DNA from: Deltaproteobacteria bacterium
GTDB taxonomy: Bacteria > Desulfobacterota > Deferrimicrobia > Deferrimicrobiales > Deferrimicrobiaceae
Direction: 5' to 3'
NCBI GenBank assembly: GCA_021824125.1
Contig: JAKALO010000008.1
Span: 1-40,760, forward strand
Length of the DNA: 40,760 bases
In this document: piece by piece, positions 1 through 40,760 of the stretch
Position numbering within the stretch: position 1 is the first letter of the stretch
Layout of the letters: the number at the start of each line of letters is the position of its first letter
Notes under the pieces: model-generated
Database searches by the model: none
What the model saw: the letters and a program-made list of their open reading frames with translations, nothing else
What the model was told of the DNA's origin: nothing
Position numbers and translations under genes: made by a program

Positions 1-2
1 TA

Positions 3-86
3 AGGGCGGTCAACCGGCGGCCGGATCCGGATACCGCGATCCGGGAGCTGCAGGGCATCTGGCGACAGGAAAGGGGAGCCGGATAA
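3..86 (+). CDS. C-terminal tail of an unidentified protein (5' part outside window)
   Basis: A frame open from the window edge ends at TAA 84-86 and encodes 27 residues finishing in WRQERGAG. The composition (alternating charged residues, ELQGIW) looks like a genuine helical C-terminus, and the space to the convergent zinc-ribbon gene is only 45 bases. Nothing identifies a family, and a short open frame at an edge in GC-rich DNA can occur by chance, so this is a weak call. Confidence 0.3.
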   Translation, partial: RAVNRRPDPDTAIRELQGIWRQERGAG

Positions 87-131
87 TACCCGCTTCGCCG
101 CGATGCCGATCGCTGCCTAAAGGGAATTCGT

Positions 132-428
132 CTACCTGCCGAGGAAGCGGGAGAGCACGGATTTCTCAAGTCCCACTGCCGCCTCCAGTTCGCCGGCATC
201 CAGCCAGATCCCGTCGCATGACGAGCACCGGTCGATTTTCAGCGTCCTGTAGTCGACCTCGATGAGATCCATGCCGCACTTGGGGCAATGCATGTAATGC
301 AATTCCTTCAGCCGCTTCTTCTCGGCCTCCGCCAGCTTTTCCTGTTTCTCTTCCTCGGCTTTTTTCCTGCGTTCGAACTCCAGCCGGGCGAAATACTCCT
401 CTTCGCTCTCCGACGGCTTCCTCGACAT
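132..428 (-). CDS. Zinc-ribbon (zf-TFIIB-like) protein, 98 aa
   Basis: The N-terminal half (residues about 5-45) is a highly charged Glu/Lys/Arg helix, probably coiled coil. It is followed by a four-cysteine zinc ribbon with C48-x2-C51 and C68-x2-C71, then the block GIWLDAGELE typical of the Pfam zf-TFIIB family. Known members are small cytoplasmic proteins, mostly uncharacterised, thought to bind zinc and sometimes nucleic acid. The start is ATG with a strong AGGAGGTGA ribosome-binding site six bases upstream. The gene stands alone, divergent from isocitrate dehydrogenase, so the neighbourhood gives no functional clue. The family assignment is firm; its role is unknown. Confidence 0.8.
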   Translation of the reverse strand: MSRKPSESEEEYFARLEFERRKKAEEEKQEKLAEAEKKRLKELHYMHCPKCGMDLIEVDYRTLKIDRCSSCDGIWLDAGELEAAVGLEKSVLSRFLGR

Positions 429-566
429 CGAATCACCTCCTGCCGGTTCTGTTTTCCCCTTGTTTCATGTTCGGGGGAGATTCCATGCGTCGGCCGGGTC
501 GGCACCCGGCCTTCCGTCGGCATTGTAATACAGGAATCGCCCGTTCACCCAGAAAAAGCTTTTATC

Positions 567-2961
<2,395 letters not shown>

Positions 2962-2985
2962 AGTCTCGCGTCAAGGGAGGCATCG

Positions 2986-3453
2986 ATGAAGGGTAACGAA
3001 AAGCTCATCAAGGTCCTGAATTCGCTGTTGTCGGACGAACTGACCGCCATCAACCAGTACATGGTGCATTCGGAAATGTGCGCCAACTGGGGCTATGAGA
3101 AGCTGCACAAGCACTTCGAAAAACGGGCCATAGACGAGATGAAGCACGCCGAGAAGCTCATCGGCCGGATCCTGTTCCTGGAGGGATTGCCGACGGTCAG
3201 CAACCTCGGGAAGATGTCGATCGGCTCGAACGTGCCCGGCATGCTTGCAGGCGACCACGCGCACGAAATGGCCGCCATCAAGGCGTACAACGACGCCATC
3301 AAGCTGGCCGGGGATGTAGGCGACTTCGCGACCCGGGAGATCCTGGAGCATATATTACAGGACGAGGACGGGCATATCGACGGCATCGAGGAGCTGCAGG
3401 ACCAGATAGGACACATGACGCTGCAGGTCTTCCTTTCCATCCAGGTGGGATAG
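2986..3453 (+). CDS. bfr: Bacterioferritin, 155 aa
   Basis: Iron-storage and ferroxidase protein that forms a 24-subunit shell. All ferroxidase ligands sit at the same residue numbers as in E. coli Bfr: E18, E51, H54, E94, E127 and H130. The haem-ligating M52 is present, so a haem-containing, catalytically active bacterioferritin is expected. The length is normal (about 158 aa). A GGGAGG site precedes ATG 2986. It lies 24 bases after icd and may be co-transcribed with it. In an anaerobe it would serve iron storage and oxygen or peroxide protection. Confidence 0.95.
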   Translation: MKGNEKLIKVLNSLLSDELTAINQYMVHSEMCANWGYEKLHKHFEKRAIDEMKHAEKLIGRILFLEGLPTVSNLGKMSIGSNVPGMLAGDHAHEMAAIKAYNDAIKLAGDVGDFATREILEHILQDEDGHIDGIEELQDQIGHMTLQVFLSIQVG

Positions 3454-3476
3454 AAGGACCGGCAGGGAGGCTGAAC

Positions 3477-3971
3477 ATGCGTAAAGCTTTGTTCGGAGCG
3501 ATCGGGTTGGCCGTCCTTATCGGGGGACTGTTCGCCGTCCTGGGGACGAACGAGGCGGCGGCGGAAGTGAGCGTAAACATCAACATCGGCCCGCCTCCGA
3601 TCGTGGTGGCGGAGCCGCCGGAAGTCGTGCTGGTCCCCAGGTCCCAGGTCTACTTCGTCCCCCACCAGGATATCGACGTGTTCTTCTACGGCGGCTTCTG
3701 GTGGTCCCCGCGCGGGGACCGCTGGTATCGCGCAAAGGCCTACAACGGGCCGTGGGGGGTCGTGGAGCGCCGCCACGTTCCCGTGTACGTGACCCGGGTC
3801 CCCAGGGATTACCGGGTCCGATACGTGAAGGAGCGACGCATTCCCTACGGGCAGTGGAAGAAGCAGTCGAAGCAGCACCGGAAAGAGGAACGCAGGGAGA
3901 TGAAGGAGCACAGGAAGGATAGAAGGGATCACGAGAGGGAGGACCGGGGCGACCACGGACATCGCAGGTGA
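3477..3971 (+). CDS. Exported protein with Trp/Tyr-rich domain and Arg/His-rich tail, 164 aa
   Basis: The N-terminus is a clear signal peptide (MRK, hydrophobic residues 4-22, probable cleavage after EAAA near residue 29), so the protein is exported. The middle (about 60-105) has FFYGGFWWSPRGDRWYRA and YNGPWGVV, a pattern common in small uncharacterised periplasmic or outer-membrane proteins of Geobacter-like bacteria. The last 45 residues are almost entirely Arg, Lys, His, Glu and Asp with spaced histidines, suggesting metal or polyanion binding. AGGGAGG precedes ATG 3477, 23 bases after bfr. No function can be assigned; proximity to bfr makes a metal-related role a guess only. Confidence 0.75.
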   Translation: MRKALFGAIGLAVLIGGLFAVLGTNEAAAEVSVNINIGPPPIVVAEPPEVVLVPRSQVYFVPHQDIDVFFYGGFWWSPRGDRWYRAKAYNGPWGVVERRHVPVYVTRVPRDYRVRYVKERRIPYGQWKKQSKQHRKEERREMKEHRKDRRDHEREDRGDHGHRR

Positions 3972-4007
3972 CGGCGTCCGGCCTGTGAGCGACCGGGGCC
4001 TTCAACG

Positions 4008-4595
4008 GTGACAAGAAGACTGCCGTTTTTCGGCGCCGTCCTGCTGGCAGGCGGCGCCTTTTTCGTCTTTGCGGCATGCGCGGGGGGGGGAAGCGCGGCG
4101 AGGGGGGGCGGAGCGGCCGCAACATCGGAAGCGCCTGCCCTCATCCCCTCGGCAATTGAAGGAATCCCTTTTCTTGCCCAGGAGGACGATACCTGCGGTC
4201 CCTCCTCTCTCGCGATGGTCCTCCGGTTCCTGGGGGACGACGTCCCGACGGCGGATCTTGCGCGGGAAACCCGCACCGAAGGGTTGAAAGGATCGCTTAT
4301 AACCGACCTGGCGGCCGCCGCGCGGCGGAGGGGGTTCGCAGCCGAAATCGCGGACCTGGACCTTTCCCGCCTGCGGGAGAGGATCACAACGGGCGTGCCC
4401 GCGATCCTGCTGGTCGACCTCGGAATGTGGGTCTGGAGCCGGCCCCATTACCTGGTGGCGTACGGCTGGACCCCGGAAGGAGTGGTTGCGCATTCCGGAC
4501 GGGAGCGGGGGAAGGTGATCCCATTCCACACGCTGGATGCGCAGTGGGCGAAGATGGGGCGGCTCGCTCTCATCGTGACGCGGGGAGGGCGTTGA
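4008..4595 (+). CDS. C39-family peptidase-like lipoprotein, 195 aa
   Basis: The protein starts at GTG 4008. A hydrophobic segment (residues 7-22) ends in FAAC with Cys24, a weak lipobox, suggesting lipid anchoring. After a Gly/Ala linker the catalytic-type core reads AQEDDTCGPSSLAMVL (Q58, candidate nucleophile C63), with RPHYLVAYGW (H147) further on, the Cys-His pattern of C39/papain-like bacteriocin-processing peptidases. A stand-alone, exported C39 domain without an ABC transporter is typical of an uncharacterised cysteine-peptidase family. The gene overlaps the downstream TPR lipoprotein by one base (TGATG), so the two are probably made together. A nine-G homopolymer (4082-4090) directly follows the lipobox codon. 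Activity is not proven by sequence alone. Confidence 0.75.
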   Translation: MTRRLPFFGAVLLAGGAFFVFAACAGGGSAARGGGAAATSEAPALIPSAIEGIPFLAQEDDTCGPSSLAMVLRFLGDDVPTADLARETRTEGLKGSLITDLAAAARRRGFAAEIADLDLSRLRERITTGVPAILLVDLGMWVWSRPHYLVAYGWTPEGVVAHSGRERGKVIPFHTLDAQWAKMGRLALIVTRGGR

Positions 4596-5224
4596 TGGCC
4601 CGGCTGCCGTTTGCCGCCGCTTCGATCCTGCTGCTTTTCCTGGTTGCGGGGTGCTCCCGCATCCCGAAGATCATCGTCCTCGAGGACCCCCTGAGCGCCG
4701 CCGAGCACGTGGACCTGGGCGTCGCCTACGAGCGGAAGGGGGAGCCGGACCTTGCGCGGCGGGAATACGAAAAGGCCCTGCGCAAGGACGGTAAATTTTT
4801 CCAGGCCCGCGTCAACCTGGGCAACCTGTCGCTCGCAGGCAAGGATTATGGAAAAGCCCGCGAGGAGTACCTCCGGGCGCTCGAGACGAGGCCGGGAGAC
4901 GCCGAGGCGACGAACAACCTCGCCTGGGCCGCCATCTTGTCGGGCGAGGGAATCGACGAGGCGCTGGCCGGCATGGAGGCGGTGGCGGCCGCCCCAGGCG
5001 GCCGCCAGCCGACGCTCCTTGACACGCTGGGAGTCCTGAGGATGCGCTCAGGCAAACCCGGGGCCGCGGAAGAGGCTTTTTCCCTCGCCGAAGAGCTTTG
5101 CGGCAAGAGCGATGCCGGTTCGAAAGAGACCGCGCAAGGCGTTGCTACCTGTCCGGACGAGGTGCGCCGGGAGATCGCCCTGCACCGGCAGGAGCTCCGG
5201 AAGCGATTTCCTTCCCTACGCTGA
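4595..5224 (+). CDS. TPR-repeat lipoprotein, 209 aa
   Basis: A typical lipoprotein signal LFLVAGC places the acylated cysteine at residue 20. Residues about 37-150 contain tandem tetratricopeptide repeats (for example VDLGVAYERKGEPDLARREY, VNLGNLSLAGKDYGKAREEY, then a NNLAWAA block), a protein-protein interaction scaffold. The start ATG 4595 overlaps the stop of the C39 peptidase gene and precedes the lipobox at the normal distance; reading further upstream is only a shadow of the peptidase gene. Pairing of a C39-like peptidase and a TPR lipoprotein suggests an envelope complex, but the substrate is unknown. The 3' end overlaps the convergent radical SAM gene by 9 bases. Confidence 0.85.
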   Translation: MARLPFAAASILLLFLVAGCSRIPKIIVLEDPLSAAEHVDLGVAYERKGEPDLARREYEKALRKDGKFFQARVNLGNLSLAGKDYGKAREEYLRALETRPGDAEATNNLAWAAILSGEGIDEALAGMEAVAAAPGGRQPTLLDTLGVLRMRSGKPGAAEEAFSLAEELCGKSDAGSKETAQGVATCPDEVRREIALHRQELRKRFPSLR

Positions 5225-6613
5225 GCGCAGGATGTCCCAGTAGGCGCCCCGCGCCCCTTTCGCGATTGCGTCCACCAGCACCTGGTTAGCGTTGTAGTTG
5301 TAATTGCTTTGCGGCCGGGTCGGATCGAAGAAGAGGAAGCGGGCGTCGCCGCGCGTCAGGTCGTCGAGCAGGGAAAAGATGCACGGCGCGACTTCCGGCT
5401 CGAGGAAGAAGACCGGCTGCGACAGGTCCTCGCCCCCGGTAAGCCCGTCCTTCCGGTTTCCGCTCGCCACGATTCCGGCGACTTCCGTCCCGGGATAGAC
5501 GCGGACCCCGACCGCGATGCCGGCGCGGTCCGCCCCGGCCTTCCTCACAAGTTCGATCGTGCGGACGATGCTCTCCCTCGTCTCGCCCGGCGAACCGAGC
5601 AGAAGGTCGAACATGACGGTGATGCCGGCTTCCCTGCACAGGCGGGCGGCGCGCAAAATCTCCTCCGGCCCGAAATCCCGCCCGAGCCTGCGCAGCATCC
5701 CCTCGTCCCCCGAGTCCACCCCGAAGTTGATCCCCACGCACCCTGCGCGGCGAATACGTTTCGCCAGTTCCCGGGAGAAGTGCCCCGGCGAGCAGTAGGC
5801 GTACCAGCGGAGTCTCCCGCCGAGACCCCGGCGGGCGATCTCGTCGCAAACCTCGATCGCGTGCGATTCCGGCACGTTGAACTCGCTGTCGCAGGTGTGG
5901 ACGTTGTCGATCCCCAGCGCGAGTAGCCGTTCGAGTTCGCAGGCGACTGCCGCCGGGGGGCGAAGCCTTGCCTTTTTCCCCTTCGCAACGGGGTCGGCGC
6001 AGTAGACGCAAAGGCACGGGCAGCCGCGCTTCGTCTCGAACCCTGCCTGGCCGCCTTCACGGAAGTAGCGCGGGTTGTCCACCCACGCCCGGCTCATCGT
6101 CGGCAGGGAGGACAGGGGAGGGAAGGAGGCCGGATTCCGCACCCACTTGCCGCCACTGTACAGGACGAGGTTCGGGACGTCCTGCCAGTTTCGTTTCTCC
6201 TCCATCCGTGTCGCAAGGTCGACCAGGGCGAACTCCCCGTCCCCCCAAACGCCGATGTCGGCGCCGCACCTCTCAAGGATCTTCTCCGGCATTATGGAGA
6301 AGCCGACGCCCCCCAGCGCCACCGGCGCGCCCGAATGCTCGCGAACGGATTTGGTTATCCCCGCGTGCACTGGAAGGAAGGACTCCCGGGTGGAAAAGGA
6401 GCAGTCGTCCGTGTTGCGGATCGAGATCCCGACGAGGCCGAACTCCTTACCGGAAAAGAAACGTCCGACGGCCGTCTCCGTTTCCGCTTCCCAGCAGAGG
6501 TCGAGCACCTCCACCGAATGGCCCGCGGCGGAAAGCGCCTCGGCGATATAGTCCAGCCCGATCGGCGCGATCGGGGGCCGGATCCTGTTGGCGTTCACGA
6601 GAGCTACGCGCAT
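5216..6613 (-). CDS. Cobalamin-binding-domain radical SAM protein, 465 aa
   Basis: Residues about 1-140 form a Rossmann-like B12-binding domain (MRVALVNANR, then GLDYIAEALSAAGHSVEVLDL and VALGGVGFS). Residues about 190-400 are a radical SAM core whose cluster motif is C198-x3-C202-x2-C205 (KRGCPCLCVYC), binding a [4Fe-4S] cluster and S-adenosylmethionine. Later blocks GVDSGDEGMLRRLGR and MFDLLLGSPGET are typical of this class. Family members carry out methylations and other radical chemistry on tRNA, lipids, peptides and natural products; the substrate here cannot be told. The gene stands alone, facing the TPR gene with a 9-base tail overlap. The ATG at 6613 has no good Shine-Dalgarno, so expression may be weak or leaderless. 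Confidence 0.85.
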   Translation of the reverse strand: MRVALVNANRIRPPIAPIGLDYIAEALSAAGHSVEVLDLCWEAETETAVGRFFSGKEFGLVGISIRNTDDCSFSTRESFLPVHAGITKSVREHSGAPVALGGVGFSIMPEKILERCGADIGVWGDGEFALVDLATRMEEKRNWQDVPNLVLYSGGKWVRNPASFPPLSSLPTMSRAWVDNPRYFREGGQAGFETKRGCPCLCVYCADPVAKGKKARLRPPAAVACELERLLALGIDNVHTCDSEFNVPESHAIEVCDEIARRGLGGRLRWYAYCSPGHFSRELAKRIRRAGCVGINFGVDSGDEGMLRRLGRDFGPEEILRAARLCREAGITVMFDLLLGSPGETRESIVRTIELVRKAGADRAGIAVGVRVYPGTEVAGIVASGNRKDGLTGGEDLSQPVFFLEPEVAPCIFSLLDDLTRGDARFLFFDPTRPQSNYNYNANQVLVDAIAKGARGAYWDILRSA

Positions 6614-6668
6614 ATTTTCACGTCGGTTTCAGTTATCCCTGCGTGCCGGGAAGAAGCCGAAAATAGCA

Positions 6669-6697
6669 TTGGTATACAAACGATGTTATATTATATT
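6669..6697 (+). promoter_or_regulatory. Candidate promoter of the binding-protein/kinase locus
   Basis: TTGGTA (6669-6674) and TATATT (6692-6697) are separated by 17 bases in an AT-rich 213-base gap between divergent genes. The -35 hexamer is part of TTGGTATACAAA (6669-6680), a near-palindrome with a GTATAC core like that over the icd promoter. A start near 6704 would give a leader of about 120 bases that contains two inverted repeats. Confidence 0.35.
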
Positions 6698-6702
6698 AAT
6701 AA

Positions 6703-6747
6703 ATCATGTCTATTTGTTTACATGATGAATCCATAATTTTACGGATT
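6703..6747. repeat. Two consecutive inverted repeats in the leader upstream of the binding-protein gene
   Basis: ATCATGT (6703-6709) pairs with ACATGAT (6720-6726) across 10 bases. AATCC (6728-6732) pairs with GGATT (6743-6747), also across 10 bases. Both lie within the AT-rich intergenic region and outside any gene. They could be operators or small leader hairpins; stems this short also arise by chance in AT-rich DNA. Confidence 0.35.
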
Positions 6748-6826
6748 AATCCCAAACTAAATTTACCCGATTGGAGAAATATCTATAACCGCGCTGTTCT
6801 GACTTTGCCATAGGGGGGATCGCCCG

Positions 6827-7843
6827 ATGAGAAAAGGATTTCATTCAATCTTACTGGCGGTTGCTTCGGTCGGCATCGCGGCGGTTGTATGCATCGGATT
6901 CAACTCCTGCACGGGTGACAGGGGGAGGAACCCCCCCTTGGTTCGGGTGACCATCGCCACCCCGGTCCTGCCCCAATCCAGCCTCGTATTCATCGCGTCC
7001 GGGAAAAAGTATTTCACCGATGAAGGGCTGGAAGCGACCATTCAGCCGCAGGCGCACGGTAAAATCGCTCTCGACGCGATGATCCAGGGAAAGGCGGACT
7101 TCGCGCTCTCGACGGAGTACCCCTTCATGTTCGCCGTGCAGGATGGGAAAAACATCTGCGCCGTGGCGGACACCTTGAGTTCAGTGAAGGACGAGGCGAT
7201 CGTCGCGAGAAAAGACCGCGGGATCCGCGCGCCCGCCGACTTAAGGGGGAAACGAATCGGCTCGTATAAAGGCACGATGATGGAATTTTTCCTGGACGCC
7301 TTCCTGACCGTTAACGGTATACCGAAAAACGGGGTCAAGGTCGTTTACCTGGGCCCCCATGAAGGATGGGACGCCTTGAAGGCAGGAAAAGTGGACGCCG
7401 TGGCGACCTGGTCCCCGTTCGTAACCTTGTTCCAAAAAAAACTCGGTGAAAACGGCCTTGTCTTCTACGGCGAACAGTTCTACACGGAATCCTTCGTGGT
7501 GTCCGCGGACACGGAATACGTCCGTAAAAACCCGGAGACCGTGACGAAACTCGTCCGGGCCCTCGTCCGCGCGGAGAAGCACGTACGGGATGCCCCGAAG
7601 GAATCCATGCGCATCGTCGCGGAGGCCGCCAAGGTAGAGTACGGCCTGCTCGAGGAGATCTGGCCTATCTATGATTTCAGGGTGGGGCTCAGGCAGTCCC
7701 TGCTGGTCAACATGGAGAACCAGGCGAGATGGGCGATACGGACCGGGTTGATCGGTGAGAAGGAGATCCACAACCTGGCGGATCACATTTACCCGTATGG
7801 TTTGAAAGCGGTGAGGCCGGACTCCGTCACCATGAGCCATTGA
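6827..7843 (+). CDS. NMT1/SsuA-type solute-binding lipoprotein, 338 aa
   Basis: A type II periplasmic binding protein of the SsuA/TauA/ThiY (NMT1/THI5-like) class. The signal segment ends at C28 (GFNSC), a probable lipoprotein attachment site. Class features follow: IATPVLPQSSLVFIASGKKY, ALDAMIQGKADFAL, DLRGKRIGSYKG and the block ALKAGKVDAVATWSPF. Relatives bind sulfonates, nitrate, taurine or pyrimidine precursors for ABC import; the ligand cannot be read from sequence. No permease or ATPase gene is nearby. Instead a membrane histidine kinase starts 10 bases after the stop, so the protein more likely presents a ligand to that sensor than to a transporter. Confidence 0.85.
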   Translation: MRKGFHSILLAVASVGIAAVVCIGFNSCTGDRGRNPPLVRVTIATPVLPQSSLVFIASGKKYFTDEGLEATIQPQAHGKIALDAMIQGKADFALSTEYPFMFAVQDGKNICAVADTLSSVKDEAIVARKDRGIRAPADLRGKRIGSYKGTMMEFFLDAFLTVNGIPKNGVKVVYLGPHEGWDALKAGKVDAVATWSPFVTLFQKKLGENGLVFYGEQFYTESFVVSADTEYVRKNPETVTKLVRALVRAEKHVRDAPKESMRIVAEAAKVEYGLLEEIWPIYDFRVGLRQSLLVNMENQARWAIRTGLIGEKEIHNLADHIYPYGLKAVRPDSVTMSH

Positions 7844-7853
7844 GGGGTGCTCC

Positions 7854-9407
7854 GTGCTTATAAGGTCCAGGCTCCGGATCACGACTTTCATCTCGATCGG
7901 GACATCCGTCGTCGTCGGCGTCATCCTGGTCGTTTCCGGAATCGACCTGAACAAGAAAATAAACTCCGACCTCTTCCTCCAATCCGTCGTGAGGGAGACC
8001 GTGCAACTCCAGTCCAACACGTACGAGTACCTCATCCATCACGAACAACGGATGTACGTGCAGTGGAGAGGCAGGCACGAAAAGGTCGGCGGAATGCTGA
8101 ACACCATGAATTTTATAAGCGGTGAGAACAGTGAACTCCGGGACGATATCAGAAGGAACCACGAAAGCATCGGGGCGATATTCACCTCCCTGTCCACTGC
8201 GATCAAAGAGGGCGGGCCGGCGCACCGCCACGAGCCTGACAGGGGGCTGTCGAACGAGAGGGAGGCGATCCTTGGCGGACAGCTGTTGCTGAAATCCCAG
8301 GAGATGATCTCCGGTTCCCTTCGGCTCGCCCGGGCGAACCATAAGGAGATGGTCGCCGCCCAGAAAACGACCGCCATCGTTTTCATTTTGTCGCTCGCGT
8401 TCCTGGTGATCGTCGTGACCACGGCGTCCTCAACGATCGCCAGGAGCCTCGTGAAGCCGATCGAGAAGCTCCGGGACGGGACCGGGATCGTCGGCTCCGG
8501 CAACCTGGACCACCGGATCGGCACGGACAGGGACGACGAGATCGGACAGCTTTCAAGGTCGTTCGATCAGATGGCGCGGAAGCTCAAGGCGACCACAGTC
8601 TCGCGGGACGAACTCGAAGCCGAAGTCTCCGAGCGGAGGAAGGCCGAGGAGGAGATCCGGAGGCTCAACGAGGAGCTCGAACAGCGGGTGAGGGACCGCA
8701 CCGAGAAGCTGGAGGCCATCAACAAGGAGCTGGAGGCGTTCTCCCATTCGGTTTCACACGACCTGCGGGCGCCTCTCCGCCACGTCTCCGGATTCGTGGA
8801 ACTGCTCAAGCGGAGCGCCTCCGGGCGCCTCGGGGAGAAGGACGTCCATTACCTCAAAATGATCTCCGATTCGACGGAAAAGATGGGAACCCTGATCGAC
8901 GACCTGCTTTCATTCTCCAGGATGGGGCGTGCCGAGCTTCGGAAGACGAGCGTGGACATGGGGGCCATCGTGGCGGAGATCGTGAGGGAATTCCGGGAGG
9001 AAACCGGCGGGCGGGACATCCGGTGGCAGGTCGGGCCTCTACCCGCCGTTTACGGGGACCCGGCCATGCTCCGGCAGGCGGTCGCGAACCTCGTGTCAAA
9101 CGCGGTGAAATTCACCCGCCACAAACAGGAGGCCCGCATCGAGATCGGGTGCGGCGCCCGGGACGGGAAAGAGGTCGCCTTCTTCGTCCGGGACAACGGG
9201 GTGGGCTTCGACATGAAATACGCGGACAAGCTCTTCGGGGTGTTCCAGCGCCTGCACTCCTCCGTGGAGTTCGATGGGACGGGCATCGGGCTGGCCAACG
9301 TCCGCCGGATCGTTCACCGCCACGGCGGAAATACCTGGGCCGAGGGCGCGATCGACGGCGGAGCGACATTCCACTTTTCGATTCCAAAGGACAGGGAGAG
9401 GGGATAG
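7854..9407 (+). CDS. Membrane sensor histidine kinase, 517 aa
   Basis: Start GTG 7854 follows GAGGGG. TM1 spans about residues 10-30 and TM2 about 172-192, enclosing a helical periplasmic domain of about 140 residues. A HAMP domain (about 193-247) and a coiled coil (about 250-295) follow. The H-box is SVSHDLRAPLRHVSG with phospho-acceptor H302, and the C-terminus holds a complete ATPase domain (N-box NLVSNAVKF, G-boxes DNGVGFD and GTGIGL). The kinase core is of the Cph1/bacteriophytochrome subtype, although no photosensory domain is present. It sits between a solute-binding lipoprotein and an Rcp1-like response regulator, which are its likely input and output partners. Confidence 0.9.
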   Translation: MLIRSRLRITTFISIGTSVVVGVILVVSGIDLNKKINSDLFLQSVVRETVQLQSNTYEYLIHHEQRMYVQWRGRHEKVGGMLNTMNFISGENSELRDDIRRNHESIGAIFTSLSTAIKEGGPAHRHEPDRGLSNEREAILGGQLLLKSQEMISGSLRLARANHKEMVAAQKTTAIVFILSLAFLVIVVTTASSTIARSLVKPIEKLRDGTGIVGSGNLDHRIGTDRDDEIGQLSRSFDQMARKLKATTVSRDELEAEVSERRKAEEEIRRLNEELEQRVRDRTEKLEAINKELEAFSHSVSHDLRAPLRHVSGFVELLKRSASGRLGEKDVHYLKMISDSTEKMGTLIDDLLSFSRMGRAELRKTSVDMGAIVAEIVREFREETGGRDIRWQVGPLPAVYGDPAMLRQAVANLVSNAVKFTRHKQEARIEIGCGARDGKEVAFFVRDNGVGFDMKYADKLFGVFQRLHSSVEFDGTGIGLANVRRIVHRHGGNTWAEGAIDGGATFHFSIPKDRERG

Positions 9408-9410
9408 GAC

Positions 9411-9869
9411 ATGATCAAGGAGATCAAGCGGATCCTGCTCGTGGAGGACGACCCGAAGGACGTGGAGCTGACGATCGAGGCGCTGGCCGAAAACAACCTT
9501 GCGAACGAGGTCGTCGTCACAGGGGACGGCGAGCAGGCGCTGGATTTCCTGTATCGCCGGGGAAAGTACAGGGAGCGGAAGGGTGGCAATCCGTCCGTGG
9601 TCCTCCTGGACCTGAAACTGCCCAAGGTGAACGGATTGGAGGTGCTGCGCACGATAAAAGGGGACGGGGAGATGAAGCACGTCCCCGTGGTCGTCCTGAC
9701 CTCCTCGAGAGAGGAGAGGGACCTCGTGGAATCGTACATGCTGGGGGTGAACGCGTATGTCGTGAAGCCTCTCGACTTCGACGATTTCGTTAAAGCCGTG
9801 AAGGAGCTGGGACTGTTCTGGGCGGTAATCAACGAGCCTCCCCCGGAACGTCTCCGCAAGGGGGAGTAG
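9411..9869 (+). CDS. Rcp1-type single-domain response regulator, 152 aa
   Basis: A stand-alone receiver domain with acidic pocket E12/D13/D14, phospho-acceptor D67 (LLDLKLPKVNG), switch T97 and conserved K119 (VVKP). The inserted segment FLYRRGKYRERKG before the D67 strand is characteristic of Rcp1-like regulators that pair with Cph1-type kinases, matching the kinase three bases upstream. With no output domain it must act by protein contact or as a phosphate shuttle, for instance to the hybrid kinase that follows 46 bases downstream. Confidence 0.92.
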   Translation: MIKEIKRILLVEDDPKDVELTIEALAENNLANEVVVTGDGEQALDFLYRRGKYRERKGGNPSVVLLDLKLPKVNGLEVLRTIKGDGEMKHVPVVVLTSSREERDLVESYMLGVNAYVVKPLDFDDFVKAVKELGLFWAVINEPPPERLRKGE

Positions 9870-9915
9870 GGTCCGGCCCGCGAATTATCACGGGACCGGT
9901 CACAAGCAGGAGGGA

Positions 9916-11838
9916 ATGATGGAACCCATGTTGCGTATTCTCCACCTGGAGGACGACCCGATTGACAGGGAGCTGGTCGAGACCACCCTCGCCGCCGAGG
10001 GGTTCGCCTTCGAAGTGAAGCGCGTTGAAACGCGGGAGGAATACCTCGAAGCGCTGGAAAGCGGAACATTCGACCTGATCCTTGCCGATTTCAAGCTTCC
10101 CTCCTTTGATGGCCTGACCGCCCTGGAGATCGCAAAAAAGAGATGTCCGTTGGCGCCTTTCATCATCGTTTCCGGGACACTCGGAGAGGAACCCGCGATC
10201 GAGACGCTGAAGTCCGGCGCGACCGACTACGTCCTCAAGGACAAGATGGCCCGGCTGGGGCCGGCCGTAAAAAGGGCCATGCGCGAAGTGGCCGAGCGGG
10301 AGGTTCTCGATCGATTGGAGAAGGAGCGGCGCAACACCCTTCGGCGGCTGGATCTCCAGGCACGTTACATGCCCCTCGCCAACATCTTCCTGGATAAGGA
10401 TTTCCGGGTGATAGGGTGGAACCCCGCCGCGGAATCGATCTTCGGCTGGAACCATGAGGAGGCAATCGGGAAGTCCCTGTATGGTCTCGTCTTCCCTCCG
10501 GGATCAGGGTACGGGGTTGAAGAGTTGCGCAGGAATGTCCTGAAAGATACGGAAGTCATCCAGGTGCAGTGCAAAAACGTCGGGAAGGCCGGCAAAGTTA
10601 CAACGTGCGATTGGTTCGTCACCACCCTTCGGGAAAAGGGCGGCGCCGAGGTCGAGTTTCTCGCGATGGCTCACGATGTCTCGGAAAAGCACATCCTTGA
10701 AAAGCAGCTCCAGGCGGCGCAGCGGATGGAATCGCTGGGTACTCTCGCCGGAGGCGTCGCGCACGATTTCAACAACATGCTGACCGGGATCCTGGGATTC
10801 ACCGAAATCCTCCAGTCCCGCCTTGCCGGCGTACCCGCCGTGCTGGAGGACCTCGACGAAATACGCCAAAGCGCGGAGAAGGCCTCGATGCTGACGAAGC
10901 AGCTCCTGGCCCTCTCCCGCCGCCAGGCCGTCGAACTGACCAATATCGACCTGAATTCCGTGGTTTCCGACATGGGGAAGCTGCTCCGGAAGGTGATCGG
11001 GGAGCAGGTCGAAATCAGCGTGCGCCTTTCCGAAAACCTGCCCGTCGTCCGGGCGGACCGTGGCCAGATCGAGCAGATCCTGATGAACCTGTGCATCAAC
11101 TCGCGGGACGCGATGCCGGGCGGCGGGCGCCTGATGATCGAGACCGGGGAGGCGATTTGGGGCGATGAGTGCAGAAACCGGCATCCATACGCGTCCCCCG
11201 GCCGGTACTCGATGGTTGCCGTCTCCGACACGGGAACCGGAATGGATGAGAAGGTACGCGAACGCGTGTTCGAGCCGTTCTTCACGACGAAGGCGCCGGA
11301 CAAAGGGACGGGCCTCGGGCTCTCGGTGGTGTACGGGATCGTGAAGCAGCACAACGGATTCATCAACCTGTACAGCGAGCCCGGGAAGGGGACGACGTTC
11401 AAGGTTTATTTCCAGGCGGTGGACGCTTCCCCGGATAGCATGCCGGCCGTCTCACGGGATCCAGTGCGCGGCGGGACGGAGACGATCCTGGTGGCCGAGG
11501 ACGAGGTCTCGATCCGTGCGCTCATCGAGCGCGTGCTCTCGGAGTACGGCTACAAAGTGCTCACGGCGTGCGACGGGGAAGAGGCCGTCGAGACGTACCG
11601 GCGGCACGAAGGGATAGCGCTTTCCATACTCGACATGGTGATGCCGAAAAAAGGCGGGACGGAGGCGTTCCGCGCGATGACGGGAAAAAAACCGGGCATG
11701 AAAGTGATCTTCATGAGCGGCTATTCCCCCGAGGCGGTGCGGGAGTCTTTTTCCCTGGAGCCCAAGGCGCCATTTCTTCCGAAACCGTTCGGCCCCCTTG
11801 CCCTCTTGAGAAAGGTGCGCGAAGTGCTGGACGGGTAA
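9916..11838 (+). CDS. Cytoplasmic hybrid sensor kinase REC-PAS-HisKA-HATPase-REC, 640 aa
   Basis: Domain order: N-terminal receiver (about 6-125, D58 in ILADFKLPSFDG), PAS (about 145-260), HisKA with LAGGVAHDFNNMLTGILGF (H283), an ATPase domain ending in GTGLGLSVVYGIVKQHNG, and a C-terminal receiver (about 520-640, D573 in SILDMVMPKKGG). No membrane segment is visible. Two receivers flanking the kinase suggest a phosphorelay, probably taking phosphate or a signal from the upstream kinase/Rcp1 pair. AGGAGGG lies only two bases before ATG 9916, so the in-frame ATG at 9919, with spacing of five, may be the true start; the difference is one residue. Confidence 0.92.
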   Translation: MMEPMLRILHLEDDPIDRELVETTLAAEGFAFEVKRVETREEYLEALESGTFDLILADFKLPSFDGLTALEIAKKRCPLAPFIIVSGTLGEEPAIETLKSGATDYVLKDKMARLGPAVKRAMREVAEREVLDRLEKERRNTLRRLDLQARYMPLANIFLDKDFRVIGWNPAAESIFGWNHEEAIGKSLYGLVFPPGSGYGVEELRRNVLKDTEVIQVQCKNVGKAGKVTTCDWFVTTLREKGGAEVEFLAMAHDVSEKHILEKQLQAAQRMESLGTLAGGVAHDFNNMLTGILGFTEILQSRLAGVPAVLEDLDEIRQSAEKASMLTKQLLALSRRQAVELTNIDLNSVVSDMGKLLRKVIGEQVEISVRLSENLPVVRADRGQIEQILMNLCINSRDAMPGGGRLMIETGEAIWGDECRNRHPYASPGRYSMVAVSDTGTGMDEKVRERVFEPFFTTKAPDKGTGLGLSVVYGIVKQHNGFINLYSEPGKGTTFKVYFQAVDASPDSMPAVSRDPVRGGTETILVAEDEVSIRALIERVLSEYGYKVLTACDGEEAVETYRRHEGIALSILDMVMPKKGGTEAFRAMTGKKPGMKVIFMSGYSPEAVRESFSLEPKAPFLPKPFGPLALLRKVREVLDG

Positions 11839-11942
11839 TGCCGCATCAGGCCGGGAATCACTGGCGGAGCGTTGAAACCCGCCTTTCCGTCTTGGAATCC
11901 AACAACCGGACAATGAATTTGCAGGTTGGGAGGGGCATCCAC

Positions 11943-12965
11943 ATGCCTGGACATGATCTGGAATCCGTTGCCCGGTCGCTCGTCGCACCCGGCAAGGGGA
12001 TCCTTGCGGCGGATGAGAGCGCGCCGACCATCGAAAAACGGTTCAGGAGCGTAAAGGTTCCCTCCACGGAAGAGAACCGGAGAGCGTACCGGGAACTGCT
12101 GTTCACTACGGGCGGCATCGCGGAGTTCATCAGCGGGGTGATCCTGTTCGACGAGACCATCCACCAGAAAGCGTCGGACGGCGCCGCTTTCCCGGAGGTC
12201 CTTTCCCGGCAGGGAATCATCCCCGGGATCAAGGTGGACCTGGGGGCGAAATCCCTCGCGGGTTTCCCCGGTGAGAAAGTCACGGAAGGGCTGGACGGAT
12301 TGCGGGAGCGGTTGGATGAATACCGGGCTCTCGGGGCGCGCTTCGCCAAGTGGAGGGCGGTCATCGCCATCGGGGACGGGATCCCGACGGCGTACTGCCT
12401 GGAGGCGAACGCCCACGCGCTCGCCCGCTACGCGGCCCTGTGCCAGGAGGCGGGGCTGGTCCCGATCGTCGAGCCGGAGGTCCTGATGGACGGGGCGCAC
12501 ACGATCGAGCGATGCGAGGAGGTCACGACGGCGGCGCTGGGCCTCCTGTACACTGCGCTCGCCGGGCACCGGGTGGCGCTCGAGGGGACGCTGCTCAAGC
12601 CCAACATGGTGCTTTCCGGGAAGGAGTGCTCGCGCCAGGCGGGCGTGGGCGAGATCTCCGGGGCGACGGTTCGCACCCTGCGCCGGACCGTTCCTTCCGC
12701 CGTCCCCGGCATCGTCTTCCTCTCGGGGGGGCAGACCCCGGAGCAGGCCACCGAGCGACTTGGCGCGATGAACGCCATGGGCGCCCACCCGTGGGAGCTC
12801 AGCTTCTCCTACGGCCGGGCGCTCCAGGACCCGGTGCTAAAGGCGTGGAAGGGAGAGGCTGCAAACGTTCCGGCGGCCGGGAGAGCCTTTTTCCACCGTG
12901 CCCGGTGCAACGGCGCCGCACGGCACGGGAAATACACGGAGGAGATGGAAAAGACCGGCGCCTGA
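11943..12965 (+). CDS. Class I fructose-bisphosphate aldolase, 340 aa
   Basis: Cleaves fructose 1,6-bisphosphate to DHAP and glyceraldehyde 3-phosphate through a Schiff base. The animal/plant-type class I fold is recognised by GKGILAADES (D24), GIKVDLGAK (K97), AKWR (K136), IVEPEVLMDG (E177) and the Schiff-base lysine K219 in LEGTLLKPNMV, aligned with rabbit D33, K107, K146, E187 and K229. ATG 11943 is preceded by GGGAGGGG; earlier in-frame codons lack family similarity. It is the only central sugar gene in this part of the window. It converges on ybaK and shares a terminator-like hairpin with it. The short C-terminus differs from the tyrosine-ending vertebrate tail, as is usual in bacteria. 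Confidence 0.95.
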   Translation: MPGHDLESVARSLVAPGKGILAADESAPTIEKRFRSVKVPSTEENRRAYRELLFTTGGIAEFISGVILFDETIHQKASDGAAFPEVLSRQGIIPGIKVDLGAKSLAGFPGEKVTEGLDGLRERLDEYRALGARFAKWRAVIAIGDGIPTAYCLEANAHALARYAALCQEAGLVPIVEPEVLMDGAHTIERCEEVTTAALGLLYTALAGHRVALEGTLLKPNMVLSGKECSRQAGVGEISGATVRTLRRTVPSAVPGIVFLSGGQTPEQATERLGAMNAMGAHPWELSFSYGRALQDPVLKAWKGEAANVPAAGRAFFHRARCNGAARHGKYTEEMEKTGA

Positions 12966-12985
12966 CCGGGGAGCGCCCCGGTCAG
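12962..12985. terminator. Bidirectional hairpin containing the stop codons of both convergent genes
   Basis: CTGACCGGGG (12962-12971) and CCCCGGTCAG (12976-12985) form a perfect 10-bp stem with an AGCG loop. The aldolase TGA (12963-12965) is in the left arm and the ybaK stop (complement of 12982-12984) is in the right arm. There is no T-run on either side, so intrinsic termination would be imperfect; it may instead protect the 3' ends. Confidence 0.6.
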
Positions 12986-13464
12986 ATCGCCACCCGGACG
13001 CGTTTCGGGTTCAGGACACGCGCGACGTCCTTCGGGTCGACGCCGACGAGGTACCCCCGCCTGCCGCCGTTGATGTAGATCTTCGGCAGGTCGAGGATCG
13101 ATTCCTCCATGCAGACGGGCATCGCTTTACGCGTGCCGAATGGTGAGGTCCCGCCCACCAGGTACCCCGTGTGCCTGTGGGCGGTTTCGGGGGAGCAGGG
13201 CGTCACGGTCTTCACGCCCATCGTCCGGGCGAGTTCCTTCGTGGACACCTGCCGGTCGCCATGCATCAGCACCACGATGGGGTTCTTCGAGTCGTCCTCC
13301 ATCACCAGGGTCTTGACGACGCAATGCTCGTCGACCCCCAGCTCCCGCGCGGAGACCGCCGTGCCTCCCTTCTCCTCGTAGGAATAAAGGTGATCCGTGA
13401 ACTGGACACCCGCCGCGCGCAGGGCCCTGACGGCGGTCGTCACGGGCGCCTTTTCTTTCGTCAT
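12982..13464 (-). CDS. ybaK: Cys-tRNA(Pro)/Cys-tRNA(Cys) deacylase YbaK/EbsC, 160 aa
   Basis: Trans-editing hydrolase that removes cysteine wrongly attached to tRNA(Pro). Family blocks are all present: the AVRALRAAGVQF opening, VVKTLVMEDD, VSTKELARTMG, GGTSPFGTRKAMPV and the INGGRRGYLVGVDP signature near the C-terminus. Its length is that of stand-alone YbaK (about 160 aa). It is the last gene of a minus-strand set behind adh and qor, separated from qor by 12 bases; the link is probably only transcriptional. Confidence 0.93.
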   Translation of the reverse strand: MTKEKAPVTTAVRALRAAGVQFTDHLYSYEEKGGTAVSARELGVDEHCVVKTLVMEDDSKNPIVVLMHGDRQVSTKELARTMGVKTVTPCSPETAHRHTGYLVGGTSPFGTRKAMPVCMEESILDLPKIYINGGRRGYLVGVDPKDVARVLNPKRVRVAI

Positions 13465-13476
13465 CTGAACCCTCCG

Positions 13477-14445
13477 CTATGGGATCAGCAGGACCTTTCC
13501 GGTGGTCTCCCGGCCGGCGAGGGCGCGGTGTGCATCAGAAGCCTCCGCGAGCGGGAACCGCGCGCCGATCCGGATTTTCAGTTCGCCGGCCGCCGCCCAC
13601 CCCAACACGTCGTTCGCGCGGGAAAGTAGCTCTTCCCGCGTAGCAGTGTAGTGCCCCAGGGAAGGCCGGGTCAGGAACAGCCCCCCCTTCGCGTTGAGGA
13701 CCTGCGGGTCGAACGGCGGCACGGGACCGCTTGCCTGGCCGTAGAGGGCAAGGATCCCCCGGGGGGCCAGGCAGCCGAGACTCTTTTCGAAGGTGTCGCG
13801 GCCCACCGAATCGTACACCGCCCGCACCCCTTTGCCGCCCGTCAGCCTCTTCACCTCGGACTCGAAGTCCTGCTCGGAATACAGGATCACTTCGTCCGCG
13901 CCGAATTCACGGGCGAGCGCGGCCTTCACACGCGTCGAGACGGTGCCGATCACCCGGGCCCCCAGCCGCTTCGCCATCTGCGTCAGCAGGAGGCCGACGC
14001 CGCCTGCCGCCGCGTGGACGAGACAGGTATCCCCGGCAGAAAGAGGGCAGGTGCTATGGGTGAGGTAGTGGGCGGTCATCCCCTGGAGCATCGCCGCCGC
14101 GGCCGACGGGGGGTCGAACCCCTCGGGGATCCTGACAAGGCGCCACGCGGGGACGACGGCGTATTCCGCGTAGGACCCGATCGCCCCCGCGTACGCCACC
14201 CGGTCTCCCGCGGCCACGCCGGCCGTTTCCGGCCCCGTGTCCGCGACGGTCCCGGCGCCCTCGTTCCCGGGCGTGAAGGGCAGGGGCAGGCGGTAAAGCC
14301 CCGCCCTCTGGTAGATATCGATGAAGTTGACCCCGATCGCCTCGAGCCGGACGAGCGCCTCGCCCTTCCCGGGCCTGGGGACGGGCATATCCTCCATCTC
14401 AAGTGTTTCGGGACCGCCGTGGCGATGGACCCGGATACCCTTCAT
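13477..14445 (-). CDS. Zinc-free NADPH:quinone reductase-like MDR oxidoreductase, 322 aa
   Basis: A medium-chain dehydrogenase/reductase of the quinone oxidoreductase (QOR) type. It has the GroES-like N-terminus (VRLEAIGVNFIDIYQRAGLY, PGNEGAGTV), the nucleotide-binding VHAAAGGVGLLLTQMAK segment, and lacks the cysteines that bind zinc in alcohol dehydrogenases. It presumably reduces quinones or activated carbonyls with NADPH in the cytoplasm. The ATG overlaps the stop of the upstream alcohol dehydrogenase by four bases (ATGA at 14442-14445), so the two are translationally coupled. The true start is fixed by this overlap; upstream extension is shadow sequence of adh. Confidence 0.9.
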   Translation of the reverse strand: MKGIRVHRHGGPETLEMEDMPVPRPGKGEALVRLEAIGVNFIDIYQRAGLYRLPLPFTPGNEGAGTVADTGPETAGVAAGDRVAYAGAIGSYAEYAVVPAWRLVRIPEGFDPPSAAAAMLQGMTAHYLTHSTCPLSAGDTCLVHAAAGGVGLLLTQMAKRLGARVIGTVSTRVKAALAREFGADEVILYSEQDFESEVKRLTGGKGVRAVYDSVGRDTFEKSLGCLAPRGILALYGQASGPVPPFDPQVLNAKGGLFLTRPSLGHYTATREELLSRANDVLGWAAAGELKIRIGARFPLAEASDAHRALAGRETTGKVLLIP

Positions 14446-15452
14446 GGTATGAGCACCGCGCGCAGGCGCACCTTCCCGTCGCGGAGCCTCGCCAGCGCCT
14501 CGTTGACGTCGTTCAGCGGGTGGCGTTCCACCATCGGGGCGATACCGTGATCGGCGGCGAACCGTAGCATGGCGTCCATGTCGTCCCGGGTCCCGATGAG
14601 GGATCCGCAGATGTGCTTCTGGCCCGTCATCAGCCCCGCGGGGATCAGCGAGGCCTTCTCGGCGATAGCGGCCAGGACGACCAGCGTCCCGTTGGGACCG
14701 AGCCCCGGGACGCACTGCTCGAAGAGCCTTGCCGAGATGCCGGTCAGCAGGATAAGGTCGGCGCCGCCAAGCGAGGCGAGCCGTTTCCCTACCTTCTCCT
14801 TTTCCGCGTCGATCACTTCCCGGGCGCCCAATTGCCGCGCCAGTGCGACCTTCTCCTCTCCCCGGAGGATCGCAACCACGTGCGCGCCCATGGCGGCCGC
14901 CATGCGCAATCCCATGTGACCCAGCCCGCCGATCCCGGCCACCGCGACGGTCTTGCCGGCCAGGTTTCCGGCACGGCGCAGGGGCGCGAACACGGTGACC
15001 CCCGCGCAAAGCAGGGGCCCCGCCTCCACCAGGTCCAGCCCGTCCGGTATCCGGTGGATGAATGCCGCCGGCGCCTTGACCCGCTCCGCGTACCCCCCGT
15101 TGACCGTTACGCCGGTGCTCCTCTGCGCGGCGCAGAGCATCTCGGCTCCCGCGCGGCAGGGGGGGCACTGGCCGCAGGCGAACTGCATCCAGGGGACGCC
15201 GACGCGGTCACCGGGAGAGAAACGCGTCGCTTCGCTCCCGACCTTCTCCACGATCCCGGTGACCTCGTGTCCCGGGATGATCGGCAGGGGCGTCCCCCAG
15301 TCCTTCCAGTCCCCGTCGACCAGGTGGAGGTCGCTGTGGCAGACCCCGCAGCCGCTCACGCGGATCAAAACCTCCCCCGGCCCGGGGGAAGGCGTCGGCA
15401 CGTCTTTGAGCACGAGCGGTTGACCGAATGCTTCACAGACGGCGGCTTTCAT
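14442..15452 (-). CDS. Zinc-dependent alcohol dehydrogenase, 336 aa
   Basis: An NAD(P)-dependent alcohol/aldehyde oxidoreductase of the AdhP-like group. Catalytic-zinc residues are C38 (GVCHSD) and H62/E63 (PGHEV); the structural zinc is held by C93, C96, C99 and C107. The nucleotide-binding motif is AGIGGLGHMGLRMA. First gene of a probable adh-qor-ybaK operon, with qor overlapping its stop. Substrate cannot be determined; ethanol or short aldehydes are typical for relatives. Confidence 0.92.
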   Translation of the reverse strand: MKAAVCEAFGQPLVLKDVPTPSPGPGEVLIRVSGCGVCHSDLHLVDGDWKDWGTPLPIIPGHEVTGIVEKVGSEATRFSPGDRVGVPWMQFACGQCPPCRAGAEMLCAAQRSTGVTVNGGYAERVKAPAAFIHRIPDGLDLVEAGPLLCAGVTVFAPLRRAGNLAGKTVAVAGIGGLGHMGLRMAAAMGAHVVAILRGEEKVALARQLGAREVIDAEKEKVGKRLASLGGADLILLTGISARLFEQCVPGLGPNGTLVVLAAIAEKASLIPAGLMTGQKHICGSLIGTRDDMDAMLRFAADHGIAPMVERHPLNDVNEALARLRDGKVRLRAVLIP

Positions 15453-15567
15453 CGTCGATTTCCTCCCGGTGCGGTAATAAATACCGATAAATCAGGCGCC
15501 AAATCGCTTCTTTCCCGCTCTCACTACCGCGAATATAGCCTACCGTACCTTATGATGCAGGATCTCC

Positions 15568-15579
15568 GGAAATATTTCC
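15568..15579. promoter_or_regulatory. Perfect 12-bp palindrome upstream of the sulfur-transport gene
   Basis: GGAAATATTTCC is fully self-complementary and lies 43 bases before the ATG of the YeeE/YedE gene, in the 170-base gap between divergent genes. The position suits an operator, but the regulator is not identifiable and no clear -10/-35 pair could be assigned beside it. Confidence 0.35.
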
Positions 15580-15622
15580 CCGGATATTAAAGAAATCAGG
15601 AAGTTATTCCGAAAGATACTTC

Positions 15623-16732
15623 ATGATGGTTTCTCTCACGCAGATGGTTCCGGCCTGCCTTGCGATCGGGGTGGCCGCCGGCGTCGTGATGCACCGGTCA
15701 GACTATTGCCTCACGGCGACTTTCCGGGACGTGTTCCTTTTCCGGAACTGGTTCATGATTAGAATGTTGGTTCTCCTGATGGTCGCCTCCATGGGGCTTT
15801 TCGAGGTCGGGAGGCGCCTGGGCTGGTTCGCCTTCTACCCCTTTCCCCTGCTCGGGGGGGGCTCCCTTTCCGGGCTCGTGGGCGGCACGGTCTTCGGGGT
15901 GGGGATGGTGCTCGCCGGGGGGTGCGTCGTGGGCACCCTCTACAAGGCGGGCGCCGGCAGCCTAGTCAGCGTGCTCGCATTCGCCGGCCTCATCGCCGGG
16001 AGCGCCTTCTACGCGGAATTCCATCCCTCCTGGAAATCCTTCGCCGACGCGACCTCTTTCCCGAAGGGGAACGTGACGCTTCCGCAGCTTTTCGGCATCG
16101 ATCCGGCCGTGATGGTCGCGGCGATCGCGATCCCCTCTGCCGTGCTGCTCTACAGGTGGGGCAGGGACGGGAAACTGGTCCGCTCCTCGCAGGCTCGTGG
16201 CTACGTCCAGCCCTGGAAGGCCGCCTTGATCCTGGCGCTGCTGGGATTCTTCTCCTGCGTGGCCGTGGGGATGCCGATCGGGATCACGACCTCCTACGCG
16301 AAGATCTCGGGGTATGTGGAATCGACGTTCTTCCAGGATCATTTCGATAGCCTCGCTTTTTTCAAGGGGATGCCACTTGACCTGGATGTCCCCTCCTCGG
16401 GGCTGGAACTTCACGGGGGGCCGGCGCCCGTCCTCGACTCGATCGCCGCGATCCAGTTTCCACTGGTCCTCGGGATCGTCCTGGGCAGCGCGTTTTCGGC
16501 GATCTCCCTGCGGGAGTGGCGGGTTCACCTCAAGATCCCTCCCGTTCAACTGGCTATGGCCCTCGCCGGCGGGATCCTTATGGCCCTGGGGTCCCGGATG
16601 TCCGCCGGCTGCAACGTCTGGCACCTCATGGGGGGGCTTCCCATTTTCGCGCTCCAGAGCTTCATGTTCCTGGCGGGCCTGATCCCCGGGACCTGGCTTG
16701 GCGGCAGGCTCCTGGTCAAACTGCTGAAGTGA
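15623..16732 (+). CDS. YeeE/YedE-family sulfur-compound transporter, 369 aa
   Basis: A polytopic inner-membrane protein (about nine hydrophobic segments) of the YeeE/YedE family, whose characterised member TsuA imports thiosulfate. The family's two cysteine loops are present: VLAGGCVVGTLYKAGAGS (C101) and SAGCNVWHLMGGLPIFALQS (C330), together with a further C29 in the first repeat. These cysteines relay the sulfur substrate through the pore. The next gene, 10 bases on, is a TusA-like sulfur carrier, the usual partner. The start is ATG 15623 or 15626. The actual substrate (thiosulfate or another reduced sulfur species) is inferred from the family. Confidence 0.9.
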   Translation: MMVSLTQMVPACLAIGVAAGVVMHRSDYCLTATFRDVFLFRNWFMIRMLVLLMVASMGLFEVGRRLGWFAFYPFPLLGGGSLSGLVGGTVFGVGMVLAGGCVVGTLYKAGAGSLVSVLAFAGLIAGSAFYAEFHPSWKSFADATSFPKGNVTLPQLFGIDPAVMVAAIAIPSAVLLYRWGRDGKLVRSSQARGYVQPWKAALILALLGFFSCVAVGMPIGITTSYAKISGYVESTFFQDHFDSLAFFKGMPLDLDVPSSGLELHGGPAPVLDSIAAIQFPLVLGIVLGSAFSAISLREWRVHLKIPPVQLAMALAGGILMALGSRMSAGCNVWHLMGGLPIFALQSFMFLAGLIPGTWLGGRLLVKLLK

Positions 16733-16742
16733 GAGGGAACCC

Positions 16743-17000
16743 TTGAACGGAACAGGACCGTTCGACATCGCGGAGCTGGATCTGCGCGGCCACGTCTGCC
16801 CCTCGACGCTTTTGTTGTCGCTTCGCAGGATCAACGTGATGAAGGAAGAACTCCGGGCAGGGACCGCCAGGCTCGAGATCCTGACGGACAACCGCGATTC
16901 GACCGGCACTCTTTCGGATGCCGCGGGCAGCATGGGATACGGGGTCAAGGTGGAAAAGGAAAAGGGCCACTACAGGGTCATCGTGGGGAGGATAGATTAG
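16743..17000 (+). CDS. TusA-like sulfur carrier, 85 aa
   Basis: A small cytoplasmic sulfurtransferase/carrier with the defining LDLRGHVCPSTLL motif, C19-P20, where C19 carries a persulfide. Start codon TTG 16743 is preceded by GAGAGGG. TusA-like proteins next to YeeE/YedE transporters accept the imported sulfur. The stop codon is immediately followed by the start codon of a sensor kinase (17001), so the three genes appear to be one transcript. Confidence 0.9.
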   Translation: MNGTGPFDIAELDLRGHVCPSTLLLSLRRINVMKEELRAGTARLEILTDNRDSTGTLSDAAGSMGYGVKVEKEKGHYRVIVGRID

Positions 17001-18818
17001 GTGGGCGGGAACGAACCAGGAATCGCGGCCCTGAAGGAACGGCTGGCTTGCCTGGAGCTGGAGAACCGGGAACTTTCGGATCGGAACCGGGACCTCGGGG
17101 GGTATCTACGCGCGAAGACGAACCGGCTTCTTGATCTCATGCGGTGCCCGAATCTCGGCGCCGAGCGGTTCGACGACCGCACGCTCGTGGATCTCGACCC
17201 GATAGGGACCATGGCCGAATCGTTCTCCCAGGTGCTCGACCACCTTCGGGAGATGAACGATAACCTCCAGACCGAGATCGACGAGCGCAGGAAGACCGAA
17301 GAGGCGCTCCGCGAGAAGGAGGAATTGTTCCGTACCGTAACCGAGTTCGCCTCCGACTGGATTTTCTGGCGCAACAGGGGCGGGGGGATGGTCTATGTCG
17401 CCCCCGCGTGCGAATCGATTTCCGGGTACTCCCCCGAAAAATTTTACGGGGACCCGGACCTTCTTCTCAAGATCGTCCACCCCGCCGACAGGATTGCCTG
17501 GATCGCCCACTGTCGCTCCTCGAATGAAAGCAGGGAAACCGGGGAGATGGAATTCCGCATCCTCACCAAGGATGGGGAAACCAGGTGGCTCAGCCACACG
17601 TGCAGACCGGTTTTTAACGAAAAGGGCGATTACCTCGGGACCAGGGGGAGCAACCGGGACGTCACCAGGAACAAGAAACTGGAAGAGGAGGTCCTGACCG
17701 CAAGGAAACTGGAAGCGATCGGCGTCCTCGCGGGTGGGATCGCCCACGATTTCAACAACCTCTTGACGGTGATCGTGGGGAACGTATCCCTCCTTAAGCA
17801 CATCATGGCGGGTAACAGCGCCGCGCACGCGAGACTCGATGAGGCGGAGAGGGCTTCCTTGAGGGCCCGCGACCTGACCCAGCGCCTGATCACGTTCGCG
17901 GGCGGGGGCGCGCCGATCCGGGAAACCATTTCGATCGTCGGCCTCGTCAAGGAGGTCTGCGAGCTCGCGGTCAGGGGCGCGAACGTCCGTTGCGAAACGT
18001 TCTTTGCCGAAGGGCTGCCGCCGGTGAACGTCGACAAGGGGCAGATCCGCCAGGTCCTGGGCAGCATCATTATCAACGCCTGCGAGGCCATGCCCGACGG
18101 CGGCGCCGTCATGATCCGGGTGACGTGCGCAAGCGGTAAGGGAAATGCCTTGTCCGGCCCCGCGGAGGAATTCGTGGAAATCACCCTGGAGGACCAGGGT
18201 GGCGGCATCGCCGAGGAGCATCTCCGGAATGTCTTCGACCCCTTCTTCACGACCAAGAAAAAGAAGAGCGGCCTGGGGCTGGCATCCGCGTACTCGATCG
18301 TCCAGCAGCACGGCGGGCAGATCACGGTGGAGTCCCGCGTCGGAAAGGGAACCGTGTTCACCGTCCGCCTCCCGTCTTCCCGGGTGGCCGCGGCTTCGGA
18401 GAGCCCGGATGCCGGGCCCGTTGCATGCGCGGAGAAAAAGAAGATACTGGTCATGGATGACGACAATATGTTGAGGGCGGTCGTCGTCGACATCCTAGAT
18501 ACCATAGGATTCGAGGGAGTCGCGGTGAGCGACGGCGTGGAGGCGATCGAGGCGTACCGCCGCGCGAAAGGGACAGGCGAACCTTACGCCGCCCTGATTA
18601 TGGACCTGACCGTTCCCGGAGGCATGGGGGGCGCGGAAGCCATGGAGAAGATCATCGAGATCGATCCTGAGGCCAGGGGGATCGTGTCGAGCGGCTATTC
18701 CACCAACCCCGTGATGTCAGACCACGAGAGGTACGGGTTCCGGGGAGTGATCGCCAAGCCGTACCGGATCCAGGAACTCCGGGAAGTTCTCGAGAAGGTG
18801 ATCCACGAAGGAAACTGA
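17001..18818 (+). CDS. Cytoplasmic hybrid kinase coiled coil-PAS-HisKA-HATPase-REC, 605 aa
   Basis: GTG start with GGGGAGGA eight bases upstream. An N-terminal coiled coil (about 5-108, heptad-like Leu/Glu pattern) leads to a PAS domain (about 108-225), HisKA with LAGGIAHDFNNLL (H249), an ATPase domain (SGLGLASAYSIVQQHGG) and a C-terminal receiver (D535 in LIMDLTVPGGMGG). No transmembrane segment. Directly abuts the tusA-like gene, suggesting it reports on sulfur import or a cytoplasmic redox signal; this is inference from position. The PAS domain has a cysteine (C137) but no clear haem or flavin motif. Confidence 0.9.
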   Translation: MGGNEPGIAALKERLACLELENRELSDRNRDLGGYLRAKTNRLLDLMRCPNLGAERFDDRTLVDLDPIGTMAESFSQVLDHLREMNDNLQTEIDERRKTEEALREKEELFRTVTEFASDWIFWRNRGGGMVYVAPACESISGYSPEKFYGDPDLLLKIVHPADRIAWIAHCRSSNESRETGEMEFRILTKDGETRWLSHTCRPVFNEKGDYLGTRGSNRDVTRNKKLEEEVLTARKLEAIGVLAGGIAHDFNNLLTVIVGNVSLLKHIMAGNSAAHARLDEAERASLRARDLTQRLITFAGGGAPIRETISIVGLVKEVCELAVRGANVRCETFFAEGLPPVNVDKGQIRQVLGSIIINACEAMPDGGAVMIRVTCASGKGNALSGPAEEFVEITLEDQGGGIAEEHLRNVFDPFFTTKKKKSGLGLASAYSIVQQHGGQITVESRVGKGTVFTVRLPSSRVAAASESPDAGPVACAEKKKILVMDDDNMLRAVVVDILDTIGFEGVAVSDGVEAIEAYRRAKGTGEPYAALIMDLTVPGGMGGAEAMEKIIEIDPEARGIVSSGYSTNPVMSDHERYGFRGVIAKPYRIQELREVLEKVIHEGN

Positions 18819-18891
18819 ACGTTCCTGGTTTCGGTGCCGATAAGATTCGTTCGGGAAGTCGGACAGGGGGAGTTCCCCGGAGGGGTGTTTT

Positions 18892-21243
18892 TTGGTCGCG
18901 GTGCTTTTAGGTTCGACATTTCTCCTGTTTCTGGCGGCGTTTCTGTCGATCCGCTTCGTCCGGTTGCAACGCCTGGGGCGTCCCTGGCTCCTGGTGTCCC
19001 TCGCGCTCCTCCTGATGGGGGGGCTCCGCCTTTTCACCCTGTTCGCCGGCATCGGCGAAACCGGTACCTGGATGCTCGACCCCACCCTTGAGACGATCAC
19101 GCTGGGGATTTCCGTTTTGCTTGCATCCGGCTTCGCGCTGACGGAGAGATGGTTCCTCCTTAAAGAGAGGCTCGAGGGGCGGTTCGGCCTCATAACCGAG
19201 GTGGACCGCCAGCTGATCGGCGTTCTGGAGGAGGAACGGATCCTTTCGATCGTGTGCGAGGTGCTTTCGCGTCGGAAAGGGTATCGCCTCGCGTGGATAG
19301 CCGCCGGGGAACCGGACGGCTCGGTCCGTGTCGTGAAGCACGCCGGCGAGGGGGACGGGTTCCCGGCGGGCGCCGGGATCCGGTGGGACGATTCACCCGG
19401 GGGGCGGGGTCCTACCGGCATCGCGCTCCGCACGGGGGTTCCCTGCGTGGTGAACCGTGTGGGGGAGGACCCTCGGATGGCCCCCTGGGGAAAGGTCCTT
19501 TCGGGGATCGGAATCCGGAGCGCCGCGTCCGTGCGCATCGAGCCCAACGGGCAGCATCCTTTCGCGCTGACCGTTTACGCCGACAGCCGGTCCGAGTTCG
19601 ACCGCGTCGAAATGCAGTCGATCTCCGCCCTGGCCCACAGGATCGGGGTCGCCATCCAGAGCGCGAGGCGCCACGTGTTCTTCGTCTGCGCGAAAGCGGC
19701 GTACGACGACCTTCTGAAGAACCAGCGGGACGGCGTGATCCTCGTGCGCGGGGAGAAAATCGTGCGGGCCAACCCAGCCGCCGCGGCGATGCTGGGATTC
19801 CCCGAAACGGAGAACCTCTTCGGGCGTGACCCCGCGATGATCCTCGAGAATCCGGAACGGGATCCCATGCTGAGGGAGTTCCTGAGGTCCGGAGGCGACG
19901 CGGGCGGAGGGCACCTTTCCGAGGCCGGAATCGTTCGCAGTGACGGGTCGGCCTTCACCGGGGAGATCTCCATCAACTGGCTTCCCAGGGAAAGCGGGAA
20001 GGCGATGTGGACGCCCAGGCTCACGGGCCCGCTCGGGATGATCATCCTCAGGGACATCTCGGAGAAGACGCGCCTGGAAAGGCAGATCATCGAAATGCAG
20101 AAGATGGAGGCGGTGGGCACCCTCGCCGGCGGTATAGCTCACGATTTCAACAACATACTGACCGGGATCCTCGGCAACCTCGATCTTGCGCAGAATGCAA
20201 TCCCGCCGGCCTCCCCTGCATGGATGCCGGTCAAGGAATCGATCCGGGCCTCGGAGCGGGCCGCCCACATGGTCCGGCAGCTCCTCGATTTTTCCAGGCG
20301 CTCGCCGTCGACGCGCAAGTCTCTCGATCTCCGTAAGGTGACCCGGGAGGTCGCGGACCTGTTCTCGCAGACCATCGACAAGCGGATCGGCGTGGAGACC
20401 GTTTCCGACGACGAAATATGGCTCGCTTCGGCCGACCCGAACCAGATGCACCAGGTGGTGATGAACCTGTGCGTGAACGCCAGGGACGCGATAATGGAGC
20501 GCCTTGAGGGGAGATCTGTCCCCGGCATCCCGGAGGGCGGTTTCCGGATCCGGCTGATCGTCCGGAACGCCAGCGTCGGGGAGGATTATTGCCGGAAGTA
20601 CCCGTACGCCCGGCGGGGGGAATTCGTCGTCGTGTCTATCTCCGATAACGGGGCGGGGATGGACGAGGCGACGCGGCAGAGGATCTTCGAGCCGTTCTTT
20701 ACCACGAAAAAACTGGGGAGGGGGACCGGGCTGGGTTTGTCAACCGTGTACGGGATCATAAAGCAGCACGAGGGCTGGATCAACCTGGAAAGCCGCCCCG
20801 GTGAGGGGACGACGTTTCGCACGTACCTGCCGAGGGCGGACATGGGGGCGGAGGAGGAGTCGCAGGGACCCGAGGCAACCCGTCCGAAACCGGGGAAAGA
20901 GACGATCCTCCTGGTGGACGACGAGGAGATTATCAGGTCGGTCTGCCAGCAGATCCTCGAACTCCAGGGCTATTCCGTCATAACCGCGTCCGACGGGCAG
21001 GAGGCGATCGACCTCTACCTGCGGGAACGCGAGAGGATCGACATCGTCATCCTGGACATGACGATGCCCTCCATGTCCGGGGCCGATGTCCTGACGCGGA
21101 TCCGCACCCTCAACCCGCACGCCAGGGTCATACTCTCGAGCGGCTACCAGACCGGGGAGCACCACCTCGCCTCGGCGTTCCTCCCGAAGCCCTACCGGGC
21201 CGAGGACCTCGCGCGCATCGTGCGGGAAGTCCTCGACCAATAA
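18892..21243 (+). CDS. Membrane hybrid kinase TM-GAF-PAS-HisKA-HATPase-REC, 783 aa
   Basis: TTG 18892 is preceded by GGAGGGG. Three hydrophobic segments (about 4-21, 31-53, 66-86) anchor the protein with almost no periplasmic part. A GAF domain (about 100-260), PAS (about 270-395), HisKA with LAGGIAHDFNNILTG (H417), an ATPase domain (GRGTGLGLSTVYGIIKQHEG) and receiver (D722 in VILDMTMPSMSG) follow. The signal is probably intracellular or membrane-borne and sensed by GAF/PAS. It lies 73 bases after the previous hybrid kinase and ends 5 bases before the convergent DUF166 gene. The two kinases share subtype, but no DNA-binding regulator is nearby to receive the phosphate. Confidence 0.9.
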   Translation: MVAVLLGSTFLLFLAAFLSIRFVRLQRLGRPWLLVSLALLLMGGLRLFTLFAGIGETGTWMLDPTLETITLGISVLLASGFALTERWFLLKERLEGRFGLITEVDRQLIGVLEEERILSIVCEVLSRRKGYRLAWIAAGEPDGSVRVVKHAGEGDGFPAGAGIRWDDSPGGRGPTGIALRTGVPCVVNRVGEDPRMAPWGKVLSGIGIRSAASVRIEPNGQHPFALTVYADSRSEFDRVEMQSISALAHRIGVAIQSARRHVFFVCAKAAYDDLLKNQRDGVILVRGEKIVRANPAAAAMLGFPETENLFGRDPAMILENPERDPMLREFLRSGGDAGGGHLSEAGIVRSDGSAFTGEISINWLPRESGKAMWTPRLTGPLGMIILRDISEKTRLERQIIEMQKMEAVGTLAGGIAHDFNNILTGILGNLDLAQNAIPPASPAWMPVKESIRASERAAHMVRQLLDFSRRSPSTRKSLDLRKVTREVADLFSQTIDKRIGVETVSDDEIWLASADPNQMHQVVMNLCVNARDAIMERLEGRSVPGIPEGGFRIRLIVRNASVGEDYCRKYPYARRGEFVVVSISDNGAGMDEATRQRIFEPFFTTKKLGRGTGLGLSTVYGIIKQHEGWINLESRPGEGTTFRTYLPRADMGAEEESQGPEATRPKPGKETILLVDDEEIIRSVCQQILELQGYSVITASDGQEAIDLYLRERERIDIVILDMTMPSMSGADVLTRIRTLNPHARVILSSGYQTGEHHLASAFLPKPYRAEDLARIVREVLDQ

Positions 21244-21248
21244 ACCCG

Positions 21249-21926
21249 TTACTCCTTCAATGCCGACTTGAGCGCGGCCCGCACGATGTAACCCGAAAGG
21301 TGCATGATCGTGTCCTGGAGGTCGGGGTCGATTTCCATCGAGGCGAGGCAGGGGTGATGGTGGTGCCGCAGCGCCCCGGTGTCGGGCGCCTCGGTCACCC
21401 TGGCCCCGGCGAGGATGGAGGCGACGAACTTCGCCGAGCCGCACGGCGCGTCACGCAAAACCTCGACTGACGCCACGCGGTCTCCGTCCCGCACGACGCG
21501 GAACTTCGGGCGACCGAACTTGGCCGCGAATTCGGAAAGCAGCCGGTCCGGCCCGCCGTCGAACCCGCAGAAAGGGCGGGGGAAGGCGTGCGCGACGCCC
21601 ATCGCCGCGAGACGTTTCCGGACCTGGTTCTCCAGCCCCGTCGGGCAGGCGGAGCGGTCGTCCACGGGGGCAAGGACCGCCCGGGCGCCGCACGCCTTGG
21701 CGATGTCGGGGATGAGGTCGGCGGCGCCGGGCGTCTCGTGAAGGGATACGAGGAGGTCCGCCGCGGGCAGGGAGGCGGTTAGGAATTCCCCCGGGTCGTC
21801 GATTACCATCGGCAGGCGCGCCGGGAGCCTGAGGACATCCACCGCCCATTCCACCGGGCCGTTCGAGCGGACGTTCTCCGCGACCCTTTCCCCGTATCTT
21901 CCCTGGACGGAGAACAGGATTTTCAC
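21249..21926 (-). CDS. DUF166 protein at the end of the acs operon, 225 aa
   Basis: Recognised as DUF166 (Pfam PF02593), a family best known from methanogens and anaerobes, from its blocks PRPFCGF, SVEVLRDAPCGSAKFVA and HHHHPCLASMEIDPDLQDT. Conserved-looking metal-ligand candidates are C120, C162, H188-H191 and C193; C79 and C94 also occur. Function is unknown; an old database label of thymidylate synthase should not be trusted. The GTG start overlaps the cooC stop by four bases (GTGA, 21923-21926), so it is made together with the acetyl-CoA synthase proteins. A role in CODH/ACS cofactor handling or maturation is an inference from this position and the Cys/His pattern. Confidence 0.88.
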   Translation of the reverse strand: MKILFSVQGRYGERVAENVRSNGPVEWAVDVLRLPARLPMVIDDPGEFLTASLPAADLLVSLHETPGAADLIPDIAKACGARAVLAPVDDRSACPTGLENQVRKRLAAMGVAHAFPRPFCGFDGGPDRLLSEFAAKFGRPKFRVVRDGDRVASVEVLRDAPCGSAKFVASILAGARVTEAPDTGALRHHHHPCLASMEIDPDLQDTIMHLSGYIVRAALKSALKE

Positions 21927-22675
21927 GACGGCCCCACGGAAATCAGGATCCGCGCCGCCGCTTCCGCCGCGGTCGCCGCGGGCGAACCGGCCGGCAGGTC
22001 CAGGAAGGAGCGGCCCGAGAGCTCCAACCCTGGCAGGGAAGGGTCGTGGGGGATCTCAGCAAGGAGGGGAGGCGACGACGGGGGCGGACAACCGATTCCG
22101 CCCTGCGCGGAATACGGGCGGTTCAGGAGCAGCCAGGTTCTGCCGACCGGAAGGGAAAGCTGTCCGGCCAGCTCCCGGATAGACTGCGCGGCCGACAGTC
22201 CCCTTGGCGAGGGGTCGGCGACCAGGACCAGGTGGTCGATCCGGCGGAGGTTGCGCCTGGACAGGTGCTCCATCCCTGCTTCGTTGTCAACGACAACGGC
22301 CGAATAATTCCCGGAGAGACGCAGGAGGGATCGGCGCAGGAGGTTGTTCACGTAGCAGTAGCACCCGGGCCCTTCACCGCGGCCCATCGTGACCAGGTCG
22401 ACGTCCTTGCCTTCCGCGACGCGCCGCTGGACCATCGCCTCCAGGAGCGTTTCCCGCGGGGCGGACTTTTCCCGCTCCTCCAGGAGTTCCTCACGAAGCG
22501 ATCCCAGCGGAGTGGGCATCGGGAATCCCAGGAGAAGGTGTAAATTGGAATTCGGGTCGGCGTCAACGGCGAGGACCGGCCGAACGCCCCCCGCGACGAG
22601 GGCGCGCGCAAGGAGGGCCGCGCAGGTGGTCTTGCCGACCCCTCCCTTACCGGCGACGGCGATCATACGCGTCAT
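21923..22675 (-). CDS. cooC: CooC/AcsF-type nickel-insertion ATPase, 250 aa
   Basis: A MinD/SIMIBI-class ATPase with deviant Walker A GKGGVGKTT (residues 9-17), DADPNSNLH, and the CooC hallmark CxC metal site C105-x-C107 in GEGPGCYCYVNN, which binds nickel at the dimer interface. Such proteins drive nickel insertion into CO dehydrogenase (CooC) or acetyl-CoA synthase (AcsF). Its place within an acs operon lacking a CODH gene favours acetyl-CoA synthase as client, but the two subtypes cannot be separated by eye. ATG 22675 overlaps the upstream mesB-like stop (ATGA). The C-terminal half is short of further domains and of normal length. Confidence 0.92.
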   Translation of the reverse strand: MTRMIAVAGKGGVGKTTCAALLARALVAGGVRPVLAVDADPNSNLHLLLGFPMPTPLGSLREELLEEREKSAPRETLLEAMVQRRVAEGKDVDLVTMGRGEGPGCYCYVNNLLRRSLLRLSGNYSAVVVDNEAGMEHLSRRNLRRIDHLVLVADPSPRGLSAAQSIRELAGQLSLPVGRTWLLLNRPYSAQGGIGCPPPSSPPLLAEIPHDPSLPGLELSGRSFLDLPAGSPAATAAEAAARILISVGPS

Positions 22676-23712
22676 CGGGAGACCTCGTGGCGGACGCGGA
22701 GCAGGGTGGAAAGCCTTTCCGTCAGCAGGACCGCCCGTTCCGCCTCCTCCTCGGAGAGCGTGCCCAGGCCGCAGGCCGGGGTGATGAAAGCCGCGCGGGC
22801 GACCGCCCCGCGCGGGATTCCGCGCGCCTCGAATTTTACCAGGATGTCCTCCATCCGGCCGGCCAGCGATTCGGGCGTCTCGCGGCGGATCGCCTCGGGG
22901 GAGGTGGGCACGATGCCGAAGGCCAGCTTCCCTCCGCGCCCCAGGAACCTTTTCACCTCTTCGGGGTAGAGGAGGAGGGAGTCGGCGTACTCGTAGGCGT
23001 CGAAGGAGAGGTAGCGCACGCGGCTCTCGAGGACCAGGCCCCAGTCGGTGTTCGCGCAGCAGTGTATGCCGCACAGCGCGCCCGGAAGGCCGTCGAAGAT
23101 CTCGTCGAGGGAGCCGATGACATCCTCGCGGCGTAGGGAGAGGATGGCGGAACCGACGGAGGCGAGGTACGGCTCGTCCAGCACGAGGATGACGTGGGGG
23201 GAGATGCGCGACAGCCGATCCACCTGCCATTGCGCGACCCGCAGGAGGTGTTTAACCAGGATGTCCCGCCCCACGGGGTCGTAGAAGAGCGGCCTCTTCT
23301 CCCGGTCGGTTACCATCAGCCCGAAGGAGACCGGGCCGGTGATCTGCCCCTTCACGGCGAGGCAGGGCGCCGGGTCGGCCGCGAGGAGTCGGTACAGTCC
23401 GGCCGCGCGTTCGGCGGGGATGGCGAAGCTGGAGGGGTCCTCCGAGAGGAACCGCTCGTAGAAGGCCTCCGACTCGGCGGCGGCCTTCTCCCCTGATTCC
23501 ACGAAAAGCTTTTCCCCCTCGATGGCCGCTCCCGGGAGCCCGGCCGCGTACTGGATATACATGGTTTCAAGAAAGTCCCTGCGGGGCAGCTGCGGCCAGT
23601 ACGGGACGTCGATGAAGCGTGACACCACGACGCGCACCGCCTTCTCCGTGTCGGTGTGCGGGAGGCTCCCGACTCCCGTGGCAAGAAACGGCGGGAGGTT
23701 GGCCCTGGTCAC
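22672..23712 (-). CDS. mesB: Core methionine synthase (MesB-like), MetE C-terminal fold, 346 aa
   Basis: Resembles only the catalytic C-terminal half of cobalamin-independent methionine synthase: ATGVGSLPH near the N-terminus, LDEPYL, and the zinc site H217-x-C219 (IHCCANTDW), E241 and C314 (ITPACGLGTL). H217, C219 and E241 have the same spacing as E. coli MetE H641, C643 and E665. The folate-binding N-terminal half is absent. Folate-free core synthases of the MesB family occur in bacteria with the Wood-Ljungdahl pathway and are predicted to take the methyl group from the corrinoid iron-sulfur protein. Location between the CFeSP activator and cooC fits this exactly. The GTG start overlaps the previous stop (GTGA). 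The symbol is provisional; a uroporphyrinogen-decarboxylase-type methyltransferase is the alternative. Confidence 0.8.
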   Translation of the reverse strand: MTRANLPPFLATGVGSLPHTDTEKAVRVVVSRFIDVPYWPQLPRRDFLETMYIQYAAGLPGAAIEGEKLFVESGEKAAAESEAFYERFLSEDPSSFAIPAERAAGLYRLLAADPAPCLAVKGQITGPVSFGLMVTDREKRPLFYDPVGRDILVKHLLRVAQWQVDRLSRISPHVILVLDEPYLASVGSAILSLRREDVIGSLDEIFDGLPGALCGIHCCANTDWGLVLESRVRYLSFDAYEYADSLLLYPEEVKRFLGRGGKLAFGIVPTSPEAIRRETPESLAGRMEDILVKFEARGIPRGAVARAAFITPACGLGTLSEEEAERAVLLTERLSTLLRVRHEVSR

Positions 23713-25376
23713 GCCGACTCCGGGGAAAGGCAGCGGCGGTAGGTCTCCTCGTCCGTGTGGGGGATGAACAGGGCGCGCTGGTAGAATTCCATGAAGTCCG
23801 GATCGCTCGACAGGTCGTGGTGGGAGGTCGCGGGCGCGAGCGCCGCCGCCTCCTCCCAGCGCTTCCTGTTGCGGAGCGCGCCTATCGCCCCGGCCAGAGA
23901 GGCGTTGCCCAGGGGGATGAACTTCCTCAACGGAAAGGGGGGGAACAGCCCGAGCGTCAGCGCGGACCGCAGGTCGAGGAAGTTTCCGAACCCGCCCGCG
24001 ATGAAGACCCGCTCCACGTCCGCGCGGTAGAGTCCCACCGCGGCGAGCAGGGCGTCGGCCGCGGCGCACAGCGCCGCCTTTGTCCGGAGCACGCTCTTGA
24101 GGTCCGGCGCCGCGAGGACGATCTCCGCGCCGGCAGCGCTCTCGTCCGCCCGCGCGACGAGGTATGCCTTTCCACGCCCGGTATCGCGAAAGGGGGCGCC
24201 GGCGCGCGGGACGAACCGCCCGGCGCGGTCGACGAGCCCGGCGCGGAAGAGCTCCGCGCACAGGTCCAGGATCCCCGACCCGCAGACCCCGGCGGGTTTT
24301 CCGCCGCCGATGACGGTCCACCCGGCCGCGAGGGTTTCGCGGTCGATCCGGACCGAATCGATCGCTCCGGCGCAGGCTCGCATCCCGCACGCGACCTCGC
24401 CGCCCTCGAAAGCCGGGCCGGCCGAGGAGGAGCAGGCGATCCGGAACTCGCGGTTGCCCAGCGCGACCTCGCCGTTGGTCCCCACGTCGAACAGGAGCGA
24501 AACGGCCTCTTCCCGGTGCATGCCGGAGGCCAGAATCCCGGCCACTATGTCCCCGCCCACGAATCCCCCGATGGAGGGGAAGATCCGCCACCGCGCTGAT
24601 GGGGCGGAAGCGATGCCGAGTTCCTTCCCGGACTTCGCCGGGTATTCCTTCAGCACAGGCCGGTGCGGGGGACGGCGCAACGGCGCGGGGGAGAGGCCGT
24701 AGAGGATGTGGGAGATGACGGTGTTCCCCGCGGCCGTGACCTCGACGATCTCCCCGGCCACCGGGGAAGACTCGATCAGGCCGGAGATCACCTTATCGAC
24801 GCCTTGCCGGAGAAGGCGGCGCAGGAGGGTAAAGCCGTCCGGGCTCTCCTCCCCGAAAACGATCCGCGAGATCAGGTCCTCCCCGAATACCATCTGCGGG
24901 TTGTCGGAGGACGCCCGCGCGAGCACGGTCCCGTCCCGAAGGTCGATGAGGGCGCCGGCGAGGGTGCTGGTGCCCAGGTCGAGGGCAACGCCTAGGGGGC
25001 TTCCTTTCCCGGGGACCAGGTGCAGCGGGACGAAGGGCTCGTCTTCCGCCGTTTCCCTTCCCTCGATGTACGCGGAGAGCCGGGCGGGGCGGCTCCCGGG
25101 GAGGACGGTGACCGTCACTTTCCCTGAAACGGGGACGCAGCGGCAGGCAAGGCGGACGCCGGCGCGCAGCTCTTCCTGTGAAAGCGCTCCGGGATCGTCG
25201 CCGCCCTTCGTGTCCCCGGCGACGGTTACCCTGCACTTCCCGCAACGGCCTTCCCCCCCGCAGGGGGAGAGGATCGGGATGCCGGCACGCACCGCGTGCG
25301 CGAGGATCGTCTCTCCGGCCTGGAGGGGGGCGCTCGCGTCCTCCGGCAGGAACCGGAGGCAGGGAGCGTCAGCCAT
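23709..25376 (-). CDS. acsV: Reductive activator of the corrinoid iron-sulfur protein (RACo/AcsV), 555 aa
   Basis: Uses ATP to drive reduction of inactive Co(II) CFeSP back to Co(I). An N-terminal plant-type [2Fe-2S] ferredoxin domain has C39-x5-C45-x2-C48 and C78. It is followed by a linker and an ASKHA-type ATPase domain (DUF4445) with ALDLGTSTLAGALIDL, AAGNTVISHILYG, LLFDVGTNGEVALG, AGPAFEGGEVACGMRA and VFIAGGFGNFLDL. Length is close to that of known RACo (about 630 aa) but shorter. It follows acsC, its client's large subunit, with an 8-base overlap, and precedes mesB. Similar proteins also activate methyltransferase corrinoid proteins, but the acs context settles the client. Confidence 0.92.
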   Translation of the reverse strand: MADAPCLRFLPEDASAPLQAGETILAHAVRAGIPILSPCGGEGRCGKCRVTVAGDTKGGDDPGALSQEELRAGVRLACRCVPVSGKVTVTVLPGSRPARLSAYIEGRETAEDEPFVPLHLVPGKGSPLGVALDLGTSTLAGALIDLRDGTVLARASSDNPQMVFGEDLISRIVFGEESPDGFTLLRRLLRQGVDKVISGLIESSPVAGEIVEVTAAGNTVISHILYGLSPAPLRRPPHRPVLKEYPAKSGKELGIASAPSARWRIFPSIGGFVGGDIVAGILASGMHREEAVSLLFDVGTNGEVALGNREFRIACSSSAGPAFEGGEVACGMRACAGAIDSVRIDRETLAAGWTVIGGGKPAGVCGSGILDLCAELFRAGLVDRAGRFVPRAGAPFRDTGRGKAYLVARADESAAGAEIVLAAPDLKSVLRTKAALCAAADALLAAVGLYRADVERVFIAGGFGNFLDLRSALTLGLFPPFPLRKFIPLGNASLAGAIGALRNRKRWEEAAALAPATSHHDLSSDPDFMEFYQRALFIPHTDEETYRRCLSPESA

Positions 25377-26721
25377 TGGCGGGGAGGAACGCGGCCGGCG
25401 GGAGCCGACGGAGATAGGAAGGTAGCGCGGAGGACTCCTGCGGGCCCACGAGGACGCGCCACCGGGAAAGCTCCTCGATCCTGCCCGAGAGGCGCGCCAC
25501 CATACCCGGCAGTATGAGGGTCCTGTGCTCCACCTGCCCCCCGATGCCGCCGTCCAAAAGGATTTTCGCGACGCTCTCCGCGGTGAACTTCCCCGCGGCC
25601 CACGCCGTGAGCACCGACATTCCGTCGCACTCCGCGATCAGGAGGTGCGCGGGGGTACGGGACGCCTCGATGTCGCTGCGGACCGTGAAGTAGGTCAGGG
25701 AGAAATTCGTCGTTATCAGGACCGGCGAGGAGGGAGTGGCCTTCCCTATCGCGTAGATTCCGGGCTCCACCTGGATCGGCCGCTGCGGGTCGGTGAATAT
25801 GTTCTGGCGCAGGGTAAGAATCGGGAGGAGTTCGGCCGGGTCGGCGGTGTCGAGCACGACGAGAGAGGCGTATTTCGGGACGAGGAGGCATGCCGCGGCG
25901 AACGGATTCGGGAACCCCCCGCCGAGGTCGAAGGCGGTGGGGTACGCGACCTCCCTGGCGCGGTGCGCGATCGCGAGGGTGCGGATGCATATCGAGTCAG
26001 CCACGGCCCGGCCCGCGTCTTCCGGCATTGGATCGGCGACGATCTCCTTCGCTCCCGCCGCCCGCGCCTTGGCCAGCGCGGCTTCCAGGGCATCGAGCCC
26101 CCTGGCCCTCGCGACGAGGGGCAGCCCCGCGGAGGCGGCAAGTTTCGCGCCGTCCTCGAGCTCTTCAGGCGGGGGGCAGAGCAGCGGGCGGGAGGCGCCG
26201 ACCTCTTTCACGGCCGCGGCGAGGGCGGAAGCCGGGCCCTGCAGGAGGAGCGGCTTGCCCGCCCCGGAAAGCGCGGCGGCGGCGACTCTCGCGAACCGGG
26301 CGGGGTCCGACGAGTCGCAGCGCACCGCCGCCATGTCGACGGAGATCGTCTGGCCTACGCGCTCGAAGGAGAGCGCCGTGATCCTCCGGAGCCGTTCCAC
26401 GAGCGCTTCCTCCCCGAGGGTGTCGGACACCGACGCCGCGATCGCGGTTGGGTGGTGGAAGGTCTTCTCGTGGCGGAACAGAACCACCTCGTCACCCAGG
26501 ACGACCGCTCCATCGCCCGTCCCGACCGTGACCCTCGGCAGGGGGGGGGCGGAAGCGGCGCCGAGCCTCTCCTTCGCCTCGGAGGACGCGGGAGGGCACT
26601 TCTCGATGCCGGCCTTCCCCGCGGCCATCTGCATCGCGAACGCGAGGCAGGTGGGAAGCCCGCACTCCTTGCAGTTGGTCTTCGGAAGCAGCTTGTAGAT
26701 CTCCAGGGCTGTCAGCGCCAC
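25369..26721 (-). CDS. acsC: Corrinoid iron-sulfur protein large (gamma) subunit, 450 aa
   Basis: Carries the cobamide and a [4Fe-4S] cluster and shuttles the methyl group from methyl-tetrahydrofolate to acetyl-CoA synthase. The N-terminal cluster motif is C17-x2-C20-x4-C25-x16-C42 (TNCKECGLPTC), as in Moorella AcsC. A TIM barrel (about 75-320) and C-terminal corrinoid-binding domain (about 325-450, with AECDGMSVLTAWAAGKF) follow. Start GTG 26721 overlaps acsD by 10 bases. A nine-C run on the coding strand (26541-26549) encodes part of the proline-rich linker between the cluster domain and the barrel. Confidence 0.96.
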   Translation of the reverse strand: MALTALEIYKLLPKTNCKECGLPTCLAFAMQMAAGKAGIEKCPPASSEAKERLGAASAPPLPRVTVGTGDGAVVLGDEVVLFRHEKTFHHPTAIAASVSDTLGEEALVERLRRITALSFERVGQTISVDMAAVRCDSSDPARFARVAAAALSGAGKPLLLQGPASALAAAVKEVGASRPLLCPPPEELEDGAKLAASAGLPLVARARGLDALEAALAKARAAGAKEIVADPMPEDAGRAVADSICIRTLAIAHRAREVAYPTAFDLGGGFPNPFAAACLLVPKYASLVVLDTADPAELLPILTLRQNIFTDPQRPIQVEPGIYAIGKATPSSPVLITTNFSLTYFTVRSDIEASRTPAHLLIAECDGMSVLTAWAAGKFTAESVAKILLDGGIGGQVEHRTLILPGMVARLSGRIEELSRWRVLVGPQESSALPSYLRRLPPAAFLPANG

Positions 26722-27632
26722 GACGTCCCCCGTAACAGCGCCGCGTTACCCGGGTGGCGGCAGACCAGCAGGTCCGCCCCGGCCGCGAGGCACGCCCAGC
26801 CGGTCGCCTCTTCCCAGCGCGGGCCGCGAACGTCCGGGTCCCCCCAGGAGGGTTCGGACGCGTCGACGGCTTCACGCGCCTTCCACGCGTCCCCGAGGTG
26901 GCACAGGACGGGGCGGGCGAGCATCGCGTCGCCCGAGAGCCCTGCCAGCCGGATGCGCTCAACGATGGAGTAGGTGTATTCCAGGCCGTAGCCGAGCCCT
27001 CCCGTCAGTGGGTCGATCAGGATCCTTTCGGGGGGGACGCCGATGTCCGACAGGAGGAGGTTGATCTGCTTCGCCATGTTGATGTCGATGGGGGACCAGG
27101 AGACGACCCCGTGCCCGTACGCCAGCGCGGCGCCTCCGACGAGCCGGTAATTCTTCTCGTCCGCGTAGGAGAGGAAGACGGGGCGGGGCGCCGCCTCGGC
27201 CACGGCGGGGAACAGCTTCGCGTCGATCTCCTCGTCACCGCACCCGCCCACTATGACGGGGCAGCGGACCGCGGCGAGGACGTCCCTGGCCAATTTCGCG
27301 CCCATGGCGACCGTCTGCGAGCCGTTGTCGGGATGGCAGCCGGAGAGGGAGAGGAAGATGAAACTCGCCCCCCATTCATCCTCGCATGCCCGGGCCAGCG
27401 AGACGGGGTCCTTTTCCCTGCCCCCCAACGCGTGCGCCAGAGAAGGGGGGATCTCGCCGCTTCCCGTCCCGACCTCCATGCCGACCGCGACGGGGTTGTG
27501 CTTCTCACCTTCCGGCGCGAGGGGGAGGGCGTTCTGGCCTCCCACGATGACGGGCGTTCCCCCCTCCGCCGCCGGTAGGGTCACTTCCAGTACGCGTCCG
27601 GGAAACGCCTGTTTCGGGAACGCGACGGTCAT
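26712..27632 (-). CDS. acsD: Corrinoid iron-sulfur protein small (beta) subunit, 306 aa
   Basis: The TIM-barrel partner of AcsC; the heterodimer holds the cobamide between the two subunits. Recognised by VIVGGQNALPL, the GMEVGTGSGEIP region, SGCHPDNGSQ, CPVIVGGCGDEEIDAKLFP and IDPLTGGLGYGLEYTYS. The length is normal for AcsD (about 310 aa). ATG 27632 overlaps the acsB stop (ATGA, 27629-27632); upstream reading frame is acsB shadow. Acts in the cytoplasm with AcsB, AcsC and the methyltransferase AcsE, which is not in this window. Confidence 0.95.
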   Translation of the reverse strand: MTVAFPKQAFPGRVLEVTLPAAEGGTPVIVGGQNALPLAPEGEKHNPVAVGMEVGTGSGEIPPSLAHALGGREKDPVSLARACEDEWGASFIFLSLSGCHPDNGSQTVAMGAKLARDVLAAVRCPVIVGGCGDEEIDAKLFPAVAEAAPRPVFLSYADEKNYRLVGGAALAYGHGVVSWSPIDINMAKQINLLLSDIGVPPERILIDPLTGGLGYGLEYTYSIVERIRLAGLSGDAMLARPVLCHLGDAWKAREAVDASEPSWGDPDVRGPRWEEATGWACLAAGADLLVCRHPGNAALLRGTSWR

Positions 27633-29749
27633 AAAAGGGATGGCATCGACAGCGCCGGGTGCCCCACCTTCACGAGATGCTCGAGCAGCTTGTCGGGGGT
27701 TACAGCTATCGTCTCGTCCGCGATCTTGTCGATAAGGTCCGGCATCCCGATCTCGGCCGCCCTTGCCCGGAGGTCCGCCCCCAGCTGTTCCTTCATCTCC
27801 TTCGTCATCCACACGAGGCGCGGGAGCCCCCCCTCGGCTCCCAGGAACTTCCTGCTGAGAAGGTAGTGCTTCCCCACGCCCATGAAGCCGGGGGTCTGGG
27901 CTCCGCCGCCGACCGAGCCCGCGAGCGTAGAGAAACCCATCCCGCACGGCGTTTCCGCGCCGGCGAACTCCCGGTTGACCGCCATGACCCCGTTGGCCTC
28001 GGGGATCACCGCGAGGATGCATTCGAAACAACCGCAGGAGGTCATGGGAGCGTCCATGATCGAGTACAGGTTGAAGCCGGGCACCGTGTTGCGGGAGTGC
28101 TCCCGGACGAACGCGTTCACCCCGTCCCACGCTCCCTTGACGGAATTCAGCACGGCGCCCTTTTTCACGGGCTGGTTCGGCCCCGTGGGGGTTATCTCGT
28201 AGCCCGCTTTTCCGTCGAGCCAGTTTATGGCGCCGCACAGGCCGAGCCGCTCCGGCGCGACTATGCAGACGTGGTTGGGAGCGAACGACTGGCAGAGCGT
28301 GCAGGAGTAGAACTCCTCCACGGCGTCGTCGGTCAGGGTCCGCGCCCGCGCGTCGCGCTCGGCGTAGATGGTCTTCGCGTGCGCGAGCCCCGCAAGGACG
28401 TCCTCCTCGCGGGTGTGGATCGTCACGGACACCTTGTCGACGATGTTCTCGAAGTCCGCGTGGATCTTGGCGTAGAGCATCATCCCCAGGTCGGACAGCG
28501 TGAACCCCCTTGAAACGGCCTCGTCGGACACGCGGATCCAGGTGGTGTCGCGCTGGGCCACGTGCATCGTGCCTTCCCCGTAGTTGACGATGCGGTGGAT
28601 CCGCCGTTCCAGGACCGACTCGAAGTCCTTCTGCATCCGGTTCCCGGCGACCGTTACGACGATGCCCAGTGGGAGCGTCCCACCTTTCGGGATCCCGGCG
28701 ATGTCGGGCCCCACGACCGTGATCTCCTTGTCGCGCACTTCCGTTAGAGGGGCGCTCGTCACCAGTTCGTACGCAGTCGCGCGGCCGCCGCCGAACTCCG
28801 CGTGGGTGTCGGATTTCCTTATACGCTCCCCCTCGTACGCGGGGCCGAACGCGATGGGGATCGGGACCTTGACGATCTTGACCTTGATTCCGCGCGCCTC
28901 CATCCCCGACCGGACCATTTCCTCTCCGGCGGCGCGACGGAAAAGGAGGCCGGGGATTTCCGGAAGTTCCTGGTCCGTGAAGACGGGGAAACCTGCCTTC
29001 ATCGCGCCGGCCGCCACGGCAAGAGCGATGTCGTCCAGGGGACCCAGCGCGCAGACGAAAGCCTTGACCCGGTTGGCCAGGTAGCCGTACATCGCGTCCG
29101 CCTGGCCGCGGCCCAGGCCCCCGAAGGTGAGGCCCGCCCGCACCGCGAAGTTGACGGCGTGGATGACCGCGGGAAGCGGTCCGAGGGGGAAGGTCCTGAA
29201 GTCGTCCCCGAGCTTGACCCCCGCTTTCTCCGCCTGGCCGACCAGCCCCCCCGCGAGAAAGACGAGAAGCCCGATCTCCTGGAACTGCCGGATCATGGCG
29301 GCGGCCGCCGCGGGATCGTCGGCTTTGCCGACCGCCACCGCTACGCCCGGCACCGAGCCGTCGACCATGAAGATGCCCAGCTTGCGCAGGATCGAATCGG
29401 GGATGAACCCCGTGGAAGGTGGCGGGAAAGGGTTGCCGCCCTTGTGGGAAAGGGCTCCCAGCACCTCGGCGGCCAGAAGCGTCGCCGCCCCCGCGTCGAG
29501 CGCGTTGGCGAGCGTGGGCGGTTTCCGGATGAGCCCTTCCGCCAGCGATAGGACCGGCTCCGCGTCGGCGAGGGCACGGACCTTCATGTCCGTCAGGCCG
29601 AAAACGACCGGAAGCTCGTACGCGGTTTCGGGGTAGCCGAGCGGTGCGTCACCGCCGCGCCGCCCCAGGTTGTAGTCCAGGGACGACCGCGCCAGGGAGA
29701 GCACGCTTCCAGCCCCCCGCATGCATGAGTCGAAAAAGTGTCCCGTCAT
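27629..29749 (-). CDS. acsB: Acetyl-CoA synthase, bacterial type, 706 aa
   Basis: Joins CO, a CFeSP-bound methyl group and CoA into acetyl-CoA (or cleaves it in reverse) at the A-cluster. Ligands for the [4Fe-4S] part are C483, C486, C495 and C505, and the distal nickel is held by C572-G-C574 (TSCGCFEC). The spacings are identical to Moorella C506, C509, C518, C528, C595 and C597. Full length with the N-terminal domain 1 (residues 1-310), which docks onto CODH and is missing from archaeal CdhC, so this is the bacterial form. ATG 29749 has only a weak AAAGAG site; the stop of an exported-protein gene lies 9 bases upstream, so it may be part of a longer transcript. Confidence 0.97.
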   Translation of the reverse strand: MTGHFFDSCMRGAGSVLSLARSSLDYNLGRRGGDAPLGYPETAYELPVVFGLTDMKVRALADAEPVLSLAEGLIRKPPTLANALDAGAATLLAAEVLGALSHKGGNPFPPPSTGFIPDSILRKLGIFMVDGSVPGVAVAVGKADDPAAAAAMIRQFQEIGLLVFLAGGLVGQAEKAGVKLGDDFRTFPLGPLPAVIHAVNFAVRAGLTFGGLGRGQADAMYGYLANRVKAFVCALGPLDDIALAVAAGAMKAGFPVFTDQELPEIPGLLFRRAAGEEMVRSGMEARGIKVKIVKVPIPIAFGPAYEGERIRKSDTHAEFGGGRATAYELVTSAPLTEVRDKEITVVGPDIAGIPKGGTLPLGIVVTVAGNRMQKDFESVLERRIHRIVNYGEGTMHVAQRDTTWIRVSDEAVSRGFTLSDLGMMLYAKIHADFENIVDKVSVTIHTREEDVLAGLAHAKTIYAERDARARTLTDDAVEEFYSCTLCQSFAPNHVCIVAPERLGLCGAINWLDGKAGYEITPTGPNQPVKKGAVLNSVKGAWDGVNAFVREHSRNTVPGFNLYSIMDAPMTSCGCFECILAVIPEANGVMAVNREFAGAETPCGMGFSTLAGSVGGGAQTPGFMGVGKHYLLSRKFLGAEGGLPRLVWMTKEMKEQLGADLRARAAEIGMPDLIDKIADETIAVTPDKLLEHLVKVGHPALSMPSLL

Positions 29750-29758
29750 ATAGGCTCT

Positions 29759-30613
29759 TTACTGCATCAGCGCCGCGTTCCGGTTCGACAGCTCGATGGA
29801 GGTGCCGGTTCCCCGGACCGCGACTGGAAGATCCCATACTATCTGCCGGTTCCGGTAGAGCATCCGGGCGTACAGGAAGTAGAGGCCGTTGCCCAGGGTG
29901 ATCTCCGCCGACCCGTCGTCCCCGAGCGGGATGTTTTCGATCCGGATACCCTTGAGAGACTCATCTATCACCGAAGAGGTCCGGATGTCGTTCTCCTTGC
30001 CGATGACGAGGTTGGTCACCAGGTCGTAGTATAGGCTCTTGTATAGCAGTTCGTACCGCTCCACTATGGAGGAAAGCAGCACGATCTCCTCCTTGGGCAT
30101 CTTCGAGACGACCCCCCAGCCTTTATTCGTGAAACGGTCCGTCGGCGGCAGGTGGAGGTATTCGCGCATCGCGTCGGAGATGTTCCCTATACGTTCGACC
30201 GTCCCTTCGTGGGCCCGTTCGGAGGGCGTCTTCCCGTCCGGGAACGTGAACTCCTTGGGGTCGATGTTGAGAAGATAGAGGCGGGTGTTCTTGCCGACGA
30301 CGAAGCCTTCCGTGCCGAGATAGAAGCCCACCTTCACCCGGAGCTTTCCCTCCGTCAGGGGGGAGGGGACCCCCGGCGCAGAAGTCAGGATTTCGAGGAT
30401 GTTGCCCCGGCGCGTCCATTTCACCTTGGTGTGGGTGTAGTTCTCGAGGATCCAGGCGGGGACGAAGACCTCGTCCTTTACTGCGATCGCCTTGGCGTCG
30501 AGCGGTATGCCGTCCACGATGATCGGGATGTCCGCCTGCGCAAGCGCCGTCGAGCCGAAAGCGAGGAGAATAAGAGCGGCCAGGAAAAAGATTCGGCAAG
30601 GGGGACGTTTCAT
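29759..30613 (-). CDS. Exported protein of unknown function heading the acs operon, 284 aa
   Basis: A cleavable signal peptide (MKRPP, hydrophobic 9-22, ALAQA) indicates export. Residues about 28-80 (IIVDGIPLDAKAIAVKDEVF, then VPAWILENY and LEILTSA) resemble a copper amine oxidase N-terminal-like stalk domain, a beta-rich ligand or wall-binding module. The remaining 200 residues include GFYLGTEGFVVGKNTRLYLL and a helical middle part, with no family I recognise. Start ATG 30613 has GGAGGC upstream. The gene shares orientation and a 9-base gap with acsB, so co-transcription is likely, yet an envelope protein has no obvious place in a cytoplasmic pathway. Confidence 0.75.
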   Translation of the reverse strand: MKRPPCRIFFLAALILLAFGSTALAQADIPIIVDGIPLDAKAIAVKDEVFVPAWILENYTHTKVKWTRRGNILEILTSAPGVPSPLTEGKLRVKVGFYLGTEGFVVGKNTRLYLLNIDPKEFTFPDGKTPSERAHEGTVERIGNISDAMREYLHLPPTDRFTNKGWGVVSKMPKEEIVLLSSIVERYELLYKSLYYDLVTNLVIGKENDIRTSSVIDESLKGIRIENIPLGDDGSAEITLGNGLYFLYARMLYRNRQIVWDLPVAVRGTGTSIELSNRNAALMQ

Positions 30614-30696
30614 AGCTGCCTCCGGGTGGCGATCACCTGTCGAACGATAAGGATACCCGACCAATGATACTTCCATACCGGTCGTTGCGGAAGGGT

Positions 30697-30724
30697 CTAA
30701 TAATTCCGATTGTGCTATTGTTAA
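30697..30724 (-). promoter_or_regulatory. Candidate promoter for the exported-protein/acs operon
   Basis: On the minus strand TTAACA (30719-30724) and TATTAG (30697-30702) are spaced by 16 bases, in the AT-rich 153-base gap between divergent genes. It would start the transcript about 80 bases before the exported-protein gene. Consensus match is moderate. Confidence 0.35.
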
Positions 30725-30733
30725 ATTTTTAAC
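30720..30733. promoter_or_regulatory. GTTAAA-TT-TTTAAC inverted repeat between divergent genes
   Basis: GTTAAA (30720-30725) and TTTAAC (30728-30733) form a perfect inverted repeat with a two-base centre, overlapping the -35 element of the candidate minus-strand promoter and 34 bases before the PIG-L start. A regulator binding here could affect both directions, but AT-rich palindromes of this size are not rare. Confidence 0.3.
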
Positions 30734-30766
30734 GAAGGCGGACGGAATCGGAAAGGGTTTCCGGGG

Positions 30767-31549
30767 ATGAAACGAAGGATCCTGCTCCTCCTGGCCCACC
30801 CCGACGACGAGACGTTCGGCCCGGGGGGCACCATAGCGAAATATTCCGGCGAGGGAGCGGACGTCTACCTCGCGACGGCGACGAAGGGGCAGGCCGGGAT
30901 GGTGGGGGAGCCGCCGGTCACCGACCGCGAGCACCTTGGGGATGTACGCGCGGCGGAACTCCTCTGCGCGGCGGGCATTCTCGGCATCCGCGAGGTGGTT
31001 TTCCTCGGGTTCGTGGACGGCCGGCTCGTCGACACCCCCCGGGAAAAGCTTGTGGAGAAGTCGGTGGAGCAGATCCGCCGGATTCGCCCCCACGTGATCA
31101 TAGGCTTCGGCCCTGGCGGGATCTCCCGGCATCCGGACCATGTGACGATGTGCGAGGTTGCGCTCGATGCGTTCGACGCGTCGGCGGATCCTTCCCGCTT
31201 CCCCGGCCAGCTGGTCGGCGGGATCACCCCGTGGGCGCCGTACAAGCTCTATCAATACGAGATTGCGCAGGAGGTCCTCGCGGCGTGGAACGTCCCGCTG
31301 GAGGGTGTCCCGCGCGGGAAGATCACAACGGTCATCGACACGTCGGCCTGCATCGACAGGAAGGTCGCCGCTTTCTTCTGCCACAAGACCCAGTCGAAGG
31401 ACTACACGCGTATACTCGCACGGGAGGGATACAGGGAATTCGCGCGCCGTGAGACCTACGTGCTTGCGAGGACACTGCTTCCCGTCGGCGAGCTCCCTGA
31501 GCGCGACCTGTTCGACGGAATACCTGAAGGGGAGGCGGAACGCGAATGA
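30767..31549 (+). CDS. PIG-L/LmbE family zinc deacetylase, 260 aa
   Basis: A zinc-dependent N-acetyl-sugar deacetylase of the LmbE/MshB/BshB fold. The zinc and catalytic motifs are AHPDDE (H11, D13, D14) and SRHPDHV (H122-P-D-H125). Relatives act on GlcNAc-inositol, GlcNAc-malate (bacillithiol) or lipid-linked sugars, so the substrate is open. The stop overlaps the next gene's ATG by four bases (ATGA, 31546-31549), coupling it to a YchF-like ATPase. A GGGG site before ATG 30767 is weak. Confidence 0.9.
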   Translation: MKRRILLLLAHPDDETFGPGGTIAKYSGEGADVYLATATKGQAGMVGEPPVTDREHLGDVRAAELLCAAGILGIREVVFLGFVDGRLVDTPREKLVEKSVEQIRRIRPHVIIGFGPGGISRHPDHVTMCEVALDAFDASADPSRFPGQLVGGITPWAPYKLYQYEIAQEVLAAWNVPLEGVPRGKITTVIDTSACIDRKVAAFFCHKTQSKDYTRILAREGYREFARRETYVLARTLLPVGELPERDLFDGIPEGEAERE

Positions 31550-32586
31550 GGGTGGGAATATTCGGAAACACCGGTGTCGGTAAAAGCACCCTCTTCCGCG
31601 CCCTGTCCGGCGCGGGGGAGACCGGCGCGAAGGGGCTTTCCGCCGGGGTCTGCACGATCCGCGTCCCCGACGACCGGGTGGACCGCCTGTCCGGAGTCTA
31701 CCATCCGAAGAAAACGACCTACGTCTCGCTGACCTTCGAGGACGTCGACACGAAGGAGGGGGAGCTGCTCCCGCCGGACGCACTGGCGAAAATAAAGGGA
31801 GTCGAGGTCCTTGCCATCGTCCTTCGCGGATTCTCCGACGACTTCCACCCGGCGCCCGCCGGCGGGCTGGATCCGGTCAGGGAATTTCGTGGGATCGAGT
31901 CCGGGCTGACGCTTTCCGATTACCTCATCGCGCAGAAGAGAATCGAGCGTATGACCAAGGAGGCGAGGCGCGACGCGGAATGGACCACCCTGCAGAAGGC
32001 GGTTTCCTCCCTGGAGAGAGAGGTTCCCCTGCGCCGGGTCGGCTTCACGGGGGAGGAGGCGCGCATCCTTTCGGGATTCCGGTTCGTCAGCCGGACGCCG
32101 CTGCTCCTCGTTCTTAACGTGGGGGAAAAAGATCTGGACGCCGAAGCGTATCCCGAGCTGGACGCCCTGGCAACCGACCGGGGAATCCCCCTCATCCGCC
32201 TTTCGGCGAAGGTCGAGGAGGAAATTTCACAGCTCTCCACCGCCGAGCAGGCCGATTTCCTTCGGGAGATGGGGATTTCCCGAAGCGCGAGGGACAAGTT
32301 CGTCCGAGGGGCCTTCGACGCCATGGATTATATCTGCTTCATGACGGTGGGCGATGACGAGGTCCGGGCCTGGAACATCCAGCGTGGAACGAATGCGCTG
32401 GCGGCGGCCGGAAAAATACACTCCGACCTTGAAAAGGGTTTTATAAGGGCTGAAGTTATCGAATGTGAAGATTTTTTACGTTGTGGGTCGATGGCGAAAG
32501 CGAAAAGCGAGGGGAAACTCCGCCTGGAGGGAAAGGAATACGTCGTCCGGGACGGCGATATCTTCCACGTCCGGTTTAACGTGTAA
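31546..32586 (+). CDS. Divergent YchF/OLA1-like ATPase with C-terminal TGS domain, 346 aa
   Basis: The P-loop is GNTGVGKST (7-15). The base-specificity motif is NVGE (191-194) instead of NKxD, as in YchF/OLA1, which prefer ATP over GTP. The C-terminus (about 265-346, DUF933/TGS) ends in VVRDGDIFHVRFNV, nearly the YchF ending. The central G3 region differs: YchF has DIAGLVxGAS, here FEDVDTKEGELL, without the DxAG core, so nucleotide switching is probably altered. Canonical YchF is about 363 aa and binds ribosomes; this shorter paralogue may have another client. Translationally coupled to the PIG-L gene. Confidence 0.85.
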   Translation: MRVGIFGNTGVGKSTLFRALSGAGETGAKGLSAGVCTIRVPDDRVDRLSGVYHPKKTTYVSLTFEDVDTKEGELLPPDALAKIKGVEVLAIVLRGFSDDFHPAPAGGLDPVREFRGIESGLTLSDYLIAQKRIERMTKEARRDAEWTTLQKAVSSLEREVPLRRVGFTGEEARILSGFRFVSRTPLLLVLNVGEKDLDAEAYPELDALATDRGIPLIRLSAKVEEEISQLSTAEQADFLREMGISRSARDKFVRGAFDAMDYICFMTVGDDEVRAWNIQRGTNALAAAGKIHSDLEKGFIRAEVIECEDFLRCGSMAKAKSEGKLRLEGKEYVVRDGDIFHVRFNV

Positions 32587-32643
32587 ATCCCTCCGGGGTA
32601 ACGGGGGGGAAAAAAAACAGTAAAGATTTCTCCCGGTTCTCCG

Positions 32644-33777
32644 ATGAGTAATACGATGCATGCGACGGGCGCGGGGAGCGCGGGCAATGACGTTTTGCTG
32701 AAGGCGGGCGCCGGCAGGAGGATTCTCGTTGTCGACGACGAGGAGTTCATCCGCGCGCTAGTACGGGAACGACTTGAAATAGCGGGGTATTCCGTGGAGG
32801 AGGCCTGCAACGGCAAGGACGCCTTGTCCAGGCTATCCGCCGGCAAATTCCAGGTTCTCCTCACGGACATCCGGATGCCGGAGATGGACGGGATCGCGTT
32901 TCTCCGGGAGGCGACCAGGTTATATTCGGATGTCGCCGGCATCGTGATGTCGGCCCACGCCGAGCTCGACACCGCCGTTTCCGCCTTGAAGATCGGCGCG
33001 TGCGACTACATCACCAAGCCGTTCAACTTCGACGTCCTGCTCATCACGATCGAAAACGCGATCAGGAAAAAGGCCATCGAAAGGGAGCTCGAGGACTACC
33101 GGCAGAACCTGGAGTTGAAGGTCAAGGAGCAGACGGACCTCATCAACCAGGTGTACGTCCGCTCGATCGACGCGCTGATCAAGGCGCTGGAGGCAAAGGA
33201 TTACTACACACGCGGCCATTCACAGCGGGTGACGATGTACTCCGTGGCGATAGGGAAGGCGATGGGCCTTCCCGGGGAGCGGGTCGACCTTCTCAGGCAG
33301 GCCTCGGTCCTGCACGACCTTGGGAAGATCGGCGTCCGGGAGGAGATCCTCAACAAGCCGGGACGGCTGACGGAAGAGGAGTTCAAGGAGATAACCCTGC
33401 ACCCCGGGGTGGCCGTCAACATCCTCGAACCGATCCCGTACTTCAAGCCCCTGCTTCCGGCGATCCTGCACCACCACGAGCGGTTCGACGGCAAGGGCTA
33501 CCCGGACCGGCTCGCGGGCGAGGACATCCCCCTGGAATCCCGCATCATGGCGATCGCGGACACCTTCGACGCCATGACCTCCACCCGCGCATACCGAAAG
33601 GCGCTTTCGCTGGAGGCCGCCAACGCGGAGATCGTCAAGTGTTCGGGGACGCAGTTCGACCCGGACATCGTGCCCGTCTTCATGGCGGTTCAGGGGAGGA
33701 TCGAAATCCTGGTCGAGATGACCGACCTGATCATGCCGGAAGGGAACGTGGACGCGATCTTCGCCCACCCGGCCTGA
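32644..33777 (+). CDS. Response regulator with HD-GYP c-di-GMP phosphodiesterase, 377 aa
   Basis: A receiver domain (about 25-145, D75 in LLTDIRMPEMDG, switch and K125 in ITKPF) is joined by a short coiled coil (about 145-170) to an HD-GYP domain with HDLGKIG (H224, D225), HHHERFDGKGYPDRLAG (GYP at 285-287) and ADTFDAMTS. All metal-binding residues are intact, so active hydrolysis of cyclic-di-GMP is expected, lowering this second messenger and favouring motility over biofilm. No dedicated kinase is adjacent; the many kinases in the window are possible partners. Its stop overlaps the AMMECR1 start by one base (TGATG). Confidence 0.94.
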   Translation: MSNTMHATGAGSAGNDVLLKAGAGRRILVVDDEEFIRALVRERLEIAGYSVEEACNGKDALSRLSAGKFQVLLTDIRMPEMDGIAFLREATRLYSDVAGIVMSAHAELDTAVSALKIGACDYITKPFNFDVLLITIENAIRKKAIERELEDYRQNLELKVKEQTDLINQVYVRSIDALIKALEAKDYYTRGHSQRVTMYSVAIGKAMGLPGERVDLLRQASVLHDLGKIGVREEILNKPGRLTEEEFKEITLHPGVAVNILEPIPYFKPLLPAILHHHERFDGKGYPDRLAGEDIPLESRIMAIADTFDAMTSTRAYRKALSLEAANAEIVKCSGTQFDPDIVPVFMAVQGRIEILVEMTDLIMPEGNVDAIFAHPA

Positions 33778-34316
33778 TGCCCTACCTTGCGGAAGGGGAA
33801 AGGAAGGAGCTGCTGGCGATAGCCCGCCGCGCGGCGGTCTCCTGGGTCAGGAAAGGGAAGGTCCCGCAGGAAAACCCTCCTCCCGGAAATCTTGTCGCGC
33901 CCGGCGCGGCGTTCGTGACCCTCACCCGCAAGGGGCGGCTTCGCGGGTGCATCGGGTACACCGAGGCGTCGGTCTCCCTCTTCAAGACGGTCCAGGAGTG
34001 CGCCGTCGCCGCGGCCACGGAGGACCCCCGGTTCCCCCCCGTTGGGCCTGCGGAGGTTGACGCCATCCGGATCGAGATCTCGGTCCTGACCCCGCTGGCG
34101 CAGATCAGGCCCGTGGAGGTGGAAGTCGGCGTCCACGGCCTCCTGGTCAGGAAAGGCGGCCGGCGGGGCCTGCTGTTGCCGCAGGTGGCCGTCGAGCACG
34201 GCTGGGACCGCGAGGCGTTTCTTTCCGCGGTTTGCGAGAAGGCGGGTCTCCCGCGGGACGCGTGGCGGAGCGGCGCGGAACTGTATTCCTTTACCGCCGA
34301 GGTGTTCGGGGAGTAG
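33777..34316 (+). CDS. AMMECR1-domain protein (AmmeMemoRadiSam protein A), 179 aa
   Basis: An AMMECR1 family protein, known by the block LRGCIGYTE (C58) with the preceding FVTLTRKGRLRG and later EDPRFPPVGPAEV, IRIEISVLTPL and LLLPQVAVEHGWDREAFL. The biochemical role is unresolved. In many genomes it occurs with a MEMO protein and a radical SAM enzyme; neither is beside it here. ATG 33777 overlaps the stop of the HD-GYP gene by one base. The 3' end overlaps the convergent acyl-CoA-synthetase gene by 26 bases. Confidence 0.92.
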   Translation: MPYLAEGERKELLAIARRAAVSWVRKGKVPQENPPPGNLVAPGAAFVTLTRKGRLRGCIGYTEASVSLFKTVQECAVAAATEDPRFPPVGPAEVDAIRIEISVLTPLAQIRPVEVEVGVHGLLVRKGGRRGLLLPQVAVEHGWDREAFLSAVCEKAGLPRDAWRSGAELYSFTAEVFGE

Positions 34317-35844
34317 GTTTATCCTTCAGCTTCGCCTTGAGCACTTTGCCCTGGCTGTTCCTCGGCAGGCGGGGGACGAATTCGACCGAGACGGGTACCT
34401 TGAAGGGGGCCATGTTCTCCCGGCAGTGCGAAAGGATGGTTTCCTCGTCGGTGTCGGCCCCTTCCTTCCGTTCGATCACGGCGACGGGTACCTCCCCGAA
34501 GACGTAGTCCGGCCGCCCTATGACCGCCGCTTCCTTCACCGCCGGATGCTCCGCGAGGACGTCCTCTATCTCCCTCGGGCAGATAGGGATCCCACCGACG
34601 ATCAGCGTGTCCCGCTTCCTGTCCACGATGTAGATGTAGCCGTCCTCGTCGACGGAGGCGATGTCCCCCGTGTAAAGCCATCCGTTCCTCATGACCTCGG
34701 CGGTCGACGCCGGGTCGCGGAAGTACCCCTCGAAGATGTTCGGGCCGCGCGCGACGATCTCGCCCACCTGGTTGGGTGCGATCTCCGCCCCACCCTCGGT
34801 CACGACCCGCACTTCCACGCCGATCGCCTCCTTGCCGACCGACATCAGCTTTCTCATGTAAGGGGCGCTCTCCTCGAGGGAGTGGTCCTCGGCTTGCAGG
34901 AAGGTCAGCACGCCCGACGATTCGACGTGGCCGTACGACTGGACCATATCGCACCGGAAAAACCGGATCGCCCGTTTCTGCAGTTCGACCGGGATCGACG
35001 CCCCCCCGTAAAGGACCGTCCGGAGCGTGGCGAGGTTGTACCGGCCGGCGGTGGGCAGATCCAGGATCCGCGCCATCATCGTGGGGGTCAGCAGGAGGTG
35101 GGTGATCTTCCGCCGCTCGATGGCCTGGAGGACCTCCTCGGGGTCGAACTCGCGCAGCAGCACGACCGTCCCCCCGAGGTACTGGAACCGGAGAAGGCGC
35201 CCCGTACCCGCCATGAACGGCATGGGCATGCAGGACAGGGTTACGTCGTTGCGGGACAGGCCGAGCTCCATCGCCGCGGATGCGGATGCGGCCAGCAGGT
35301 TCCTGTGGGAGAGCATCGCGCCCCTGCGGCTCCCGTAGATCCCGCTCGTGTAAACCTGGATGGCGATGTCGGTTTCCGTCGTCGTCGCGGCGTCGACGGG
35401 AAATCCGGGGGACCCCTCTCCGTTTCTGTCGAGTGCGTCGTAGCCCGGTACCTCCTGGTCGACGCAGGCGAACCGTGCGGCGGAGGGGAGCCCGGGCCTG
35501 ATCCGGTCGATCATGTCCCTGAATTCCGCGGCGAACAGCAGGACGGATGCCTCGGCATGCGCGAGGATCGCCTCGATCTCCCGCCGGACCAGGAGGTCGT
35601 TCAGAGGCACCAGCACGGCGCCGATCCCCGTGACCGCGTAGAACAACTCGACGTAAAGGGGAGGTGTGCGCGTCAGGAGGGCCACGCGGTCGCCCTTCGC
35701 CACGCCGAGCTTGCGCAGGGCGGATGCCGCCACGGACACGCGCGCCGACAGGTCCCGGTAGGTGATGGTTTCCCTGCCCATGGCCAGGGCGACGCGGTCC
35801 GGGCAGATTCGGGCGTTCCGGGTCAAAACGTCGTGGATGAGCAA
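34291..35844 (-). CDS. AMP-dependent synthetase/ligase-like protein with degenerate P-loop, 517 aa
   Basis: An ANL-superfamily adenylating enzyme that would activate a carboxylic acid with ATP, usually to an acyl-CoA. A3 is YTSGIYGSRRGAMLSH (165-180) instead of the usual YTSGTTGxPKG, replacing the second Thr/Thr pair and the Pro-Lys. A5 is SYGHVESSG (normally YGxTE). A8 (GWLYTGDIASVDEDGYIYIVDR) and A10 (NSQGKVLKAKL, catalytic K500) are intact. Start TTG 35844 is preceded by GGAGGT; initiation at TTG suggests modest expression. The C-terminal catalytic lysine argues for activity; the altered phosphate loop argues for changed kinetics or substrate. Convergent with AMMECR1, overlapping by 26 bases. 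Confidence 0.88.
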   Translation of the reverse strand: MLIHDVLTRNARICPDRVALAMGRETITYRDLSARVSVAASALRKLGVAKGDRVALLTRTPPLYVELFYAVTGIGAVLVPLNDLLVRREIEAILAHAEASVLLFAAEFRDMIDRIRPGLPSAARFACVDQEVPGYDALDRNGEGSPGFPVDAATTTETDIAIQVYTSGIYGSRRGAMLSHRNLLAASASAAMELGLSRNDVTLSCMPMPFMAGTGRLLRFQYLGGTVVLLREFDPEEVLQAIERRKITHLLLTPTMMARILDLPTAGRYNLATLRTVLYGGASIPVELQKRAIRFFRCDMVQSYGHVESSGVLTFLQAEDHSLEESAPYMRKLMSVGKEAIGVEVRVVTEGGAEIAPNQVGEIVARGPNIFEGYFRDPASTAEVMRNGWLYTGDIASVDEDGYIYIVDRKRDTLIVGGIPICPREIEDVLAEHPAVKEAAVIGRPDYVFGEVPVAVIERKEGADTDEETILSHCRENMAPFKVPVSVEFVPRLPRNSQGKVLKAKLKDKPTPRTPRR

Positions 35845-35887
35845 GGCGCTGACCTCCGGAAATCTGTATCGTGGCGGGAATCCAGAT

Positions 35888-35893
35888 TATACT
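35888..35893 (+). promoter_or_regulatory. Possible -10 element (TATACT) of the 84-aa orphan gene
   Basis: TATACT matches the -10 consensus at five of six positions, 37 bases before the proposed TTG start. The expected -35 region (about 35865-35870, TGTATC) is weak, so confidence is low. Confidence 0.3.
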
Positions 35894-35930
35894 AATTCCG
35901 ATGCGTCCGCAAAGGGTGAAAGGAGCGGTA

Positions 35931-36185
35931 TTGGCTCCGGAAAATCCCGACGTCTACCCGATCCTCCACAAGGGCAAGGTCTACAATATCATCACCGCCT
36001 TCGACATGACGTTCGCCGAGGTGCACGCCATGCTGGACTGGCTGGAGGAGCGCGGCGCATTCCTGGCGACTCCCGATGACGAGTTCATGGGGCCGGGAAA
36101 GCTGTTCACCTGCGAACTTCCGGACGCCACGTTCGAGATCGACGTCCATGGGTTCGAGGTGATCGTCTGCCGCAGGAGCGGCTAG
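35931..36185 (+). CDS. Small protein of unknown family, 84 aa
   Basis: Start TTG 35931 is chosen because AAAGGAG ends five bases upstream; ATG 35901 (94 aa) and GTG 35871 (104 aa) are in-frame alternatives with no ribosome-binding site. The protein is acidic, with a predicted helix (AFDMTFAEVHAMLDWLEER) between short strands (KGKVYNIIT, GKLFTCELP, TFEIDVHGFEVIVC). It looks like a compact alpha/beta fold with two cysteines and no signal peptide. I do not recognise a family. It is divergent from the synthetase and 119 bases ahead of malic enzyme. Confidence 0.6.
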   Translation: MAPENPDVYPILHKGKVYNIITAFDMTFAEVHAMLDWLEERGAFLATPDDEFMGPGKLFTCELPDATFEIDVHGFEVIVCRRSG

Positions 36186-36220
36186 AGCCCGGAAGGCGCG
36201 GGATGCGCCGGGGAAACCAG

Positions 36221-36250
36221 TTGTATTGACCGACCGGGATTACATAGAAT
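36221..36250 (+). promoter_or_regulatory. Candidate promoter of malic enzyme
   Basis: TTGTAT (36221-36226), 18-base spacer, TAGAAT (36245-36250). The start would be near 36257, giving a leader of about 50 bases before ATG 36305. TTGACC at 36226-36231 is a better -35 but its spacing to TAGAAT is only 13. Confidence 0.4.
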
Positions 36251-36304
36251 AGCAACTTGTACCTAAAACGGGTCCGTATGATCCCAATGCATGGGAGGGG
36301 ATTC

Positions 36305-37750
36305 ATGGCCACGATTTTATCGCCCAGCGAAAGCTACAGCATCACCGTTCGTGTGGAGATCCAGAACAAGCCTGGAATGCTCGGGAAAGTCACGACGGCG
36401 ATCGGAGAGGTCGGCGGCGACATCGGCGCCGTGGATCTGAGCGGCCACGGAAAGGGGACGGTAACCCGGGACATCACGGTACGTGCCAGGGGTATCGACC
36501 ACGCGCAGGAGATCATCGGAGCCGTCCGGCAGGTCCAGGGGGTGAAGATCGTCAACGTTTCCGACCGGACCTTCCTCAAGCACCTGGGCGGGAAGATCGA
36601 GATCTCCAACAAGATCCCCGTCAAGACGCGGAACGACCTCTCGATGGCGTACACGCCCGGGGTGGCCCGGGTCTGCATGGCGATCTCGAAGGACGTGAAG
36701 AAATCGTTCACCCTGACGATCCGGAAGAACACGGTCGCCGTCGTTTCCGACGGCACGGCGGTCCTGGGCCTTGGGGACATCGGCCCCGAGGCGGCTATGC
36801 CTGTGATGGAAGGCAAGGCGATGCTGTTCAAGGAGTTCGCGGGGATCGACGCATGGCCGATCTGCCTGGCCACGAAGGACACCGAGGAGATCATCAGGAT
36901 CGTGAAGGCCCTTGCCCCGACGTTCGGCGGGATCAACCTGGAGGACATCTCGGCGCCGCGGTGCTTCGAGATCGAGGAGCGGCTCAAGGCGGAGATGGAC
37001 ATCCCGGTGTTCCACGACGACCAGCACGGGACGGCGGTGGTTGTCCTGGCCGCGCTCCTGAACTCGCTGAAGATCGTGAAGAAGCGGATCGAGGACATGA
37101 AGATAGTGGTGGCGGGGGTCGGGGCCTCGGGGGTCGCCTGCAGCAAGATCATAATGAACGCGGGCGCGCGCAACATCATCGGGGTGGACCGCGTGGGCGC
37201 GATCTACAAGGGGCGCAAGCAGCACATGAACTTCATGAAGGACTGGTACGCGGAGCACACCAATCCTTTCAACGAAAAGGGGAAGATCACGGACGTCATC
37301 GCCGGCGCGGACATGTTCCTGGGCCTTGCGGGCCCCGGGCTCATCACGGTTGACGACCTGAAGAAGATGGCGAAGGACCCGATCGTCTTCGCGATGGCGA
37401 ATCCCGATCCGGAGATCATGCCGGAGGATGCGGCCCCGTGCGTGCGCATCATGGCGACGGGCCGGTCGGACTACCCGAACCAGATCAACAACGTGCTCTG
37501 CTTCCCGGGGATCTTCCGGGGCGCGCTGGACTCCCGCGCGGTGACGATCAACGAGGAGATGAAGCTGGCGGCGGCGTACGCGGTCGCCTCGTGCGTCGCG
37601 AAGGAGGAACTTTCGGAGGAGTACATCATCCCGTCGGTCTTCAACCGGAAGGTGGCTCCGGCGGTTGCGCGCGAGGTGTCACGCGCGGCGCACCGGACAA
37701 AGGTCGCGAAGCGGACTTCCAGGAGTTTCTCGGAGATCAACCTGGAATAG
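36305..37750 (+). CDS. NAD(P)-dependent malic enzyme with N-terminal ACT domain, 481 aa
   Basis: Converts malate to pyruvate and CO2 with reduction of NAD(P). An ACT domain (about 12-90, EIQNKPGMLGKVTTAIGEVG) precedes the malic enzyme domain (SMAYTPGVARVC, GLGDIGPEAAMPVMEGK, FHDDQHGTAVVVLAAL) and its Rossmann half (VVAGVGASGVACSKI). The ACT domain suggests allosteric control by a small ligand such as an amino acid. Start ATG 36305 has GGGAGGGG directly upstream and gives the expected short N-terminus; an earlier in-frame TTG is rejected. The next gene, phosphomannomutase, begins 10 bases after the stop. Length is normal for the short bacterial form plus ACT. Confidence 0.95.
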   Translation: MATILSPSESYSITVRVEIQNKPGMLGKVTTAIGEVGGDIGAVDLSGHGKGTVTRDITVRARGIDHAQEIIGAVRQVQGVKIVNVSDRTFLKHLGGKIEISNKIPVKTRNDLSMAYTPGVARVCMAISKDVKKSFTLTIRKNTVAVVSDGTAVLGLGDIGPEAAMPVMEGKAMLFKEFAGIDAWPICLATKDTEEIIRIVKALAPTFGGINLEDISAPRCFEIEERLKAEMDIPVFHDDQHGTAVVVLAALLNSLKIVKKRIEDMKIVVAGVGASGVACSKIIMNAGARNIIGVDRVGAIYKGRKQHMNFMKDWYAEHTNPFNEKGKITDVIAGADMFLGLAGPGLITVDDLKKMAKDPIVFAMANPDPEIMPEDAAPCVRIMATGRSDYPNQINNVLCFPGIFRGALDSRAVTINEEMKLAAAYAVASCVAKEELSEEYIIPSVFNRKVAPAVAREVSRAAHRTKVAKRTSRSFSEINLE

Positions 37751-37760
37751 GGAAGGGGCT

Positions 37761-39119
37761 ATGATCAACCCGCACATATTCCGCGAATACGACGTCCGCG
37801 GGGTCGTGGGGACGGACCTCACCCCGGACACGGTGGTGTCGCTGGGAAAGGGTTTCGGCACCTACGCTGTCCGGAAAGGCGTCAAGTCGGTCACCTTGGG
37901 CAGGGACTGCCGCCTCTCTTCCCCCGGTTTCCGGGACGCCATGGCCGAAGGGCTCTCCTCGACGGGCATTTCCGTCGTGGACGTTGGGATCTGCCCTTCG
38001 CCGCTCCTCTATTTCTCCATCATCCAGTTCGGCATGGACGGCGGCGTTATGGTCACGGGGAGCCACAACCCGCCCGAGTTCAACGGCTTCAAGCTGTGCG
38101 TGGGGCCTTCCCCGCTCTACGGCGAGAAGATCCAGGAGGTCCGGCGGATCATCGAGCGGGGGGAATTCGAGAAGGGCGCCGGCAAGGTGACGGAGCGGAC
38201 CGTCATCCCCGAGTACCAGCGCTACGTGAAATCGATCCTCTCCCTTCCCAGGAAGATCAAGGCCGTCGTAGACGCGGGGAACGGCACGGCTTCGGAGGTC
38301 GCCCCCGCTCTTTTCCGGGATCTCGGCGTAGAGGTCGTCGAATTGTTCTGCGAAATGGACGGACGGTTCCCCAATCACCACCCCGATCCGACCGTCCCGG
38401 AGAACCTCCGTTTCCTCATCCGGGCCGTCCGGGAGCACGGGGCGGACGTGGGGGTCGCTTACGACGGAGACGCCGACCGCATCGGGGCGGTCGACGAGAA
38501 GGGGAACGTCATATTCGGAGACTACCTGCTGGTGCTCTTCGCGCGGGAGATCCTGTCCCGGAAGCACGGGGCCACGATCATCTCGGAGGTCAAGGCCTCC
38601 CAGAACCTGTACGACGACATCGCCCGCCACGGCGGAAGGCCGATCATGTGGAAGGCCGGGCACTCGCTCATCAAGCAGAAGATGAAGGAGGAGGCCGCGG
38701 AGGTGGCGGGGGAGATGAGCGGCCACATCTTCTTCTCCGACCGGTACCTGGGTTTCGACGACGCGATCTACGCGTCGCTGCGGCTGTTCGAGATACTTGC
38801 GAAGTCCGACCGGCCGCTGAGCGACATGCTCTCGGACCTCCCCCCCGTCGTCGCGACGCCCGAGATCCGGGTCGAGTGCCCCGACGACCTGAAGTTCCAG
38901 GTCGTGGAGCGGGTGGCCGCCATCGTCCGGCCGCAGGCGCGCGAGGTGATAGACGTGGACGGGGTCCGGGCCCTCTTCGACGGGGGGTGGGGGCTGGTGC
39001 GCGCCTCGAACACGCAGCCGGTGCTCGTGCTACGGTTCGAGGGGAAGGACGAGGCCGCCGTCCGGAATATCCGCGCCGTTATGGAAGGGGCGGTGGCCGC
39101 AGCCCGGTCCGGGGCATGA
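37761..39119 (+). CDS. Phosphomannomutase/phosphoglucomutase, 452 aa
   Basis: Interconverts hexose 1- and 6-phosphates to supply sugar nucleotides for polysaccharide and LPS synthesis. All alpha-D-phosphohexomutase motifs are present: VTGSHNPPEFNG with phospho-serine S101, magnesium loop DGDADR (235-240), sugar-recognition GEMSGH, and phosphate-binding RASNTQPVLVLR. The overall form (FREYDVRGVVG start) fits the AlgC/ManB group rather than GlmM. ATG 37761 follows GGAAGGGG. UppP begins 13 bases downstream, consistent with an envelope-polysaccharide pairing. Confidence 0.95.
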   Translation: MINPHIFREYDVRGVVGTDLTPDTVVSLGKGFGTYAVRKGVKSVTLGRDCRLSSPGFRDAMAEGLSSTGISVVDVGICPSPLLYFSIIQFGMDGGVMVTGSHNPPEFNGFKLCVGPSPLYGEKIQEVRRIIERGEFEKGAGKVTERTVIPEYQRYVKSILSLPRKIKAVVDAGNGTASEVAPALFRDLGVEVVELFCEMDGRFPNHHPDPTVPENLRFLIRAVREHGADVGVAYDGDADRIGAVDEKGNVIFGDYLLVLFAREILSRKHGATIISEVKASQNLYDDIARHGGRPIMWKAGHSLIKQKMKEEAAEVAGEMSGHIFFSDRYLGFDDAIYASLRLFEILAKSDRPLSDMLSDLPPVVATPEIRVECPDDLKFQVVERVAAIVRPQAREVIDVDGVRALFDGGWGLVRASNTQPVLVLRFEGKDEAAVRNIRAVMEGAVAAARSGA

Positions 39120-39132
39120 CGGCAGGGGCCTC

Positions 39133-39930
39133 GTGACTCTCCTCAATGCGATCGTTCTCGGGATTCTGCAGGGGGCGACCGAGTTCCTCCCCGTAAGCAG
39201 CTCGGGGCACCTCTTCATCGCCCAGCGGCTCCTGGGCCTTCGGGAACCCGAGCTCGCCTTCGACCTCCTCCTGCACCTCGGCACGCTCTTCGCCGTCCTG
39301 GTCTTCCTGCGGAAGGAAATCCTCGAGATCCTCGGGTCGCTCTTCCGGCGGGAGAGGTCATACGGGGGGGAGAACTGGGGGAGGAGGGAAATCCTGCTGC
39401 TGGTCCTCTCCACGGTCCCCACCGGCCTTATCGGCCTCGCGTTCCACGACTCGGTGGAAACCGGGCTTTCCGTCTGGGGAGTCGGGGCGCGCTACCTCCT
39501 GCTCACCTGCTTCCTGCTGATGAGCAACCTGAGGTTCCGCCACAAGTTCGATCCCGACCGCATCGCGGCCTGGGAGGCCGTCGCCATCGGCATCATGCAA
39601 GGGCTGGCCGTCTTCCCCGGGCTCTCCCGGTCCGGGTCTACGATCACGCTGGCGCTCGTTCTCGGGATAGCGCCCGCGCGCGGCGTGAAGTACTCCTTCC
39701 TGATCTCCCTTCCCGCCATCCTTGGAGCGGCCGCGGTGAGCATACCGAGGGGGGTGTCGGTCCTGCCGGGGGTTTTCCCCTCCGCCGCGGGGTTCCTCTT
39801 CGCGCTCGTGGTGGGGTACCTGTCCATCCTTGCCGTGGAGAGACTGGTCACGCGGGGGAAGTTCATCCGCTTCGCCCCTTACACATTCCTCCTGGCGATG
39901 CTCTGTTTCTTCCTGCAGTGGAAGGGCTGA
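39133..39930 (+). CDS. uppP: Undecaprenyl-diphosphatase UppP/BacA, 265 aa
   Basis: Inner-membrane enzyme that dephosphorylates undecaprenyl diphosphate to recycle the lipid carrier of peptidoglycan and polysaccharide synthesis. Signature motifs are QGATEFLPVSSSGHL (Q13, E17, H26) and FPGLSRSGSTITLAL, with about eight hydrophobic segments. The (E/Q)xxxE motif uses Gln at the first position, an accepted variant. Start GTG 39133. It is 13 bases after the phosphomannomutase gene, and its stop lies 5 bases from the stop of the convergent debranching-enzyme gene. Confidence 0.95.
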   Translation: MTLLNAIVLGILQGATEFLPVSSSGHLFIAQRLLGLREPELAFDLLLHLGTLFAVLVFLRKEILEILGSLFRRERSYGGENWGRREILLLVLSTVPTGLIGLAFHDSVETGLSVWGVGARYLLLTCFLLMSNLRFRHKFDPDRIAAWEAVAIGIMQGLAVFPGLSRSGSTITLALVLGIAPARGVKYSFLISLPAILGAAAVSIPRGVSVLPGVFPSAAGFLFALVVGYLSILAVERLVTRGKFIRFAPYTFLLAMLCFFLQWKG

Positions 39931-39935
39931 CCCGC

Positions 39936-40760
<825 letters not shown>

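Follow-up and report, generated by a model that had tools for sequence, protein, structure and literature searches.

A 40,760-nucleotide stretch of a deltaproteobacterial contig, referred to here as the window, carries on its minus strand an acetyl-CoA synthase (ACS) operon with the gene order acsB-acsD-acsC-RACo-mesB-cooC-DUF166, in which DUF166 is the last gene on that strand. The features of the locus are:

18892..21243, plus strand: convergent hybrid histidine kinase, which bounds the operon and is not thought to be part of it
21249..21926, minus strand: DUF166 gene (PF02593) with a GTG start; Pfam match, and alignment with invariant C120, C162 and C193 and near-invariant H209
21923..22675, minus strand: cooC-like Ni-insertion ATPase; GKGGVGKTT P-loop, CYC at 105-107, best PDB match 3kje
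22672..23712, minus strand: MesB-like core methionine synthase, 346 aa; HCC at 217 followed by a later Asp and Cys
23709..25376, minus strand: RACo/AcsV-like corrinoid activation protein; PF14574 and PF17651, NF040756 below its cut-off
25369..26721, minus strand: acsC/cdhE, corrinoid Fe-S protein gamma subunit; NF003195, 498 bits (cut-off 306)
26712..27632, minus strand: acsD/cdhD, corrinoid Fe-S protein delta subunit; NF003376, 282.6 bits (cut-off 280)
27629..29749, minus strand: acsB/cdhC, acetyl-CoA synthase; NF040764, 932 bits (cut-off 800), and PF03598

The mesB, cooC and DUF166 genes are each joined to the preceding gene by a 4-base overlap in which the start lies inside the stop (GTGA or ATGA): the MesB-like start overlaps the RACo stop, and the GTG of DUF166 overlaps the TGA of cooC as GTGA. 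Six bases lie between the end of the histidine kinase gene (21243, plus strand) and the DUF166 stop. The initial annotation had located the gene correctly at 21249-21926, leaving its strand (minus) unstated, and had described it as the last gene of the acs operon with a start within the cooC stop, both of which are seen in the sequence. The start given for acsD is approximate, as ORF 26712-28238 is open further upstream and the NF003376 match falls at ORF residues 203-503.

The cooC product combines the deviant Walker A and CxC motifs of CooC with similarity to a solved CooC, its best PDB match being the Carboxydothermus hydrogenoformans protein (3kje, E=1.6e-17). The MesB-like protein has H-C-D-C residues, read from its sequence, as putative Zn ligands, and shares its operon with acsC and acsD, MesB being expected in genomes with AcsC/AcsD; its HCC, Asp and Cys fit the MesB Zn site described in PMC7857596. 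This protein gave no Pfam or NCBIfam match at E<=1e-3 and showed weak Meth_synt_2 similarity (0.067), and its gene would escape automatic annotation. No CODH gene lies beside acsB in the window; a CODH of the CooS type (TIGR01702, 626 bits), accompanied by its own CooC, is encoded on another contig of the genome. Elsewhere in the window, positions 33000-34316 (plus strand) encode a protein with a C-terminal AMMECR1 domain (PF01871).

The DUF166 gene runs from 21926 to 21249 and its translation from the GTG start is a 225-aa protein. Residues 7-224 match PF02593 at E=2e-48 (165.3 bits against a cut-off of 24.4), covering model positions 4-220/221, so that the match stands above the gathering cut-off over the full domain and upholds the family first assigned. 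The gene is an ordinary member of the known family DUF166 (COG1810), which carries no assigned function: all invariant residues are present, no structural difference from the family was found, and this is the sole PF02593 match in its genome (a 2.6 Mb draft, completeness 98.6%). Among the control genomes, that of M. acetivorans also matches the family. The closest named relative is DfsP (NF041372, DUF166 family (seleno)protein), which belongs to the same sequence family and shares C120, C162, C193 and H209. The window protein scores 67.8 bits against that model, below its curated cut-off of 200, and differs in having no selenocysteine (Sec), a longer middle region and Phe119 in place of the Sec or Cys that directly precedes C120 in DfsP; it is also linked to acs genes, whereas the DfsP-type loci sampled here are not. 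Inspection of the window protein revealed no P-loop and no CxxC motif, and it is not His-rich.

AlphaFold2, run with an alignment of 128 sequences, returned a confident fold (pLDDT 96, pTM 0.91). A Foldseek search of the PDB with this model gave no match at E<=1e-3, so no function could be transferred from the fold. PDB sequence searches with the single protein and with the 128-row profile gave chance matches only; those to 6s42 and to affibodies were dismissed because they rest on HHHH tags. By sequence, profile and Foldseek at E<=1e-3, the PDB thus held no similarity between DUF166 and known Fe-S carriers.

Conservation was read from an alignment of 128 diverse non-redundant DUF166 members, the window protein included. 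Only four columns are invariant, C120, P140, C162 and C193, so that the family has the three or more conserved thiolates expected of an Fe-S carrier. Part of the sample was found with search peptides that contain C162 and C193 and is biased to that extent; the columns are equally invariant among the members for which the Pfam model was the only means of detection (L031-L070, L246-L285). The initial annotation had singled out clusters at C120, C162 and H188-H191/C193, and the residues do stand at those positions, but the conservation it implied holds for the cysteines (128/128) and not for the histidine run: H188 is kept in 98 of the 128 proteins, H189 in 94, H190 in 62 and H191 in 18, position 191 being mostly Tyr (97/128). 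The conserved histidine is H209, overlooked at first and kept in 127/128.

The members fall into two subfamilies, a longer type I that holds the window protein and a shorter type II that includes DfsP. Position 119 is Phe or Leu, rarely another residue, in type I and Sec or Cys in type II. In 11 type II genes (L043, L045-L047, L051-L054, L056, L060 and L064) a single in-frame TGA, always directly before C120, is read as selenocysteine; the other type II members have CC. Twenty sequences, nearly all archaeal long forms, have an extra N-terminal four-Cys cluster. This insertion, for example FCxSCGxxCxxCR, was observed in the long paralogue of archaeal members (L246-L285) and in L039.

Gene neighbourhoods were compared across 40 own-phylum loci and 40 archaeal and Chloroflexi loci, both found with the Pfam model, and the best 80 of 174 loci found in a genome collection with conserved peptides, a set biased to the query. 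Of 128 non-redundant loci, 32 lie inside ACS clusters and 5 more adjoin CooC only. On a maximum-likelihood tree the ACS/CooC label requires at least 15 changes, and the link has therefore been kept or re-made many times. Type I genes occur in three settings. The first is the ACS cluster, seen in Deltaproteobacteria, Chloroflexi, Actinomycetota, Acetothermia, NPL-UPA2, Bacillota and ANME-1, where DUF166 frequently adjoins CooC or sits between CdhA and CdhB. The second, found in Chloroflexi and without an ACS neighbour, groups DUF166 with genes for DUF438-hemerythrin-PAS, CRP, ODP-flavodoxin and methyltransferase proteins. The third is an smsC-smsB-DUF166 operon in one deltaproteobacterial family (L031, L032, L033, L034 and L072), where DUF166 is the third gene of a minimal Fe-S scaffold operon with gaps of 7-12 bases. 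The C-terminal cysteines of SmsC in these operons fit the three residues shown to bind the [4Fe-4S] cluster in SmsC of M. jannaschii (PMC12192291). A cysteine desulfurase gene lies near DUF166 in five Chloroflexi loci (L114, L120, L127, L132 and L076); some 'SufC' labels in archaeal neighbourhoods resemble other ABC transporters and were left out of the count. The contexts that lack ACS genes, with their scaffold, desulfurase and hemerythrin/oxidative-stress neighbours, point to Fe-S handling in general. Type II copies lie far from ACS genes. Two side observations were made: two pairs of Chloroflexi loci (L118/L135 and L100/L139) represent genomes with two paralogues, one in the ACS cluster and one beside a hemerythrin-DUF438 cluster, and in nine Methanosarcina-like loci (L252, L254, L256, L258, L267, L269, L271, L273 and L284) a short DUF166 gene lies beside genes named by sequence as dTMP-kinase-like and MfnB-like.

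Encoding with ACS, CooC or both thus spans lineages, and pairs of CooC and DUF166 genes, many of them overlapping, are found repeatedly in archaea as well as in several lineages of bacteria. Each of the seven loci of the window's clade has a 4-base overlap, as does archaeal L263, and in archaeal L260 and L266 the overlap is 11 and 20 bases; gaps of 32-36 bases separate the two genes in L115, L136 and L148, and one of 82 bases in ANME-1 L081.

The initial annotation would have been undercut by a DUF166 distribution independent of CODH/ACS genes, and Fisher tests in three phylum samples (p 7e-5 to 2e-25) show that the two are not independent. Within the window's own phylum, 50 of 247 genomes have DUF166 above cut-off and 45 of these 50 encode CdhC/AcsB (p 7e-5, or 3e-6 with weak CdhC hits dropped, uncorrected for shared ancestry and anaerobic life). 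The phylum of a Chloroflexi record (G282) has ACS in 7/7 DUF166 genomes against a base rate of 38/251 (p 1e-6, or 6e-5 without the centre genome and one below-cut-off match, uncorrected for kinship and anaerobiosis), and that of a Methanophagales record (G309) in 107/109 against 136/197 (p 2e-25, uncorrected for kinship and anaerobic lifestyle). In a set of 48 genomes whose type I locus for the most part lies away from ACS clusters, CdhC is encoded elsewhere in 41, and the other seven, which may be incomplete, show none.

The association is one-way. DUF166 is missing from most ACS-encoding genomes of the window's phylum and of Chloroflexi, with 111-123 CdhC genomes in the own-phylum sample having none, so it is not present wherever ACS is. 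In the window's family (f1) it occurs in 11 of 24 genomes, and a close relative (G179) has an intact acsB-acsD-acsC-RACo-mesB-cooC operon with no DUF166. Because of this operon and of the many ACS genomes that do without the gene, DUF166 is not an essential maturase.

Two genomes separate the partners of CODH/ACS. G226 (a single contig; L042) and G249 (L208) have DUF166 and an ACS operon and gave no Prismane match, and since no Prismane-family protein was found they have no detectable CODH. ACS operons without CODH also occur in Dehalococcoides. This arrangement suggests that in G226 and G249 ACS splits acetyl-CoA for methyl groups. On the strength of the same genomes the CODH C-cluster was rejected as the main client of DUF166, and because in addition the CODH of the window genome is encoded separately with its own CooC, the CooC-DUF166 pair found here goes with ACS. 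The first proposal, an accessory factor of CODH/ACS, is supported in its ACS half, through co-occurrence, ACS operons, CooC adjacency and conserved Cys/His residues, and not in its CODH half, as no CODH is detectable in G226.

The gene order and co-occurrence of DUF166 suggest a part in carrying or installing the metal clusters of anaerobes. Coupling to CooC, retention of three Cys and one His, persistence with ACS where CODH is lacking and the SmsCB context together are most simply explained by the handling of an Fe-S cluster or Ni-ready precursor. We tentatively favour, at somewhat below an even chance and from sequence evidence, the reading that the window protein is a soluble thiol-based carrier or maturation factor of ACS for an Fe-S cluster (or Ni-Fe-S precursor), paired with CooC. 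C120, C162 and C193, aided by H209, would be its binding site for an Fe-S cluster or for a precursor into which Ni is inserted later; it would hold this cluster and might pass it to apo-ACS, with the A-cluster protein AcsB as the putative client, in step with the Ni-inserting ATPase CooC to which it is translationally coupled. The wider family may use the same chemistry to deliver Fe-S clusters in general, for instance those built on the SmsC-SmsB scaffold. As a helper whose gene lies next to that of a Ni-Fe-S enzyme of the CODH/ACS system, DUF166 would share its role with CooC/AcsF, CooT and CooJ; it has no sequence relation to them, having no P-loop and being unlike the His-rich CooJ (PMC6006190). 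Its likeness to the A-type carriers IscA, SufA and ErpA consists of three invariant Cys and, in one lineage, linkage to a SUF-type scaffold, whereas no sequence or significant fold match joins it to these or to any solved structure.

A somewhat unlikely alternative is that DUF166 is a general anaerobic Fe-S carrier or repair protein that takes [4Fe-4S] clusters from SmsCB or SUF-like scaffolds to many clients, ACS being one client and not a dedicated partner because it is rich in labile clusters. The smsC-smsB-DUF166 operon, the nearby cysteine desulfurase genes, the hemerythrin-DUF438-PAS, CRP and ODP neighbours, the remoteness of type II copies from ACS genes and the occurrence of 2-3 copies in archaeal genomes would all fit such a protein, and the carrier of the SMS system has been reported as unknown (PMC12192291). 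However, ACS is nearly always encoded in the DUF166 genomes of three phyla, and in the window's branch DUF166 is coupled to CooC, both of which go beyond what a general carrier needs. In a combined version, for which we see a rather small chance, DUF166 would fill the vacant place of [4Fe-4S] carrier in the ancestral SMS (SmsC-SmsB) system, its CooC-coupled branch being dedicated to cluster delivery to ACS.

Nickel offers another route. AcsF inserts Ni into ACS. CooC-type proteins insert Ni into CODH, and CooT and CooJ, encoded beside CooC in CODH operons, bind Ni (PMC6006190). If DUF166 were a metallochaperone for Ni that supplied CooC/AcsF or the A-cluster, in the manner of CooT or CooJ, this would account for the adjacency and overlap with CooC and for the invariant Cys and near-invariant H209, but such a role is improbable here, as the smsCB and cysteine desulfurase contexts, the selenoproteins and the archaeal four-Cys cluster fit Fe-S better.

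A redox enzyme or a simple metal-binding site would be equally compatible with invariant thiols. A thiol/selenol redox enzyme, in which the type II Sec/Cys-Cys pair at 119-120 would reduce or repair oxidised clusters or thiols, draws on the Sec found at one position in 11 type II members, the CC of the others and the oxidative/nitrosative-stress-type neighbours. Yet the pair is not conserved, since position 119 in type I, the window protein included, is Phe or Leu with few exceptions, and the three invariant Cys lie far apart in a window protein that has no CxxC, making this reading very unlikely.

The corrinoid role also raised at first, widened to a protein that would assist MesB and the corrinoid Fe-S protein in methyl transfer or corrinoid handling, is hardly probable and ranks below the others: beyond mesB standing directly upstream of cooC in the window and present in 11/11 DUF166 genomes of the family, nothing specific speaks for it, most DUF166-holding ACS clusters elsewhere have no adjoining mesB, and in G179 MesB is present and DUF166 absent.

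Methanogens and acetyl-CoA-pathway bacteria carry DUF166, in some cases as a selenoprotein. The open literature, with subscription papers outside the search, names it only in tables or lists; a paper on archaea-distinctive proteins (PMC1852104) reportedly gives it once, under COG1810. Two reviews use DUF166 as a selenoprotein family name (PMC9312934, PMC13188914), and no DUF family appears in the main text of a study from 2026 on the genomic context of CODH (PMC13056359). Functional links of DUF166 to ACS, CooC and SmsCB thus appear to be unreported in the literature searched, and the new part is the functional placement, which would add another type of accessory factor to CooC, CooT and CooJ. 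It bears on two unsolved questions: the assembly of the A-cluster of ACS and, as left open in PMC12192291, how a cluster leaves SmsCB when no carrier is known. Evidence from gene order and conservation gives DUF166 a concrete, testable role, with the residues to mutate named. If the favoured ACS-directed role is correct, DUF166 would aid the expression of active ACS in foreign hosts, and under the combined reading with the SMS system it would join the most ancient Fe-S machinery known to the most ancient enzyme of carbon fixation.
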